From Rhodococcus sp. SGAir0479 (lineage in GTDB: Bacteria > Actinomycetota > Actinomycetes > Mycobacteriales > Mycobacteriaceae), in the NCBI RefSeq assembly GCF_005484805.1, contig NZ_CP039432.1:2232001-2296000 (forward strand): a stretch of DNA of 64,000 nt, in the 5' to 3' direction. The translations under genes were made by a program, and so were the position numbers. Of this stretch, positions 1 to 64,000 are shown piece after piece (within the stretch, counting starts at the first letter, position 1; every line of letters begins with the position of its first letter). The notes below the pieces were generated by a model. That model was not told the origin of the DNA. It did not search any database and was given only the letters and a program-made list of their open reading frames with translations.

Positions 1-87
1 GGTGCGCCGATCCGGGTGCCGATCGACCGCGATGTGGGCGGCGCCGCCGAGGACCAGGACGCCCCACTGGATCAGGAAGAAGCCCAT
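1..87 (-). CDS. Hypothetical membrane protein, N-terminal part only
   Basis: A minus-strand reading frame begins with ATG at 87 and runs off the left edge, so only 29 residues are visible. The start has a good ribosome binding site (AGAAGG, 7 bases upstream). The peptide opens with a hydrophobic stretch (FFLIQWGVLVLGGAAHIAV), consistent with a first membrane helix, followed by a basic patch DRHPDRR. I do not recognise a function. It lies downstream of era on the same strand but has its own start site beyond a strong hairpin, so it is probably transcribed separately. Confidence 0.5.
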   Translation of the reverse strand, partial: MGFFLIQWGVLVLGGAAHIAVDRHPDRRT

Positions 88-171
88 GACATCACCTTCT
101 CGCCGCGAGAGGCCGGTCCGTGCCGGGATTCGATCGTCGCACGCGCCATCGGGCTCCCACCCCGGAAACGA

Positions 172-206
172 CCGTGCCGCTCCCCCGGACGGGAGGAGCG
201 GCACGG
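172..206 (-). terminator. Terminator hairpin after era
   Basis: A perfect 12-bp inverted repeat (172-183 pairs with 195-206) encloses an 11-base loop, 20 bases past the era stop codon. On the minus strand it is followed by TCGTTTCC, a weak T tract. The position and GC-rich stem suggest the end of the phoH-ybeY-CBS-era transcript. Confidence 0.7.
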
Positions 207-226
207 ACCGGGCGCGGGACGGAGTC

Positions 227-1150
227 CTAGAACCCCAGACGACCGAGCTGCTTGGGGTCGCGCTGCCAGTCCTTGGCCACCTTGACGTGCAGATCCAGGT
301 AGATCTTCACGCCGAGGAGCTTCTCGATCTGCTTGCGCGCCACCGTGCCCACCTCGCGCAGCCGGGCGCCGCCCTTGCCGATCACGATGCCCTTCTGGCT
401 GGGGCGCTCGACGTACAGCAGCGCGTGGACGTCGAGCATCTCACCCTGCTTCTCGGTGCGATCCTCGCGCTCGCGCACCTCCTCGATGACCACCGCCAGG
501 GAGTGCGGAAGCTCGTCGCCCAGCCCCTCGAGCGCGGCCTCGCGGATCAGCTCGGCCATGAGCGTCTCCTCGGGCTCGTCGGTGAGCTCACCGTCGGGGT
601 AGAACGCCGGCCCCGGCTCCATCAGGCCGGCCAGGACCTTCACCAGCAGCTCCACCTGCTCACCGGAGACCGCCGACACCGGGATCACCTCGGCGTCGGG
701 GCCCAGGAGCTTCGAGACCGCCATGAGCTGCCCGACGAGTGCGTCCTTGCTCACCTTGTCGATCTTGGTGACCAGCCCGACGAGCTTGGTCTTGGGCGCC
801 ATCTGCCGCACCTGGTCGAGGATCCAGCGGTCGCCCGGCCCGATCTTCTCGTCCGCGGGGATGCACAGGCAGATGACGTCGACCTCGGAGTACGTGTCGC
901 GCACGAGGTCGTTGAGCCGCTGACCGAGGAGCGTCCGCGGGCGGTGCAGGCCCGGGGTGTCGACGAGGATCAGCTGCGCGAAGTCGCGGTGGACGATGCC
1001 ACGGATCGTGTGCCGGGTGGTCTGCGGACGCGACGACGTGATCGCGATCTTCTCCCCCACCAGCGCGTTCGTCAGCGTCGACTTGCCCGTGTTGGGCCGT
1101 CCGACGAAACAGACGAAGCCGGAACGGAATTCGTTGTCGGTCACTGTCAT
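227..1150 (-). CDS. era: GTPase Era, ribosome assembly factor
   Basis: Era binds the 3' end of 16S rRNA and helps mature the 30S subunit. The 307-residue protein has the normal family length. The GTPase domain shows G1 GRPNTGKST (17-25), G3 DTPG (64-67) and G4 TKID (128-131). The C-terminal KH RNA-binding domain carries GKGGARLREVG. It is the last gene of a minus-strand run phoH, ybeY, CBS protein, era, the same order as in mycobacteria, where this set is linked to rRNA processing. It ends before a strong hairpin. Start ATG at 1150, 19 bases after the preceding stop. Confidence 0.97.
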   Translation of the reverse strand: MTVTDNEFRSGFVCFVGRPNTGKSTLTNALVGEKIAITSSRPQTTRHTIRGIVHRDFAQLILVDTPGLHRPRTLLGQRLNDLVRDTYSEVDVICLCIPADEKIGPGDRWILDQVRQMAPKTKLVGLVTKIDKVSKDALVGQLMAVSKLLGPDAEVIPVSAVSGEQVELLVKVLAGLMEPGPAFYPDGELTDEPEETLMAELIREAALEGLGDELPHSLAVVIEEVREREDRTEKQGEMLDVHALLYVERPSQKGIVIGKGGARLREVGTVARKQIEKLLGVKIYLDLHVKVAKDWQRDPKQLGRLGF

Positions 1151-1169
1151 CTCTCGCTCACGCTCGTTG

Positions 1170-2492
1170 TCACTCCTGGTTCACACTTCGGTCTTCGGTC
1201 TCTTCGTCGGCATCCGCGTCCACGCGGGGGACCCGCTCGACGTACACGGTGCTGATCCGCACCCGGCCCCGCACGTCGGCGCCGCCCTCACCGCGCAGCC
1301 GCAGCCCGGCGGTCTCGACCTCCGAGCCCGGCAACGGCACCCGGCCGAGCTCGTACCCGAGCAGCCCGCCCACGGTTTCCACCTCGTCGTTGTCGATCTC
1401 GATGTCGAACAGCTCGCCGAGGTCCTCGACCGGCAGCCGCGCCGAGACCCGGAACGAGCCGTCGCCGAGATCCTCGACGGGCGGGGTCTCGTCGGTGTCG
1501 TACTCGTCGGCGATCTCGCCGACGATCTCCTCGATCACGTCCTCGATCGTGACGAGCCCGGCGATGCCGCCGTACTCGTCGACCAGCACGGCCATGTGGT
1601 TGCGGTCGCGCTGCATCTCGGCGAGCAGACTGTCGAGCGGCTTCGAGTCGGGCACGAACACCGCCGGGCGCATCACCTGCGACACCGTGACGCTCCGGCC
1701 GCCGTCGGACGAGTAGTAGGTCTGCTGCACGAGGTCCTTGAGGTAGACCACGCCCAACACGTCGTCGACGTTCTCGCCGATGACGGGGATCCGGGAGTGG
1801 CCGCTGCGCACCGCGAGCGACGTCGCCTGGCCGGCGGACTTGTCGGCTTCGATCCACACCATCTCGGGGCGCGGCACCATGACCTCGCGGGCCGTGGTGT
1901 CGCCCAGCTCGAACACCGACTGGATCATCCGGCGTTCCTCGTCGGCGACCACGCCGCGCTCCTGCGCCAGATCGACCAGCTCCCGCAGCTCGATCTCGGA
2001 CGCGAACGGGCCGGCCCGGAAACCGCGGCCCGGCGTGAGCGCGTTGCCGACCAGGATCAGCAGCCGGCTCACGGGGCTGAGCAGGGCGCCCAGCGCGACC
2101 AGGGGCATCGCGCTCGCCAAAGCGAGCGGATACGCGTGCTGCCGGCCCAGCGTGCGCGGACCGACCCCGATCGCGACGTAGTCGACGAGCACCATCACGG
2201 CGATCGTGACGACCGCGCCCCACACCGGTCCGACGAGGTCGATGAGCGCGCCGGCGAGCAGGACCGCCGCGGCGATCTCGCACAGGATGCGCAGCAGCAC
2301 CATGAGATTGACGTACCGGGGGCGATCCTCGACGATCCGCAGCAGCCGCGGGGCGCCGGGACGCTCGTCCTTCGCCATCTCCTCGAGCCGGGCCGGCGAG
2401 AGCGTGTTGAGGGCCGAGTCGAGTGCCGCGAACAGGCCGCCGAGCGGGACGAGGACGACGGCGAGAACGATCAGGACGACGGCGTCGCTCAC
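1170..2492 (-). CDS. CNNM/CorC-type membrane protein with CBS pair (Rv2366c-like)
   Basis: A 440-residue integral membrane protein of the hemolysin C/CorC/CNNM family. The first ~190 residues form a DUF21 transmembrane domain with hydrophobic helices. A tandem CBS domain pair follows at about 205-330, with typical [11 protein letters not shown] and [19 protein letters not shown] segments. A CorC/HlyC C-terminal domain lies at about 345-420. Family members are linked to Mg2+/Co2+ efflux or homeostasis, with nucleotide binding by the CBS pair. It sits between ybeY and era, as in mycobacteria. The hemolysin name is historical; I see no toxin features. Confidence 0.92.
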
Positions 2493-2516
2493 CGGACGCT
2501 CACCGCCGGCCGGATG

Positions 2517-3059
2517 TCACTGCTGGGAACCATCGACAAATCCGGCCTTACCGAGAAGGCGCGCGTCGCGCGCCGCCAGTTCGGCCTCGCGCTCGGCGCG
2601 TCGCAGATCCTCGTACCAGTCGGCGAGCAACTGGTTCTGCAGGCCGAACATCTCCTTCTCCTCCTCCGGCTCGGCATGGTCGTAGCCGAGGAGGTGCAGA
2701 ACGCCGTGGACGGTGAGCAGGGCCAGCTCGTGGTCGAGGGAATGTCCCGCCTTCTGGGCCTGATCGGCGGCGAAGGACGGGCACAGCACGATGTCACCGA
2801 GCATCGAGGGACCGGGTTCGGGGGCGTCCGGCCGACCGCCGGGCTCGAGCTCGTCCATCGGGAACGACATGACGTCGGTGGGCCCGGGCAGATCCATCCA
2901 ACGCATGTGCAGGTCGGCCATGGTCGACGAGTCCACCAACACCATCGACAGCTCGGCCGCGGGGTGAACGTCCATGCGGGCGATCACGAAGCGAGCGACG
3001 CTGATCAGGTCCTCGTCGGAGACTTCCATCCCCGACTCGTTAGAGATCTCGATGCTCAT
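2517..3059 (-). CDS. ybeY: Endoribonuclease YbeY, rRNA maturation
   Basis: YbeY is a zinc-dependent single-strand endoribonuclease needed for 16S rRNA 3' end maturation and 70S quality control. The 180-residue protein carries the diagnostic metal-binding motif [11 protein letters not shown], with H118, H122 and H128 as HxxxHxxxxxH ligands. The C-terminal tail past residue 150 is charged and helical, slightly longer than in E. coli. It lies 24 bases upstream of the CBS-protein gene and 72 bases after phoH, which fits one transcript and the usual PhoH/YbeY/Era functional link. Confidence 0.96.
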
Positions 3060-3131
3060 GTACGTCGCTCTTTCGTCGGTCGCCGCCGGCGCGCGGCCAG
3101 GGTCGTGCAGTAACTGTGGGCGGGCACAACC

Positions 3132-4262
3132 CTACCGCCGGTGCGAACGCGACTGGACCGCTCGTCGCTGCGCACGGTTGCCCAGCTGGACCTCGCCGGA
3201 CCGCGACGCCTCGAACCGGTCGTACGCGTCGACGATGTCGGAGACCAGCCGGTGCCGCACGACGTCACTGCTGTCGAGGACCGCGAAATGGATGCCGTCG
3301 ATGTCGTCGAGGATCTCGGTGGCGGCCCGCAGACCCGAGCGGGCGCCGCCGGGCAGGTCCACCTGCGTGATGTCACCGGTGACGACGATCTTGGATCCGA
3401 AACCGAGGCGGGTGAGGAACATCTTCATCTGCTCGGCCGTGGTGTTCTGCGCCTCGTCGAGGATGATGAACGCGTCGTTGAGCGTGCGGCCGCGCATGTA
3501 GGCCAGCGGTGCGACCTCGATCACGCCCGCCTGCATCAGCTTCGGGATGGCCTCGGGGTCCATCATGTCGTGCAGCGCGTCGTGCAGCGGGCGCAGGTAC
3601 GGGTCGATCTTCTCGTGCAGCGTGCCCGGCAGGAAGCCCAGCCGCTCCCCCGCCTCCACCGCCGGACGGGTCAGGATGATCCGCGTCACCTGCTTGGTCT
3701 GCAGCGCCTGCACGGCCTTCGCCATCGCCAGGTACGTCTTGCCCGTACCGGCCGGGCCCACCCCGAACACGATGGTGTTGTCGTCGATCGCGTCGACGTA
3801 CCGCTTCTGGTTGAGCGTCTTGGGACGGATCGTCTTGCCGCGGCGCGAGAGGATGTCGAGGCTCAGCACGTCGGCCGGCGACTCCGACAGCCCCTGCGTG
3901 AGCATGCCGACCGTGCGGCGCACCGCGTCGGGGGTGATCGGCTGGTTCCGCCGGACCAGCGCGGTGAGCTGTTCGAGCACTCGCTCGGCGAGGGCCACGT
4001 CGGCCGGGGTGCCCGTCAGCGTGACGGCGTTTCCGCGGACGTGGATGTCGGCGTCGAGCGCCTTCTCCAGCGCCGTCAGGTTCTCGTCGGACGACCCGAG
4101 CAGTGGCGGCGCCACCTCGGGCGGGAGCTCCATGCTCGAGCGCACGGTGCGCTGGGCGGGCTGTGCAGGATTCTGCGGGGCGCCGCCGTAGCGCGGCGAG
4201 CCGTTCTCGACTTGTTCACTCACGTGTTGGCTATGGCCTACTTCCAGGTCCGAGGGGTTCAC
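3132..4262 (-). CDS. phoH: PhoH family ATPase
   Basis: A PhoH/PhoL-type P-loop ATPase of 376 residues. The N-terminal third contains a small KH-like nucleic-acid domain (about 35-110). The ATPase core has Walker A GPAGTGKTYL and Walker B IILDEAQN. Mycobacterial PhoH proteins are RNA helicase/nuclease-like, and the gene next to ybeY is classed as the ybeZ type, associated with ribosome biogenesis. The first ATG at 4262 is used here. An in-frame GTG eleven codons or so downstream (protein beginning VSEQVENG) is a possible shorter start. First gene of the era operon. Confidence 0.95.
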   Translation of the reverse strand: MNPSDLEVGHSQHVSEQVENGSPRYGGAPQNPAQPAQRTVRSSMELPPEVAPPLLGSSDENLTALEKALDADIHVRGNAVTLTGTPADVALAERVLEQLTALVRRNQPITPDAVRRTVGMLTQGLSESPADVLSLDILSRRGKTIRPKTLNQKRYVDAIDDNTIVFGVGPAGTGKTYLAMAKAVQALQTKQVTRIILTRPAVEAGERLGFLPGTLHEKIDPYLRPLHDALHDMMDPEAIPKLMQAGVIEVAPLAYMRGRTLNDAFIILDEAQNTTAEQMKMFLTRLGFGSKIVVTGDITQVDLPGGARSGLRAATEILDDIDGIHFAVLDSSDVVRHRLVSDIVDAYDRFEASRSGEVQLGNRAQRRAVQSRSHRR

Positions 4263-4355
4263 GGGGGGCGGCGCGAGACGTTGCCGCCGTGTCCAAAGTC
4301 TAGCGCCCGACGCCCGGACCGCCCAGCGAGTTACCGGACGTACCCACCGTCCGGT

Positions 4356-4988
4356 TCACTGCGGCTCGCGCATCCACCGCGCCGCCTCCGCCACCACCTC
4401 GGCGGCGCGGTCGGGGTGGATGCCGAGCAGGACGAGGGCGGCAGTGGCGAACGTCTCCCCGCGGTCGACGATCACGCCGCGGTTCGCATGCTCGAGGAGC
4501 GTCAGCGTCATGCCCTCGTACATTGCGACCAGGAGTTCGGCGGGCAGATAGTTCGAGAACACGCCCGTGCGCTGCCCGCGCTCGACGTTGTCGATGCTGG
4601 TGGCGCGGAGCGGTTCGAGCAGGTCGTGGATCCGCTCCTCGCCCAGCTCGCGTCGAGCGAACGACAGCAGGATCCGGAACCGGTCGCCGACGGGCCACGT
4701 CCGCAGGCCCAGGACGGCGACCGCGAGTTCGGGCGCGTCCGGCGCCGGCGGGCCGGACGCCAGCGTCTCGGTGATGGCGGTGGACGCCTCGCTCACCAGC
4801 CCCTCGATGAGCACCTCCCGGTTGGGGAAGTGCGAATAGACCGTGCGCCGCACCACCCCGGCGGCCCGGGCGACGTCGTCCATGCTCGCGTCCGGGTCGG
4901 CCGCGAACGCCGCGATGGCCGCCTCGAGGATGCGGGCGCGGTTGGCGCGCGCCTGGGACCGGAGCGGCGGGGAGGTCTCGGGGGTCAC
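4356..4988 (-). CDS. TetR family transcriptional repressor
   Basis: A 210-residue TetR-type regulator. The helix-turn-helix lies at about 36-55 (MDDVARAAGVVRRTVYSHF), followed by a helical ligand-binding domain with no recognisable ligand signature. The GTG start at 4988 is chosen because GGGAGG lies 9 bases upstream; a longer upstream reading frame in the same phase overlaps the neighbouring gene and is not protein-like. It is divergently oriented to the MFS exporter gene, with 135 bases between starts holding two palindromic operators. By family logic it represses itself and the exporter until an inducer, probably a transported drug, binds. Confidence 0.93.
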   Translation of the reverse strand: MTPETSPPLRSQARANRARILEAAIAAFAADPDASMDDVARAAGVVRRTVYSHFPNREVLIEGLVSEASTAITETLASGPPAPDAPELAVAVLGLRTWPVGDRFRILLSFARRELGEERIHDLLEPLRATSIDNVERGQRTGVFSNYLPAELLVAMYEGMTLTLLEHANRGVIVDRGETFATAALVLLGIHPDRAAEVVAEAARWMREPQ

Positions 4989-5037
4989 CGGCACATCCTC
5001 CCCCGAAGCGTCGGTGTGATGTGCACCACGACCGTAT

Positions 5038-5081
5038 TGCACACCGGTGTGCAGGAAACTAGCTTGCACATCAGTGTGCAA
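5038..5081. promoter_or_regulatory. Paired palindromic operators between tetR and MFS gene
   Basis: Two related palindromes lie in the divergent intergenic region: TGCACACCGGTGTGCA (5038-5053, perfect 16 bp) and TTGCACATCAGTGTGCAA (5064-5081, 7-bp arms; the flanking C and G extend it to 8). Both share the half-site TTGCACA/TGTGCA, and their centres are 27 bp apart. A further GTGTGATGTGCAC at about 5014-5026 may be a degenerate site. They are the obvious binding sites for the adjacent TetR protein; that assignment is inferred from position. Confidence 0.85.
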
Positions 5082-5123
5082 GTTCTCCGGTGGAGCGCCG
5101 CCGGGACGCGGGAGGGGATGTCG

Positions 5124-6734
5124 ATGACGATCACGCTGTCGCAGTTGCCGGGGGTGGCACGCACCCCCGTCGACCGCATGGACCGGCCGTACCCGCGCCG
5201 CTGGGCGGCACTGGCCGTACTGTGCCTGAGCCTGCTGATCGTCGTCATGGCGAACACGGCGCTCATCGTCGCGGCGCCGGACATGACCCGGGACCTGCAG
5301 CTGTCGAGTGCGGACCTGCAATGGGTCATCGACGGCTACACCGTCCCGTACGCCGCGTTGATGTTGCTGTTCGGCGTCCTGGGCGACAAGTACAGCCGGC
5401 GCGGGGCACTGTTCGCGGGTCTTGTCGTCTTCGGCGGCGGCGCGGTGTTCGGCAGTCTGGCCGACGGCACGACGGCGGTGATCGGGGCACGGATGGTCAT
5501 GGGCGTCGGCGCCGCGATCATCATGCCCGCGACGTTGTCCCTCCTGGTCGCGACCTTCCCGGCCGCCGAGCGGGCTCGCGCGATCGCGGCGTGGGCGGCC
5601 ACCTCCGGTCTCGCGATCGCTCTGGGCCCGCTGCTGGCCGGCTGGCTGCTCGAGAACCACTCGTGGCACTCCACCTTCCTCATCAACGTCCCGATCGCGG
5701 CGTGCGCGATCGTGGCGGCCCTCGTGCTGGTGCCCCCGTCGAGGGCCCACGGGCTGGGCCGCGTCGACTGGTTCGGCGGGCTGCTGTCGGTGGTGACGAT
5801 CGGCGGCCTCGTCTTCGCGATCATCGACGGATTCCACTTCGGCTGGGGTGCAACGGCTCTCACCACAGCGGCCGCCTCCGCGGTCGGGCTGGCGGCATTC
5901 CTCGCCTGGGAACTGCGTCATCCGCAGCCGCTGCTGAACGTGCGCAAACTCGGTGAGCGCGCCGTCGGCGGCGCGGCGCTCGCGGTGCTGCTCGTGTTCC
6001 TGGCGGCGTTCGGTGCGATGTTCTTCATCGCCCAGCAGTTCCAGTTCGTGCTCGGTTTCGGCCCGCTCGACACCGGCGTCCGCCTGCTGCCGCTCGCGGC
6101 CGCGGTGTCGGTGGGCGCCGCGGCCAGTGCCCGGTTGGCCCCGCGCGTGGGCACCCGGTCGATCGTCGCGGGCGGCATGCTGGTCGCAGCGGCGGGTGTC
6201 CTGGTGCTCGTCCGGATCGACGCGGCCTCCGGCTATCTCGACTTCGTGCCCACCCTCGTCCTGCTCGGTGTCGGTGTGGGGCTGGCGGTCTCCCCCGCGA
6301 CCGACGCCATCATGGGCAGCTTCCCGGACAAGGACCTGGGCGCGGCGGGTGGCCTCAACGACACCGCGATCGAACTCGGCGGCTCGCTCGGTATCGCGAT
6401 CCTCGGCTCCGTCCTCGCCGCGGCGTACAAGGACGGCATCGCGGGCTTCCTGGCCGCACTGCCGGTCCCGAAACTCACCGGCCCACAGGCGGATCTGGTG
6501 GCGCAGGGCCTGCAGGCGTCGGGCGAGTCGGTCGGTGGCGCCGTGATCGTCGCCGGCGAGCTGGCGAAGAACCCGCTCGGCGCCGCGCAGGCACAGCCGC
6601 TGATGGATGCCGCGACGGTCGCGTTCACGGACGCGATCTCCCGTGCCAGCCTCGTGGGCGGGCTCGCGCTCGCGGTCGGCGCGGTGGTGGTGGCGGCGAT
6701 CCTGCCGAGCCGCACCACCGTGGGTCAGGACTGA
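5124..6734 (+). CDS. MFS multidrug exporter, DHA2 (14-helix) type
   Basis: A 536-residue major facilitator protein of the EmrB/QacA drug:H+ antiporter group, with about 14 hydrophobic segments. The loop motif GDKYSRRGAL (motif A) follows helix 2, and an antiporter motif C-like GPLLAGWLL lies in helix 5. The start at 5124 is preferred because GGAGGGG then lies 7 bases upstream; the ATG at 5118 would touch the Shine-Dalgarno sequence. Divergent from a TetR gene and two operators, so expression is probably substrate-induced. The 3' end overlaps the convergent hydrolase gene by 10 bases. The substrate is unknown. Confidence 0.93.
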   Translation: MTITLSQLPGVARTPVDRMDRPYPRRWAALAVLCLSLLIVVMANTALIVAAPDMTRDLQLSSADLQWVIDGYTVPYAALMLLFGVLGDKYSRRGALFAGLVVFGGGAVFGSLADGTTAVIGARMVMGVGAAIIMPATLSLLVATFPAAERARAIAAWAATSGLAIALGPLLAGWLLENHSWHSTFLINVPIAACAIVAALVLVPPSRAHGLGRVDWFGGLLSVVTIGGLVFAIIDGFHFGWGATALTTAAASAVGLAAFLAWELRHPQPLLNVRKLGERAVGGAALAVLLVFLAAFGAMFFIAQQFQFVLGFGPLDTGVRLLPLAAAVSVGAAASARLAPRVGTRSIVAGGMLVAAAGVLVLVRIDAASGYLDFVPTLVLLGVGVGLAVSPATDAIMGSFPDKDLGAAGGLNDTAIELGGSLGIAILGSVLAAAYKDGIAGFLAALPVPKLTGPQADLVAQGLQASGESVGGAVIVAGELAKNPLGAAQAQPLMDAATVAFTDAISRASLVGGLALAVGAVVVAAILPSRTTVGQD

Positions 6735-7480
6735 GCGCCCAGCAACAGCTCGCGGGAGATCTTCCAGCTCCGGGTGTTCGGGTCGAGGAACGCGAAATGG
6801 TCCTCACCCTCGACCAGATGCAGCTCCACCGAATCCCCCGCCGCGTGTGCCGCGTCGCGGTACCGGGACGCGATCTTCGCCGGGACCTGCACGTCCTCGG
6901 TGCCGTGGAGCACGGCGACGGGCACACCGATCGGCACCCGGTGCTGGGGCGACGCCGACCGGTAGAGATCCGGATCGTGGTCGAACGGGACGCCGAAGAG
7001 GTCCTCGATGTAGCTCACGCGCCGGCCACGCTCACCCGGCGACGCCAGGTCCAGCGCGCCCGCCTGGGACACGACCAGCTCGGGGCGGATCACGGTATCG
7101 CGTTGTCCGGCAAGCCACACCGCGAGCTGGCCGCCCGCCGAGTGGCCGACGATGCGGACCCGACCGAGGTCCAGCGGCACCGGTGAGGCGGCTGCGACGG
7201 GCCCGGCGACCGCGTCGAGCGCCGAGACGACGTCGGCCGACATCTCGGGCCACCGTCCGCCCGCGCCGATCCGGCGGTACTCGACGTTCCAGACCGCGGC
7301 CCCGCTGCGGGCCAGCTCGACCGAGAACGCGGTCCCGAGATTGAGGTGGTACTGCCCGCTCCAGAAGCCGCCGTGGATCACCATGACGACCGGTACCGGG
7401 CCCTCGACGCTTCCGTCCGGTGCGTAGAAGTGACCGAACTGCTGCGGTTCGGGGCCGTACTCGATGCGGGTCCTGGGCAA
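6725..7480 (-). CDS. Alpha/beta hydrolase (esterase-like)
   Basis: A 251-residue soluble alpha/beta hydrolase of the hormone-sensitive-lipase/BD-FAE-like kind. The oxyanion motif HGGFW is followed by the nucleophile elbow GHSAGGQ, an acid near HGTEDVQVP and a C-terminal catalytic His in EGEDHFAF. No signal peptide is seen. The start is uncertain: TTG at 7480 is best spaced from AGAGGAG, while GTG at 7489 abuts it, and an ATG further up would run into rsmE. The gene is 47 bases downstream of rsmE on the same strand and may be read through from it. The substrate cannot be told from sequence. Confidence 0.85.
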   Translation of the reverse strand: MPRTRIEYGPEPQQFGHFYAPDGSVEGPVPVVMVIHGGFWSGQYHLNLGTAFSVELARSGAAVWNVEYRRIGAGGRWPEMSADVVSALDAVAGPVAAASPVPLDLGRVRIVGHSAGGQLAVWLAGQRDTVIRPELVVSQAGALDLASPGERGRRVSYIEDLFGVPFDHDPDLYRSASPQHRVPIGVPVAVLHGTEDVQVPAKIASRYRDAAHAAGDSVELHLVEGEDHFAFLDPNTRSWKISRELLLGAQS

Positions 7481-7527
7481 GCTCGTCACTCCTCTGTCGG
7501 TCGGGTGGGCGGCTGCGCCGCCGTGCC

Positions 7528-8289
7528 TCAGTCCAGCGGCGCCGAGGACCACCGGTCGGTGAGCACCCCGATCGCGCCCAGCGCCACCGCCCCCGCGGTG
7601 GAGGTGCGCAACACGGTGGGGCCCAACAGCACCGCGGTGGCGCCGGCGCCGGTCAGGCCCGACACCTCGTCGTCGGACAGCCCGCCCTCGGGGCCGACGA
7701 CCAGCACCACCTCGGGCGCGTCCCGCAGCGGCAGCGAGGCCAACGGCGACGTCGCCGACTCGTGCAGCACCGCCACGACGCCGCCGCGGGCGACGACGTC
7801 GCGAACGAGCTCGAGAACCTGGGCCGTGTGGTGCAGTTCGGCGACCTCCGGGACGAACGCACGCCGCGACTGCTTGGCGGCCGCGAGCGCCGCGTTGCGC
7901 CAGCGGGTCACGCCCTTACCGATCTTGGCGCCCTCCCACCGGGCGACGCACCGCGCCGACTGCCACGGCACCACAGCGTCGACACCCGCCTCCGTCGCGA
8001 GTTCGACGGCGAGTTCGGAACGTTCCGCCTTGGGCAGCGCCTGCACCAGCGTCACCGTCGGCGCCGAGGGCCGCTGGTCGCGGCGCGCGGTGACCTCGAG
8101 GTCGAGCCGGTCCTTCGCGGCGGCGGTCACCGTCGCGTCGGCGACGCCACCACGGCCGTCGGCGAGCAGCAGGCGCTCACCGGCCTTGATGCGACGCACC
8201 GTCGCGGCGTGCCGGCCCTCGGGGCCGTCGAGCACCGCAACCTGCCCGACGTCGGGCAGCGGATCGAGGTAGAAGACGGTCGCGGCCAT
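7528..8289 (-). CDS. rsmE: 16S rRNA m3U1498 methyltransferase RsmE
   Basis: RsmE methylates N3 of U1498 in 16S rRNA using S-adenosylmethionine. The 253-residue protein has an N-terminal PUA-like domain (to about 75) and a SPOUT (trefoil-knot) domain with the SAM-binding signature VGPEGGLSDDE near residue 200. Family length is normal. It lies 18 bases after dnaJ2, the same arrangement as Rv2372c-Rv2373c in M. tuberculosis, so it is probably part of the hrcA-dnaJ2-rsmE transcript. Confidence 0.96.
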   Translation of the reverse strand: MAATVFYLDPLPDVGQVAVLDGPEGRHAATVRRIKAGERLLLADGRGGVADATVTAAAKDRLDLEVTARRDQRPSAPTVTLVQALPKAERSELAVELATEAGVDAVVPWQSARCVARWEGAKIGKGVTRWRNAALAAAKQSRRAFVPEVAELHHTAQVLELVRDVVARGGVVAVLHESATSPLASLPLRDAPEVVLVVGPEGGLSDDEVSGLTGAGATAVLLGPTVLRTSTAGAVALGAIGVLTDRWSSAPLD

Positions 8290-8307
8290 CTGTGTGCCCG
8301 GCGCCGG

Positions 8308-9459
8308 TCAGCGGCCGCTGAAGGCGTCGCGCAGCCGCGAGAACAGTCCGCCGGAGTTCTGCGAGCCGGACGACACGACCTCCGCGTGGTCGCGGTCGCG
8401 GTGGTTCTTGAAGTCCTGCAGCAGCTTGCTCTGCTTGCCGTCGAGGCGGGTCGGGACGACCACCTCGAGGTGGGCGTGCAGGTCGCCGCGGACGGTCGAG
8501 CGCAGCTTCGGCATGCCGTGGCCACGCAGGACCGACACCGATCCGGGCTGCGTGCCCGGGTCGACGGTGATTTCGGTGGGGCCGTCGATGATGGTCTCGA
8601 GCGTGACGGTCGTGCCGAGGGCGGCGTCGACCATCGGGACCCGGATGGTGCAGTGCAGGTCGTCGCCGTCGCGCACGAACGTGTCGTGCGGCTGCTCGAT
8701 GATCTCGACGTACAGGTCGCCGGCGGGGCCGCCACCGGGACCGACCTCACCCTGGGAGGCGAGCCGGATCCGCATGCCGCTCGACACGCCCGCCGGCACC
8801 TTGACGTTGATGTCGCGGCGCGCGCGGACGCGGCCGTCGCCCCCGCACTTGTGGCACGGGTCGGGGATGGTCTCGCCGGCTCCGCGGCACGTCGGACACG
8901 GACGCGAGGTCATCACCTGACCGAGGAACGAGCGCTGGACCGACTGCACCTCACCGGCGCCGCCGCACGTCTCGCAGCGGATCGGCTGCGAGTCGCCGTG
9001 GGTGCCGGCGCCGGCGCAGCCGTCGCACAGGATCGCGGTGTCCACGGTGATCGTCTTGGTGACGCCGGTGGCGCACTCGGCGAGCGTCAGTTTGGTGCGC
9101 AGCAGCGAATCGGCGCCCGGCTGCACGCGGCCCTTGGGGCCGCGGGACCCGCCGGCCCCGCCACCGAAGAACGCCTCGAACACGTCGCCGAGACCGCCGA
9201 AACCGGCGCCGGAGAAGCCGCCGCCGGCACCGCCGCCGCCGGATTCCAGCGGGTCGCCGCCGAGGTCGACGATGCGCCGCTTCTCGGGGTCCGACAGCAC
9301 CTCGTACGCCGTGGAGACCTCACGGAACCGGGCCTGCGCCGCCTCGTCGGGGTTTACGTCGGGATGCAGCTCCCGCGCCAGCTTGCGGTATGCGCGCTTG
9401 ATCTCCTGGTCGGTCGCCTTCTGTCCGACGCCGAGCGTGCCGTAGTAATCCCGTGCCAC
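8308..9459 (-). CDS. dnaJ2: Chaperone DnaJ (DnaJ2 type)
   Basis: Type I Hsp40 co-chaperone of 383 residues. The J domain carries the catalytic HPD ([10 protein letters not shown], near residue 33). It is followed by a short glycine/phenylalanine region and four zinc-finger repeats: [24 protein letters not shown] and CHKCGGDG. The C-terminal substrate-binding domain is complete. The start is GTG at 9459. As in mycobacteria, this is the DnaJ linked to hrcA rather than the dnaK-grpE-dnaJ1 copy. It lies 100 bases downstream of hrcA, with which it is probably co-transcribed. Confidence 0.96.
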
Positions 9460-9559
9460 TTTGGGTATCTCGTCCTTCTCTACTTCGTTCGCACCATGCG
9501 GTGGACAGTTGCGTCAGCGGACCGAACCGGTCCGCCGTCCGATGCCTGCCGGCCGCGCG

Positions 9560-10603
9560 TCATCTCTCGCCGAGAACCTCGCCGATGTACCTGGCAACGG
9601 CGGCCACCGAGGCAATTGTTCCCGGATAGTCCATTCGGGTGGGCCCGAGGACACCCACACCACCGAAGATGGTGCCGGCGGCGCCGTAGCCGGTGGAGAT
9701 CACCGACGTACCCCGCATCTCCTCGACCTGAGTCTCCTCGCCGATCCGGACGGTGACCCGGCCGGCATCCTGCGTCGCGGCGAGCAGCTTGAGGACCACC
9801 ACCTGCTCCTCGAGCGCCTCGAGGACCGACCGCAGCGAACCGGGGACCCCGGCCTGCGTCGAGAAGTCCGCGGCGTTGCGGGTGAGGTTGGCGGTGCCGC
9901 CGAGGACCAGCCGGTCCTCGGGATGTTCGACCAGCGTCTCCACCAGCACGGTCGCCGACCGCACCACCGCGTCGCGGATCGACTCCGGCGCGTCCTCCGC
10001 GAGCTCGGAGACCGCGATCGACGCCGCGGCGAGCCGCTTGCCCTCGAGCGCGCCGCCGAGCAGCGACCGCAACCGCGAGAGCCCCTCGTCGTCGACGACG
10101 TCACCGAGTTCGACGATCCGCTGATCGACCCGCCCGGAGTCGGTGATCAGCACCAGCAGAAGCCGAGCCGGGGTGAGTGCCACCACCTCGAGGTGCCGCA
10201 CCGACGACGCCGACAGGGTCGGGTACTGCACGATCGCGACCTGCCGGGTGAGCTGCGCCAACAGCCGGACCCCGCGCCGCAGCACGTCGTCGAGGTCGAC
10301 ACCGGACTCGAGGAACTGGAGGATCGCCCGACGCTCGGCCGCCGACAGCGGCTTGACGTCCGCGATCCGGTCGACGAACTGCCGGTAGCCCTTGTCGGTC
10401 GGCACCCGGCCCGAGCTGGTGTGCGGCTGCGTGATGTAGCCCTCGGCCTCGAGGACGGCCATGTCGTTGCGGATGGTCGCGCTCGACACGCCCAGGTTGT
10501 GCCGTTCCACCAGGGCCTTCGAACCGATCGGCTCCTGCGTGGCCACGTAGTCGGCGACGATCGCGCGGAGTACCTCGAACCGCCGTTCCTCCGTACTCGA
10601 CAC
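9560..10603 (-). CDS. hrcA: Heat-inducible transcription repressor HrcA
   Basis: HrcA represses groEL-type heat-shock genes by binding CIRCE operators. The protein has 347 residues. The N-terminal winged helix (about 5-75) holds [24 protein letters not shown]. The remainder is the GAF-like HrcA domain, ending in the typical [14 protein letters not shown] segment. The GTG start at 10603 is chosen because GGAGG lies 9 bases upstream; frames extending further lack protein character. I found no CIRCE element in front of hrcA or dnaJ2, so regulation may be of distant genes. Confidence 0.95.
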
Positions 10604-10857
10604 CGCTACACACCTCCACTTCGCCCACTTCGCCACGGAGACCGGAAGTTGTCGTGGACACCCCCGGACGCGGGACGCCGCTCGCGCGGCGTCCACCTCG
10701 CCGCCAAGTCTAATGGCCGAGCCGTTTTTCCTCGGCGCAGCCCGCACCGCGCCTTCGTTACCGGCCCCACGAGCGGAGCGACCGTAGGGTTGTCGCCGGG
10801 CCGGCACGCGGGCCGACCGCTCACGAGACACGACGAGGAACACGGCGGGAACGACAG

Positions 10858-11166
10858 ATGATCTTCAAGGGCGTCCGGGACGGCAAGCCGTACCCCGACC
10901 ACGGATTGACACTGCGGGACTGGTCCCAGATCCCTCCGCGCCAGGTCCGCCTGGACGAGATCGTGACCACCACGAAAGTGCTCGAACTCGACCGGCTGTT
11001 GTCGGAGGACTCGACCTTCTACGGCGACCTCTTCCCGCACGCGGTGCTGTGGCAGGGCATGATCTACCTCGAGGACGGCGTCCACCACGCCGTCCGGTCC
11101 GCGTTGCGCAACCGGGTGGTGCTGCACGCCCGGGTCTACGACTTCGACGGCGGCGAGACCGTGTAG
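10858..11166 (+). CDS. Conserved actinobacterial small protein, Rv2375-like
   Basis: A 102-residue protein with an ATG start. The sequence ([17 protein letters not shown] and later [21 protein letters not shown]) resembles the M. tuberculosis Rv2375 family, found in the same position next to hrcA across Corynebacteriales. Some databases label members as VapB-like antitoxins, but no toxin partner is present here. The middle part ([15 protein letters not shown]) recalls ParB/Srx-like folds, which is only an impression. Function unknown. Divergent from hrcA, with 254 bases between starts, and convergent with hemW. Confidence 0.85.
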
Positions 11167-11191
11167 CTCCCGCTCGACGGCCGGGTCGGAA

Positions 11192-12403
11192 TCAGTCCAG
11201 GATGTCGCGGACGACACCGTCGGCGAGCAGCCGGCCACGGTCGGTGAGCACCAGGTGGTCGGCGTCGACGACCGCCAGCCCGTCCGCCACCACCCGCTCG
11301 GCCGCGACGCGTTCGCTCTCGTGCAGTTCCGCCAGCGGCAGCCCGGTCCGCAGTCGCACGGTGAGCAGGACGCGCTCGACGTGGACGTCCTCGGCGGTGA
11401 GCCTCTCGCTGCCGCCCACCGGCAGCTCGCCGGCCGCCAGCCGGTCCGCGTAGCGGGCCGGGTGCTTGACGTTCCACCACCGGACCCCGCCGACGTGGCT
11501 GTGTGCGCCCGGGCCGGCGCCCCACCAGTCGCCGCCGTCCCAGTATCCGAGGTTGTGGCGGCAGCGGGCGCCCGGATCGGCGGCCGCCCAGTTCGACACC
11601 TCGTACCAGCGCAGGCCGGCGTCGGCGAGTCGCGCGTCGATCCGCTCGTAACGCGACGCCAGCACGTCGTCGTCGGGCGCCGGGAGTTCACCGCGGCGCA
11701 CCTTCCGGGCGAGCGCCGTCCCGTCCTCGACGATCAACGCGTACGCCGAGACGTGGTCGACGCCGGCGGTCAGCACCGCGTCCAGCGAGGCGTCGAGATC
11801 CCGGTCGGTCTCGCCCGGGGTGCCGTAGATGAGGTCCAGGTTGACGTGGTCGAACCCGGCGGCGCGCGCTTCCCGCGCCGCCGCGACCGCGCGGCCGGGA
11901 GTGTGCGTGCGGTCGAGAATCCGCAGGACGTGCTCGGCGGCGGACTGCATGCCGAGCGAGATCCGGGTGAACCCGGCGTCCCGCAGCGTCGTGAAGAACT
12001 CCGGGGACGTGGACTCGGGGTTGGACTCGGTGGTCACCTCCGCGCCGTCGGCGAGCCCGAAGCTGTCCCGCACCGCGCCCAGCACCGCACCGAGGCCGTC
12101 GCCGCCCAGGAGCGACGGCGTACCGCCGCCGACGAACACCGTGTCCGCTCTCGGCGCACCGGTGATCCGGGCTGCCGTCGCGAGCTCGCGCTTCAGCGCC
12201 TCGAGCCAGGACTGTGGTGACGCGGACGTGCCCAGTTCCCCGGCGGTGTAGGTGTTGAAGTCGCAGTACCCGCACCGCGTCGCGCAGAACGGGACGTGCA
12301 CGTAGATGCCGAAGGGGCGTGCCCCCACCCCGGCCAGCGCCGAGTCGGGCAGCTCGAAGGGTGCCGCTTCGGCGGCCGGGGTCGAGACGGTGGATCCACT
12401 CAC
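11192..12403 (-). CDS. hemW: HemW, radical SAM heme chaperone/CPDH-like
   Basis: A 403-residue radical-SAM protein. The cluster motif CATRCGYCDFNTY lies near residue 41, with CxxxCxxC for the 4Fe-4S/SAM site. F replaces the further cysteine of true oxygen-independent coproporphyrinogen III dehydrogenase, as is usual for HemW heme chaperones. A HemN C-terminal domain with winged-helix-like end is present (SERLTAEDVHVERVLLTVRLRTGLPL). Older annotation would be hemN. In M. tuberculosis (Rv2388c) it also precedes the sulfite reductase gene. Divergent from the sulfate-reduction operon. Confidence 0.92.
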   Translation of the reverse strand: MSGSTVSTPAAEAAPFELPDSALAGVGARPFGIYVHVPFCATRCGYCDFNTYTAGELGTSASPQSWLEALKRELATAARITGAPRADTVFVGGGTPSLLGGDGLGAVLGAVRDSFGLADGAEVTTESNPESTSPEFFTTLRDAGFTRISLGMQSAAEHVLRILDRTHTPGRAVAAAREARAAGFDHVNLDLIYGTPGETDRDLDASLDAVLTAGVDHVSAYALIVEDGTALARKVRRGELPAPDDDVLASRYERIDARLADAGLRWYEVSNWAAADPGARCRHNLGYWDGGDWWGAGPGAHSHVGGVRWWNVKHPARYADRLAAGELPVGGSERLTAEDVHVERVLLTVRLRTGLPLAELHESERVAAERVVADGLAVVDADHLVLTDRGRLLADGVVRDILD

Positions 12404-12458
12404 GTCTCCAGTGTTCCAGCCGCCCGATTCCGCGCCACGATCCGGCGTCGATCAGGAG

Positions 12459-12482
12459 ATTTCCCGCGATTTTCGGGGAAAT
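12459..12482. promoter_or_regulatory. Inverted repeat upstream of the sulfite reductase leader
   Basis: ATTTCCC (12459-12465) and GGGAAAT (12476-12482) form a 7-bp inverted repeat with a 10-base spacer. It is unusually AT-containing for this region and is centred about 62 bases before the inferred transcription start at 12532. The spacing suits an activator site for the cys operon, or a divergent control site for hemW. No factor can be named from sequence. Confidence 0.45.
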
Positions 12483-12518
12483 ATCTCCCCGGTGGTCCAC
12501 GCAGGCGAAATCCCATGG

Positions 12519-12524
12519 CAGAAT
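12519..12524 (+). promoter_or_regulatory. -10 element of leaderless sulfate-reduction promoter
   Basis: CAGAAT ends exactly 7 bases before the ATG of the polycysteine leader ORF, matching the position of -10 hexamers in leaderless actinobacterial transcripts. The two other Cys leader ORFs in this window have TANNNT hexamers at the same distance. No convincing -35 is seen. Confidence 0.6.
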
Positions 12525-12531
12525 GGCCCGC

Positions 12532-12621
12532 ATGACAGACACCGGGGTGCGATTGGTGGCCAGGCGCCACGTCGACCTCAAGCGTGTCTGCAGCTGTTGT
12601 TGTCTGCCTTGCGGCGTGTAA
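12532..12621 (+). CDS. Polycysteine leader peptide (cysteine-sensing attenuator)
   Basis: A 29-codon ORF starting with ATG at 12532 and ending with TAA at 12621. It encodes the conserved actinobacterial leader core ARRHVDLKRV followed by CSCCCLPCGV: five cysteines within eight residues (codons 12589-12612). There is no ribosome binding site; a -10 hexamer 7 bases upstream indicates leaderless translation. In mycobacteria such polycysteine ORFs are known cysteine-responsive attenuators of downstream operons. When charged tRNA-Cys is scarce the ribosome stalls and downstream expression rises. Here it precedes sulfite reductase by 172 bases, including a GC hairpin. Confidence 0.9.
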   Translation: MTDTGVRLVARRHVDLKRVCSCCCLPCGV

Positions 12622-12639
12622 CGCGGCACGGCGTTCTCC

Positions 12640-12654
12640 GGCCCTGAGTGGGCC
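12640..12654 (+). terminator. Possible attenuator hairpin after the leader peptide
   Basis: GGCCC (12640-12644) pairs with GGGCC (12650-12654) around the loop TGAGT, followed by TTT. It begins 18 bases after the leader stop codon, where a ribosome finishing or stalling in the Cys run could alter folding. Weak stem; mechanism inferred. The rest of 12655-12793 is untranslated leader with no other feature that I can support. Confidence 0.4.
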
Positions 12655-12793
12655 TTTGGCGCTCGCCTGCGTTCGTCTCCCCCGTTTCAGCCCGCTTGTC
12701 CCGGCCGGCCGAAGACGATCCCGCGAGGAACAGCCCTCCTCTTCCTTGTCTTCGCCCGGTGCACCGTGAGAGTCACGAAGTTCAGGAGCACCA

Positions 12794-14509
12794 ATGACGT
12801 CGACCACCGACGCCGATTCCGTGGCCAGCCCGCCTGCGGCTGCGCGCACGGCACGTCCCAAGAAGCGCGTCTCCGAGGGGCAGTGGGCCCTCGGTTACCG
12901 CGAGCCGCTCAACGCGAACGAGCAGATCAAGAAGGACGACAACCCCCTCAACGTCCGCGCCCGCATCGAGGACATCTACTCCAAGCAGGGTTTCGCCAGC
13001 ATCGACAAGGCCGACCTGCGGGGACGGATGCGCTGGTGGGGGCTGTACACGCAGCGTGAAGAGGGTTACGACGGCACCTTCACCGGCGACGAGAACCTCG
13101 ACCTACTCGAGGCGGAGTACTTCATGATGCGCGTCCGCTGCGACGCCGGTGCGCTGAGCGCCCGGCAGTTGCGGACCATCGGCGAACTGTCGACCGAGTT
13201 CGCCCGCGACACCGCCGATCTCTCGGACCGCCAGAACGTCCAGTACCACTGGATCGAGATCGAGAACGTGCCCGCCATCTGGCAGCGACTCGAAGCCGTC
13301 GGACTGAAGACCACCGAGGCGTGCGGCGACTGCCCCCGCGTCGTGCTCGGCTCACCGCTGGCCGGCGAGTCGCTGGACGAGGTGCTCGACCCCACCCCGG
13401 CGATCGACGAGATCGTGCGTCGCTACATCGGCGATCCGCAGTACTCGAACCTGCCGCGCAAGTTCAAGACGGCCATCTCCGGGCAGCAAGACGTCGTCCA
13501 CGAGATCAACGACGTCGCGTTCGTCGGCGTGGAGCATCCCGAGCACGGTCCCGGCCTGGATCTGTGGGTCGGCGGCGGTCTGTCCACCAATCCGATGCTC
13601 GCGCAACGCGTCGGCGTGTGGGTGCCGCTGGACGAGGTTCCGGACGTGTGGGAGGCCGTGGTCTCGATCTTCCGTGACTACGGCTACCGCCGGCTGCGCG
13701 CGAAGGCGCGGCTGAAGTTCCTGATCAAGGACTGGGGTATCGAGAAGTTCCGGGAAGTTCTCGAAACCGAATACCTGAAGCGCAAACTGATCGACGGCCC
13801 CGCGCCGGCGAAGCCGGAGCGCCCCATCGACCACATCGGCGTGCAGAAGCTGCGCAACGGCCTCAACGCGATCGGGTTCTCCCCCATCGCCGGCCGGGTG
13901 TCGGGCACCATCCTGACCAAGGTCGCCGCCGCGGCGGAGGCGGTCGGCTCCGACCGTATCCGCTTCACGCCGTACCAGAAGCTGATCGTGCTCGACGTGC
14001 CCGACGACAAGGTCGAGGACCTGATCGCCGAACTACAGCCGCTCGGCCTGCACGCCCGGCCGTCGCACTGGCGGCGGAACCTGCTGGCGTGCAGCGGTAT
14101 CGAGTTCTGCAAGCTGTCGTTCGTGGAGACCCGCAAGCGCTCGCAGGTCCTCGCTCCCGAACTCGAGGAGCGGCTCGCGGACATCAACGCGCAGCTGGAC
14201 GTCCCGATCACGATCAACATCAACGGCTGCCCCAATTCGTGCGGCCGCTCCCAGATCGCCGACATCGGGTTCAAGGGCCAGCTGGTCGACGACGGCGAGG
14301 GCAACCAGATCGAGGGATTCCAGGTCCACCTGGGCGGCAGCCTGGGCCTCGACAGCGCGTTCGGCCGGAAGCTGCGCCAGCACAAGGTGACCAGCGCCGA
14401 ACTCGGCGACTACATCGACCGGGTGGTGCGCAACTTCGTGAAGCACCGCAACGAGGGTGAACGCTTCGCACAGTGGGCAGTTCGAGCAGACGAGGGGGAT
14501 TTGCGATGA
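12794..14509 (+). CDS. sir: Ferredoxin-sulfite reductase
   Basis: Assimilatory sulfite reductase, reducing sulfite to sulfide with six electrons from ferredoxin, using siroheme and a 4Fe-4S cluster. The protein has 571 residues, with two ferredoxin-like half domains and two NIR/SIR 4Fe-4S domains. The cluster/siroheme cysteines are C433 and C439 (CSGIEFC) and C479 and C483 (NGCPNSCGRSQ). It resembles M. tuberculosis SirA (Rv2391), also followed by cysH. Nitrite reductase NirA is the close alternative, but the cys-operon context supports sulfite. First enzyme gene after the Cys leader; stop overlaps cysH by 4 bases. Confidence 0.95.
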   Translation: MTSTTDADSVASPPAAARTARPKKRVSEGQWALGYREPLNANEQIKKDDNPLNVRARIEDIYSKQGFASIDKADLRGRMRWWGLYTQREEGYDGTFTGDENLDLLEAEYFMMRVRCDAGALSARQLRTIGELSTEFARDTADLSDRQNVQYHWIEIENVPAIWQRLEAVGLKTTEACGDCPRVVLGSPLAGESLDEVLDPTPAIDEIVRRYIGDPQYSNLPRKFKTAISGQQDVVHEINDVAFVGVEHPEHGPGLDLWVGGGLSTNPMLAQRVGVWVPLDEVPDVWEAVVSIFRDYGYRRLRAKARLKFLIKDWGIEKFREVLETEYLKRKLIDGPAPAKPERPIDHIGVQKLRNGLNAIGFSPIAGRVSGTILTKVAAAAEAVGSDRIRFTPYQKLIVLDVPDDKVEDLIAELQPLGLHARPSHWRRNLLACSGIEFCKLSFVETRKRSQVLAPELEERLADINAQLDVPITININGCPNSCGRSQIADIGFKGQLVDDGEGNQIEGFQVHLGGSLGLDSAFGRKLRQHKVTSAELGDYIDRVVRNFVKHRNEGERFAQWAVRADEGDLR

Positions 14510-15255
14510 CGGTCGATCTGGCGACGGCGACCCAGGACGAGCTCCGGGCACTGGCCGCGCGGGGCGCAGCGGAGCTGGACGGCGCGTCCGCGCGGGAACT
14601 GCTGCAGTGGACGGAGGACACGTTCGGGGCCGGGGCGAGCGAAGCGACGGGGTATCGCGACAGCTACATCGTGGCGTCGAACATGCAGGACGGCGTCCTG
14701 GTTCACCTTGCCGCGCAGGTCCGCAAATCGAGTGCTGTGCCAGTGCTTTTTCTCGACACCGGCTACCACTTCCCCGAGACCATCGGCACGCGCGACGCGG
14801 TGGAGCAGGTGTACGGCGTCAACGTCATCAACGCGCAGGCCGCGGCCTCGGTGGCCGAGCAGGACTCCATCGAGGGCAAGGACCTCTTCGCCCGCGAGCC
14901 CAACCGCTGCTGCGCGCTGCGCAAGGTGGCGCCGCTCAAGGCGACGCTGAAGAACTACCGGGCGTGGGTCACCGGCATCCGCCGGGTCGAGGCCCCCACC
15001 CGGGCGAACGCTCCCCTCGTCTCGTTCGACGAGGCGTTCGGACTGGTGAAGATCAATCCCATCGCGGCCTGGTCGGACGACGACATGCAGGCGTACATCG
15101 ACGAGCATTCGATCCTGGTGAACCCGCTCGTCGACGAGGGATATCCGTCCATCGGGTGCGCTCCATGCACCGTCAAACCACTCCCCGGCGCCGATCCGCG
15201 CAGCGGTCGGTGGGCCGGTTCGGCCAAGACAGAATGCGGGTTGCACCAGTCATGA
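14506..15255 (+). CDS. cysH: Adenylylsulfate (APS) reductase, 4Fe-4S type
   Basis: Reduces adenylylsulfate to sulfite and AMP with thioredoxin. The 249-residue protein belongs to the CysH/PAPS reductase family. It carries the cluster cysteines C135-C136 (NRCCALRK), C218 and C221 (CAPC), and the C-terminal catalytic ECGLHQS (C244). The CC...CxxC set marks the APS-using subgroup, not the PAPS-using enzyme. The ATG at 14506 overlaps the sulfite reductase stop (ATGA), giving translational coupling. The operon lacks an APS kinase, consistent with direct APS reduction. Confidence 0.95.
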   Translation: MTVDLATATQDELRALAARGAAELDGASARELLQWTEDTFGAGASEATGYRDSYIVASNMQDGVLVHLAAQVRKSSAVPVLFLDTGYHFPETIGTRDAVEQVYGVNVINAQAAASVAEQDSIEGKDLFAREPNRCCALRKVAPLKATLKNYRAWVTGIRRVEAPTRANAPLVSFDEAFGLVKINPIAAWSDDDMQAYIDEHSILVNPLVDEGYPSIGCAPCTVKPLPGADPRSGRWAGSAKTECGLHQS

Positions 15256-16190
15256 CAATCGACATCGTTTCCGAGCCGCGACTTCAGCTCGACGGCAACA
15301 AGTTCGACACGCTCGACGCCCTCGAGTCCGAGGCCGTCCACGTCTTCCGGGAGGTGGCCGGCGAGTTCGAGCGGCCCGTCATCCTGTTCTCGGGCGGCAA
15401 GGACTCGACGGTGCTGCTGCACCTGGCGATCAAGGCGTTCTGGCCCGCCCCGCTGCCGTTCGCGCTGCTGCACGTCGACACCGGCCACAACCTGCAGGAG
15501 GTGCTCGACTTCCGCGACCACGTCGTCGCGAAGTACAACCTGCGCCTGCACGTCGCCAAGGTCGAGGACTACCTCGCCGACGGCCGGCTCACCGAGCGCC
15601 CCGACGGCATCCGGAACCCGCTGCAGACGGTCCCGCTGCTGGACGCGATCTCCGAGAACCGCTTCGACGCGGTCTTCGGCGGCGGCCGCCGCGACGAGGA
15701 GCGCTCCCGCGCCAAGGAGCGGATCTTCTCGCTGCGCAACGCCTTCGGTCAGTGGGATCCCAAGCGTCAGCGTCCCGAGCTGTGGAACCTGTACAACGGC
15801 CGGCACGCACCGGGTGAGCACGTGCGAGTGTTCCCGCTCAGCAACTTCACCGAGCTCGACATCTGGCGCTACATCGCCCGCGACAACGTCGAACTGGCCA
15901 GCATCTACTACGCGCACCAGCGTCCGGTCTACCGCCGGGACGGCATGTGGATGACTCCGGGCGTGTGGGGCGGCCCGGCCGAGGGCGAGGAGCTCGAGGT
16001 GCGGTCGGTGCGCTACCGCACCGTCGGCGACGGCTCCACCACCGGCGCCATCCTGTCCGACGCCGCCGACAACGAGGCCATCCTGGCCGAGGTCGCGGCG
16101 TCCCGACTGACCGAGCGCGGCGCGACCCGCGGTGACGATCGAGTTTCCGAAGCGGCCATGGAAGACCGCAAGCGAGAGGGCTACTTCTGA
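15252..16190 (+). CDS. cysD: Sulfate adenylyltransferase subunit 2
   Basis: CysD is the catalytic subunit of ATP sulfurylase; with CysN it makes APS from sulfate and ATP. The 312-residue protein has the ATP-pyrophosphatase PP-loop SGGKDS (47-52) and conserved GGGRRDEERSRAKERIFS. The start overlaps the cysH stop by 4 bases (ATGA) and the next gene starts 2 bases after its stop, so the genes are tightly coupled. Confidence 0.97.
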   Translation: MTIDIVSEPRLQLDGNKFDTLDALESEAVHVFREVAGEFERPVILFSGGKDSTVLLHLAIKAFWPAPLPFALLHVDTGHNLQEVLDFRDHVVAKYNLRLHVAKVEDYLADGRLTERPDGIRNPLQTVPLLDAISENRFDAVFGGGRRDEERSRAKERIFSLRNAFGQWDPKRQRPELWNLYNGRHAPGEHVRVFPLSNFTELDIWRYIARDNVELASIYYAHQRPVYRRDGMWMTPGVWGGPAEGEELEVRSVRYRTVGDGSTTGAILSDAADNEAILAEVAASRLTERGATRGDDRVSEAAMEDRKREGYF

Positions 16191-16192
16191 TC

Positions 16193-17488
16193 ATGAGCGA
16201 CCTGCTACGACTCGCCACCGCGGGCAGTGTCGACGACGGCAAGTCCACCCTGGTGGGCCGGCTGCTGTACGACACCAAATCCGTTCTGGCCGACCAGATC
16301 GACGCCGTCACGCGCGCGTCGGTCGACAAGGGTCTGTCCACCCCCGACCTGTCACTGCTCGTCGACGGCCTCCGTGCCGAACGCGAGCAGGGCATCACGA
16401 TCGACGTCGCGTACCGCTACTTCGCGACCCCGCGCCGTTCGTTCGTGCTCGCCGACACCCCGGGCCACGTGCAGTACACCCGCAACACCGTCTCGGGCGC
16501 CTCCACCGCCCAGCTGGTGATCCTGCTGGTCGACGCGCGCAAGGGTGTCATCTCGCAGACCCGCAAGCATGCCGCGGTGCTGGCACTGCTCGGAGTGCCG
16601 CGACTGGTGTTGGCAGTCAACAAGATCGACCTGGTCGAGGACCCGGCCGCCGTGTTCGCCGACATCTCCGCGGAGTTCCGGTCGTTGACCGGTTCACTCG
16701 GCTGGGACGACGCCGACGTCCACGCGATCCCGGTGTCGGCGCTGCACGGCGACAACGTCGCGGTCGCGTCGGACAAGACCCCGTACTACGACGGGCCGAC
16801 GCTGATCGAGCACCTCGAGTCGGTGCCGGTGGACAGCGACAGTGAGGGCCGGCACGCAGTGGGGCTGCGGTTCCCGGTGCAGTACGTGATCCGTCCGCGT
16901 ACCGCCGAGTTCCCCGATTACCGCGGCTATGCCGGTCAGGTCGCGGCCGGCTCGGTCGTCCCGGGCGACGAAGTGGTGATCCTGCCGTCCGGCACCCGGA
17001 CGACGGTGGCCCGCATCGACACCTACGACGGCGAACTCGACGTCGCACACGCCGGCCGCAGTGTCACGCTGGTGCTCGCCGACGACGTCGACGTCTCCCG
17101 CGGTGACACCATCGCGGCGCCGTCGCACGCGCCGGAGCCGATCGACCAGTTCGACGCCACCGTGTGCTGGCTCGCCGAGAAACCGCTGCGTCCCGGCGCC
17201 CGCCTGCTGCTCAAGCACGGCACCCGCACCACGCAGGCCATCGTGGGCGCGCTCGTCGAACGCCTCGACGAGCAGGAGCTGGTGTCCGAGGCGTCGCCGG
17301 AGACGCTCGAGCTCAACGAGATCGGCAAGATCTCGGTGCGCGTCGCGGAGCCGATCGTGGCCGACGACTACACCGTCAACCGCCACACGGGCAGCTTCCT
17401 GCTGATCGACCCGGCCGGCGGCAACACGCTCGCGGCCGGTCTCGTCGGCGACGCCATCGCGGCGGTCGAACTCGGTGAGCGGGTCTGA
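16193..17488 (+). CDS. cysN: Sulfate adenylyltransferase subunit 1 (GTPase), no APS kinase domain
   Basis: The regulatory GTPase of ATP sulfurylase, coupling GTP hydrolysis to APS synthesis. The 431-residue protein shows G1 GSVDDGKST (11-19), G3 DTPGH and G4 NKID, followed by EF-Tu-like domains 2 and 3. It stops where many mycobacterial CysNC fusions continue into a CysC APS kinase domain, so this version is CysN only. Together with the 4Fe-4S CysH this points to an APS-direct pathway. Confidence 0.96.
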   Translation: MSDLLRLATAGSVDDGKSTLVGRLLYDTKSVLADQIDAVTRASVDKGLSTPDLSLLVDGLRAEREQGITIDVAYRYFATPRRSFVLADTPGHVQYTRNTVSGASTAQLVILLVDARKGVISQTRKHAAVLALLGVPRLVLAVNKIDLVEDPAAVFADISAEFRSLTGSLGWDDADVHAIPVSALHGDNVAVASDKTPYYDGPTLIEHLESVPVDSDSEGRHAVGLRFPVQYVIRPRTAEFPDYRGYAGQVAAGSVVPGDEVVILPSGTRTTVARIDTYDGELDVAHAGRSVTLVLADDVDVSRGDTIAAPSHAPEPIDQFDATVCWLAEKPLRPGARLLLKHGTRTTQAIVGALVERLDEQELVSEASPETLELNEIGKISVRVAEPIVADDYTVNRHTGSFLLIDPAGGNTLAAGLVGDAIAAVELGERV

Positions 17489-17490
17489 CA

Positions 17491-18246
17491 GTGACTCCGC
17501 CGCTGATCGCCGTCGCCCACGGCAGCCGTGATCCCCGATCCGCTCGGGTGGTCACGGCGGCCGTGGCGGCGATCCGCGCGCATCGGCCGGGGCTCGATGT
17601 CCGGCTGTGTTTTCTCGATCTGACTGCGCCGTCGGTGGATCAGGTGGTGGACGCGGTGGCCGCCGAGGGGCATTCCGCCGCGGTGGTGGTGCCGCTGCTG
17701 CTCGGCAGCGCGTTCCACGCCCGCGTGGACCTGCCCGGGATCCTGGCGGCCGCGCGCAGGCGACATCCGCAGTTGACGCTCACCCAATCGGACGTCCTGG
17801 GACACGACCACCGCCTGGTCGGCGCCGTCCGGGACCGCGTCGTCGCGACCGGTGTCGGTGTCGACGACGGTGCGGCCGGTGTCGTGCTTGCCGCCGTGGG
17901 GTCGTCCGACGCCCGCGCGAACGAGCGCACCCGGGATCTCGCGTCGGTCCTCGCCGCGGGCACCCACTGGGCCGGCGCGACGGCCTGCTTCGCGACCGCG
18001 GCCGAGCCGTCGGTGGCGGGAGCCGTCTCACACCTGCGCTCGCGAGGGGTCGAGCGCATCGTGATCGCCCCGTGGTTCCTCGCTCCCGGACGCCTGACCG
18101 ACCGGCTCGGCAGGGCGGCGCTCGACGCGGCTCCCGACGCTATCCTCGCCGACACCATCGGGGCGCACCGACACGTCGCCCACGTCGCAATCGATCGGTA
18201 CGACGCCGCGTCGACGGCAGCGCGCCGAGCGCGACTGTCGGCCTGA
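17491..18246 (+). CDS. sirB: Sirohydrochlorin ferrochelatase (CbiX/SirB-like)
   Basis: A CbiX/SirB-family chelatase of 251 residues with two tandem CbiX-like halves. The first half starts with the diagnostic VAHGSRDPRSARV motif, where His is the metal ligand. The second half contains VGSSDARANERTRDL and ends in FLAPGRLTDRLG. It would insert Fe2+ into sirohydrochlorin to make the siroheme that the operon's sulfite reductase needs. GTG start 2 bases after the cysN stop. M. tuberculosis has a comparable gene (Rv2393) at the same place. Last gene of the operon, converging on the next gene with 13 bases between. Confidence 0.9.
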   Translation: MTPPLIAVAHGSRDPRSARVVTAAVAAIRAHRPGLDVRLCFLDLTAPSVDQVVDAVAAEGHSAAVVVPLLLGSAFHARVDLPGILAAARRRHPQLTLTQSDVLGHDHRLVGAVRDRVVATGVGVDDGAAGVVLAAVGSSDARANERTRDLASVLAAGTHWAGATACFATAAEPSVAGAVSHLRSRGVERIVIAPWFLAPGRLTDRLGRAALDAAPDAILADTIGAHRHVAHVAIDRYDAASTAARRARLSA

Positions 18247-18259
18247 GAGTGCCGCGGGC

Positions 18260-19033
18260 TCACACCCGCAGCGCCCCCAGTGAAGCTTCGACGAGATCGA
18301 ATCCGAGTTCTGGGTGAATGGCACCGGTTCTGTCCATGCGGCCGAACCACGTACCGTCCGCCTCCGGGTGGGGGCCGACGACCCCCACCCGCCCGGCGCC
18401 GTACGGGGCAACGAGGGCTGCGGGCTGACCACCCGCATAGGTGGCCAGAATTTCCGCCTGCCCGCCCGCTATCCGGAATGCCGGCCCGTCCTGAAAGAAG
18501 AGGGTCTGCGCCGCCCCACGCCAGTTCACAGTGATCCGGGACGCGCCGGCGGTTTTCACCGTTGCGTCCGGAGCCGAGATATATCGCCAGGTGTCGCCCG
18601 GCAGGAGGCCGAACCCGGGAGTGGCGCCGGCCAGATATCCGCCGAGACAAAATCCTAGGTAGACGCCGCCGTCCCCGACATACCGTCGAACGATGTCGGC
18701 ATACTCGCTCATCGCCGCCCACCCCGTCGCCAAGGTCGGGCCACCCGGCTGCGCATAGACCGCTGCATTCGCGAGGGCGGAAGCGGTCAGCGGTGTCTGC
18801 TCGCCCGGCCCGACGTAGACGGTTCGGAAGTTGCGGGGGCAGTTCTGTAGCAGTGTCGCGACCGCCTCCGGGCAGCCCGGGGATGACGCGGGGCCGCGGT
18901 AGACCGCCGCCAACGGCCGCGATTCGGCACCTGCCCGCAGGGCCGGCACCGGGGCGGCCGAGGCGAACTTCGGTGTCAATGCCAGCGCGCACGCCGCGCC
19001 GACGCCGGTCAGAAACCCTCGCCGATCCACCAT
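18260..19033 (-). CDS. Tat-exported BPL_N-type amidotransferase-like protein
   Basis: A 257-residue protein with a twin-arginine signal (VDRRGFLTG, then a hydrophobic run and cleavage near ASAAP at 24-28), so probably folded in the cytoplasm and exported. The mature part matches the biotin-protein-ligase N-terminal (BPL_N) branch of class I glutamine amidotransferases. The nucleophile is C129 in LGFCLGGYLAG, and the H222/E224 dyad lies in GPHPEADG. ATG 19033 has GGGG 9 bases upstream; ATG 19039 is the alternative. It is a clear paralogue of the protein at 23409-24095, and the two flank the Pls synthetase. Function unknown; hydrolase or amidase action on the Pls product is my hypothesis. Confidence 0.85.
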   Translation of the reverse strand: MVDRRGFLTGVGAACALALTPKFASAAPVPALRAGAESRPLAAVYRGPASSPGCPEAVATLLQNCPRNFRTVYVGPGEQTPLTASALANAAVYAQPGGPTLATGWAAMSEYADIVRRYVGDGGVYLGFCLGGYLAGATPGFGLLPGDTWRYISAPDATVKTAGASRITVNWRGAAQTLFFQDGPAFRIAGGQAEILATYAGGQPAALVAPYGAGRVGVVGPHPEADGTWFGRMDRTGAIHPELGFDLVEASLGALRV

Positions 19034-19342
19034 CGTCATCGTCCCCTCACCGCTCGTCGCACCGTCCCCGCCTGTGACCGCGGTCTCAATTTTGCCCGAT
19101 AAAGGGTGAAAAATGGGGTGAAGTCCCGATGCGTCGTTATTTGCCGTAGCACTGACAGCGGGAATTCGGAGTCGCCGTCGAAGAGTCCCGCGACCAAAAC
19201 GCCCTATAGAACAGGCTAGTACTGAGCTGCGGAGATAACTTTCGTTACTTCGAACTTCGTTGTGATTCGGTGTCTTTCCGCACGCCCGCGACGGGACCTC
19301 GACGCCCGAGAACACTGCCGAACCTCGGCCGACGAATGCCCC

Positions 19343-19378
19343 TAACATTCCTGCGGCCAGACCTAGACGGACGTCTAG
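19343..19378 (+). promoter_or_regulatory. Putative promoter and operator of the Pls gene
   Basis: The 400-base divergent stretch 19034-19434 has no gene. It holds a -10-like TAACAT (19343-19348) and, just downstream, the inverted repeat CTAGAC-ggac-GTCTAG (19363-19378), 57 bases before the Pls ATG. The repeat overlaps the likely start of the transcript, so it could be a repressor site or a 5' UTR hairpin. Lower GC than its surroundings is also visible at 19080-19270. No regulator gene is adjacent. Confidence 0.4.
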
Positions 19379-19434
19379 TCTGCTTTCGGCGGTCGGGGGG
19401 CCGGAGTAACTCTTCGCACACACTGGAGTCTCCG

Positions 19435-22400
19435 ATGCACAATTTGGCAGTTTCGGAAGTGGACGACGCCGCTGCCCGACGGGAACGGTCGCGCCCGCGG
19501 CGCCTGAACCACGTTTTCGAGGATGCTTGCGACCGAACACCTTTCGCGTGGGCGCTCGAATGCGGCGAAACCGAGTTCACGTATGCCGAGCTGGACGCGA
19601 GTGCCAACAGGCTCGCCCATCTGTTGATCGATCACGGCATCGGAGTAGGTGCTCGGATCGCCCTTCTGCTCGAGCGGTCGCCGGCGACGTACATCGCGCT
19701 GCTCGCCTCGCTCAAGTCGGGCGCCACGTTCGTTCCTGTCGACCCGGGCGCCCCGCCGGATCGGATCGACTACATCATTTCCGACGCAGACGTCGATCTG
19801 GTGCTCACGTCGTCCTCCTTCGCGAACGCTCTCTCCGCGCTCGGCCGGCCCCGTCTCGAACTCGACACCCTTTCCGACAGTTGCCGCCGCTATCCGTCGT
19901 CCCGCCCGGTGCTCGACGTCCCCGCCGATCTCGACCCGGTGTGTTACGTGATCTACACCTCCGGATCCACCGGAAAACCCAAGGGCGTCGCGGTTGCCCA
20001 GTCGAGCATCTGCAACTTCCTCGACGTCGTTCCGGAAATCTACGACGTACAACCCACCGACCGCGTCTACCAGGGGATGACGATCTCCTTCGACTTCTCC
20101 ATCGAGGAGATCTGGCCGACGTGGGCGCGCGGTGCCACACTCGTGGCCGGCCCGACCGGGTCCGGACGACTGGGCGCCGATCTCGCCGATTTTCTCGAAG
20201 AGCGCCGCGTCACCAAGCTGTACTGCGTGCCGACCCTCCTCGCCACGATCCCCCGTGACCTTCCGCAGCTACGAACCATTCTCGTCGGCGGTGAGGCATG
20301 TCCGGGTGAGCTCGTCGAGCGGTGGTCGCGCCCGGGCCGGCGGATCCTCAACACCTACGGGCCCACCGAGGCCACGGTCACCGCAACCTGGGGCGAGCTG
20401 CTACCGGGGCGACTCGTCACCATCGGACGACCGCTGCCGACCTACTCGGTGGTGATCCTCGACGAGCATCGCGTTCCGGTCCCGGACGGGGAGATCGGTG
20501 AAATCTGCATCGGCGGACCCGGTGTCGCGCGCGGATACGTGGGCAGGCCCGAGCAGACGGCGGAGCGTTTCATCGTCCACCCGAGCGGCGGTGACGGAAA
20601 GCTCTACCGCACAGGAGATCTCGGCCGAATTGTCGAAGACGGTGAAATCGAGTACTTGGGACGGGCGGACAGCGAGATCAAGATCCGAGGCCATCGGGTG
20701 GACCTCGGGGAGATCGAGAGCGTCCTGCTCGAGGATCCCGAAGTCGCCACGGGCGTCGTGTCTCTCGTGGACGTCGCCGGCACAGGCGAGCTGGCCGCCT
20801 ACGTCTCCTTGCGTACCGGATCGCATCGGCCCGCGCGCGCCGGAGTGGACGGCGAATCCGTGCTCGTCGACCGTCTTCTCGACGCCCTCCACCGACGGCT
20901 ACCCCACTACATGATCCCGGCCTATCTCGACATCGTCGACGAGCTGCCGACCATGCCCAGCGGCAAAGTGGACCGGACCAGGCTGCCGGCACCCGGACGG
21001 CGCCGGAGTCTGCACCACGGCGGGCCCGTGGTCGCGCCGGCGACCGATCGCGAGAGCCGAGTACGCGCCGTGTGCGCCGACGTCCTGGGAGTGGACGCGA
21101 CCACACTGTCCGTGGAGTCCGACTTCTTCACGGAGTTGGGAGGGCACTCCCTGGCGGCGGCCAAACTCGTCTCCACACTGCGCGAGAGCGAGATTCGCGA
21201 GATCGGGCTCCGCGATGTGTATGCCCACCCGACGGTGCGTGCGCTCGCAGCCCGGCTCGACACCGTCGACGGCGCTCGTCGAGCATCCCCGCCCCGCGCC
21301 GAGGCACTCGGGCACGACGACGTTCCTGTCCGCCGGGCCGGGACGGTGCAAGCGAGCGCGTTGTTGTTTCTGCTCCTCGTCGTGACGCTTCCGGTGTCTG
21401 TCGTCTACAGCATTCACGGAGGTCGGCCGTCGTTCGTGGTTCTCCGCGATCTGTTGGTCGCGACGGTTCCCACCTATCTGGGTGTTCGATGGGTTCTGCC
21501 GGTGCTACTGGTCCGGCCCCTCTCGCGCGGCATCCGCCCCGGTCGCTATCCGCTGTGGGGAACGACGTATCTGAGGTTGTGGGCGGTGGACCGGTTGCTG
21601 GCCCTGTCGCCGAGTCCGGTGCTCGCCGGGTCGCCGATCATGGCCCCGTTCCTGCGCGCACTCGGGGCGAGGGTGGGCCGGGACACCGAGATCTGCACCG
21701 GCACGATCCCGCTGCCGGCTCTGGTCCGGATCGGCGACCGCGTCTCGGTCGGCTACAACACCGACCTGCGAGCGTGGCGGGTCGAGGCCGGCTGGGTGAT
21801 CGTCGGCGAAGTCGTCATCGAGGACGGCGCGTTCGTCGGTTCCGACAGCGTGCTCGAACCGGGGGCCCACATCGAGGTCGGCGCCATGCTCGCCGACCAG
21901 TCCGTGGTCGACGCCGACCGAACGCTACCCGCCCGCAGCCGGTATGCGGGATCTCCGTCTCGGCCCGTCGCCGCACTGAGCCCCGCTGTCGAAGCGATGG
22001 CCGCGGCACCACCGCCCCGATCGTGGTCGGCGCGCCTGTACGCGCTGTCGGTACTCGGCCTGGCCTCCCTCGAAGCGGCTGCCATCGCCGCCCTGTTCCC
22101 CAGTCTGATTCTGGTCTGGTACGTGCTTCTCACGTACGGCATGGTGTGGGCATTCATCGCAACGCTGGCATCCGGACCGCTCTACGTGCTCAGTGTGTGT
22201 GCCGTGGTGGCGGCCGGGAAACGAGTTCTGTTGCCCGACCCGCCCACCGGAACCCACAGTGCCCGTTCTACGCTGGGAATCCGTAAGTGGTTGGCCGACA
22301 AGCTGTTTCTCATGAGTCTGACCTACACCGGTTCTCTGTACGCGACGCTCTACACGGGGCCCTGGTTGCGTCTGCTCGGCGCCCGGGTCGGCCGCGGTGC

Positions 22401-23412
22401 CGAAGTGTCCACTGCCGCTCACATCGACCCGGACCTGCTCACGATCGGCGACGGGAGTTTCGTCGCGGACATGGCGAGCGTCGGCGGATCGTCGTTCTGC
22501 AACGGCTGGTTCACCCTCGACCACACCGTGGTCGGTGAGCGCGCATTCATCGGTAACGCGGCGCACGTTCCGGCCGGCGCCCGGACCGGAGACCGGTCGC
22601 TCGTCGGGGTCCTGACCGTTCCGCACGCCGATGGTGTCCCGGCCGATTCCTCCTGGCTCGGCTCACCTGCCATCCACCTGCCGGTGCGCCAGGACAGCGG
22701 AACCTACGACGAGTCGCAGACTTTCGCTCCCCCTCGGCAGGTTCTCGCGCACCGCTGGTTCATCGAGTTCTTCCGCGCGACCTTGCCGGCGACGTTGATC
22801 GGAGTCAGCTTGTTCTTCTACCTGCTGACGCTCTCGTTGACCGCGCGATCCCAGGGCCTGGCGGTGACGGTCCTGGTTGCGCCGCTGTTCGCTCTCGTCA
22901 CCGCGCTCGGCGTCGTCCTGTTCGCCGCCGCGCTCAAACGCAACATCGTGGGGGTCTACCGCCCGCGCGTGGAACCGCTGTGGGCACGGTTCGTCCGGCG
23001 AGCGGAATTCGCGACCGGCATCTACGAAGCGGCCGCGGTCCCGGTACTGCTCGACCAGCTCAGAGGGACGCCATTTCTGCCACTCGCTCTGCGTGGCTTC
23101 GGTGCCGACATCGGCAAGCGGGTTTGGATGGACACCACCTATCTGACCGAGTTCGACCTCGTACATATCGGCGACGATGCCGCCGTCGGCGCGAACGCGT
23201 CCCTGCAGACGCATCTGTTCGAGGACCGCGTGATGAAGATGTCGACCGTCACCGTCGCATCGGGTGCGACGGTCGGAACCCGCGCGATCGTGCTCTACGA
23301 CGCGACGGTCGGCCGTGACGCCACCCTCGGCACGCTGTCGCTCCTGATGAAGGGCGAGACGTTGCCGGACGAGACCCGCTGGAGCGGGATCCCTGCCGAG
23401 GCACTCCGATGA
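19435..23412 (+). CDS. Pls/PosA-type single-module NRPS (poly-amino-acid synthetase-like)
   Basis: A 1325-residue membrane NRPS with the architecture and length of epsilon-poly-L-lysine synthetase. The adenylation domain is at about 25-520: A3 YTSGSTGKPKG (174-184), A5 NTYGPTE (306-312), A7 YRTGDLGR (391-398), A10 lysine K511. The carrier domain has Ser572 in LGGHSL. Next comes the Pls-type C-terminal region: hydrophobic segments near 642-692, 868-925 and 1115-1165, alternating with three hexapeptide-repeat/C-like domains (about 743-840, 983-1078 and 1221-1320). No thioesterase is present. In the binding pocket D220 is followed by E224, which may suit a cationic amino acid (inference). ATG 19435 has GGAG 6 bases upstream. 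First gene of a three-gene overlapping operon. Confidence 0.9.
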   Translation: MHNLAVSEVDDAAARRERSRPRRLNHVFEDACDRTPFAWALECGETEFTYAELDASANRLAHLLIDHGIGVGARIALLLERSPATYIALLASLKSGATFVPVDPGAPPDRIDYIISDADVDLVLTSSSFANALSALGRPRLELDTLSDSCRRYPSSRPVLDVPADLDPVCYVIYTSGSTGKPKGVAVAQSSICNFLDVVPEIYDVQPTDRVYQGMTISFDFSIEEIWPTWARGATLVAGPTGSGRLGADLADFLEERRVTKLYCVPTLLATIPRDLPQLRTILVGGEACPGELVERWSRPGRRILNTYGPTEATVTATWGELLPGRLVTIGRPLPTYSVVILDEHRVPVPDGEIGEICIGGPGVARGYVGRPEQTAERFIVHPSGGDGKLYRTGDLGRIVEDGEIEYLGRADSEIKIRGHRVDLGEIESVLLEDPEVATGVVSLVDVAGTGELAAYVSLRTGSHRPARAGVDGESVLVDRLLDALHRRLPHYMIPAYLDIVDELPTMPSGKVDRTRLPAPGRRRSLHHGGPVVAPATDRESRVRAVCADVLGVDATTLSVESDFFTELGGHSLAAAKLVSTLRESEIREIGLRDVYAHPTVRALAARLDTVDGARRASPPRAEALGHDDVPVRRAGTVQASALLFLLLVVTLPVSVVYSIHGGRPSFVVLRDLLVATVPTYLGVRWVLPVLLVRPLSRGIRPGRYPLWGTTYLRLWAVDRLLALSPSPVLAGSPIMAPFLRALGARVGRDTEICTGTIPLPALVRIGDRVSVGYNTDLRAWRVEAGWVIVGEVVIEDGAFVGSDSVLEPGAHIEVGAMLADQSVVDADRTLPARSRYAGSPSRPVAALSPAVEAMAAAPPPRSWSARLYALSVLGLASLEAAAIAALFPSLILVWYVLLTYGMVWAFIATLASGPLYVLSVCAVVAAGKRVLLPDPPTGTHSARSTLGIRKWLADKLFLMSLTYTGSLYATLYTGPWLRLLGARVGRGAEVSTAAHIDPDLLTIGDGSFVADMASVGGSSFCNGWFTLDHTVVGERAFIGNAAHVPAGARTGDRSLVGVLTVPHADGVPADSSWLGSPAIHLPVRQDSGTYDESQTFAPPRQVLAHRWFIEFFRATLPATLIGVSLFFYLLTLSLTARSQGLAVTVLVAPLFALVTALGVVLFAAALKRNIVGVYRPRVEPLWARFVRRAEFATGIYEAAAVPVLLDQLRGTPFLPLALRGFGADIGKRVWMDTTYLTEFDLVHIGDDAAVGANASLQTHLFEDRVMKMSTVTVASGATVGTRAIVLYDATVGRDATLGTLSLLMKGETLPDETRWSGIPAEALR

Positions 23413-24095
23413 GGGGGGCGGATCGTCCACTCGCGCTCGTCTATCGCGGACGGGCGACGTTGCCGGGCTGCGCCGAATCCGTGGCCGAACTCCTGCGGCG
23501 CAGCCGGTGGAACTTCGATGTCCGGTATGTCGGCCCACGCGAACGTCTTCCGCTCACCGTCGACGTACTCGCCGGGGCCGCGCTCTACGCACAGCCGGGT
23601 GGCGGGACGCTGCGCCCCGCGTGGCGCCGGATGCGTCCGTATGACGAGGCACTTCGCGACTTCGTCGCCGCCGGCGGCCGGTACCTCGGCTTCTGCCTCG
23701 GCGGCTACCTCGCCGGCGCCACTCCCGGTTTCGACCTGCTCCCCGGTGACACCGACCGCTACATCAGCTCGAAGGCCGCCACCGTACACTCCGCTCGCCC
23801 CACCGTGGTGGCAGTCGATTGGCGACACCGCCGGCGCCACATGTACTTCCAGGACGGAGCTGTCTTCCGGGTGGATCGATACGCGCCCGGACTCGACGTC
23901 ATCGCCACCTATCCCAACGGGGAGATCGCGGCCCTGGCAACCGACTACGGAAACGGGCGGGTCGCCGCCGTCGGACCGCACCCGGAGGCCGATCGCGACT
24001 GGTTTGCGGACGCCGACTTGTCTCGACCTGCCGACGACACCCGCGACGCGGGGCTGGAACTAGTGGATGCGGTGATGATCCGACATGAGCGCTGA
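23409..24095 (+). CDS. Cytoplasmic BPL_N-type amidotransferase-like protein
   Basis: A 228-residue paralogue of the Tat-exported protein at 18260-19033, sharing YAQPGGG/TL, YLGFCLGGYLAGATPGF and VGPHPEAD. The class I amidotransferase triad is intact: C96, H191 and E193. It has no signal peptide, so it should stay in the cytoplasm. The ATG overlaps the Pls stop by 4 bases, a strong sign of co-translation with the synthetase. Its role is unknown; it could process, release or amidate the Pls product on the inner side of the membrane, but this is inference. Confidence 0.85.
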   Translation: MRGADRPLALVYRGRATLPGCAESVAELLRRSRWNFDVRYVGPRERLPLTVDVLAGAALYAQPGGGTLRPAWRRMRPYDEALRDFVAAGGRYLGFCLGGYLAGATPGFDLLPGDTDRYISSKAATVHSARPTVVAVDWRHRRRHMYFQDGAVFRVDRYAPGLDVIATYPNGEIAALATDYGNGRVAAVGPHPEADRDWFADADLSRPADDTRDAGLELVDAVMIRHER

Positions 24096-25332
24096 CATGG
24101 ACAACGTCGACACGTCCACCCCGACCGGACCGCCAATCGTCCGGAGGGTCGACAGAAGTGAGCGACTGACCGCGATCGACGCGGTACGCGGGCTCGCGGT
24201 GTTCGGCATGATCGCGGTGCACTCCCTCCCCGCCTACGACGAAACCACCGGCGAGCCGACGTGGACGTACAGCCTGGCAGCCGGACGCGCATCGGCCGTC
24301 TTCGCAGTCCTGGCCGGAGTCGGTATTGCGTTCCTGTCCCGGCGGCGGCGCCAGACTCGCGGCGTCGAGGCGCGATCGATCGCCTGGGCGCTGGCCGCGC
24401 GCGCTGTCACGATCGCAGCGATCGGACTCGCGCTCGGTTTCACCGACAGCACGTACGGCGTCGTCATCCTCGTCGCGTACGGCGCGATGTTCTTCCTCGC
24501 AATACCGTTGATCTATCTGAGCACCCGGGTTCTCGCGGTGGTCACCGTGGTGCTGACGGTGGGCACTCCCCTCCTCAGCCAGGTGCTGCGACCGGCACTG
24601 CCGCAGCGCTTCGACGCCCAGTTGTCGTTCGGTCTCCTGTGGGACGATCCCGCGCGGTTCCTCTCCGACGTCATGTTCACCGGTGAATTCCCGGCACTGG
24701 TGTGGACGAGCTACGTGTGCCTCGGCCTCCTGGTCGGGCGACTCTCGCTGACCTCACTGCGCACCGCCGTCACACTGGCCGCGGCCGGACTGTCGATGAT
24801 GGTGTCGGCGATGCTGGCGTCGAAGGCGATCCTGGGGCCGGTCGGTGGCCGGACGCGACTCGAGTGGGTCATGGCTCCCGATCCGAACCGAACCGTCGAC
24901 GAGTTCCTCACCTTCGGCGCCGACGGCACCGTACCCACGAACTCCTGGTGGTGGCTCGGCCTTTCGGCCCCACACACCGGAACCCCGCTGGACCTCCTGG
25001 CGACCATGGGCAGCGCCCTGCTCGTCCTCGGCGGGTGCCTCGCGCTGACGCACGTGACCCGGCCGTTCTGGTCCACCGTCGTCCGCACAATTCTCGCCCC
25101 GCTGGCGGCGGTGGGCAGCATGTCGCTCACGGTCTACGTCGGCCACATCCTCTTCGTGAACTCGGACTTCGACCATTACGGCCCGACGGAGGGTTACGTC
25201 CGTCAAGCGGTGGTCATCGTCCTGCTGGCACTGGCGTGGCGCGCCACCGCAGGTCGGGGTCCCCTCGAGGGCCTCGTCCGGGCCGTGACGACGCGGGTCC
25301 GAGCGAACGTGATCGCGAGGGGGCACCCATGA
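24085..25332 (+). CDS. Multi-pass membrane acyltransferase-like protein (DUF418/HGSNAT-like)
   Basis: A 415-residue protein with about ten hydrophobic helices. It opens with RLTAIDAVRGLAVFGMIAVHS, the hallmark first helix of the DUF1624/DUF418 and heparan-alpha-glucosaminide N-acetyltransferase superfamily. The conserved His on helix 1 is present. Such proteins move acyl groups across the membrane, although many DUF418 members have no known substrate. The gene overlaps the preceding one by 11 bases, so it belongs to the Pls operon. An ATG at 24097 is an alternative start. N-acylation of the Pls product is a reasonable but untested role. Confidence 0.8.
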   Translation: MSADMDNVDTSTPTGPPIVRRVDRSERLTAIDAVRGLAVFGMIAVHSLPAYDETTGEPTWTYSLAAGRASAVFAVLAGVGIAFLSRRRRQTRGVEARSIAWALAARAVTIAAIGLALGFTDSTYGVVILVAYGAMFFLAIPLIYLSTRVLAVVTVVLTVGTPLLSQVLRPALPQRFDAQLSFGLLWDDPARFLSDVMFTGEFPALVWTSYVCLGLLVGRLSLTSLRTAVTLAAAGLSMMVSAMLASKAILGPVGGRTRLEWVMAPDPNRTVDEFLTFGADGTVPTNSWWWLGLSAPHTGTPLDLLATMGSALLVLGGCLALTHVTRPFWSTVVRTILAPLAAVGSMSLTVYVGHILFVNSDFDHYGPTEGYVRQAVVIVLLALAWRATAGRGPLEGLVRAVTTRVRANVIARGHP

Positions 25333-25341
25333 GCGCCCCCG

Positions 25342-26133
25342 TCAGGAGACGGCGTTCCCGGAGCGGCTGAACGTGAGGTCGCCCAGGTCGGCCTCGGCAA
25401 CCTCGAACGGCATCCGCAACACGGTGGCGGTCGCCCACCCGTCATGGAGGAGTACGGCGTCGCTGTCGCCGGAACTGTCGATTTCCACCTTCCGAAACGT
25501 CACGGTCACCGCACGCGACTCGTCCCCGTTCTCCTCGACGTCGCCGATCTCGGCCTGCACTGCACCGAACTCCGCCAGCGGGGCAGCACGCAATCCGAGC
25601 AGGCCGTCGATCGGGACATCCGGGATGTTCACGTTGAGCACCCTCCCGGGCGCTGCGTGCTCGACGGCCCATCGAACTGCGTGCGACGCGACGGCCTCCG
25701 CCGTCTCCCAGTCGGACGGTGAGGGCTGGTCGAGCGACAGCGCCACGCCGCGGGCGCCGTGCGCGGCCGCGGTCAGAACGGCGCCGACCGTTCCGGAGTG
25801 GAGGATCGCATGCCCCGTGTTGGGTCCGAGATTGATGCCGGACAACACGAGGTCCGGCGCCGGGCCGAAAGCCCCGTGCGCTGCGACGAAGGCGATCATC
25901 GCGGGTGAGGCTTCCACCGCGAGCACCTCCACCCCGGGCAGGTCCGGCATGGTCCGGCGCGAGAGCATGAGCTTTCCGTCGTCCTCGAGAGCGGACAACG
26001 ACGCACTCGCACCGCTGCGCTCCACATGCGGCGCGGCCACCTGCACCTCGAGACCGGCGGCGACCGCGACGCGGGCCAGAACTGCGAGGCCCGGACTGTC
26101 GATTCCGTCGTCGTTGACGATGAGTGCCCTCAT
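25342..26133 (-). CDS. surE: 5'/3'-nucleotidase SurE
   Basis: SurE is a metal-dependent survival phosphatase acting on nucleoside 5'- and 3'-monophosphates. The 263-residue protein starts with the canonical RALIVNDDGIDSPGL, where D8 and D9 are metal ligands. It continues with ERSGASASLS and SGINLGPNTGHAILHSGTVGA. The ATG at 26133 overlaps the stop of the upstream PfkB-kinase gene (ATGA), showing coupling. It converges with the Pls operon, with only 9 bases between stops. Confidence 0.94.
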   Translation of the reverse strand: MRALIVNDDGIDSPGLAVLARVAVAAGLEVQVAAPHVERSGASASLSALEDDGKLMLSRRTMPDLPGVEVLAVEASPAMIAFVAAHGAFGPAPDLVLSGINLGPNTGHAILHSGTVGAVLTAAAHGARGVALSLDQPSPSDWETAEAVASHAVRWAVEHAAPGRVLNVNIPDVPIDGLLGLRAAPLAEFGAVQAEIGDVEENGDESRAVTVTFRKVEIDSSGDSDAVLLHDGWATATVLRMPFEVAEADLGDLTFSRSGNAVS

Positions 26134-27104
26134 GCCCCGTCCCTCCGCAGACGACGTACCTGTACGTTCTCGACCATCCGCTCGACGGCCTGCCGCTGGC
26201 CGGTCGCCAGCCCGCGCCGGGTCACATTCACCGCTCCCGACGCTGCGCCGAGTCGCAGCGCATCCTCGATCGGTTTGCCCGCCGCATGGGCGGCCGCCAG
26301 ACCGGCCGTCATGGAGTCGCCGGCGCCGCGATGGTCGACCGGCTTCACGGGCGGCGCCTCCACTTCCCAGACCTCGCCCTGGTGCAGTGCGATGGCAGGG
26401 TCCGCGGCACGGGAGATCACGACGGACCCGGCACCCTCCTCGTGGAGGGACTTCATCGCCTCGATCAGATCGTCCAGATCCTCGGACGCGGCGCGCCCGC
26501 ATTCGATGAGGTCCTCGTGGCTCACCTTGAGCAGCGACACCCCGCCTTCGAGCGCGGCGGTGAGGGTAGCTCCCGAGAGATCCGCGACGACAGGGATCTT
26601 CAGTGCCGACAGATCGGAACACAGTCGGGTGTAGAGCTCGACGGGCACTGCCTCGTCGCAGTGCGGACCGCCGAGGATCGCCACATCGGCCGCCATGCCC
26701 GCAGCGAGGGAAGCGCTGAACAGATCGTCGGTCTCGTGGCGCGTGAGGGTCGGTGGTGGGACGTCCACGACCACTTCGCGCTCACCCGCGCGGCGGTCGT
26801 GAATGTACGAACCGTTGTCTCGCGCGGTGGCGACCGGGTGCACCGTGAGACCTTCGCGGCGGATCAGGTCCACGAGAATGCCGCCCGGTTCGCCCCCGAA
26901 AGGTCCGCACAGGTGGACGTCCATGCCGAGAATCGCGGCCATCCGACCGATCCAGAACCCCTGTCCACCGGGATGTACATGTAACTCGTTGCCCCCGTTG
27001 GGGGCCGCCTCGACGGTGACGGTGAGGAGTGGCGACGGCGCGAAGACGAACGCATTGGTGCCCGCACCCTCGTCGGAAGCGTGATCGTCGGTGTCTGAAT
27101 CCAT
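26130..27104 (-). CDS. PfkB-family sugar/nucleoside kinase
   Basis: A 324-residue PfkB/ribokinase-superfamily kinase. The C-terminal signature DHRGAGDSMTAGL contains the anion hole and catalytic Asp, and GGQGFWIGRMAAILG near residue 47 matches PfkB signature 1. Closest in style to 1-phosphofructokinase/tagatose-6-P kinase, but the substrate cannot be set from sequence. It overlaps surE by 4 bases, so a phosphorylating and a dephosphorylating enzyme are made together. The N-terminal ~15 residues are acidic and probably disordered. Confidence 0.88.
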   Translation of the reverse strand: MDSDTDDHASDEGAGTNAFVFAPSPLLTVTVEAAPNGGNELHVHPGGQGFWIGRMAAILGMDVHLCGPFGGEPGGILVDLIRREGLTVHPVATARDNGSYIHDRRAGEREVVVDVPPPTLTRHETDDLFSASLAAGMAADVAILGGPHCDEAVPVELYTRLCSDLSALKIPVVADLSGATLTAALEGGVSLLKVSHEDLIECGRAASEDLDDLIEAMKSLHEEGAGSVVISRAADPAIALHQGEVWEVEAPPVKPVDHRGAGDSMTAGLAAAHAAGKPIEDALRLGAASGAVNVTRRGLATGQRQAVERMVENVQVRRLRRDGA

Positions 27105-27196
27105 GTCGGTCAGGTACCCAGCCGGGCCTCGCCTTACACGCGCTCACCGGCCACGGGTGCCGCTTCGGGCGAGCGACGGGACTCGTGCGCGTAACG

Positions 27197-27214
27197 GCGG
27201 GCGGAATTGCCCGC
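27197..27214 (-). terminator. Possible terminator of the sulfate transporter operon
   Basis: GCGGGC (27197-27202) pairs with GCCCGC (27209-27214) around GGAATT, 43 bases downstream of the cysA stop on the minus strand. No T tract follows, so support is limited. The rest of 27105-27257 shows no other feature. Confidence 0.35.
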
Positions 27215-27257
27215 GCCGACAACGGCTCTCACCGGGACGGCGCGGGCGCCTTTCCGC

Positions 27258-28217
27258 CTAGTCCTGGATTGCTCGCTCCGTCTCACTCGCGCGCACGTAC
27301 ACGGTCTCGCCCGCCCGCAACCCGAGCGCCTCGGCGTCGCTGCGCGTGATCTGGGCGGACAGCTCCTGGGCACCGGTCTTGGGTTGCAGCTCGACACGGA
27401 CCTCGAAACCGAGGTGCACGACGCGGGAGACGGTGGCCGCGAACGACTGCGGCAGCTGGGCACGATCGAGCCGCAGATCGTGCGGGCGCACCAGTTGGCC
27501 GTTGAGCCGGGCGACCGGGCCGAGGAACGACATCACGAAGTCGTTGGCCGGGGTGTCGTACAGCTCCTGCGGGGTGCCGACCTGCTCGATCCGCCCCTTG
27601 TTGAGGACCGCGATCCGGTCGGCGACGTCGAGCGCCTCCTCCTGATCGTGCGTGACCAGAACCGTCGTCACGTGCACCTCGTCGTGGAGGCGCCGCAGCC
27701 ACGTGCGCAGGTCGTCGCGAACCTTCGCGTCGAGCGCACCGAACGGCTCGTCGAGCAGCAACACCTGCGGGTCCACCGCCAGTGCGCGAGCCAGTGCCAT
27801 GCGCTGACGCTGGCCGCCCGAGAGCTGCGCCGGGTACCGGTGCTGGAAGCCGTCGAGCCCGACGATGCCGAGCAGTTCGTCGACCTTGCGGGCGATCTCG
27901 GCCTTGGGACGCTTGCGGATCTTGAGCCCGAACGCGACGTTGTCGCGCACGGTCATGTGCTTGAAAGCCGCGTAGTGCTGGAAGACGAAGCCGATGTCGC
28001 GCTTCTGCGGCGGCACCCCGGTGACGTCCTTGCCGCCGATGGTGATGGTGCCGGAGTCGGGCTGTTCCAGGCCGGCGATCGAGCGCAGCAGCGTCGACTT
28101 GCCCGACCCACTCGGCCCCAGCAGCGCGGTGAGCGAGCCCGACGGGATGTCCAGGGTGACGTCGTCGAGTGCCGCGAAGTCGCCGTAGTTCTTGCGTGCC
28201 CCGGTCACGGTGATCAT
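27258..28217 (-). CDS. cysA: Sulfate/thiosulfate ABC transporter ATP-binding protein
   Basis: ATPase subunit powering CysTW-mediated sulfate import. The 319-residue protein has Walker [10 protein letters not shown], the ABC signature [15 protein letters not shown], Walker [13 protein letters not shown] and the switch His in [16 protein letters not shown]-like C-terminal domain follows residue 235. The ATG overlaps the cysW stop by 4 bases. Last gene of the cysPTWA run. Confidence 0.97.
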
Positions 28218-29020
28218 GTCGTGCTCCTCTTACGGTCGAGCAGAGTCATCAGCAGGAGGGTCAGCACCGCGATCGACATCAGCAGTGTCGCTGCGGCGTA
28301 GGCCCCGAAGGTGTTGTGGTCGTCGATGTATCGGGAGTGCACGAGCAGAGTCAGGGTCTGCGACTGTCCGGGGATGCCGGACGAGACCATGATGACGGCG
28401 CCGAACTCGCCGAGCGCGCGGGCGACCGTGAGGACGATGCCGTAGGTCAGACCCCACCGGATCGCCGGCAGCGTGACCCGCGAGAACGTCTGCCATTTCG
28501 ACGCGCCCAGGGTCGCCGCCGCCTGTTCCTGTTCCTCGCCGATCTCGTGGAGTACCGGCTCGACCTCACGGACCACGAACGGCAGGGTCACGAAGATCGT
28601 GGCGATGACCATGCCGGGTAATCCGAAGATCACCTTGAACCCGGTCGATTCGATACCACCGAACCAGCCGTTCGCTCCCCACAGGAGGATGAGCGAGACG
28701 CCGACGACGATGGGCGAGACCGCGAACGGAAGATCGACCACCGACTGGAGCAGGCCGCGTCCGGGGAAGCGGCCCCGTACGAGTGCCAGTGCCGTGACGA
28801 CGCCGAAGACGACGTTGATCGGCACCGTGATCGCGACGATGAGCAGCGACAGGTTGAGCGCCGAGATCGCCGCAGGAGTGCTGATCGCGTGGTAGAAGTC
28901 CACGATTCCGTGCTCGAACGTGCGGTACAGGATCACTCCGATCGGTACCAGCAGCAGCACGAACAGGTAGCCGAGGACGACGGTGCGCAGACTGATCCGC
29001 GCCCAGGGTGAGATCTTCAC
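28214..29020 (-). CDS. cysW: Sulfate ABC transporter permease CysW
   Basis: Inner-membrane permease of 268 residues with six predicted helices. The EAA coupling loop is [30 protein letters not shown], close to the CysW form. It pairs with CysT to form the sulfate channel. GTG start at 29020 overlapping the cysT stop (GTGA). Confidence 0.96.
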
Positions 29021-29904
29021 TGCGACTGCTCCTCTCGGCGCTGGTTCCGGGCCGCGAACAGGCGCAGCACGAACAACGTCACGAACGCGATCACCAGCAA
29101 CGCCACCGACACCGCGGCCGCACTGACCGGGCGATCGATCTCGATCTGCTGCTGGATGTACTGCGAGGCCACCTGCGTCTCGCGCGGGATGTTGCCGCCG
29201 ATCAGCACCACCGACCCGTACTCACCGATCGCGCGGGCGAAGGCCAGTCCGGCGCCGCTGATGATCGCGGGGGTGAGCGTCGGCAGCACCACGCGACGGA
29301 AGATCGTCCAGTTGCCGGCGCCCAGCGACGCCGCGGCCTGTTCGACCTCCCGGTCGGCCTCGATCAGCACCGGCTGCACCGACCGGACCACGAACGGCAG
29401 CGTCACGAACGCCAGCGCCACCACCAGTCCGGGCTGGGTTGCGTTGAGGTGCACGTCGATCGGGCTCTGCGGGCCGTACAGCGACAGCAGCACGATGCTC
29501 GCGACGATCGTGGGCAGCGCGAAGGGAAGGTCGATGAGCGAGCTCACGATCCGCTTGCCGGGGAACTCGTCCCGCACCAGCACCCACGCGATCAGCGTGC
29601 CCATCACCACGTTGATCAGCGCGACGATCGCCGAGACCACGATCGTCACGCGCAGCGCGGCGAGCGCACCGGGCGCGGTGACGGCGTTCCAGAACCCCGA
29701 CCAACCGTCCTCGAACGAGGTCACCGTCAGGGCCGCCAACGGCAGCAGGACGATGATGCTGAGCCACAGGGCCGCGATCCCGATTCCCAACGGGCCGACG
29801 GCGCCGGTGACGGCGAGTCGCCGCCGGAATCCGCCCCGCGACTTCCGGGGAGGCGGGATGCGATCGGTCGGCGTCGTCGCCGAGGTCGTCACTGTCGTCG
29901 TCAT
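29017..29904 (-). CDS. cysT: Sulfate ABC transporter permease CysT
   Basis: Inner-membrane permease of 295 residues. An extended, Thr- and basic-rich cytoplasmic N-terminus (about 30 residues) precedes the first helix. The EAA loop is EVEQAAASLGAGNWTIFRRV, and AIGEYGSVVLIGGN is typical of CysT. ATG 29904 overlaps the cysP stop by 4 bases. Confidence 0.96.
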   Translation of the reverse strand: MTTTVTTSATTPTDRIPPPRKSRGGFRRRLAVTGAVGPLGIGIAALWLSIIVLLPLAALTVTSFEDGWSGFWNAVTAPGALAALRVTIVVSAIVALINVVMGTLIAWVLVRDEFPGKRIVSSLIDLPFALPTIVASIVLLSLYGPQSPIDVHLNATQPGLVVALAFVTLPFVVRSVQPVLIEADREVEQAAASLGAGNWTIFRRVVLPTLTPAIISGAGLAFARAIGEYGSVVLIGGNIPRETQVASQYIQQQIEIDRPVSAAAVSVALLVIAFVTLFVLRLFAARNQRREEQSQ

Positions 29905-30932
29905 GTCGTCGCGTTCTCGTAGATGGCGGCGATCCGGCCCGAGTCCTGCTCGAACAGATCCTGGTCGACCGTGTCCCAGCCGCCGAGGTCGGCGACGGTC
30001 CACAGCTGCTGCGGCGGAGGGAAGTCCGCCGCGAACTCCTGCATGACGGCGGCGTCGACCGGCCGGAACCCGGCCTCGGCCCACGCCCGTTGCGCGGCCG
30101 GGGTGTACAGGAAGTCACGGAAGGTGACCGCGGTGGCGGCGTTCCGTCCGGTGGAGACGACGGCGACCGGGTTCTCCACCTTGAAGGTCACCGGCGGCGT
30201 CACGTGCTCCACCGGATCACCCTTGCGCTCGGTGAACAGCGCCTCGTTCTCGTAGCTCAGCAGCACGTCGCCGGTGCCCTGCAGGAACATCTCCGTCGCC
30301 TCGCGACCGGACTTCGGCTGCACCTTCACGTGCTCGCCCACGAGCTTGCCCAGATAGTCCAGGCCCGCCTGCGGATTCTTGCCGCCCTCGCTCTCGGCGG
30401 CGTACGGCGCCAGGAGGTTCCACTTCGCCGAGCCCGAACTGAACGGGTTGGGCGTGACCACCTCGACGCCCGGACGGAGCAGATCGTCCCAGTCACGGAT
30501 GTTCTTCGGGTTGCCTTCCCGCACGACGAGCGTCACCACCGATCCGAAGGGGACGCCGCCGTAGGAGTCCTCGTTCCACCCGGCGTCCACCAGCCCCGCC
30601 TCGACCAGTCGCGTGATCTCCGGTTCCACCGAGAAACTGACGAGGTCGGCCTGCGCACCGTCCTGCACCTTGCGAGACTGGTCGCCCGAGGCGCCGTAAG
30701 ACGGGTTGAACCGCACGCCGGCGCCCTCCTCGGTCTCCCCGAACGCGGCCGTCACCTTGTCGTAGCCGGGCTTGGGCACCCCGTAGGCGAACAGGTTGAT
30801 CGTGCCCCCGCTGCCGTCCGGTCCCCCACCGGCGCCGCCCATGACGTCACTCGAGCCACCGCTGCACCCGGCCACGAGGAAGACCCCGACCGCGGCACAC
30901 GCGGTCAGGAGCGAGCGGGACCGATGATTCAT
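29901..30932 (-). CDS. cysP: Sulfate-binding lipoprotein, copy 1
   Basis: Periplasmic-face substrate-binding protein of the sulfate importer (SubI/Sbp family), 343 residues. A lipoprotein signal with lipobox VAGC (Cys23) anchors it to the membrane. Family motifs include FNPSYGASGDQSRKV, VTPNPFSSGSAKWNLLAPYA and DVLLSYENEA. It heads the coupled run cysPTWA. A near-identical second copy lies at 31693-32721. The start has GTAGGAAGG upstream; the 188-base leader carries a Cys-Cys leader ORF and a hairpin. Confidence 0.96.
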   Translation of the reverse strand: MNHRSRSLLTACAAVGVFLVAGCSGGSSDVMGGAGGGPDGSGGTINLFAYGVPKPGYDKVTAAFGETEEGAGVRFNPSYGASGDQSRKVQDGAQADLVSFSVEPEITRLVEAGLVDAGWNEDSYGGVPFGSVVTLVVREGNPKNIRDWDDLLRPGVEVVTPNPFSSGSAKWNLLAPYAAESEGGKNPQAGLDYLGKLVGEHVKVQPKSGREATEMFLQGTGDVLLSYENEALFTERKGDPVEHVTPPVTFKVENPVAVVSTGRNAATAVTFRDFLYTPAAQRAWAEAGFRPVDAAVMQEFAADFPPPQQLWTVADLGGWDTVDQDLFEQDSGRIAAIYENATT

Positions 30933-30984
30933 ACGGGTTCACCTTCCTACGGCGACGGCGCTGGCAGAAGTGCTCGCGCGAAAT

Positions 30985-31003
30985 CGACCGAACCAAGCGG
31001 TCG
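30985..31003 (-). terminator. Possible attenuator hairpin before cysP copy 1
   Basis: On the minus strand CGACCG-cttggtt-CGGTCG forms a 6-bp stem with a 7-base loop, followed by ATTTC. It is 52 bases upstream of the cysP start and downstream of the Cys-Cys leader ORF, the right place for an attenuator. Strength is modest; mechanism inferred. Confidence 0.45.
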
Positions 31004-31120
31004 GTCTGTGAAGCTCGGGAGTGGAGAGGCGTTCGCGAAGCACGTCGCTGCGACGGGCAGGAGGTGGGGAGGCGTTCGAGGAACGCGGAAAGCTATCGGG
31101 GCGCGAACACCGAGACAGGT

Positions 31121-31210
31121 GTCAACAACAGTCGATGTCCGCGACTGCGAGTCGACCGACAGCAATCAACGCCAGTTCATGGCGGACCTCGTGCGCGGTG
31201 ACTACAGACA
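31121..31210 (-). CDS. Cys-Cys leader peptide of cysP copy 1
   Basis: A 29-codon leaderless ORF with GTG start at 31210. It encodes a peptide whose core is HELALIAVG and which ends DIDCC immediately before TGA. It is homologous along its whole length to the leader at 32954-33043, with the same length, same start codon, same core and same terminal Cys-Cys. There is no Shine-Dalgarno; a TAAAGT -10 element sits 7 bases upstream. Tandem Cys codons at the very end fit a ribosome-stalling cysteine sensor of the kind described upstream of mycobacterial sulfur genes. It controls cysPTWA. Confidence 0.85.
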
Positions 31211-31217
31211 CGCGGCA

Positions 31218-31223
31218 GACTTT
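31218..31223 (-). promoter_or_regulatory. -10 element for cysP copy 1 leader
   Basis: TAAAGT on the minus strand fits TANNNT and ends 7 bases before the leader GTG. The sequence TA..GTCTGC.GC-GTG is shared with the second leader's promoter (TATGGT, same 7-base gap), showing that promoter and ORF were duplicated together. No clear -35. Confidence 0.7.
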
Positions 31224-31298
31224 AGCAGAGCACCGAGCCGCGTCCGAATTGCTCGACCAGTGGTCGAGACGGCCGACGTGAACGGCCGAGCGGACGGG

Positions 31299-31376
31299 TC
31301 AGCGGGTGAAGAACCAGGCGATGACGACCAGGACGATCAGCGCGATCAGCGCCAAGGTCACGCGTGAGCGCGGCAT
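31299..31376 (-). CDS. 25-residue membrane peptide
   Basis: A very short ORF encoding a basic N-terminus (MPRSR) and one hydrophobic helix (TLALIALIVLVVIAWFF) ending TR. Its ATG shares a base with the stop of the upstream 74-residue gene (TGATG), and GGAGGGG lies 6 bases before it, so translation is likely. A single-span small membrane protein; function unknown. It lies between the two cysP copies, with its partner. Confidence 0.65.
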   Translation of the reverse strand: MPRSRVTLALIALIVLVVIAWFFTR

Positions 31377-31600
31377 CAGGACCCCTCCAGCTCGGTGTGT
31401 ACGTCCGACCGAACACCGGCATCGACCGATTCGGCGCGACCGACCGCCGCGAACACCGCCGAGAGCACGCGATCGAGAAGCCAGGCGATGCCGAAGCAGA
31501 CGGGGATCATCACCGCGAGCACCAGGACGACCTGGGGAATGAACGGCAGGCCGGCAATCCACAGCTCGGTGCCGTCCCACCAGTTCGCGAGTTGATCCAC
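31376..31600 (-). CDS. Small membrane protein, 74 residues (Rv2401A-like position)
   Basis: GTG start at 31600, probably leaderless, as TAGGGT ends 6 bases upstream. The peptide begins VDQLANWWDGTELWIAGL and has one or two hydrophobic helices (IPQVVLVLAVMIPVCFGIAWLL), ending in an acidic tail. A small membrane protein occurs at the same position beside subI in M. tuberculosis. Function unknown; possibly an accessory to sulfate uptake by context only. Confidence 0.75.
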   Translation of the reverse strand: MDQLANWWDGTELWIAGLPFIPQVVLVLAVMIPVCFGIAWLLDRVLSAVFAAVGRAESVDAGVRSDVHTELEGS

Positions 31601-31606
31601 CCGACC

Positions 31607-31612
31607 ACCCTA
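31607..31612 (-). promoter_or_regulatory. -10 element of the small membrane protein gene
   Basis: TAGGGT (TANNNT) ends 6 bases before the GTG at 31600, another leaderless arrangement. It gives the two small genes a promoter separate from cysP copy 2. Confidence 0.5.
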
Positions 31613-31670
31613 GCCGTTGACACAGCAGTGACCGAACACGGCGCACGTCCGCCGCATCCGGTCACCGCCC

Positions 31671-31687
31671 CCCGGGTCACGCCCGGG
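31671..31687 (-). terminator. Hairpin directly after cysP copy 2
   Basis: Two CCCGGG hexamers (31671-31676 and 31682-31687), each self-complementary, can pair as a stem around 5 bases, starting 5 bases after the cysP copy 2 stop. No T tract follows. It plausibly stops or weakens read-through into the small genes and cysPTWA. Confidence 0.4.
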
Positions 31688-31692
31688 TGCCG

Positions 31693-32721
31693 CTACTTCG
31701 TCGCGTTCTCGTAGATGACCGCGATGCTGCCCGTTCCCTGCTTGAACAGCTCGGCGTCGACCCGCGGCCAGCCACCGAGGTCGGCGATGGTCCACAGCCG
31801 CTGCGGCTGCGGGAAGTCCGCCGCGAACTCCGCGGCGACGGCCGGGTCGACCGGACGGAATCCGGCCTCGGCCCAGAGCCGCTGCGCCTCCGGCGTGTAC
31901 AGGTAGTCCCGGAACGCCGTGGCCTGTTCGATGTTCGGGCTGTTCGAGATCACCGCGACCGGGTTCTCGATCTTGAAGGTGCTCGGCGGCGTGACGTGCT
32001 CCACCGGGTCACCGCCCCGTTCGGTGAACAGCGCCTCGTTCTCGTAGCTCAGCAGGACGTCGCCGGTGCCCTGCAGGAACGTCTCGGTGGCCTCCCGACC
32101 GGACTTGGGCTGCACCTTCACGTGCTCACCGACGAGCTTGTTCAGGTAATCCAGTCCGGCCTGCGGGTTCTTGCCGCCCTCGCTCTCGGCGGCGTACGGC
32201 GCCAGAAGGTTCCACTTCGCGGAACCGGAGCTGAACGGGTTGGGCGTGACCACCTCGACACCCGGCTGCAGCAGGTCGTCCCAGTCCTGGATGTTCTTGG
32301 GATTGCCCTCGCGCACCACGATCGTCACGACGGAGCCGAAGGGTATTCCCTTGTAGGCGTCGCTGTTCCAGTTCTCGTCGACGAGCCCGGCGTCGACCAG
32401 GCGGGTGATGTCGGGCTCGACGGAGAAGTTCACGAAGTCGGCCTGGGCCCCGTCCTTGACCTTGCGCGACTGGTCACCGGAGGCGCCGTAGGACGGATTG
32501 AACCGCACCCCCTTGCCCTCCTTCGTCGCCGCGAAGCCCGCGGTGACCTTGTCGAATCCGGGCTTGGGCACCGCGTACGCGAACAGGTTGATCGTGCCAC
32601 CGCTGCCGTCGGCGACGGTCTCGCCGCCACCGGCGACGTCACTCGAACCGCCGCTGCACGCGGTGAGCGCGACGGCTCCGAGCGCGACGAGTGCGGTCAG
32701 GAACGAACGGGGATGCCTCAT
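31693..32721 (-). CDS. cysP2: Sulfate-binding lipoprotein, copy 2
   Basis: A 342-residue paralogue of cysP copy 1 with long identical stretches (FNPSYGASGDQSRKV, NPQAGLDYL, DVLLSYENEALFTER). The signal peptide differs (MRHPRSFLTAL, lipobox LTAC, Cys22). It has no permease or ATPase genes of its own and must share CysTWA, or act in a separate role such as scavenging under different supply. The start is preceded by GTAGGAAGG, as in copy 1. The 232-base region 32722-32953 upstream is untranslated leader behind the second Cys-Cys ORF; I see only weak hairpins there. Confidence 0.94.
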   Translation of the reverse strand: MRHPRSFLTALVALGAVALTACSGGSSDVAGGGETVADGSGGTINLFAYAVPKPGFDKVTAGFAATKEGKGVRFNPSYGASGDQSRKVKDGAQADFVNFSVEPDITRLVDAGLVDENWNSDAYKGIPFGSVVTIVVREGNPKNIQDWDDLLQPGVEVVTPNPFSSGSAKWNLLAPYAAESEGGKNPQAGLDYLNKLVGEHVKVQPKSGREATETFLQGTGDVLLSYENEALFTERGGDPVEHVTPPSTFKIENPVAVISNSPNIEQATAFRDYLYTPEAQRLWAEAGFRPVDPAVAAEFAADFPQPQRLWTIADLGGWPRVDAELFKQGTGSIAVIYENATK

Positions 32722-32953
32722 CAGATTGCCTTCCTACAGGCTCACAGGTGTAGTGGGACGAACAGCCGTCGGGCGACGCGGGCCGGACCGACGAACTCGA
32801 AGAGCGAAGCGGGAGCGCGAACGACGACACCCGAGCAGAGACCGCGTTCGACACGACCCGCCCGCGCGGCACCCCGGGCACACGGCCGGGAACGCACGCG
32901 ACGACGAGTGCGGCGCGACGGGATCTACGCGGAGGCGAACGCCGAGACCCGCG

Positions 32954-33043
32954 TCAGCAACAGTGAATGTCGGCAACCGCAAGACCACCGACGGCAATCA
33001 ACGCCAGTTCATGGCGGATGCGGTGGGCGGTGACGGCGGACAC
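32954..33043 (-). CDS. Cys-Cys leader peptide of cysP copy 2
   Basis: A 29-codon ORF with GTG start at 33043, ending DIHCC then TGA. It is the paralogue of the leader at 31121-31210 (common core HELALIAVG, LAVADI). A TATGGT -10 lies 7 bases upstream and there is no ribosome binding site, so it is read leaderlessly. An in-frame ATG at 33055 overlaps the -10 element and is unlikely as start. It presumably couples cysP2 expression to Cys-tRNA supply. A long antisense frame through the GH15 gene shares this stop but is not real. Confidence 0.85.
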   Translation of the reverse strand: MSAVTAHRIRHELALIAVGGLAVADIHCC

Positions 33044-33050
33044 GTCGCAG

Positions 33051-33056
33051 ACCATA
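33051..33056 (-). promoter_or_regulatory. -10 element for cysP copy 2 leader
   Basis: TATGGT on the minus strand, 7 bases before the leader GTG, with flanks matching the copy 1 promoter (CTGCGAC versus CTGCCGC spacers). Upstream, CCCGCCCC (33069-33076) and GGGGCGGG (33091-33098) form an inverted repeat between this promoter and the divergent GH15 gene. Confidence 0.7.
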
Positions 33057-33148
33057 GCAGACGCTCCACCCGCCCCGATCCGGCCCGTGCGGGGCGGGCG
33101 GCTCGGTGAACTGTGGACGGCGACGGGCACTCGGTCGATGATGAGGGG

Positions 33149-35119
33149 ATGACGTTGCAGGCCGAACAGTCCGTCACCACACCGATGGGCGATTCCGACG
33201 AAACCGCACCCGAGCATCGGAGCGTGTTCCCCCCGATCGACGACTACGCGTTCCTCTCGGACTGCGAGGTGAACTGCCTGATCGCGCGCAACGGTGCGGT
33301 GGAGTGGATGTGCCTGCCACGGCCGGACTCGCCCAGCGTCTTCGGGGCCATCCTCGATCGCAGCGCCGGTCATTTCCGGATCGGGCCGTACGGACAGAAC
33401 GTGCCCGCCGCGCGCCGCTACCTGCCCGGCGGGTTGATCCTCGAGACCACGTGGCAGACGCAGACCGGATGGCTCATCGTGCGCGACGCTCTCGTCATGG
33501 GCCGGTGGCACGCCAACGAGCAGCGCTCCCCCACCCGGCGCCGCACCCCCTCCGACTGGGACGCCGAGCACATCCTGCTCCGCACCGTGAAGTGCGTGAG
33601 CGGAACGGTCGAACTGGAGATGAGCTGCGAGCCCGCGTTCGACTACCACCGCGCGCCGGCCCGGTGGGAATACACGGGCAAGGTGTACGAGGAGGCGACG
33701 GCGACGTGCCGCACCGCGGCGCCCGGCGAGCACCCGACGTTGCGGCTCACGTCGAACCTGCGTCTCGGGCTCGAGGGGCGCGAGGCTCGCGCCCGTACCC
33801 GGATGGTGGAGGGCGACAACGCGTTCGTGGCCCTGTCGTGGTCGGACGTACCGGCGCCGCGGACCTTCGAGGAGGCCTCCGACCGGATGTGGCAGACCAC
33901 CGAGTGTTGGCGGCAATGGGTGACGATCGGACGGTTCCCCGACCACCCGTGGCGGGGTCATCTGCAGCGCAGCGCGCTGACACTCAAGGGCCTGACCTAT
34001 GCGCCGACCGGCGCGCTGCTGGCCGCGCCCACCACGTCACTACCGGAAACCCCCGGCGGCGAACGCAATTGGGACTACCGCTACGCGTGGGTCCGGGATT
34101 CGACCTTCGCGCTGTGGGGTCTGTACACCCTCGGGCTCGACCGGGAGGCCAACGACTTCTTCTCGTTCATCTTCGACTCGTCGCAGTCCGACAACGGCGA
34201 CCCGACGTCGCTGCAGGTGATGTACGGCGTCGGCGGCGAACACACGCTGGTCGAGGAGGAACTGACACATCTCAAGGGCTACGACGGCGCCCGCCCGGTC
34301 CGGATCGGGAACGGCGCCTACAACCAGAACCAGCACGACATCTGGGGCACCATGCTCGATTCGGTGTACCTGCATGTGCGTTCACGGGACCAGGTCCCGG
34401 AGACGCTGTGGCCGCTGCTCAAACGTCAGGTCGAGGAGGTCCTCGCCCATTGGCGCGAACCCGACCGCGGCATCTGGGAAGTGCGCGGTGAGCCGCAGCA
34501 CTTCACGTCGTCGAAGATCATGTGCTGGGTGGCGCTCGACCGAGGTGCGCGCCTGGCCGCGCTGCACGGTGAGAAGGGCTACGCCGCGCAGTGGTCCCGG
34601 GCCGCCGACGAGGTCAAGGCCGACGTCCTCGAGCACGGCGTGGACGAGCGTGGGGTCTTCACTCAGCGCTACGGGCACCCGTCGCTCGACGCGTCCCTGC
34701 TGCTGGCCCCGCTGCTCCGGTTCCTGCCCGCCGACGATCCGCGCATCCGGGCCACCGTGTCGGCCATCGCCGACGAGCTCACCGAGGACGGGCTCGTCCT
34801 CCGTTACCGGGTCGAATCCACCGACGACGGGCTGTCCGGCAAGGAGGGCACCTTCACGATCTGCTCCTTTTGGCTGGTGTCGGCGCTCGTCGAGATCGGC
34901 GAACTCGAGCGTGCGAAGCAGCTGTGCGAGCGGCTGCTCGCGTTCGCCAGCCCCCTCAAGCTGTACGCCGAGGAGATCGATCCCAAGACCGGCCGGCACC
35001 TGGGCAACTTCCCGCAGGCGTTCACCCACCTGGCGTTGATCAACGCAGTGGTACACGTGATCCGCGCCGAGGAAGCGGGCGACACGGGCACCTTCCAGCC
35101 CGCGCACGGTCCCGCCTGA
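33149..35119 (+). CDS. Glycoside hydrolase family 15 protein (Rv2402-like)
   Basis: A 656-residue GH15 (glucoamylase/trehalase-like) enzyme. An N-terminal beta-sandwich (to about 270) precedes the (alpha/alpha)6 barrel. NWDYRYAWVRDSTFALWGLYTLG and GNGAYNQNQHDIWG are typical of the trehalase/glucodextranase-like actinobacterial members. Mycobacterial relatives act on trehalose or alpha-glucosides. No signal peptide, so cytoplasmic. The start is uncertain: ATG 33149 matches homologous N-termini (MTLQAEQ) but its AGGGG touches the start codon; ATG 33113 and ATG 33184 are alternatives. It sits next to the sulfate importer as Rv2402 does. Confidence 0.88.
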   Translation: MTLQAEQSVTTPMGDSDETAPEHRSVFPPIDDYAFLSDCEVNCLIARNGAVEWMCLPRPDSPSVFGAILDRSAGHFRIGPYGQNVPAARRYLPGGLILETTWQTQTGWLIVRDALVMGRWHANEQRSPTRRRTPSDWDAEHILLRTVKCVSGTVELEMSCEPAFDYHRAPARWEYTGKVYEEATATCRTAAPGEHPTLRLTSNLRLGLEGREARARTRMVEGDNAFVALSWSDVPAPRTFEEASDRMWQTTECWRQWVTIGRFPDHPWRGHLQRSALTLKGLTYAPTGALLAAPTTSLPETPGGERNWDYRYAWVRDSTFALWGLYTLGLDREANDFFSFIFDSSQSDNGDPTSLQVMYGVGGEHTLVEEELTHLKGYDGARPVRIGNGAYNQNQHDIWGTMLDSVYLHVRSRDQVPETLWPLLKRQVEEVLAHWREPDRGIWEVRGEPQHFTSSKIMCWVALDRGARLAALHGEKGYAAQWSRAADEVKADVLEHGVDERGVFTQRYGHPSLDASLLLAPLLRFLPADDPRIRATVSAIADELTEDGLVLRYRVESTDDGLSGKEGTFTICSFWLVSALVEIGELERAKQLCERLLAFASPLKLYAEEIDPKTGRHLGNFPQAFTHLALINAVVHVIRAEEAGDTGTFQPAHGPA

Positions 35120-35247
35120 CGGGCCGGCGCCGCGGCGGCCACACCGGCGGCATCCAAGGATTCGTCCCGACGGCCGCCAAGCGGCCGGGCGCACGGTGGC
35201 GTGCGGTGCGAACACGTCGCACCCCCGCCGACTCCAGAGGAGCGCCC

Positions 35248-36693
35248 ATGCCTGTCGAGAGAGTTTCCGCGAGCGCGGCCACCCGCCGCGCGACCCTGAC
35301 CGTGGTGTGTGTGACCACCGCGATGTTGATGCTCGACATCGCGGTGGTCAACACCGCGCTTCCGTCGATCGCGTCGGACCTCGACACCGGCGTGAGTGGG
35401 CTCCAGTGGGTGGTCGACGCCTACACCCTGGCGCTGGCGACCGCGGTCCTCACTGCCGGTTCCTGGGCGGACCGGCGAGGCCGCCGCCACGTGTTCGTGA
35501 TCGGGATCCTGCTGTTCACCGCCGCCTCGCTGGGCTGCACGCTGGCGCCGAACATCTGGATCCTCGACCTCGCCCGCACCGCACAGGGATTCGGCGCCGC
35601 CGTGCTGTTCGCCTGCTCGCTGGCGCTGCTCGCAGACGTCTTCGAGAAGGGCCCGGCGCGCGCCGGCGCGCTGGCGGCCTACGGCGCCACCATCGGCGGG
35701 GCCTTCGCGATCGGCCCGCTCGTCGGCGGCGTGCTGACCGAGTTCGCGCACTGGCGCGCGATCTTCCTGATCAACGTCCCCATCGGATTGCTCGCGCTGG
35801 CCGTCACCGTCCGGTGGGTACCGGAATCCCGAGACCCGCATCCGCGACGCACCGACGTGGTCGGCCAGATCCTGGTCTGCATCGGGTTGGGTGCGCTGGT
35901 GTTCGGGTTGTTGCGGGGCAACGAGACCGAGTGGAGCGCGCCGGCGACGGTCGGCGCGCTCGTCGTCGGCGTGATCGCGCTGCTCGGGTTCGTCGGATAC
36001 GAGCTGCGCACCCGGGAACCGATGCTGCCGCCGCAGTTGCTGAGGAACCGGGCGTTCGCGGGTGCGCAGATCGCGGCGTTCGCGATCTCGGCGTCGCTGT
36101 TCGCGGTGTTCGTCTACACCACCATCTACCTGCAGTCCGTCCTGCACCTGTCGCCCGTCGAGGCCGGCCTGGTGTACCTGCCCGCGACGATCGCGATGTT
36201 CGTCGTCGCGGGCGCCACCGCGAAACTCGACGGGCGCGTCCCCGCGTCGGTCACGTTGACCTGCTCGTTGATGCTCGTGGCGGCCGGCCTCGGGATGATG
36301 ACCGTCGTGGACGTGGCCAGTTCCCGGTACGCGATCCTTCCCGGTTTCGTCGTCGCCCTGGTGGGGGCCGGGGTGTTCAACCCGGTGATGAGTGGACTGG
36401 TGCTGGGTGAGAGCACCGCCGACCATGTCGGACTCGCCGCGGGAATCAACGATGCGTTCCGTCAGACCGGGATCGCGGTCGGTGTGGCCGGCCTGGGCGC
36501 GTTCCTGCCGGCACAGTCGATGCTGGCGGGCGGCTCGCCCGCGGAATTCGTGACGGGGTTGCACCAGGCGTTGACGGTCGCCGCGCTCATCGCCGCACTG
36601 GGCGCGCTGGTGTGTGCGGCGATGCTGCCCGCGCGTCGCGTCCGGCGGGCCGCCACCGCCAGTCGGGACCCCGGCGTGCCTGCCCTTTCGTGA
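35248..36693 (+). CDS. MFS exporter, DHA2 type
   Basis: A 481-residue drug:H+ antiporter-like protein with about 14 helices. Motif A is GSWADRRGRRHVF, the motif D1-like segment is LDIAVVNTALPSIASDL, and motif C is GPLVGGVLTE. ATG 35248 follows AGAGGAG with a 5-base spacer. It lies between the GH15 gene and a large SARP regulator on the same strand; 83 bases separate it from that regulator, so both may be read together. Substrate unknown. Confidence 0.92.
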   Translation: MPVERVSASAATRRATLTVVCVTTAMLMLDIAVVNTALPSIASDLDTGVSGLQWVVDAYTLALATAVLTAGSWADRRGRRHVFVIGILLFTAASLGCTLAPNIWILDLARTAQGFGAAVLFACSLALLADVFEKGPARAGALAAYGATIGGAFAIGPLVGGVLTEFAHWRAIFLINVPIGLLALAVTVRWVPESRDPHPRRTDVVGQILVCIGLGALVFGLLRGNETEWSAPATVGALVVGVIALLGFVGYELRTREPMLPPQLLRNRAFAGAQIAAFAISASLFAVFVYTTIYLQSVLHLSPVEAGLVYLPATIAMFVVAGATAKLDGRVPASVTLTCSLMLVAAGLGMMTVVDVASSRYAILPGFVVALVGAGVFNPVMSGLVLGESTADHVGLAAGINDAFRQTGIAVGVAGLGAFLPAQSMLAGGSPAEFVTGLHQALTVAALIAALGALVCAAMLPARRVRRAATASRDPGVPALS

Positions 36694-36776
36694 CCGTTTG
36701 CGTCTCCTCCCGGCCCGCCGATCCCTACACTCGACCCGTTCGGACGTGGGCGTCGGCAGGTGCGAGGAGTGCACGC

Positions 36777-39700
36777 ATGATCTATCGGCTGCTCGGACCG
36801 CTCGAGGTGGCCGGATCCGACTCCGACCGCCCGCTTCTCGACCTGGGTCCGCGGAAACAACGCACGGTCCTGGCGGTTCTGCTCCTGGCTCGCGGCCGGG
36901 TGGTGTCGACGGCCCGGCTGATCGACGCCCTCTGGGGAGACGACGCCCCTGCCAGCGCCCTGGCCGGCCTCCAGGCCTACGTCTCCAACCTGCGCCGGGT
37001 GCTGCGCAGCGGCCCCGGCGCCACTTCGCCGATCGTGCGGCAACCGCCGGGCTACGTGCTCGACGTCTCCTCCGACGAGGTGGACCTGACCGCGTTCCTG
37101 GCCGACGCCGAGGATGCACGGTGCCTCACCGAGAAACACGAGTGGGAACCCGCCCTGGAGACGGCGGACCGCGCGCTGGCCTCGGTGCGCGGGCCACTGC
37201 TCGAGGACCTCGGCGACCAGCCGTGGATTCGGTTGGAGGCAGCCGGTTTCGACGAGGTGCGGACCGCCTGCCGGGAGACCCGCATCACCGCGCTGCTCGC
37301 GCTGGGGCGGATCTCCCCGGCGCTGGTGGAGGCCGCCCAACTCAGCAGCGAGTTCCCGTACCGGGACCGAACCTGCTGGCTCCGGATGCTCGCGTTGCAC
37401 CGCGCCGGCAGGTCGTCCGAGGCACTGGACCAGTTCCAGGCGCACGCCGTCCGGCTCGACACCGAACTGGGCCTCGTCCCCGGCGCGGAACTGCAGAACC
37501 TGCAGGGCGCGATCCTCCGGCACGACCCCGGTCTGGCCGCATGGCCGCGTACACCCGGATGGACGGGGGCCGAACAGGTTCCGCTTCCTGCCACCCCGTC
37601 CACGTCTCCGCGTCCCTCCGACACCGGTCCGCAGGATTCGGCCGCCGCGAGCAGGCCGGCCCGCCCGTTCGTCGGACGCGGCAACGAGACGGCCACGATC
37701 GACCGCATGCTCGACGACGTCCTCGCCGGTTCCACGCGATGGCTCGCGCTCACCGGGCCGGCCGGGATCGGCAAGACCCGCGTCGCGGAGGAGTGCGCAG
37801 CCCGCACGACCGCGGTGGGTGGAACGGCGGTGTGGGCGCGGTGCCCGGAGGACGACGGGACACCGGCCTGGTGGCCGATCCGCCGGCTGGTGCGCGAACT
37901 CGGCGGCGACGCCGACGCGGTGCTGATCCCCCCGACCGGCGTCGATCCCGACGAGGCCCGGTTCGCGGTGTACGAGCGGGTCCGGGACGTGATCGAGACG
38001 GCGTCCGCGGACACGCCGGTGCTGACGGTCGTCGTCGACGACATCCAGTGGGCCGATCCGACGTCGTTGCGATGTCTCGCGTATCTGGCCGGGGCGCTAC
38101 GGCAGCGGCCGGTGTGGTTCGTGCTGACCCTGCGCGACACCGGGTCGGGAACGGTCGTCGGCACCCTCGTCGACGCCGTGCTCCGTGGCGACGGCAACCG
38201 GCACGTCGTGGTCCCGCCGCTGGCGTCGGACGAGGTCGCGGAACTGGCTCGCCACGTCTGCGGTGAACACCTCGGACCGGCCGAGGTCCGACTCCTGTCG
38301 GATCGGACCGGCGGCAACCCGCTGTTCGTCTCCGAGTACGCGCGGCTGCCCCGCGACGAACGCCTCGGTGACGGCATCCCCCTGGCCGTACGGTCGGTCC
38401 TCGGGCGCCGGCTCGCTGCGGTGGATGCGGATGTGTTGCACGTGCTTCGCGTCGCGGCCGTCCTCGGTGACGCGATCGAGGTCGGTCTCCTCGCGGCGGC
38501 GACCGGCCTCGACGTGGACACGCTCGCCGATCGTCTCGACGCCGCGGCCGACGAGCGCATCCTCGTCGCCGCGCCCGGCTCCGGTGGTTACGTCTTCGCC
38601 CACGGACTGCTGCGGCACGAGGTGCTCCAGGCGATACCGCCGGTGCGCCGTCAGCGCGTGCACGCGCGTGTCGCCGACATCCTGACCGAGTCCGCCGACA
38701 CCGACCGTGCGAGTCGGCGCGCCCACCACCTGCGTGCCGCAGTGCCCCTGGTCGATCCGCAGGTCGCGCTCGACGCCTGCGTCCTCGCGGCCCGGGAGGC
38801 GACGGAGCGGTGGAGCTCGGAGACCGCTGCGCACTGGTGGGAGGTCGCCGTCGAGACGTTCGATCTGCTGCCGGCGTCGGCGCGCTCGGCCGACGACCGG
38901 GACGATCTGGTGGTGGCCCGGGTGGAGGCGTTGGCCCGCGCGGGTCGTGGGCAGACCGTTCTCGACGTCGTCGACGCCGGTCTGCTCGACGCCGTCCGCG
39001 AGGGACGCACGTCCGGTGCGGGGAGGCTGGCGGCGGCGCTGCTGCGGGCCGCGGGCGCGTGGCCGTGGGTGTCGTACGGCCGGGATCCCGGCCCGCTGCT
39101 CGAACGCCTCGGGGCGCTCGAACCGTTCGTGGCGTCCGACCCCGTCGCGCACGCCCGGGTCCTCGCCGCCCTGGCCGTCGGGTCGTGCTATCACCCCGAC
39201 TCCGCGGTTCCCGACGACATGAGCCGCCGGGCCGTCGAACTCGCTCGCGCGCAGAATGATCCGGACGTGATCGCCGACGCGCTGCTGGGCCGTCTCCTGC
39301 TCTTCTCGGGAGTGGCGCGCCGCAGCCGCGAGTCGCTCGACCTCGCGGCCGAGCTGTTGCGCCTGCCGCACCAGCAGTCGCGGGTCGACGACGTCATCGT
39401 GCACGCCGTCGCCAGCATGACGCAGATGAACCTCGCCGACACCGCGTCCGCCGCCGCGCACGTGCGGCGGGGCATCGTCGGCTGCGACCTGCTGCGGCTA
39501 CCGGTGCTGCGCGTCCAACTCCGCTGGATGGAGGGCACGCTCGCCGAGTGGCGCGGCGAGCTCCGACAGGCCGCCCACCACTACGCCACGGCGGCGCAGA
39601 TCCATCTGCAGACCGAGCTGTACACCGCGGGCAGCGCCGACCTCGCGCAGAACACCGTGAAGTGGGAGCAGGGCGTGTTGGCCGACAGCACACCGGGGTT

Positions 39701-40202
39701 CGTCGAGCCGCGGGCGTGGACGATCGCGATCGCAGCGGCGCGGGGTGACCGGCAGGCCGCGATCGACGGTCTCGAGCGGTGGATGGCCGATCCCGGCCCG
39801 GACGTGTGGACCACGCTCGGACACCGGACGCTGCTCGCGCACGTGATCGCCGACCTGGCGCTCGTCGAGTACGCCCGGCCCTTGGGTGATCTCCTGGCCC
39901 CGTTCAGCGACCGCATCGCGACCGTGGGGCAGGTCGGGGTCGTCGGTACCGTCGCCGAGGCGTCCGCGCGTCTGCACGCGCTGCTCGGGCGCGCCGATCG
40001 GGCGACGGCCCTGCTGGACGAGGCCGAGCGGATCGCGGCCCGGACGTCGGGAACACCGAGTTTGCTGCGCTGCAGGCTGTTCCGCGCGCAACTCGCGCCC
40101 GCCTCCGACGCACGCACCAGCGAGCTCGTGGCCGTCGCGGACGAGGCCGAGCGCCGCGGCATGCACGGGCTCGCTGCACAGGCGCGGTCCCTGCTCGGCT
40201 GA
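36777..40202 (+). CDS. SARP/AfsR-type regulator with BTAD and ATPase domains
   Basis: A 1141-residue regulator. The OmpR-like winged helix at about 1-90 (YRLLGPLEVAG, HTH region TARLIDALWGD) is followed by a bacterial transcriptional activation domain (about 95-245). An AAA_16/NB-ARC-like ATPase has Walker A GPAGIGKTR and Walker B VVVDDIQWAD, and a long helical, TPR-like C-terminal half completes it. SARPs usually activate secondary-metabolite or export genes, binding direct repeats upstream of targets. No C-terminal LuxR HTH is present. GAGGAG lies 7 bases upstream of the ATG. Likely targets by position are the upstream MFS and the downstream flavin enzyme; not proven. Confidence 0.92.
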   Translation: MIYRLLGPLEVAGSDSDRPLLDLGPRKQRTVLAVLLLARGRVVSTARLIDALWGDDAPASALAGLQAYVSNLRRVLRSGPGATSPIVRQPPGYVLDVSSDEVDLTAFLADAEDARCLTEKHEWEPALETADRALASVRGPLLEDLGDQPWIRLEAAGFDEVRTACRETRITALLALGRISPALVEAAQLSSEFPYRDRTCWLRMLALHRAGRSSEALDQFQAHAVRLDTELGLVPGAELQNLQGAILRHDPGLAAWPRTPGWTGAEQVPLPATPSTSPRPSDTGPQDSAAASRPARPFVGRGNETATIDRMLDDVLAGSTRWLALTGPAGIGKTRVAEECAARTTAVGGTAVWARCPEDDGTPAWWPIRRLVRELGGDADAVLIPPTGVDPDEARFAVYERVRDVIETASADTPVLTVVVDDIQWADPTSLRCLAYLAGALRQRPVWFVLTLRDTGSGTVVGTLVDAVLRGDGNRHVVVPPLASDEVAELARHVCGEHLGPAEVRLLSDRTGGNPLFVSEYARLPRDERLGDGIPLAVRSVLGRRLAAVDADVLHVLRVAAVLGDAIEVGLLAAATGLDVDTLADRLDAAADERILVAAPGSGGYVFAHGLLRHEVLQAIPPVRRQRVHARVADILTESADTDRASRRAHHLRAAVPLVDPQVALDACVLAAREATERWSSETAAHWWEVAVETFDLLPASARSADDRDDLVVARVEALARAGRGQTVLDVVDAGLLDAVREGRTSGAGRLAAALLRAAGAWPWVSYGRDPGPLLERLGALEPFVASDPVAHARVLAALAVGSCYHPDSAVPDDMSRRAVELARAQNDPDVIADALLGRLLLFSGVARRSRESLDLAAELLRLPHQQSRVDDVIVHAVASMTQMNLADTASAAAHVRRGIVGCDLLRLPVLRVQLRWMEGTLAEWRGELRQAAHHYATAAQIHLQTELYTAGSADLAQNTVKWEQGVLADSTPGFVEPRAWTIAIAAARGDRQAAIDGLERWMADPGPDVWTTLGHRTLLAHVIADLALVEYARPLGDLLAPFSDRIATVGQVGVVGTVAEASARLHALLGRADRATALLDEAERIAARTSGTPSLLRCRLFRAQLAPASDARTSELVAVADEAERRGMHGLAAQARSLLG

Positions 40203-40320
40203 TCCGGCCGTCGGCTTGGCGAATTCTTGGATCGTCCGTCGGATCCGGTACAAGAACCGCCCAAGAGGGCTCGACCATCGTTTCGTCCACGCCGCGAAGG
40301 CGCCGACGAAAGGAAGTTCG

Positions 40321-41706
40321 ATGGAGCTCCAGACCCCGACAATCGACGCGGCGATCGAGTCGTTGCGGCCACGTCTCACCGGCTCGGTCGCCCTGCCGGG
40401 CGAACCCGGATACGAGTTGGCGACGCCGTGGAACCTCTCGATTCCGGTGACGCCGCGCGCCGTGGTCGCCGTGGCGGACGCCGACGACGTCGCGGCGACC
40501 GTGCGGTTCGCCGCCGAGCACGGGCTCCGGGTTGCGGTGCAGCGCACCGGCCACGGCGCCGTGCCCCTGGACGGGGACGTGCTGCTGGTGCACACCGGAC
40601 GGCTGAACGAGTGCGTCGTCGACCCGGACTCCCGCACCGCGCGCGTCGGGTCGGGCGCGATCTGGCAGGACGTCCTGGCCGCGGCCGCCCCGCACGACCT
40701 GGCCCCGCTGGCCGGCTCGTCCGCGACGGTCGGAGTGGCCGGCTTCCTCACCGGAGCGGGCATCGGCCCGCTGGTGCGGACCTACGGGCTGTCCTCCGAC
40801 CACGTGCGCTCGTTCGACATCGTCACCGGGGACGGCGAGCGGCTGCACGTCACCCCCGACCGGCACGCCGAGCTGTTCTGGGGCCTGCGTGGCGGCAAGG
40901 CGACACTCGGGATCGTGACGGCGGTGGAGATCGAGCTGCTGCCGATCAGCCGGATCCACGGCGGCGCCCTCTACTTCGACGGTGCGGATGCGGCCGCCGT
41001 GGCCCACGCGTGGCTCGACTGGTGCCAGGACCTGCCCGAGCACAGCTCGACCTCGATCGCGTTCCTGCAGTTGCCACCGCTGCCGCAGATCCCGCCGCCG
41101 CTGGCGGGACGGCTGACACTCGCGGTCAGATTCGCCAGTGTCGCAGACACTTCCGAGGCCGACTCGCTGATCGCGCGCCTGCGCGCCGTGGCGACCCCGC
41201 TGATCGATGCCGTCGGCCCGATGCCGTACGCGGCGCTGTCGGCGATCCACGCCGATCCGGTGGACCCGATGCCGACGCACGAGCTCAGCGCGCTCACCGG
41301 CGCCCTGACCCACGAGGCCGTCGACGCGTTGCTCGCGGTCGCCGGTCCCGGCTCCGGGTCGCCGCAGACGGTGATCGAGCTCCGGTTGCTCGGCGGCGCG
41401 CTGGCCCGCGAACCGCGGCACCGCAGCGCCTTCTGCCATCGCGACGCCGCGTTCGGGCTGATGGTCGCGGGAGTGTCCGCCCCACCCCTCGCCCGGCCGG
41501 TCCCCGAGCACGCGCACGTCGTCGTGCGGTCGCTGGCGCCCTGGGCCACCGGGGGCGCGCTGCCGAACTTCTCCGCCAGTGCCGATCCGGCGCGGATCGC
41601 CCAGTGCTACGACGAGGACACCCGGCACTGGCTCGGTGCGCTGGCCGACCGGCACGACCCGCGCGGGGTCCTGCGCGTCGGTCAGGTGGTCCGCACCCCG
41701 TCGTGA
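40321..41706 (+). CDS. FAD-linked oxidoreductase (PCMH/BBE type)
   Basis: A 461-residue flavoprotein of the berberine-bridge-enzyme family. The PCMH FAD domain spans about 30-200, with RTGHGA holding the 8-alpha histidine linked to FAD. The region where bicovalent enzymes have a flavin-linked Cys reads GSSATVGVAGFLTGAG, with no Cys, so attachment is probably through His alone. The C-terminal BBE segment (FSASADPARIAQCY) is present. GGAAG lies before ATG 40321. Preceded by 118 bases with no other feature. Such enzymes oxidise sugars, alcohols or natural products; substrate unknown. Confidence 0.9.
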   Translation: MELQTPTIDAAIESLRPRLTGSVALPGEPGYELATPWNLSIPVTPRAVVAVADADDVAATVRFAAEHGLRVAVQRTGHGAVPLDGDVLLVHTGRLNECVVDPDSRTARVGSGAIWQDVLAAAAPHDLAPLAGSSATVGVAGFLTGAGIGPLVRTYGLSSDHVRSFDIVTGDGERLHVTPDRHAELFWGLRGGKATLGIVTAVEIELLPISRIHGGALYFDGADAAAVAHAWLDWCQDLPEHSSTSIAFLQLPPLPQIPPPLAGRLTLAVRFASVADTSEADSLIARLRAVATPLIDAVGPMPYAALSAIHADPVDPMPTHELSALTGALTHEAVDALLAVAGPGSGSPQTVIELRLLGGALAREPRHRSAFCHRDAAFGLMVAGVSAPPLARPVPEHAHVVVRSLAPWATGGALPNFSASADPARIAQCYDEDTRHWLGALADRHDPRGVLRVGQVVRTPS

Positions 41707-41785
41707 CGGCGGGCGGGGGTCGGTGCGATTCGTTCCGTCCGCCGTACCGGCCCCCGGGGCGCACCCGCTGTGCCAGGATCGACGA

Positions 41786-42163
41786 ATGCTGGATCATGTG
41801 GGTATCCAATGCGCCGACGTCGAGTCCGCTGCCACCTTCTACGACGCCGTGCTCGCTCCGCTCGGCGGAAAGCGACTCGTGGAGCCCGCCCCCGGCGTCA
41901 TCGGATACGGGGCGCCGCCGCACCCGGACTTCTGGATCAGTCCGCTGGTGCCCGCCGACGCGGGCTTCCGCGAGAACCACATCGCGTTCTCCGCCGAGTC
42001 GCGCGCCGCGGTCGACGCGTTCTTCGCCGCTGCCGTCGAGAGGGGCGCCGAGGTGCTGCACGAGCCGCGCGAGTGGCCGGAGTACCACCCCGGCTACTAC
42101 GGCGCGTTCGTGCGCGATCCGGACGGCAACAACGTCGAGGCCGTCTGCCACCGTCCCGCCTAG
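41786..42163 (+). CDS. VOC family (glyoxalase-like) protein
   Basis: A 125-residue vicinal-oxygen-chelate protein with paired beta-alpha-beta-beta-beta modules. MLDHVGIQCADVESAATFYDAVL is at the start and the C-terminal RDPDGNNVEAVCH is typical. Candidate metal ligands are H4, the His in ENHIAF and the Glu in NNVEAV. Small members act in glyoxalase, dioxygenase or resistance reactions; the substrate cannot be given. Confidence 0.9.
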   Translation: MLDHVGIQCADVESAATFYDAVLAPLGGKRLVEPAPGVIGYGAPPHPDFWISPLVPADAGFRENHIAFSAESRAAVDAFFAAAVERGAEVLHEPREWPEYHPGYYGAFVRDPDGNNVEAVCHRPA

Positions 42164-42173
42164 CCGCCCCGCG

Positions 42174-43106
42174 TCAGTACCGGCGCCGCAGCAACCGTTC
42201 CGCGTCGGCCGCGATGGTGCGCACCACCTCGCCCGCCGGACGTTCCGAGGTGACCAGGCCGGCCGCCTCGCCCGCGTACACGACCCCCTGTCGGGGGTCG
42301 GCGGGATCGTAAGCGGCCGCGAGGGTGTCGTTGTCCGCGCCCTGCCCGTGCCACTTGTCGGTGTAGTCGTTCGTGAGCGCCCGCCCACCCCAGCGGGCGG
42401 GCCACGGCTGGTCCCGGGCCTGGTCGAAGATCGACGTGTACACCGTGTCGGCACTGCCCGCGTCGATCAGCCGAGCCCGCGCGTACTCCGGTCCGACCGT
42501 TTCCGGGCTGGCCAGCAGCGCGGTGCCGATCATCGCGCCGTCCGCACCGGCCGCGAGCACGGCCGCCAGGCCCCGGCCGGTCCCGATGCCGCCGGCCGCG
42601 AGCACGGGCAGGTCCGTCGCGTCCAGCACCTCCTGCAGCAGCGGCAGCGTGCCGATGCGTCCGGTGTGACCGCCCGCCTCACCGCCCTGCGCGATGACGA
42701 CGTCGACGCCGGCCCGCTCGACGACCCGCAGGTCCTCGATCGTGTTGATCTGGGAGACGGCCAGCGCCCCGGCCGCGTGCACCCGCTCGACGTAGGGTGC
42801 CGGGTCCCCGAACGACAGCGACACCACGCGCGGCTTCTCGGCGAGCGCAGCGTCGAGCAGAGTGTCGTCGGCGTCCAGTGACCACGTCATCAGGCCGACG
42901 CCGAGCAGCCCGCCCCCGATCTCGCGGGCGACCGCCGATTCCTCGGCGATCCACTCGGGGGTGGCGTACCGGGCGGCACCGAGCAGCCCCAGACCGCCGG
43001 CGCGGGTCACCTCACCGGCGAGCCGGCCACCGGCCCGCCCGCCCATGGGGGCACCGAAGACCGGCACCTCCAGCCCGAGCTCGCGGGTCAACCAGGTGCC
43101 GATCAT
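42174..43106 (-). CDS. Nitronate monooxygenase-like flavoprotein
   Basis: A 310-residue TIM-barrel FMN enzyme of the 2-nitropropane dioxygenase/NMO family. Conserved AQGGEAGGHTG and LPVLAAGGIGTGRGLAAVLAAGADGAMIGTALL bind FMN. It may detoxify alkyl nitronates or act as an enoyl reductase-like oxidoreductase. It is 11 bases downstream of lepA and 10 bases from the convergent VOC gene, so it is probably read from the lepA promoter. Confidence 0.9.
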   Translation of the reverse strand: MIGTWLTRELGLEVPVFGAPMGGRAGGRLAGEVTRAGGLGLLGAARYATPEWIAEESAVAREIGGGLLGVGLMTWSLDADDTLLDAALAEKPRVVSLSFGDPAPYVERVHAAGALAVSQINTIEDLRVVERAGVDVVIAQGGEAGGHTGRIGTLPLLQEVLDATDLPVLAAGGIGTGRGLAAVLAAGADGAMIGTALLASPETVGPEYARARLIDAGSADTVYTSIFDQARDQPWPARWGGRALTNDYTDKWHGQGADNDTLAAAYDPADPRQGVVYAGEAAGLVTSERPAGEVVRTIAADAERLLRRRY

Positions 43107-43117
43107 CGAGTGTCCTC

Positions 43118-44980
43118 CTACTTGCCCTTGGGCTTGTCCGCCACCGACTCGTTCGACAACGCAGCAACGAAGGCTTCCTGCGGAACCTCGACCCGACCGA
43201 TGGTCTTCATCCGCTTCTTGCCCTCCTTCTGCTTCTCGAGCAGCTTGCGCTTACGGGAGATGTCGCCGCCGTAGCACTTCGCGAGCACGTCCTTGCGGAT
43301 GGCCCGGATGTTCTCTCGCGCAATGATCTTCGATCCGATCGCGGCCTGGATCGGCACCTCGAACTGCTGGCGCGGGATCAGCTCGCGAAGCTTGGTGGTC
43401 ATCTTGTTGCCGTAGGCGAACGCGGCGTCCTTGTGCACGATCGCGCTGAACGCGTCGACGGTCTCACCCTGGAGCAGGATGTCCACCTTCACCAGCGCGG
43501 CCTGCTGCTCGCCGGCCTCCTCGTAGTCGAGGCTCGCGTAGCCCTTGGTCCGCGACTTGAGAGCGTCGAAGAAGTCGAACATGATCTCGCCCATCGGCAG
43601 CGTGTAGCGCAACTCGACGCGGGTCTCCGACAGGTAGTCCATGCCACCGAGTTCGCCGCGGCGAGACTGGCACAGCTCCATGATCGCACCGGTGTACTCG
43701 CTCGGGGCGATGACGGTGCACTTGGCCATCGGCTCGTACACCTCGCGCACCTTGCCCTCCGGCCAGTAGGACGGATTGGTCACCTCGTGCTCGGTGCCGT
43801 CCTCCATCACCACTCGGTACACCACGTTGGGCGCGGTGGAGATCAGGTCGAGACCGAACTCCCGCTCGAGCCGGTCCCGGGTGATCTCCATGTGCAGCAG
43901 ACCGAGGAAGCCACAACGGAATCCGAAACCGAGGGCCACCGAGGTCTCCGGCTCGTAGGCCAGGGCCGCGTCGTTGAGCCGCAGCTTGTCCAGCGCGTCG
44001 CGCAGCACCGGGTAGTCGGAACCGTCCATCGGGTACAGACCGGAGTAGACCATCGGCTTGGGGTCGCGGTAACCGGTCAACGGCTCTTCCGCACCGTTAC
44101 GGAAGGTGGTGACCGTGTCGCCGACCCGCGACTGGCGCACGTCCTTGACGCCGGTGATCAGGTAACCGACCTCGCCGACGCCCAGGCCGGTGGCGGCCTT
44201 GGGCTCGGGCGAGATGATTCCCACCTCGAGCAACTCGTGCGTCGTCCCGGTCGACATCATCGTGATCTTCTCGCGGGGGCGGATCTTGCCGTCCACCACA
44301 CGCACGTAGGTCACGACGCCGCGGTACGCGTCGTACACGGAGTCGAAGATCATCGCGCGGGCCGGACCGTCCGCGTCGCCCACGGGCGCGGGCACCTGCT
44401 TGACGACCTCGTCGAGCAGTTCCTTCACGCCGACACCGGTCTTGCCGGACACCCGCAGCACGTCCTCCGGCTCGCAGCCGACGATGTGCGCGATCTCGGC
44501 GGCGTACCGCTCCGGGTCCGCGGCGGGCAGGTCGATCTTGTTGAGCACCGGGATGATGGTGAGGTCCTTCTCCATCGCCAGGTACAGGTTGGCCAGCGTC
44601 TGCGCCTCGATGCCCTGGGCGGCGTCGACCAGCAGCACCGCGCCCTCGCAGGCCTCGAGCGCGCGGGAGACCTCGTACGTGAAGTCGACGTGACCGGGCG
44701 TGTCGATCAGGTGCAGGACGATCTCTTCGGTCGTGCCGTCCTCGTTCTCGACCGTCCACGGCAGCCGCACGTTCTGCGCCTTGATGGTGATGCCGCGCTC
44801 GCGCTCGATGTCCATGCGGTCGAGATACTGCGCGCGCATCGCGCGCTCCTCGACGACGCCGGTGAGCTGCAGCATCCGGTCGGCGAGCGTCGACTTGCCG
44901 TGGTCGATGTGCGCGATGATGCAGAAGTTCCGGATCTTCGACGGATCCGTGAACGTCTTCTCCGCAAAGTTGCTGCTCAA
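43118..44980 (-). CDS. lepA: Elongation factor 4 (LepA)
   Basis: Ribosomal GTPase LepA/EF4, which acts on stalled or maturing ribosomes. The 620-residue protein has G1 [14 protein letters not shown]3 DTPGHVDF, G4 NKIDLP and the LepA-specific C-terminal domain ([23 protein letters not shown]). The start is TTG at 44980, the usual N-terminus before [15 protein letters not shown]. The 202-base divergent gap to 45183 should hold its promoter; I cannot pick a clear one. Confidence 0.97.
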
Positions 44981-45182
44981 GCCCTATTCCCTCGTCTCAC
45001 TCGCGCGCCGGCATCGGCCCGGTTCGGTCGCCCGTCCCGCACTGGTCCCGCACCAGGATCGCATCGACCGCGTCCCGTGCCCACCCATCATCCCCTGCAC
45101 GCGGGTGGGCGTACACATCGAGGGTGGCCCGCGTCCGCGCGAGCCGAGAAGCTCGAGCCCGGCGCCACTAAGCTCGGACCCC

Positions 45183-45740
45183 ATGGCGAGCACGTGGGGC
45201 AGCATCGGCAGAAAGCTCGGCAAGTACGCCGTCCGGCAGGGACCGAAGTTGCTCCGGCAACTGCAGGAGACCGAGCCGGTCAAGCGGGCTGCCGAGGCGT
45301 TGACCGGCCCACCGCAGCATCCGGTCCCGCAGGGCCGTCCGGTCTCGCGGACGTCGGTGCCGACCGCGCACCGGGCCCGCCGGATCGATTACGCCCCCGC
45401 ACTGGACGGGCGCGCCGATCCGGGCGAGATCGTGTGGACCTGGGTCGCCTACGAGGAGGACCCCCGCCAGGGCAAGGACCGACCGGTCCTCGTCGTCGGC
45501 CGGGACGGCAGCACGCTGCTGGGCCTGATGTTGTCGTCCAACAGCGACCGCGGCGACGACCGGAACTGGCTCGCGCTCGGCGCCGGGCAGTGGGACGCGG
45601 ACGGGCGCCCCAGCTGGGTGCGGCTCGACCGGGTGCTCGAGGTCCCCGAGGCGGGCATCCGCCGCGAGGGCGCAATCCTCGAGCGGGGCCGCTTCGACGC
45701 CGTCGCGGCCCGACTGCGCTCCGACTACAGCTGGCACTGA
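45183..45740 (+). CDS. PemK/MazF-like protein, Rv2405-like
   Basis: A 185-residue protein. The N-terminal 75 residues are basic and low in structure. The C-terminal part (about 85-185) resembles the PemK/MazF toxin fold: GEIVWTWVAYEEDPRQGKDRPVLVVGRDG, then WVRLDRVLEV. No antitoxin gene is next to it, so a housekeeping role or an orphan is more likely than a toxin-antitoxin module. It is conserved beside lepA in mycobacteria (Rv2405c region). Confidence 0.82.
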   Translation: MASTWGSIGRKLGKYAVRQGPKLLRQLQETEPVKRAAEALTGPPQHPVPQGRPVSRTSVPTAHRARRIDYAPALDGRADPGEIVWTWVAYEEDPRQGKDRPVLVVGRDGSTLLGLMLSSNSDRGDDRNWLALGAGQWDADGRPSWVRLDRVLEVPEAGIRREGAILERGRFDAVAARLRSDYSWH

Positions 45741-45750
45741 TCCCCGAGCG

Positions 45751-46521
45751 TCAGTCCTTCAGCCGGTTGTAGCGACCGAACAGCGCCCGGTAGATCAGCG
45801 CGCCCACGGCGCCGCCGATGAGCGGGAACACGATGAACAGCCACACCTGGCCCATCGCACCGTCCTGATACGGGGCGACGGCGAAGCTGCGGGCCGGGTT
45901 CACCGACGTGTTGTCGATCGGAATCGCGACGAGGTGGAGCACCGCGAGCGTGAAGCCGATGGAAATGCCCGCGAGCGGAATGTCGGACAGCTGATCCGTC
46001 GACGCGAGCACCACGAACACCAGGATGGCGGTGAGGATGATCTCGACGGTCATGGCCGCACCGATCCCGTAGCCCGGCTCGACCAGCTTGCCCAGCGGCC
46101 CGGTCTCCGCCGACGGGCTGTGCACGCCCCAGCCGTTCGCCGCCAGCCCGTCGGTCTCGCGGTCGTAGCTCGGCAGACTCCGGGCGATCGCGAACACCGC
46201 GAGACCTGCGAGGAGACCGCCGACGACCTGCGCCGCGACGTAGATCAGCGCCCGCACGGCGGACATCTGACCGACGATGAAATGCCCGAGGGTGACGGCC
46301 GGATTGACGTGGCAGCCGGAGATCGGGCCAATCGAGTACACGAGGAACAGGAGCGTCAGACCGAAGGCGAGCGCGATGCCGAGCTGACCCACCTTCCCCC
46401 CGGAGAACACGGCCGTGCCGATCGCCGAGAAGACGAGCACGAAGGTGCCGACTCCCTCGGCGAGGTACTTCGCGAGGTCCGAAATCGGTTCCTTCTCCGC
46501 AATTTCCTGCGCTGTCGACAT
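45751..46521 (-). CDS. aqpZ: Aquaporin Z-like channel
   Basis: A MIP-family water channel of 256 residues with six helices and both NPA motifs (HVNPAVT and SVNPARS). The Arg after the second NPA (NPARS) and the His and small residues nearby suggest the orthodox water-selective aquaporin rather than a glycerol facilitator. ATG 46521 follows GGAGGG with a 7-base gap. The insert SYDRETDGLAANGWG lies in an extracellular loop, as in actinobacterial AqpZ. Confidence 0.94.
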   Translation of the reverse strand: MSTAQEIAEKEPISDLAKYLAEGVGTFVLVFSAIGTAVFSGGKVGQLGIALAFGLTLLFLVYSIGPISGCHVNPAVTLGHFIVGQMSAVRALIYVAAQVVGGLLAGLAVFAIARSLPSYDRETDGLAANGWGVHSPSAETGPLGKLVEPGYGIGAAMTVEIILTAILVFVVLASTDQLSDIPLAGISIGFTLAVLHLVAIPIDNTSVNPARSFAVAPYQDGAMGQVWLFIVFPLIGGAVGALIYRALFGRYNRLKD

Positions 46522-46761
46522 ACACCCGCCCTCCGATCCCACCACTGCCTGAGGTGACGGACCGGACTTTACGAACAAGCTGGTCTGCTTTCGGCCGAAA
46601 CCGGGGACAGTGATTTCGAATCGAGACCCGCCGGATGCGCCGCAATCGCCACGAGCGTGGCCCCGGCGGCGACCGCGAACTCCCGGGCCGTTAGGGTTGC
46701 ACGAGCCCTGGACGGCCTCCGGTTTGAGAACACCACACGGGTACTGGTAGTGTCGTCGGTC

Positions 46762-46777
46762 GGCACACACGTGTGCC
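46762..46777 (+). promoter_or_regulatory. Hairpin in the rpsT 5' region
   Basis: GGCACAC-AC-GTGTGCC is a 7-bp inverted repeat 43 bases before the rpsT start. A -10-like TAGTGT (about 46748-46753) lies just upstream, so the hairpin may lie at the 5' end of the rpsT transcript. The remaining 298-base gap between aqpZ and rpsT shows only short frames without protein character. Confidence 0.35.
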
Positions 46778-46819
46778 CAGAGCTTTCCGACAGAAACCAA
46801 AGACGACAGGATTTTACGC

Positions 46820-47080
46820 GTGGCCAACATCAAGTCCCAGGTGAAGCGGATCCGCACCAACGAGCGCAACCGACTCCGCAACCAGTCGGTCAAGTCCTCG
46901 CTGCGTACGGCGATCCGTTCCTTCCGCGAGGCCGCGGCAGCCGGTGACAAGGACAAGGCCAACGAGCTCCTCGTCGCCACCAGCCGCAAGCTCGACAAGG
47001 CAGCCGGCAAGGGCGTCATTCACGCCAACCAGGCCGCCAACAAGAAGTCGGCGCTCGCGAAGGTCGCCAACTCCATCTGA
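46820..47080 (+). CDS. rpsT: 30S ribosomal protein S20
   Basis: An 86-residue basic helical protein binding 16S rRNA early in 30S assembly. It opens with the S20 motif [25 protein letters not shown] and ends [18 protein letters not shown] start with AGGA upstream. Divergent from aqpZ and convergent with holA; a strong terminator follows. Confidence 0.98.
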
Positions 47081-47089
47081 CAAACTTCC

Positions 47090-47134
47090 GACGGTTACAC
47101 CGTCGCAAGTTTCTGACGGTTACACCGTCGCAAG
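47090..47134 (+). repeat. Tandem 20-bp repeat with internal hairpins after rpsT
   Basis: The unit GACGGTTACACCGTCGCAAG occurs at 47090-47109 and 47115-47134, identical in both copies, spaced 25 bases start to start. Each unit contains the palindrome GACGGT-tac-ACCGTC. They lie between the rpsT stop and its terminator, so the mRNA would carry two small identical hairpins. Confidence 0.85.
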
Positions 47135-47145
47135 CTCTGTAGAAG

Positions 47146-47173
47146 TAGCCCCCGATCACCTGATCGGGGGCTA
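47146..47173. terminator. Strong intrinsic terminator between rpsT and holA
   Basis: A perfect 13-bp stem (47146-47158 with 47161-47173; core AGCCCCCGATCA/TGATCGGGGGCT) is followed by TTTCTT on the plus strand. On the minus strand CTTCTAC follows. It serves rpsT and may act for the converging holA transcript too. Confidence 0.9.
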
Positions 47174-47255
47174 TTTCTTGCTGTGCGCCTTTCGCCTTCG
47201 GGCGCTGGAGTCGCGCGAGCGCAGCCACCACCGCTGCCCTTCTGGGTATGCCCCC

Positions 47256-48233
47256 TCAGCGGCCGCCGTGCAGACCCGCGACGCGCTGCACTGCCCACTC
47301 GACCGCGTAGTCGGCGTCGGCGGCCTGTCCCTTCACGTCCGCATTGAGCTTCGCGACCACCTGGAGCGCCTCGCCGATGGACGCGGGGTCCCAGCCCCGC
47401 GCCTGTCCCTGCGCCTTCTTGATCTTCCAGGGCGGCATGCCCAGCTCGGACGCCATCCGGAACGGGTCGCCCCGGCCGGCCGATCCGACCCGCGCGATGG
47501 TGTGCACCGCGTCGGCGAGGGCATCGGCGAGCAACACGTGCGCGACTCCGCGGTGCATGGCCCACCGCAACGCCTCCATCGCGCCACGCCGGTCCCCCGT
47601 GACCGCCTTCTCGGCGACGTCGAAGCCCGACACCTCGGCCTTGCCCGAGTAGTACCGCTGCACGGCCCCCGCGTCGATCTTGCCGCCGGTGTCCGCGACC
47701 AGCTGCGAACACGCCGCCGCCAGCTCCCGCAGGTCGGACCCCACCGCCTCGACGACGAGCTCGATGACGTCGGGCGCGACTCGTACGCCGGCCGTGCGGA
47801 ATTCGCCGCGCACGAAGTCGACGCGTTCGTTGGACTTCAGCTTGGCGCACTGGTGCACCGTGGCACCGGTCTTCTGCAGCACGCCCGCCATCGCTTTGGC
47901 ACGGCCGGCGCCCGAATGCAACACCACCAGCACCACGCCCTCGGGCAGGTCCGCGGCGGCATCCTGGACCAGCGCGACGGCGTCCTTACCGGCCTCCGCG
48001 GCCGCCTCGAGCACGATCACCCGATCCTCCGCGAACAGCGACGGGCTCAGCAGCTCCGCCAGTTCGGGGGCGCTGGCGTCGCCCGCCCGCAACCGCGAGA
48101 CGGGAATGTCGGCGCCGGAGGGACCGGCCGCCTTGCGCACCGCGCCGATCACCGATGCCACGGCCCGTTCGACCAGAAACTCCTCGTCACCAAGGACCAG
48201 ATGGAGCGGATCGGGGCGCGTAGAGGAGCTCAC
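47256..48233 (-). CDS. holA: DNA polymerase III delta subunit
   Basis: Clamp-loader delta subunit, opening the sliding clamp ring. The 325-residue protein starts [16 protein letters not shown] and ends in the delta C-terminal domain ([22 protein letters not shown]). The GTG at 48233 overlaps the comEC stop (GTGA). The comEA-comEC-holA order is common in actinobacteria. Confidence 0.94.
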
Positions 48234-50620
48234 CGGACGATGGTGCCATGGGAGCGGCCCACCACCGCAAGTGCCCCGGAGCCGGATCGGACCACCGCGA
48301 CGTCCCCGTCCGTGTCGGTGCGCGCGATCACCGCGCCGCTGCCGCGGATCCGGTCGAGGATGCCGGGGTTGGGGTGCCCGAACGAGTTGTCGGCGCCCAC
48401 GCTGACCACCACCAGCCGTGGCCGTACCGCCGCGAGGAATTCGGCTGCGGTGGTGCGTGATCCGTGGTGCGGCAGTTTGAGCACGTCCGCCTGCAGCGGC
48501 ACACCCGAGCGGATGAGGGCACGCTGGCCCGCCACTTCGGTGTCCCCGGTCAACAGGATGGTGCCGGCAGTGGTGTGCGCCCGGATCACCAGCGAGGAGT
48601 CGTTGGCGGCGTCGTCGGCCTCGTCGGGGCTGCGCGGCGGCGGCACGAGCGGGCCCAGGATCTCGAGCCGGACGTCCCCGAGGACGACGTCCCGCCCCGG
48701 GGACAACCGGACCACCGCCACCCCGGCCCGGCGCGCTGCGGCCGAGACGAACCGGAACCCGCCCGCGGGCAGATCCGCCGGGCCGATCGCGACCGCCCCC
48801 ACCGCCCGGCCGTCGAGCACGCCGTCGATGCCGCCGTAGTGGTCGGCGTGCAGGTGACTGACGATCAGCAGCGCGATCTCGTCGACGCCGAGGCGGCGCA
48901 GGCAACGGTCCATCGGTCCCGGCTCCGGGCCCGCGTCGATCACGACTGCCCGCCCGTCCCCCGTCGACAGCACCAGTCCGTCGCCCTGCCCGACGTCACA
49001 CGCGACCAACGACCAGCCACCTGCGGGCCACCCGGGCGTGTACACCCGGGTCGGCACCCACACCAGCGCCGTCCCCAGCCCCAGCGCCAACAGCATTCGG
49101 CGCGACCAGCGGTACCGCACGGCCCATGCGACGGCCACGACGCCCACCGTGACGACGATCGCGCCCGCCGTCCCGGACGCGACCGTGAAGGTCCCTCCCG
49201 GGACCGCCGCAGCACGGTCGGCGACCTCGAGCAACCACCACAGCGGCGGCCCGGCCACCCGGACGACGAGCGCGGCCGCCGGCAGCCACACGACCGCGAG
49301 AACCGCGACCACGGCGCCGACCACGGTGATGGGCGCCACCGCCGGCGCGACGAGAATGTTCGCCGCGATCGACACGACACTGACCGTGCCGGACATCGCC
49401 GCCACCAACGGTGCGGTCACGACGAACGCGGCGACGGCCACGGCGCACATCTCGGCGAGCCAGCGCGGCCAGCCGCGCTCCCGCAGTCGGTCCACGAGGA
49501 TCGGGGACACCACGACCAACCCGGCGGTCGCGGACACCGACAGCGCGAAGCCGAAATCGACCGCGAGCGCGGGCAACACCGCCAGCAGCACGATCACCGA
49601 GGCCGCGAGTGCCGGGACCGCCTGCTTGCGGCGACCGGTCACCAGGGCGAGCAACGCGACCGCACCCATCGCGGCGGCACGCAGCACGCTCGGGGACGGC
49701 CGCGCGACGACGACGAACGCCGCCAGCGCCACGGCCGCCAGCACCGCACCCGTGCGCGGGCCGAGCCCGACACCCCGCACGACCAGCAGAACCGCCCCCA
49801 GCAGGATCGAGACGTTGGCGCCGGACACTGCGGTCAGGTGAGTGAGTCCGGCGGCCGTGAACGCGTCCTTCGTCTCCGGTGCCAGTGCCGCGGTGTCCCC
49901 GACCACCAGCCCGGGCAACAGCCCCGCCTGGTCGGACGGCAGACCCGCCGCGGCGGCCGCCGCGAGCCGCGCCCGGACCGTGCCTGCCCAACGCTGCACC
50001 GTCGACGGCGGATCGACACGCACCGGGGGTCCCGTCGCCCGCACGGCGGCGACGGTGAGGTCGCTGCGCTCCGGTGGTGCGAGCCGGCCCCGCAGCGTCA
50101 CCGTCTGTCCGGGCAGCAGGCCCGCCCAGGGCTCGCCCTCGGCGAACACCACCACGGACCCGCCCACCCCGACGCCCGTGTCCCGGGCCTCCACGCGCCG
50201 CAGCGACGCCCGCAGCAGGTACTGCTTCTCCCCGCCGAAGCCGCTGTTGCGCAGCAGTTTCGGGTCGTCGTCGAGGGACAGCGTCAGGGTGGCCGCGGCA
50301 CGGGCCGCGGCCAACTCGGCGACGGGATGCGTGTCCGCCGCGTGAGCGCGGACTGCGACGGCCGCACCGAACCCGGCGCCGAGCAACAGCGCGGCGATCG
50401 CCGCGACGGCCGCGCCGACCGGGACCCCGGCGCGATGTCGACGCCAGGCGAGGACCGCGAGAACGGTGGCCGCGCCGACGGACCCGACCACACACCACAC
50501 CGCGGGCCGCCATCCCGCGAGCATCCCGACGAGCGTCATCCCCCAACACGCCGCTGCGGACGGGACGAGACGCAGGTCCGGCGGGCCGTCCCGCTCCGTC
50601 ACCGGGGCCCCCGGGGCCAC
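48230..50620 (-). CDS. comEC: ComEC/Rec2 DNA-uptake channel protein
   Basis: A 796-residue membrane protein with the N-terminal DUF4131/OB-like region (to about 200), the Competence helices ([19 protein letters not shown] onward) and a C-terminal metallo-beta-lactamase domain ([22 protein letters not shown]). All parts of full-length ComEC are present. It would carry single-stranded DNA through the membrane and degrade one strand. GTG start without clear RBS, 16 bases after comEA; an in-frame GTG at 50602 is possible. Confidence 0.94.
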
Positions 50621-50636
50621 CGGGGCGGCGCGGGTG

Positions 50637-51524
50637 TCACACGGTCACCAGTTCACGCAGCTTCGCCAGCCGGGCCGGGCCGATTCCGTCGACCTCCCCC
50701 AACTGTTCGACGTCGGTGAACTTGCCGTTGGACTGACGCCACGCCACGATCGCGGCGGCGGTGACCGGGCCCACCCCGGGCAACGCGTCCAAGTCGGCCT
50801 CCCCGGCGGCGTTCAGATTCACCTTGCCCGCCTTGCTGTTCGCGTCCGCGGGTACACCTGCACTGCCGACGGCTGCCGCGCCGGACCCGACGCGGGCACT
50901 GCCGACGGTCGTCGGTCCGCCGTCGGGGGCCACGGCCCCGACGAGGATCTGATCGCCGTCGTCGACGCGTTCGGCCATGTTCAGCCCGAGCACGTCCGCG
51001 CCGGGGCGCGGGCCGCCGGCGGCCGCGAGTGCGTCCGCGACCCGCGATCCCGGGGCGAGTCGCACCAGTCCGGCCCGGTCGACCAACCCGACGACGCTGA
51101 CGACGAGTTCCTCGGCGGCAGCCGGCGGGCTCGTCTCGGCAGGCGTCCCCACTGCCCCCTCGGTCCCGGCGTCCGCCTCGTCGGCCGGGCGTACCTCGAC
51201 GGCCGGCAGCGGTGGCACCGCCTGCGCGGTGGGTCGATCGCGCCACACCGTGAGCGCCGCGACGACGACCGCGACCAACCCCACCACCACGAGAACCACG
51301 ACACCGCCGCGGCCCGGACTCCACCGCGCGGCCCGCCACCGGGACGAATCCGGCGCCCAGTCCGACCGATCCGCGTCGTCGTCCTCGCCCAACCAGCCCG
51401 GTGCCCAGTCCGATCCACCGTCCCCGCGGTCATCGGCGGTGTCGGGACGGTCCCTGCCTGCCGTCACCGGGGTCGGCGCCGCGAGCCGACTTCGCGCCCT
51501 CGCTCGATCGTGATCGGTACCCAT
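50637..51524 (-). CDS. comEA: ComEA family helix-hairpin-helix DNA-binding protein
   Basis: A 295-residue DNA receptor. A charged N-terminal cytoplasmic part (about 70 residues) and one membrane helix (VVVLVVVGLVAVVVAALTV) precede an SLBB domain (about 140-205). The C-terminal HhH pair contains KVNLNAAGEADLDALPGVGP. It would bind incoming DNA on the outer face for ComEC. Both genes are conserved even in actinobacteria not known to be competent. Confidence 0.93.
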   Translation of the reverse strand: MGTDHDRARARSRLAAPTPVTAGRDRPDTADDRGDGGSDWAPGWLGEDDDADRSDWAPDSSRWRAARWSPGRGGVVVLVVVGLVAVVVAALTVWRDRPTAQAVPPLPAVEVRPADEADAGTEGAVGTPAETSPPAAAEELVVSVVGLVDRAGLVRLAPGSRVADALAAAGGPRPGADVLGLNMAERVDDGDQILVGAVAPDGGPTTVGSARVGSGAAAVGSAGVPADANSKAGKVNLNAAGEADLDALPGVGPVTAAAIVAWRQSNGKFTDVEQLGEVDGIGPARLAKLRELVTV

Positions 51525-51593
51525 GCCGCCGACCGTAGGGTCCGCATCCGTCGGAGAACGCGCCGTGAGCGGGCGCCGAGGAAAGTCTGTGGA

Positions 51594-52451
51594 TCAGTCG
51601 GGGCCTGTGGACGAATCCTCGACGTCGGCCCCGCCGGGACACACGACGACGCCGACCGCACCGGGCCCGACATGGGTGCCGAGCACGCTCCCGATCTCGG
51701 TGACGACCAGTTCGCTGACCGCCGGGATCCGCTCCTTCAGTTGCGCCGCAACCTCGTCCGCCCGCTCGGGCGCGTGCGAATGGTGCACCGCGACGGCGAC
51801 CGGTCCCGCCCCGGCCTGCTCGACCGCTGCGTCGACCAGCTTGGCGAGCGACTTGGTCGCGGTCCGCGTCTTCTCCCGCAGCACCAGTCTGCCGTCGACG
51901 ACGTGCAGGACCGGCTTCATGGCGAGCGCGGTCCCGAGCAGGGCCGCGGCCGTGCCGATCCGGCCGCCGCGGCGGAGATGGTCGAGCCGGTCGACGACGA
52001 TGAGCGTGCGTCCCCGAGCCGCGACCTCGACCGCCTTCTGGTACACCGCCTCGAGACTGCGCCCGGCGCGGGCGACCCGCGCCGCGGCGAGCGCCGGGAA
52101 GCCGAGACCCATTCCGGCCGAGGCGGAGTCGACCACCCGGACCTGCTCGCCCAATTCCTGCGCGGCCTGACGGCCGGCGTCCCACGTGCCGGACAGTTGC
52201 CGGGAGATGTGCACGGCGAGGACGCCGTCACCACCGCTGTCGGCGAGCGCCGCCGCATAGACGTCGACGAGCTCCCCGCGGGACGCGCCGGACGTCGTCA
52301 CTCCCGACAGCCCGCGCGGCACCTCGTCGACGCCCTCCCGGTAGTCGCGGTCGTCGTGCAGCACGTGCAGCGGCACGACTCGGATGCCCATGCGGTCGAC
52401 CAGTTCCGGCGACAGGCAGGACGAGGAGTCGGTCACGACGACGACAGGCAC
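51594..52451 (-). CDS. DegV family fatty-acid-binding protein
   Basis: A 285-residue DegV-fold protein that binds fatty acids, acting as a fatty-acid kinase partner (FakB-like) in other bacteria. It starts VVVVTDSSSCLSPELV and contains TSGASRGELVD, with conserved S and H residues at the acyl-binding site. It precedes comEA and follows octT, as Rv2417c does. No FakA partner is visible here. Confidence 0.92.
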   Translation of the reverse strand: MPVVVVTDSSSCLSPELVDRMGIRVVPLHVLHDDRDYREGVDEVPRGLSGVTTSGASRGELVDVYAAALADSGGDGVLAVHISRQLSGTWDAGRQAAQELGEQVRVVDSASAGMGLGFPALAAARVARAGRSLEAVYQKAVEVAARGRTLIVVDRLDHLRRGGRIGTAAALLGTALAMKPVLHVVDGRLVLREKTRTATKSLAKLVDAAVEQAGAGPVAVAVHHSHAPERADEVAAQLKERIPAVSELVVTEIGSVLGTHVGPGAVGVVVCPGGADVEDSSTGPD

Positions 52452-52455
52452 AGCT

Positions 52456-53268
52456 CTACCCTATTTCGATCCGCGGTGAGGTCGGCGTGCGCGCGTTCTT
52501 GACCGCGTCGACCATTGCCGCCGCGACCTCCTCGTGCGCCTGCCACCCCCAGTGGATGCCGTCGGGATTCGCATCGTCGGAGAAGACGTTCGCGCGCACC
52601 GCCTCCGCGAGGTCGACCATCGGTACGCCCTTGGCGGCCGACCAGGCGGCCAGCGCCCGCACCGCGGGTGCGCGGCCGGTGTGGACCCGCCCGTAGGCGT
52701 CACACCGGTGCACCGAGGGGTACGTGCCGATGACCGGCAGGTCCGGACGAATGGCTGCGAGCGCGTCGCGGCAGCTCTCGAGGTACTCGACCGACAGTTT
52801 CGGCGGCAGAGCGACCGGGCGGCCCAGCTTCGACAGCCGCGGCTGCAGCCACTGGTAGCCCGTGCGGACCACCCGCCGCAGTGCCGGCGGCCGAATGTAC
52901 CGGAGCTGTTCGCGCAGGGCGGTCGGCAGCGGCGAGGGCAGCGAATCCATGCCGCCGACCGCGAACACGACGGCAGCGGCCCGCGGTACCGCCGCCCACA
53001 CGCGCGGGTCCTGCGTGACCGCCCACCACGCGTCCCGGCTGGTCCAGCCGATGCGCGCGACCAGTTCCACCCGCCACCCGAGTTGGTTCGCGACGAGCGT
53101 CGGCCAGATCCGCGGATGATCGGCCGGCAGGCCTCCCTTGGGCCCGTAGTACGCCAGCGAATCGGCGATCACCAACAGCACGGGCCGGGTGTCGGCCGAG
53201 CCGTCGGAGGACGTCACGACGGCCGAGCCGTCAGAGGACGTCACGACGGCCGAGCCGTCAGAGGACAT
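52456..53268 (-). CDS. octT: Diglucosylglycerate octanoyltransferase (OctT-like), with N-terminal repeats
   Basis: An SGNH/GDSL-fold acyltransferase of 270 residues. The nucleophile block is [10 protein letters not shown] (Ser about 37) and the Asp/His pair lies in [11 protein letters not shown]. In mycobacteria OctT (Rv2418c) adds octanoate to diglucosylglycerate, the precursor of methylglucose lipopolysaccharide; gene order with gpgP, rsfS and nadD supports this. The N-terminus is unusual: a 9-residue unit (SSDGSAVVT) is repeated three times. ATG 53268 overlaps gpgP by 11 bases. GTG codons at the repeat ends (for example 53217) could also start translation. Confidence 0.88.
53195..53268. 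repeat. 27-bp tandem repeat in the octT 5' end
   Basis: Units at 53195-53221 and 53222-53248, plus a partial third at 53249-53268, each beginning GCCGAGCCGTC on the plus strand. The first two differ at only one base. Unit length is a multiple of three, so changes in copy number would keep the octT frame. The third unit also spans the gpgP stop. Confidence 0.9.
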
Positions 53269-53923
53269 CACTGGCCACGCTCGCCGACGCGTTCCACACA
53301 TCCAACCGCCATGCCGGTTCCGTTCCCTCCCCGTGTCCGCTGAGCTGTACCCAGCTGGTGTTGCCCAGTCCCCCCAGCACCGGCCACCGATCCGCCGGCA
53401 GGTCCAGTAGTCGCGCGGTGAGGGCGGCGATGAGACCGCCGTGGGCCACCAGCACCACGGGTTGGGGCCCCCATTGGTCGTAGCGTTCGAGCAGCTCCTG
53501 CACCAGGGGCAGGCTGCGCGCGGCGACGTCGACCCGGCTCTCGCCGCCGGGCGGCGCCCATGCGGCGTCGGTGCGCCACCGGACCCGCGCACCGGGCGAC
53601 ACCTCGTCGACGTCGGTGTGGGTGAGGCCCTGCCAGTCCCCGAGGTGCGTCTCGCGCAGGCGGCTGTCGGTCTCGACCGGCAGCCCCACGTGGTCCCCGA
53701 GCGCGAGCGCCGTGTCGTGGGCCCGGCGCAGGTCGGAGGAGACGATCGCGAACGGCCGCTGGTCGGCGAGCGCCTGGGCCGCGGTCTTCGCCTGCGCCCG
53801 GCCCAGGTCGGACAGGTCGGTGTCCAGCTGGCCCTGCATGCGGTTGGTGGCGTTGTACTCGGTCTGCCCGTGTCGCAGCAGGATCAGACGCCTGACCGCG
53901 GCTGCGCCCGCGGCCGCCGTCAC
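53258..53923 (-). CDS. gpgP: Glucosyl-3-phosphoglycerate phosphatase
   Basis: A 221-residue histidine phosphatase with the RHGQTEYN signature (phosphohistidine H18), a second catalytic region [10 protein letters not shown] and [10 protein letters not shown]. It dephosphorylates glucosyl-3-phosphoglycerate to glucosylglycerate in the methylglucose lipopolysaccharide pathway (Rv2419c in M. tuberculosis). GTG 53923 overlaps the rsfS stop by 4 bases. Phosphoglycerate-mutase-like naming would be the general alternative. Confidence 0.92.
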
Positions 53924-54336
53924 AGCTCCGGCTCCCCCGCCTCGTCCGCCGGACCGTCGATCGGCAGCTGTCGCGGTTCGATTCCCTCGACCGGGACCTC
54001 CGGGCAGTCCTTCCACAGCCGGTCGAGGGCGTAGAAGTTGCGCTCGTCGGTGTGCTGGACGTGGATGACGATGTCGACGTAGTCGAGCAGCGCCCACCGG
54101 CCCTCACGGGTGCCCTCGCGGCGGACGGGCTTGTGCCCGGATTCCCGCAGCCGGTCCTCGATGTTCTCGACGATCGCGTTGACCTGGCGCTCGTTGGGCG
54201 CCGACGCGATGACGAAGCAGTCCGTGATGACGAGCTGCTCCGAGACGTCGAGCACCACCACATCGGAGGCCAACTTCTCGTCGGCCGCCAGGGCGGCGGT
54301 GCGTGCCATGGCGATGGCGTCGTTCGATGCGCTCAC
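53920..54336 (-). CDS. rsfS: Ribosomal silencing factor RsfS
   Basis: A 138-residue RsfS/Iojap protein that binds L14 and blocks subunit joining in starvation. It shows the family block VVLDVSEQLVITDCFVIASAPNERQVNAI and LLDYVDIVIHV. A GTG start directly follows the nadD stop (TGAGTG) and its own stop overlaps gpgP. The C-terminal tail is acidic. Confidence 0.96.
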   Translation of the reverse strand: MSASNDAIAMARTAALAADEKLASDVVVLDVSEQLVITDCFVIASAPNERQVNAIVENIEDRLRESGHKPVRREGTREGRWALLDYVDIVIHVQHTDERNFYALDRLWKDCPEVPVEGIEPRQLPIDGPADEAGEPEL

Positions 54337-55077
54337 TCAGTGTTCTCCCGGTTCTGCTGATGTTGACGATTGTGCTGCTTCGGCGGCGACCTGTCGCGCC
54401 GGGACCGGCTCCGACATGGTCGCCGCGCCGTCGATGCGCTCGGCACCGGCGGGGCGGTACAGATTTCGTTTGCTGATGTACTGGACCACACCGTCCGGAA
54501 CGAGGTACCAGACCGGGCGGTGCTCGGCCGCACGTAACCGGCATTCGGTGGACGAGATGGCCAGGGCGGGGATCTCGATGAGCGTGACGGCGTCGGCCGG
54601 CAGCTGGTCGAGGTAGCCGGCGAGGTGCTCGGTGTGCAACTCGTAGCCCGGACGGGAGACGCCGACGAACTTCGCGAGCGCGAACAGCTCCTCCCAGTCC
54701 TGCCACGACAGGATGCTCTCGAGGGCGTCGGCGCCGGTGATGAAGTACAGGTCGGCGTTGGGGTGCTGGGCGCGCAGGTCCCGCAGCGTGTCGACGGTGT
54801 AGGTGACCTTGTGACGGTCGATGTCGGCGCGGCTGACCGAGAAGCGCGGGTTGGACGCGGTGGCGATCACCGTCATCAGGTAGCGGTCCTCGGCGGGACT
54901 GACCTGCCGGTCGTCCTTCTGCCACGGTTGCCCGGTGGGCACGAAGACGACTTCGTCGAGGTCGAAGCGATCCGCGACCTCACTCGCGGCCACGAGGTGC
55001 CCGTGGTGGATCGGATCGAAGGTGCCGCCCATCACGCCCACACGGCGACGGGGGGTGACGGCTGTCTGCTGGTGCAC
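54337..55077 (-). CDS. nadD: Nicotinate-nucleotide adenylyltransferase
   Basis: Makes nicotinate adenine dinucleotide in NAD synthesis. The 246-residue protein has the nucleotidyl-transferase motif [12 protein letters not shown] near residue 18 and the C-terminal [24 protein letters not shown]. The C-terminal ~30 residues are a disordered Ala/Glu-rich tail. It forms a tight group with rsfS, gpgP and octT. Confidence 0.96.
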
Positions 55078-55113
55078 GAGAATCCAGCTTACGGGCTGCC
55101 GCGCGGCGGTCGG

Positions 55114-56565
55114 TCACACAGGCAGCAAACCGGCGACCACCGCGGCGAGCTGCTGGGCGGACCGGCACTCGTGCATGTCGATCACTTCGTTGTAGACGAG
55201 AGCGGCCGAATCGCCCGTCCCCCACTGCTTACGCGGCTCCGGGTTGAGCCAGTGCGCGTGCTTGGCCACCGACACCAGGTGCTCGAGCGCAGCCAGCCCG
55301 GGATCGCGGTAGTTGTTGCGACCGTCACCGAGGACGAGCAGAGAACTTCTGCTCGTGATGCTGTGCGCATACCGTTCGGCGAACACGCCGAGGGAGTGCC
55401 CGTAGTCGGAGTGGCCGTCGTACGTGATGAGTTCGGCCTCCCGGATCATCCGGGACATCGCGACGCCGAGGTCCGAGCCGGTGTCGAAGAAACGGGTGAC
55501 CTCGTCGGTGGTGTCGATGAACGCGAAGACACGCACCCGGGAGAACTGTTCGCGCAGCGCGTGCACCAGCAGCAGCGTGAAGTGGGAGAACCCGGCGACC
55601 GAACCGGAGACGTCGCACAGCAGCACCAGTTCGGGGCGCGCCGGCCGCGGCTTGCGCTGCACCAGATCGATCGGGACTCCACCCGTGGACATCGACTTGC
55701 GCAGCGTGCGCCGCAGATCGATGGCGCCGGCGCGGGACCGGCTCCGCCGCACCGCCAGGCGGCTCGCGAGCAGCCGGGCCAGCGGGGTGACCGAGCGTCG
55801 CAACGCCACCAGTTCGGAGTCCGAGGCTCGCAGGAAGTCGACTTCCTCGGCGAGCTTCGGCACGCCGTAGTTCGCGACACGTTCCTTCCCGACCTGTTCG
55901 GCCGTACGGCGCCTGGTCTCCTGTTCGACCATCTTGCGGAAGTCCATGATCCGCTGCATCGCGGCCCGCTCGGCGACCTCGGACGCGTAGTCCCCGCCCG
56001 GCTTCTCCTCACCCGGCCGGTTGCCGAGCAATCCGGACAGAATCTTGTCGAGCAGGCTGTCGGGCATCACGTTGCGCAGCGTCTGGTAGGCCGAGAACGA
56101 CGGACCGTTGGCCGACTCGTACCTGCCCAGGACCTCCACCATCTGCGCGACCAGCGCTTCGAGTTGCTCGAGGGCCTCCGGCGATTCGTCGGAGAGCAGC
56201 TCGGCCAGCAGTTCCTGCAGCGCCGCGAGATCGATCTCGCCGTCGGGAGTGCGGGGCAGGGTCGGCCCCGATTCGGAGTCCTCGCCCCGGACCCCGATCG
56301 CCGCGGGGAACCACAGGTCGAACAGCGCGTCGAACGTGGCCCGGTGGGTGGGCCGACGCAGCAGCGAACAGGCGAGGCCCTCGCGCAGCGCCTCCCGGTC
56401 GAGGAAGTCGAGCACCGACAGCACCCGTCCGGCGTCGACGGTCTCGGACGGCCCGACGGCGATACCGCGCCGGCGCAGTGCCTCGACGAAGTCGACGAGA
56501 TGTCCGGGGAGCCCGTGCGGCGCGGCCGGGCCACCCCGGCGACGGTTCGGTGGCGAGGTGACCAT
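55114..56565 (-). CDS. VWA domain protein (CoxE/Rv2425c-like)
   Basis: A 483-residue protein. The C-terminal half is a von Willebrand A domain with the metal-ion site LLCDVSGSVAGFS and later TYDGHSDYG. The N-terminal half is helical, with a charged hinge. Such proteins pair with MoxR ATPases as metal-centre or complex assembly chaperones. It starts 13 bases after the MoxR gene on the same strand, as Rv2425c-Rv2426c do. The client is unknown. Confidence 0.9.
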   Translation of the reverse strand: MVTSPPNRRRGGPAAPHGLPGHLVDFVEALRRRGIAVGPSETVDAGRVLSVLDFLDREALREGLACSLLRRPTHRATFDALFDLWFPAAIGVRGEDSESGPTLPRTPDGEIDLAALQELLAELLSDESPEALEQLEALVAQMVEVLGRYESANGPSFSAYQTLRNVMPDSLLDKILSGLLGNRPGEEKPGGDYASEVAERAAMQRIMDFRKMVEQETRRRTAEQVGKERVANYGVPKLAEEVDFLRASDSELVALRRSVTPLARLLASRLAVRRSRSRAGAIDLRRTLRKSMSTGGVPIDLVQRKPRPARPELVLLCDVSGSVAGFSHFTLLLVHALREQFSRVRVFAFIDTTDEVTRFFDTGSDLGVAMSRMIREAELITYDGHSDYGHSLGVFAERYAHSITSRSSLLVLGDGRNNYRDPGLAALEHLVSVAKHAHWLNPEPRKQWGTGDSAALVYNEVIDMHECRSAQQLAAVVAGLLPV

Positions 56566-56578
56566 CGGCGGTGTCCTC

Positions 56579-57490
56579 TCAGTTGAGGCGCAACTCGGCG
56601 GCGGCGCGCTGCTGATCGGCGCGGTGCTTGAGGACGACGCCCATCGTCGCGCGCACCGCGTCGTCGTCGAGGGTGTCGAGCCCGAGCGCGAGCAGCGTCC
56701 GGCCCCAGTCGATGGTCTCGGACACCGACGGCACCTTCTTGAGCTGCATGCCGCGCAGCACGTTCACCGTCCGGACCAGCTGTTCGGCGATCGCCTCGGG
56801 CAGCTCCGGCACCCGGCTCGCGAGGATGCGGCGCTCGAGGTCGGCGTCCGGGAAGTCGAGGTGCAGGAACAGGCACCGGCGTTTGAGGGCCTCCGACAGC
56901 TCACGGGTCGCGTTGGAGGTGAGCACCGCGAACGGCTTGCGGGTGGCGGTGATCGTGCCGAGCTCGGGGATGGTCACCGCGAAGTCGCTGAGGACCTCGA
57001 GCAGCAGGCCCTCGATCTCGACGTCGGCCTTGTCGACCTCGTCCACCAGCAGCACTGTCGGGTCCTCCCGCCGGATGGCCGTCAACAGCGGCCGCGACAG
57101 CAGGAACTCCTCCGAGAACACGTCCTGCTTGGTCGCGTCCCAGCTGTGGCCGCCCCCGTGCCCGTCCCCCGTCGCTCCGCTCGCCCCGGTCTGGATGCGG
57201 AGAATCTGCTTGGCGTGGTTCCACTCGTAGAGCGCGCGCGACTCGTCGACACCCTCGTAGCACTGCAGCCGCACCAGCTCTGCTCCCGACGTCTGCGCGA
57301 CGGCCCGCGACAGCTCGGTCTTGCCGACACCCGCCGGGCCCTCGATGAGCAGCGGCTTGCCCAGGCGGTCGGCGAGGAACACCGCGGTCGCGGTCGCCTT
57401 GTCGGCGAGGTAACCGGTCTCGGCGAGACGCTCGCTGACGTCGTCGACGCTCGCGAACAACGGCGGTGCAGTCGGCAGGGCGCGGTCCAC
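56579..57490 (-). CDS. MoxR family AAA+ ATPase (Rv2426c-like)
   Basis: A 303-residue AAA+ chaperone with Walker A GPAGVGKTE, Walker B VLLVDEVDKAD and sensor 1 VLTSNATRELSEALKRRC. A Gly/His-rich insert (GDGHGGGHS) sits before the second core part. GTG 57490 is chosen because AAAGGAG lies 6 bases upstream. It works with the adjacent VWA protein. The gene lies 19 bases after proA on the same strand. Confidence 0.92.
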   Translation of the reverse strand: MDRALPTAPPLFASVDDVSERLAETGYLADKATATAVFLADRLGKPLLIEGPAGVGKTELSRAVAQTSGAELVRLQCYEGVDESRALYEWNHAKQILRIQTGASGATGDGHGGGHSWDATKQDVFSEEFLLSRPLLTAIRREDPTVLLVDEVDKADVEIEGLLLEVLSDFAVTIPELGTITATRKPFAVLTSNATRELSEALKRRCLFLHLDFPDADLERRILASRVPELPEAIAEQLVRTVNVLRGMQLKKVPSVSETIDWGRTLLALGLDTLDDDAVRATMGVVLKHRADQQRAAAELRLN

Positions 57491-57509
57491 ACTCGCTCCT
57501 TTCGGGCCG

Positions 57510-58793
57510 TCAGGCCGGTCGGGTATGACCGTCTCCCCAGACAGTCCACTTGGTCGAGGTGAGTTCCCCCAGCCCCATCGGGCCGCGAGCGTGCAGCTTC
57601 TGCGTGGAGATCCCGATCTCCGCACCGAACCCGAACTGTTCACCGTCCGTGAAGGCAGTCGAGGCGTTGACCATAACCGCGGCGGCATCCACCCGCGCGG
57701 TGAACTCGCGCGCCGCGGACAGATCGGACGTGACGATGGCCTCGGTGTGGCCGGTGCCGTAGCGGTCGATGTGATCGACGGCCGCGTCGATGCCGTCGAC
57801 GACCTTGAGCGCGATGTCGAGGGTCAGGTACTCCTCGGACCAGTCGTCCTCGGTGGCCGGCACGAGCCCGGGCAGGTCCCCGTGCACGGTGACGCTGTGC
57901 ATCTGCAGCGCCTGCAACAGCTGCGGGACGGCGGTGTCGGCGATCGCGGCGTCGACCAGCAGCGTCTCCACGGTGTTGCACACGCTGGGGCGGCGGGTCT
58001 TGGCGTTGATCACGATCTTCTCGGCCATCTCCAGGTCGGCCGCGGCGTGCACGTAGACGTGGCAGTTGCCGACACCGGTCTCGATCGTCGGCACCGTCGC
58101 GTCACGGACGACCGCATTGATCAACCCGGCTCCGCCGCGCGGAATGACGACGTCGACGAGCCCGCGGGCCTGGATCAGGTGAGTCACGCTCGAGCGGTCG
58201 GCACTGGGCAGCAGCTGCACCGCGTCGGCCGGCAGTCCTCGGTCGACGAGCGCGGCGCGCAGCACCTTCACCAGCGCGGCATTCGATTTGGCCGCCGACG
58301 ACGACCCGCGCAGCAGCGCCGCGTTGCCCGACTTGAGGGCCAGACCGAACGCATCGACCGTGACGTTCGGGCGCGCCTCGTAGACCATGCCGACGACGCC
58401 GAGCGGCACCCGGACCTGACGAATCTCGAGACCGTTCGGGAGCGTCGAGCCGCGAATGATCTCGCCCACGGGGTCGGCCAGCCCGGCGACCTGCCGCAGC
58501 CCCGACGCGATGCCCTCGACACGCGCGGCGGTCAACCGCAGCCGGTCCAGCAGCGACTCCTCGGTGCCGGTGGCCCGGGCCGCCTCGATGTCCTCGGCGT
58601 TCGCGGCCAGGACCGCGTCGGTCGCGGCCAGCACGGCGTCGGCGGCCGCGTGGAGTGCGGCGTCCTTCTGCGCGGTGGTCAACAGCGCGAGCACACGGGA
58701 CGCCACGCGCGCGCGGCGAGCGGCGTCGTGGACCTCCTGCCGGGTGTCCCCGGATTCGCTGGCGACCGGTGAAGTGTGCGTGGCGGCAGTCAT
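57510..58793 (-). CDS. proA: Gamma-glutamyl phosphate reductase
   Basis: Reduces gamma-glutamyl phosphate to glutamate semialdehyde in proline synthesis (NADPH). The 427-residue aldehyde-dehydrogenase-fold protein has the catalytic Cys in [14 protein letters not shown], and [17 protein letters not shown] is the family signature. It is first in the minus-strand run leading to moxR and VWA; the next start is divergent, 72 bases away. Confidence 0.97.
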
Positions 58794-58865
58794 GTGTACA
58801 GATTAGCGACCGACACAGGCGCATAATCGTTCTGCCCAATGCGCCGTCTGTGTAAGGAATTGTCA

Positions 58866-60251
58866 GTGGCACAACACGAGACGCTCCACGACGCCTCCTC
58901 CGAGGGGTACCGTCGCGGACTCAACGCCCGCACCGTCCAGATGATCGCGCTCGGTGGCGCCATCGGAACGGGCCTGTTCTACGGCGCGGGTGGAGCCATC
59001 GAGGAAGCGGGACCCTCGCTCATCCTCGCCTACCTCGCGGCCGGCCTCGCGATCTTCGTCATCATGCGCGCGCTCGGCGAGCTGCTGACGTACCGTCCGG
59101 TCTCCGGCAGCTTCGCCGAGTACGCCGAGGAGTTCCTGGGCCGGTTCTTCGGCTTCGCGACCGGCTGGGCCTACTGGGCCGTGTGGGCCGCCACCTGCAT
59201 GGCCGAGATCACGGTGGCCGGCAAGTACGTCGAATACTGGTGGCCCAGCGTCCCGACCTGGCTGACCGCGCTCGTGGTGCTGCTCGTCCTGTTCGGCGCC
59301 AACCTGATCTCGGTGAAGCTCTTCGGCGAGGCGGAGTTCTGGTTCTCCACCGTCAAGATCACCGCGATTCTCGGGATGATCCTCATCGGCATCGGCGTGC
59401 TCACCCTCGGTTTCGGGCACGCGGCCGACCCCACCGTGACGAATCTGTGGGCCGACGGCGGTGTCTTCCCGAACGGCTTCGGCAGTGCGCTGATGAGTCT
59501 GCAGGTGGTGATGTTCGCCTACGTCGGCGTCGAACTCGTCGGTGTCACGGCCGGCGAGGCCGAGAACCCCAAGCAGACGCTGCGGAAGGCGATCAACACG
59601 CTGCCGTTCCGGATCGGGTTGTTCTACGTCGGTTCGCTGGTGGTGATCCTGTCGGTCGCGAGCTGGCAGGACTTCCACGCCGGCAAGAGCCCGTTCGTCG
59701 AGGTGCTCGAGCAGATCGGCATCCCGGCCGCGGCGGGAATCATGAACTTCGTGCTGCTCACCGCGGCGCTGTCGTCGTGCAACTCCGGCATCTACTCGAC
59801 GGGCCGGATGCTGCGTAGCCTGTCGCTGCGCCGCGAGGCCCCGGCCGTGCTGAGCAAGCTGAGCAGCCGGCACGTGCCCTACGCGGGCATCACGATGTCG
59901 GCCGCCGCGATGATCATCGGCGTCGTCGTCAACGTTCTGTCCCCGGACCGCGCCTTCGTCTACATCACGTCGGTGTCGACCATCGGGATCATCTTCGTGT
60001 GGGGCGTCATCCTCGCGTGCCACCTGCGCTACCGCCGGTTCGTCAACCGCGGGGTGCTCCCGGCGTCCGACTACCGCTTGCCGGGGGCGCCGTACACCAA
60101 CTGGATCGCGCTGTGCTTCCTCGCCTTCGTCGTCGTGCTGCTGTTCTTCACCGAGGCCGGCCGGATCGCGCTGGCAGTGGGCGTGGTGTTCGGCATCATG
60201 GTCGGCTTCGGTTACTACGCACTCCTGGGGCGGCGGTCGTCGCGGTACTGA
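58866..60251 (+). CDS. Amino acid permease (APC superfamily, GABA/aromatic type)
   Basis: A 461-residue permease with 12 helices. The start IALGGAIGTGLFYGAGGAIEEAGP is the AAT-family signature. The GTG at 58866 has AAGGAA 7 bases upstream, a better choice than the ATG at 58839. A -10-like CATAAT precedes (about 58830). The substrate is a neutral or aromatic amino acid or GABA by family; more cannot be said. Confidence 0.92.
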   Translation: MAQHETLHDASSEGYRRGLNARTVQMIALGGAIGTGLFYGAGGAIEEAGPSLILAYLAAGLAIFVIMRALGELLTYRPVSGSFAEYAEEFLGRFFGFATGWAYWAVWAATCMAEITVAGKYVEYWWPSVPTWLTALVVLLVLFGANLISVKLFGEAEFWFSTVKITAILGMILIGIGVLTLGFGHAADPTVTNLWADGGVFPNGFGSALMSLQVVMFAYVGVELVGVTAGEAENPKQTLRKAINTLPFRIGLFYVGSLVVILSVASWQDFHAGKSPFVEVLEQIGIPAAAGIMNFVLLTAALSSCNSGIYSTGRMLRSLSLRREAPAVLSKLSSRHVPYAGITMSAAAMIIGVVVNVLSPDRAFVYITSVSTIGIIFVWGVILACHLRYRRFVNRGVLPASDYRLPGAPYTNWIALCFLAFVVVLLFFTEAGRIALAVGVVFGIMVGFGYYALLGRRSSRY

Positions 60252-60322
60252 CGGACACCGGTTCGGTCGTCGGCCCCGCGGCCAACCCGCGGAACGGGTC
60301 CGCCGACGACTAGCCTCCATCC

Positions 60323-61198
60323 ATGGTGGAGAACACGGTCGTGGTGGTCGGCAGCATCAACATGGACCTCGTCGCCCGCACACCGGTCATGCCCGCACCG
60401 GGCGAGACGGTCCTCGGGACGTCGTTCTCGACCACACCCGGCGGCAAGGGATCCAATCAGGCCGTCGCGGCCGCCAAGTGCGGCGCCGAGGTCGCCTTCG
60501 TCGGTGCGGTGGGCGACGACACCTTCGCGCTCGAACTGCGTCAGGCGCTCGTGGACGCCGAGGTCGACGCCGAGTTGCTGCGGGAGGTGGACGGGCCCAG
60601 CGGCGTCGCGGTGATCACGGTCGACGACACTGGGCAGAACTCGATCGTCGTGGCTGCGGGCGCCAACACGCGCGTCACCGAGCTCACCGCCGCCGAGCTG
60701 CGCGTGATCGCTGGAGCCGACGTCCTGCTGTGCCAGCTCGAGATTCCGCTCCGCACGGTGCTCGCCGCCGCCCGGCACGCCACCGAGCACGACACCGTGG
60801 TGATGCTCAACCCGTCCCCGGCCCGGACACTCCCGAACGACCTGATCGCCGCGGTGGACGTGCTGGTGGTCAACGAGACCGAGGCGGCGCAGCTCGGTCG
60901 GGACACACTCGACCGAGTGCCGCACGTCGTCACCACGCTCGGCGCCGCCGGCGCCCGCTACCGCGGACCGGACGGCGGGACACTGACCGTCGACTCCCCC
61001 GCTGTCGACGCCGTCGACACGACGGGCGCAGGTGACGCGTTCGCGGGGGCGCTCGCGTCCGTATGGAGCCGCGGTCGGCCCCGTGCGGCCCTCTCGTTCG
61101 CGTGTGCGGCCGGAGCACTGACCGCGACCCGTCCCGGAGCGAGCGCGGCCTCCCCCACGCGCGCCGAGGTCGACGCCCTGCTCCGCGGCCGGGACTGA
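60323..61198 (+). CDS. rbsK: Ribokinase
   Basis: A PfkB-family kinase of 291 residues that phosphorylates ribose at O5. It shows GSINMDLVARTPVMPAPGETVLG (signature 1), TPGGKGSNQAVAAA and the catalytic DTTGAGDAFAGALA. All match true ribokinases. No ribose transporter is adjacent. 71 bases after the permease on the same strand. Confidence 0.93.
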   Translation: MVENTVVVVGSINMDLVARTPVMPAPGETVLGTSFSTTPGGKGSNQAVAAAKCGAEVAFVGAVGDDTFALELRQALVDAEVDAELLREVDGPSGVAVITVDDTGQNSIVVAAGANTRVTELTAAELRVIAGADVLLCQLEIPLRTVLAAARHATEHDTVVMLNPSPARTLPNDLIAAVDVLVVNETEAAQLGRDTLDRVPHVVTTLGAAGARYRGPDGGTLTVDSPAVDAVDTTGAGDAFAGALASVWSRGRPRAALSFACAAGALTATRPGASAASPTRAEVDALLRGRD

Positions 61199-61247
61199 CC
61201 GGAGAATCGGATCGGCGCCGGCACCGGCTGCCCGTACCCTCCACGGC

Positions 61248-61706
61248 ATGACCCCGTCGAGCGACCCCGTCCTGCGACCGTGCCGCGGAAGTGCGGAGTG
61301 GCCCGCGCTCGTCCGCATCTGGCGCAGTGCCGTCGAGGCCACCCATCACTTCCTCACCCCCGACGACGTCGAGTACTTCGAGTCGCGGATGGCGAGCGAC
61401 TACCTCCCGGCCGTGACGGTGACCGTCGCGGAGGTCGACGGCGTCGCGGTGGGCTTCTCCGGCCTGGCCGGCGACTCGCTCGAGATGCTGTTCGTGGAGG
61501 CGGGCCATCGCGGACGCGGCGTGGGCTCCGCACTCCTCCTCCACGCACTCTCGTCGCGCCCGGAGCTGACGCTCGACGTCAACGAGCAGAACCCGGAGGC
61601 GGTCGGGTTCTACCGCCGGCACGGCTTCGTCACCCTGGGCCGATCGGACACCGACTCGGAGGGTCGCCCCTTCCCGCTGCTGCACCTCGCGCGCCGGACC
61701 GCCTGA
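61248..61706 (+). CDS. GNAT family N-acetyltransferase
   Basis: A 152-residue acetyltransferase with the acetyl-CoA loop GHRGRGVGSALL (Q/RxxGxG/A) and the C-terminal VNEQNPEAVGFYRRHGFVTLGRS. Similar to YjaB-type small-molecule or peptide acetylases. The acceptor is unknown. 49 bases after rbsK. Confidence 0.9.
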   Translation: MTPSSDPVLRPCRGSAEWPALVRIWRSAVEATHHFLTPDDVEYFESRMASDYLPAVTVTVAEVDGVAVGFSGLAGDSLEMLFVEAGHRGRGVGSALLLHALSSRPELTLDVNEQNPEAVGFYRRHGFVTLGRSDTDSEGRPFPLLHLARRTA

Positions 61707-61758
61707 ATCGACACCGCTGCCGCCGTCGGCTGTCGGCGGTCTCGGGCACGATGGACGC

Positions 61759-63855
61759 ATGACGACCGCAACCTCAGCAGATCTCCGTGACGAGGCCGAA
61801 CGGTTGCTTCGGGAACTGGCAGGTCCGGACGCCAGACTGCGTGACGATCAGTGGACGGCCATCGAGGCGCTCGTCGTGGGGCGACGGCGCGCGCTCGTGG
61901 TCCAACGCACCGGTTGGGGCAAGTCGGCCGTCTACTTCATCGCCGCGAAGTTGCTGCGCGCGCACGGGCACGGCCCCACCGTGATCGTGTCCCCGCTGCT
62001 GGCGCTGATGCGCAACCAGGTCGCGTCCGCCGAACGCGCGGGCGTGCAGGCCGCCACCATCAACTCCGGCAACGTCACCGAGTGGGACGAGATCCATCAA
62101 CGCGTCGCGGCGCGCGAGCTCGACGTCCTACTCGTGAGCCCGGAGCGGCTCAACAACCCGGACTTCCGGGACCAGGTGCTGCCCTCGCTCGCCGCGGACG
62201 CCGGGCTCGTGGTCGTCGACGAGGCGCACTGCGTGTCCGACTGGGGCCACGACTTCCGGCCGGACTACCGGCGCATTCGCACGCTCGTCGAGGACCTCGG
62301 CGACGGCGTTCCGGTGCTGGCGACCACCGCGACGGCGAACGACCGCGTCGTCTCGGACGTCGCGACGCAGCTCGGGGTCGGCGGCGCCGAGACGCTGGTG
62401 TTGCGCGGCACCCTCGAACGCGACTCGCTGAGCATGTCCGTCGTCCGGATCCCGGAGGCCACCCAGCGTGCGGCATGGCTCGCCGAGCACCTCGACGATC
62501 TTCCGGGGTCCGGCATCATCTACACGCTCACCGTGTCCGCCGCCCGCGACCTCGCGAGCCTGCTCGCCGACCGCGGGCACCACGTGGCCGCGTACACCGG
62601 GCAGACCGACGCCGCCGAGCGCGAGGTGCTCGAGAGCGATCTGCTGCACAACCGGGTCAAGGCTCTGGTCGCGACCTCCGCGCTGGGCATGGGCTTCGAC
62701 AAACCCGATCTGGGCTTCGTCGTCCATCTGGGTGCGCCGTCGTCGCCCATCTCGTACTACCAGCAGGTGGGCCGTGCGGGCCGTGCCACCGACAGTGCCG
62801 AGGTGGTCCTGCTGCCCGGGCACGAGGACCAGCAGATCTGGAGTTACTTCGCCTCGGTGTCGTTCCCGCGCGAACACATCGTGCGCAAGGTCATCGACGT
62901 CCTGGACACCGAGCGGCCGCAGTCGACGATGGCGCTCGAACCGCTGGTCGAGCTCAATCGCACCCGGCTCGAACTGGTCCTGAAGGTGCTCGACGTGGAC
63001 GGCGCCGTCCGCCGGGTGCGGGGCGGGTGGGTGGCCACCGGGCAGCCGTGGACGTACGACGCCGAGCGGTACGGCCGCCTCGACGCCGCCCGTCAGGCCG
63101 AGCAGCAGGCCATGCTCGAGTACGAACGCACCGACGAGTGCCGGATGACGTTCCTGCGCCGCCAGCTCGACGATCCGGGACTCGACGCCGGCAGTCGCTG
63201 CGGCCGCTGCGACAACTGCGCCGGACCGCGGTTCAGCGCCGAGGTGGCCGCCGACGCCGTCGCCGACACCCGGCGACGCCTCGAGCGTCCCGGCGTGGAC
63301 CTGCCGCCGCGCAAGCAGTGGCCCACGGGCATGGCCAAGCTGGGGCTGAGCCTGTCCGGCAAGATCACCGACGGTCCCGAGCCGGGTCGCGTCCTGGGCC
63401 GGTTGTCGGACCTGGGCTGGGGGCAGCGGCTGCGTTCGCTGCTCGACGGACCCGACGCCCCGGTTCCCGACGCCGTCGTCGACGCCTGCATCAAGGTGCT
63501 GGCCGCGTGGGACTGGACCGAGCGCCCGGGCGCCGTCATGAGCGTCGAGTCGTCCACGCATCCGCAACTGATGCGCTCGCTCACCACCCGCCTCGCCCAG
63601 GTGGGCCGGCTCGCCGATCTGGGTGTTCTCCACGAACGTCCCGGCCACCCGCCGGTGTCGGCCGCCAACTCCGCGTACCGCGTCGCCGGCCTGGCCGACG
63701 CGTGGGAGGCACCGGATCTGTCCGGTCAGGAGCGGCCCGTCCTGCTGCTCGACACCGTCACCGACAGCGGGTGGACGCTGACGATGGCGGCCCGGACATT
63801 GCGGGCGGCAGGGGCCCGGGCCGTCCTCCCGTTCGCCCTGGCCACCCCCAAGTGA
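61759..63855 (+). CDS. RecQ-like DNA helicase with phosphoribosyltransferase-like C-terminus
   Basis: A 698-residue SF2 helicase. The helicase core is at about 20-360 with the Walker A-type QRTGWGKSAVYF, the Walker B box DEAHCVSDWGHDFRPDYRR (154 on) and motif VI QQVGRAGRATDS. The zinc-binding cysteines lie in CRMTFLRRQLDD..CGRCDNC. Where RQC and HRDC domains would normally follow there is instead a tail ending in VLLLDTVTDSGWTLTMAAR (661-679), which looks like a type I phosphoribosyltransferase PRPP loop. The start is ATG 61759. DNA repair role inferred from family. Confidence 0.9.
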   Translation: MTTATSADLRDEAERLLRELAGPDARLRDDQWTAIEALVVGRRRALVVQRTGWGKSAVYFIAAKLLRAHGHGPTVIVSPLLALMRNQVASAERAGVQAATINSGNVTEWDEIHQRVAARELDVLLVSPERLNNPDFRDQVLPSLAADAGLVVVDEAHCVSDWGHDFRPDYRRIRTLVEDLGDGVPVLATTATANDRVVSDVATQLGVGGAETLVLRGTLERDSLSMSVVRIPEATQRAAWLAEHLDDLPGSGIIYTLTVSAARDLASLLADRGHHVAAYTGQTDAAEREVLESDLLHNRVKALVATSALGMGFDKPDLGFVVHLGAPSSPISYYQQVGRAGRATDSAEVVLLPGHEDQQIWSYFASVSFPREHIVRKVIDVLDTERPQSTMALEPLVELNRTRLELVLKVLDVDGAVRRVRGGWVATGQPWTYDAERYGRLDAARQAEQQAMLEYERTDECRMTFLRRQLDDPGLDAGSRCGRCDNCAGPRFSAEVAADAVADTRRRLERPGVDLPPRKQWPTGMAKLGLSLSGKITDGPEPGRVLGRLSDLGWGQRLRSLLDGPDAPVPDAVVDACIKVLAAWDWTERPGAVMSVESSTHPQLMRSLTTRLAQVGRLADLGVLHERPGHPPVSAANSAYRVAGLADAWEAPDLSGQERPVLLLDTVTDSGWTLTMAARTLRAAGARAVLPFALATPK

Positions 63856-63862
63856 AACCTGT

Positions 63863-63878
63863 TGTGACCATCATCACA
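63863..63878. promoter_or_regulatory. CRP/GlxR-type binding site
   Basis: TGTGACCATCATCACA has perfect 5-base arms, TGTGA and TCACA, with a 6-base spacer. This is the consensus for CRP/FNR-family regulators such as mycobacterial Crp and corynebacterial GlxR. It lies 110 bases before the ATG at 63988, so it probably controls the gene leaving the window. Confidence 0.75.
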
Positions 63879-63987
63879 TTCACTGCCTCACCTGCGAGGC
63901 TGCGGGGTCTTCGGTGTCCGATTTCCTCGCTTCCATGAAATCGTGACGTGCGGTTGTTACGTTCGATCTACAAGGACGCCAACAACA

Positions 63988-64000
63988 ATGACGCCATCGC
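63988..64000 (+). CDS. Start of a gene running off the window
   Basis: ATGACGCCATCGC begins at 63988 with AAGGA 12 bases upstream, a long but possible spacing. Only four codons are visible (MTPS). The CRP-type site upstream supports a real promoter here. Product unknown. Confidence 0.4.

Follow-up and report, generated by a model that had tools for sequence, protein, structure and literature searches.

A Conserved Rhodococcus Operon Linking a Pls-Type Synthetase to Class I GATase-Fold Proteins and a Transmembrane Acyltransferase, with a Probable Role in Cationic Polymer Synthesis

Described Pls Systems

The closest described system is the epsilon-poly-L-lysine operon pls-pldII of Streptomyces albulus and Corynebacterium variabile, whose synthetase has the same order of adenylation domain, carrier (PCP) domain and three tandem membrane domains as the enzyme discussed here, and in which, according to the accessible parts of the two accounts, pls shares an operon or is translationally coupled with the gene of a degrading enzyme (PMC8117764, PMC9223678). 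As described in the accessible text of the latter, this enzyme, PldII, is a coupled metallopeptidase that is located outside the membrane, is self-protective and affects chain length (PMC9223678). The substrate pocket is treated in the paper on PosA, the delta-poly-L-ornithine synthetase of Acinetobacter baumannii, the accessible sections of which state that the Asp and Glu code residues of Pls/PosA enzymes bind the two amines and that code position two is Ala in enzymes acting on lysine, Met in those acting on ornithine and Phe in those acting on 2,3-diaminopropionate (Dap) or 2,4-diaminobutyrate (Dab), such as PldA, PddA and the PDAP synthetases (PMC10522769). For the PDAP synthetase, chain release and length control are called open questions in the accessible part of its description (PMC4668381).

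Organization of the Locus

The window, a stretch of 64,000 nucleotides from Rhodococcus sp. SGAir0479, contains the following features, given in window positions:

18260..19039, minus strand: GAT2, exported-type BPL_N/class I GATase-fold paralogue of GAT1 with a Tat-like signal (DRRGFL), divergent from pls
19435..23412, plus strand: pls, single-module membrane NRPS of the Pls/PosA family, 1325 aa (domain matches)
19516..20538, plus strand: adenylation domain of Pls, code DFEYLGTVTK (Pfam match, which ends before the last code residue)
21058..21258, plus strand: carrier (PCP) domain of Pls (Pfam)
21379..23397, plus strand: Pls/PosA membrane terminal region (TIGR02353), with hydrophobic segments around hexapeptide-type domains
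23409..24095, plus strand: GAT1, cytosolic-type class I GATase-fold protein with Cys96-His191-Glu193 (BPL_N match, alignment)
24085..25332, plus strand: transmembrane acyltransferase, HGSNAT/DUF418, TmAT fold, DxxRx10H motif (D32, R35, H46)

The pls frame is open from 19270 to 23412 (+), and the 1325-residue protein follows from taking the ATG at 19435 as the start, given the GGAG upstream of it (19425-19428). The stop codon of pls (TGA, 23410-23412) overlaps the ATG of GAT1 at 23409 by 4 nt, and the end of GAT1 (24095) overlaps the start of the acyltransferase gene (24085) by 11 nt. Thus, the overlapping three-gene operon described in the first-pass annotation was recovered in full; the divergent fourth gene, GAT2, had been overlooked (its start codon, 19039, was picked by eye and has GAGGGG upstream). 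Within 18200-25500, a promoter scan found none, and the terminators predicted were about as many as the mean of shuffled sequences (4 versus 2.3, sd 1.4).

Pls matches the Pfam families AMP-binding (270.6 bits), PP-binding (50.8 bits) and Hexapep (36.8 bits), no thioesterase occurs among the six Pfam families listed for it, and the TIGR02353 terminal domain scores 564.8 bits against a cut-off of 423.1. The protein therefore has the Pls/PosA architecture, an adenylation and a carrier domain followed by a membrane region, with neither a condensation nor a thioesterase domain, which agrees with its initial assignment as a single-module Pls-type membrane NRPS and, through the family match, as a homopolymer synthetase. 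As judged from the family, the product would be an isopeptide-linked homopolymer.

The third gene had been called HGSNAT/DUF418-like, and both Pfam families indeed match above their cut-offs (HGSNAT_cat 41.2, DUF418 25.4). The HGSNAT-like fold and the DxxR motif in the first helix place the protein in the TmAT superfamily, with about 16% identity to HGSNAT; its profile had no significant match among PDB sequences. The acceptor is a sugar for HGSNAT/TmAT enzymes, whereas here it would presumably be a polyamine peptide.

Compared with pls-pldII, the window operon differs in three respects: the Pls code is DFEYLGTVTK instead of DAESIGTVVK, the coupled gene encodes a GATase-fold thiol protein instead of a metallopeptidase, and an exported GAT and a TmAT acyltransferase are present in addition.

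The Two GATase-Fold Proteins

BPL_N is the sole Pfam match of GAT1 (52.2 bits, cut-off 24.2) and of GAT2, and the two are 50% identical when aligned; no other BPL_N match was found in the genome (4.97 Mb). They have the Cys-His-Glu triad on a GATase fold that defines the class I (triad) GATases, and neither has the Peptidase_M1 domain with HEXXH of a PldII-type enzyme. Searches of PDB sequences gave nothing significant for GAT1 (best E 0.58) or for the GAT profile (best E 0.11). By fold comparison, the closest relatives of GAT1 are the glutaminase subunits Pdx2 and HisH, which rank above the peptidase; the gamma-glutamyl peptidase GGP1 shares the same fold. Pdx2, HisH and GGP1 all have a Cys-His-Glu triad. 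The identity of GAT1 to this group is 10-21% in the rows compared and, unlike its members, the GATs are distributed over two compartments and are linked to Pls, not to a tunnel-forming synthase.

The N-terminus of GAT2 (MTMVDRRGFLTGVGAACALALTPKFASAA) is of the Tat type (MVDRRGFLTGVGAACALALTPKFASAA), and the second GATs of other loci, read by eye, have N-termini that are Tat, Sec or lipobox-like. When fragments under 350 bases were set aside, an uncharged hydrophobic 14-mer preceded the domain in 24/24 second GATs, in 6/7 GATs without Pls by the same uniform test, and in 2/50 first GATs, a set made of the window's own and those of 49 Pls loci (of the 50, L043 was excluded because its GAT1 is cut and it had no anchor). 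The two positive first GATs (L005 and L011) are doubtful, as the hydrophobic stretch spans or precedes the likely start. Ahead of 13 first GATs a motif search also gave RR motifs, most of them in sequence that precedes the likely start. From these signal-like N-termini, GAT1 is most likely cytosolic and GAT2 most likely exported.

Conservation of the Operon

The gene content and its linkage, like the signal-like N-termini, the conserved triad and motif, and the folds, are computational observations. When 101 related genomes were searched, the Pls clade, defined by at least 50% identity to the Pls of the window, was present in ten (in G008 and G091 as matches in pieces only), and the GAT family occurred in the same ten, with a chance probability of 5e-14 if descent is ignored. 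Every GAT in these ten genomes lies within about 4.2 kb of a Pls match. Acyltransferase homologues with at least 42% identity were found in nine of the ten (the tenth, G091, holds pieces only) and in 0/91 others, where the best match listed has 39%. Relatives thus keep the neighbors together, in accordance with what the first-pass annotation would require (GAT in 10/10 and the acyltransferase in 9/10 Pls-clade genomes), and a random neighborhood is ruled out by this co-occurrence.

In a wider sample across the class, GAT was present in 11/394 genomes, and a Pls search of the ten non-self genomes found the clade in six and not in four; the GATs of these four have signal-like N-termini, one of them (L178) starting near a contig end. 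Moreover, a search with GAT1 alone as the query gave 53 loci, of which 50 contain Pls; the remaining three are one that ends at a contig edge (L025) and two second loci (L041 and L046) from Dactylosporangium genomes that also hold full loci (L015 and L010). A possible GAT start overlaps the pls stop by exactly 4 nt in 28/50 loci. The Pls-GAT1 pair is therefore constant and the other genes are variable: the 50 Pls loci include the acyltransferase in 38, an exported second GAT in 19 (a set hand-listed from an N-terminal motif search and reading by eye), an M1 peptidase in 18 and a DDAH-like gene in 14.

The Probable Monomer

The first-pass annotation had proposed that D220 and E224 favor a cationic amino acid and had counted lysine among the candidates. 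These residues are 275 and 279 of the longer ORF and occupy code positions one and three, so that Pls has the Asp and Glu code residues of the Pls/PosA enzymes (D275 and E279), and the cationic substrate is retained. Lysine, on the other hand, is rejected as unlikely because the pocket has Phe at code position two, where the epsilon-poly-lysine synthetases have Ala. Of the 53 loci fetched with GAT1, 48 gave a readable code, and D-F-E and G-T-V-T are kept in 48/48; among the 46 in which all ten positions are readable, 30 have exactly DFEYLGTVTK, whereas the lysine-type rows (L064-L083) have DAESIGTVVK in 20/20. The position-two rule, as given in the accessible part of the PosA paper (PMC10522769), favors a short diamino acid, that is Dab, Dap or ornithine, as the predicted monomer. 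The G-T-V core of the code resembles that of the ornithine enzyme: PosA (DMEHNGTVSK) shares this core and the Asp/Glu pair with the window Pls, but has Met in place of Phe and, in the text accessible to us, a single-gene operon (PMC10522769).

Precursor genes were discarded as a guide to the monomer, since they are not general among 13 hand-picked host genomes: dat (TIGR00709) is above its cut-off in 8/13, an SbnA-type gene (TIGR03945) in 2/13, and neither in 5/13. In the Rhodococcus genome itself, a diaminobutyrate aminotransferase-type gene (G000:C1:2296547-2297779; TIGR00709, 460 bits), possibly ectB, begins 547 bases past the window end, about 41 kb from pls; in another genome (G452), about 6 kb separate an SbnA-type gene from a Pls-terminal gene. 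The DDAH/arginine-dihydrolase-like gene inside the 14 Pls-GAT loci (e.g., L005:7105-7914 and L023:8702-9487), the matches of which fall under the curated cut-offs of NCBI families, hints at ornithine or arginine chemistry.

Relation to Poly-Dab and Poly-Dap Synthetases

In a tree made from the Pls C-terminal region alone, a fully supported split sets 32 lysine-type rows apart from 53 GAT-linked rows, and the single aminotransferase-linked row (L153) falls on the GAT side. Two long branches, L061 and L153, are unsure in position, and for this reason a single origin of the GAT-linked rows is only possible. L153 is a Pls with the code DFECLSAVTK beside a class III aminotransferase, as expected for poly-Dab. 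An aminotransferase does not accompany every DFEC-type code, as L157 shows: beside this DFECLSVVTK Pls, which did not pass the length filter of the tree, a SpoIIE-type gene takes the place of the aminotransferase.

One alternative, to which we give appreciable weight while leaning against it, is that the locus is a poly-Dap/poly-Dab operon of the published type, the neighbors of which simply went undiscussed; this would be compatible with the GATs acting as hydrolases. The Phe at code position two, stated for PDAP/PDAB synthetases in the accessible part of the PosA paper (PMC10522769), speaks for it, as does the grouping of L153 with the window clade. A main doubt is that the published PDAP/PDAB synthetases may stand in the same clade as the window Pls. 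However, the code differs from that of L153 at three positions (Y/C, G/S and T/A), and tblastn (E 1e-12 or less) found no homologue of the L153 aminotransferase in the fetched flanks of the 53 loci (0/53) or in the window stretch 9001-33000, so that the adjacent diaminobutyrate aminotransferase of a pldA/dat-type operon is missing; the five host genomes with neither precursor gene also argue against it. GAT linkage goes unmentioned in those parts of the poly-Dab and poly-Dap accounts that were accessible.

The code is DIWQSTASDK or DIQQSTASDK in Pls-like A-PCP matches at L191, L192 and L159. Two of these loci, L191 and L192, carry a separate Pls-terminal match next to the A-PCP match, and an HGSNAT-like gene is present at L192 as well.

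Exported GATs and M1 Peptidases

The exported GAT (19/50) and the M1 peptidase (18/50) never occur in the same locus (overlap 0; P 1.1e-5, descent ignored), and 13/50 loci have neither inside the fetched flanks. The exclusion is suggestive, not strong, because there are few changes on the Pls tree, three for the exported GAT and five for M1. HEXXH is kept in 35/35 M1 matches. Of the 18 M1 proteins in the GAT-linked clade, the 13 inspected have N-termini that are export-signal-like or begin a hydrophobic stretch.

An internal control is the second Pls of the Rhodococcus genome (C1:4616585-4620373, L172): its code is the lysine-type DAESIGTVVK, and the next gene encodes an M1 peptidase; full-length matches of this weaker kind (35-39% to the window Pls) occur in 66/101 related genomes. 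PldII also belongs to family M1. The published pls-pldII operon has this same arrangement, Pls and then a degrading enzyme, in the part of the account available (PMC8117764). The GAT family is thus tied to the other of the two Pls types, in a similar operon place. This analogy of place is imperfect, as the M1 proteins beside lysine-code Pls have no obvious signal in the three examples at hand (L164, L169 and L172). In Streptomyces pinistramenti (L016:3940-14479), a DFEY-type Pls, GAT1, a lysine-code Pls and an M1 peptidase follow each other in tandem on one strand.

Proposed Function of the Operon

The product of the operon is probably a short polycation that is assembled independently of ribosomal protein synthesis. 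On balance, we slightly favor a secreted, isopeptide-linked cationic polymer that is cut by GATs on both sides of the membrane and N-acylated by the acyltransferase, a scheme in which substrate, product and all catalytic steps are inferred. Pls would adenylate the monomer, load it onto the carrier domain and chain it in the membrane region. GAT1 and GAT2 would act as thiol amidohydrolases, cutting the polymer with the Cys-His-Glu triad of the GATase fold; GAT1 may release, trim or clear chains at the synthetase in the cytosol, and GAT2 may trim or recycle the polymer outside, as the M1 peptidases would in the sister loci, a role parallel to that of PldII in the poly-lysine operon. The TmAT/HGSNAT-like protein would use cytosolic acyl-CoA as the donor for acylating the exported polymer, the amines of which it probably caps. 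This N-acylation had already been suggested by the first-pass annotation, together with trimming or amidation. The GATs are read as amidohydrolases and not as amidating enzymes because of the M1 exclusion and the M1 genes beside lysine-code Pls, in the place of PldII.

An unlikely alternative is that GAT1 is a genuine glutamine amidotransferase: ammonia freed from glutamine would detach the polymer from the carrier domain and leave it with a C-terminal amide, or would supply monomer synthesis. The glutaminase subunits nearest to GAT1 in fold, Pdx2 and HisH, provide a counterpoint to the hydrolase reading. No synthase partner, with which a class I GATase usually works, was recognized among the conserved neighbors scanned. 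The family has an exported branch, where an ATP-driven acceptor enzyme is not expected and which alternates with M1 peptidases, so that amidation is less likely than trimming. It is very improbable that the GATs are transacylases, the exported GAT2 attaching the polymer to a cell-wall amine or cross-linking it into a wall decoration instead of a soluble antimicrobial: thiol enzymes of the GATase fold do form acyl-enzyme intermediates and the Tat, Sec or lipobox-like N-termini would fit, but exported GATs also stand alone without Pls, M1 peptidases replace them, and no wall-specific gene is apparent among the conserved neighbor clusters, some of which were identified.

Returning to amidohydrolases, a bolder joint reading, which we put forward tentatively, is that the BPL_N/GATase-fold proteins form a novel group of thiol isopeptidases specialized for cationic homopolymers and that the product is an undescribed N-acylated polycation. 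The synthetase-coupled cytosolic GAT would then supply the missing release and length control, the exported GAT would edit or detoxify the polymer outside, with stand-alone exported copies protecting non-producers, and acylation across the membrane would yield an acyl-capped polycation.

Literature searches of titles and abstract openings, with thin coverage of subscription journals, found no GATase or BPL_N protein reported with a Pls; searches of titles and abstract openings found no functional study of the stand-alone bacterial BPL_N family. The operon extends the Pls family in a way that is real and conserved and, as far as these searches show, has so far not been described. With a conserved hydrolase candidate that is translationally coupled to the synthetase and has an exported counterpart, the question of chain release and length becomes directly testable. 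The operon also points to modified (N-acylated) polycations, possible new antimicrobials or biomaterials, and it could give the stand-alone bacterial BPL_N family a function. Exported-looking GAT homologues with no Pls nearby are found at L041, L046, L178, L179, L180 and L181, from which it follows that the GAT family can act without a local Pls, a point against the favored scheme; the GAT of L041 adjoins a DDAH-like gene with Ser at the position of the presumably catalytic Cys of L005.
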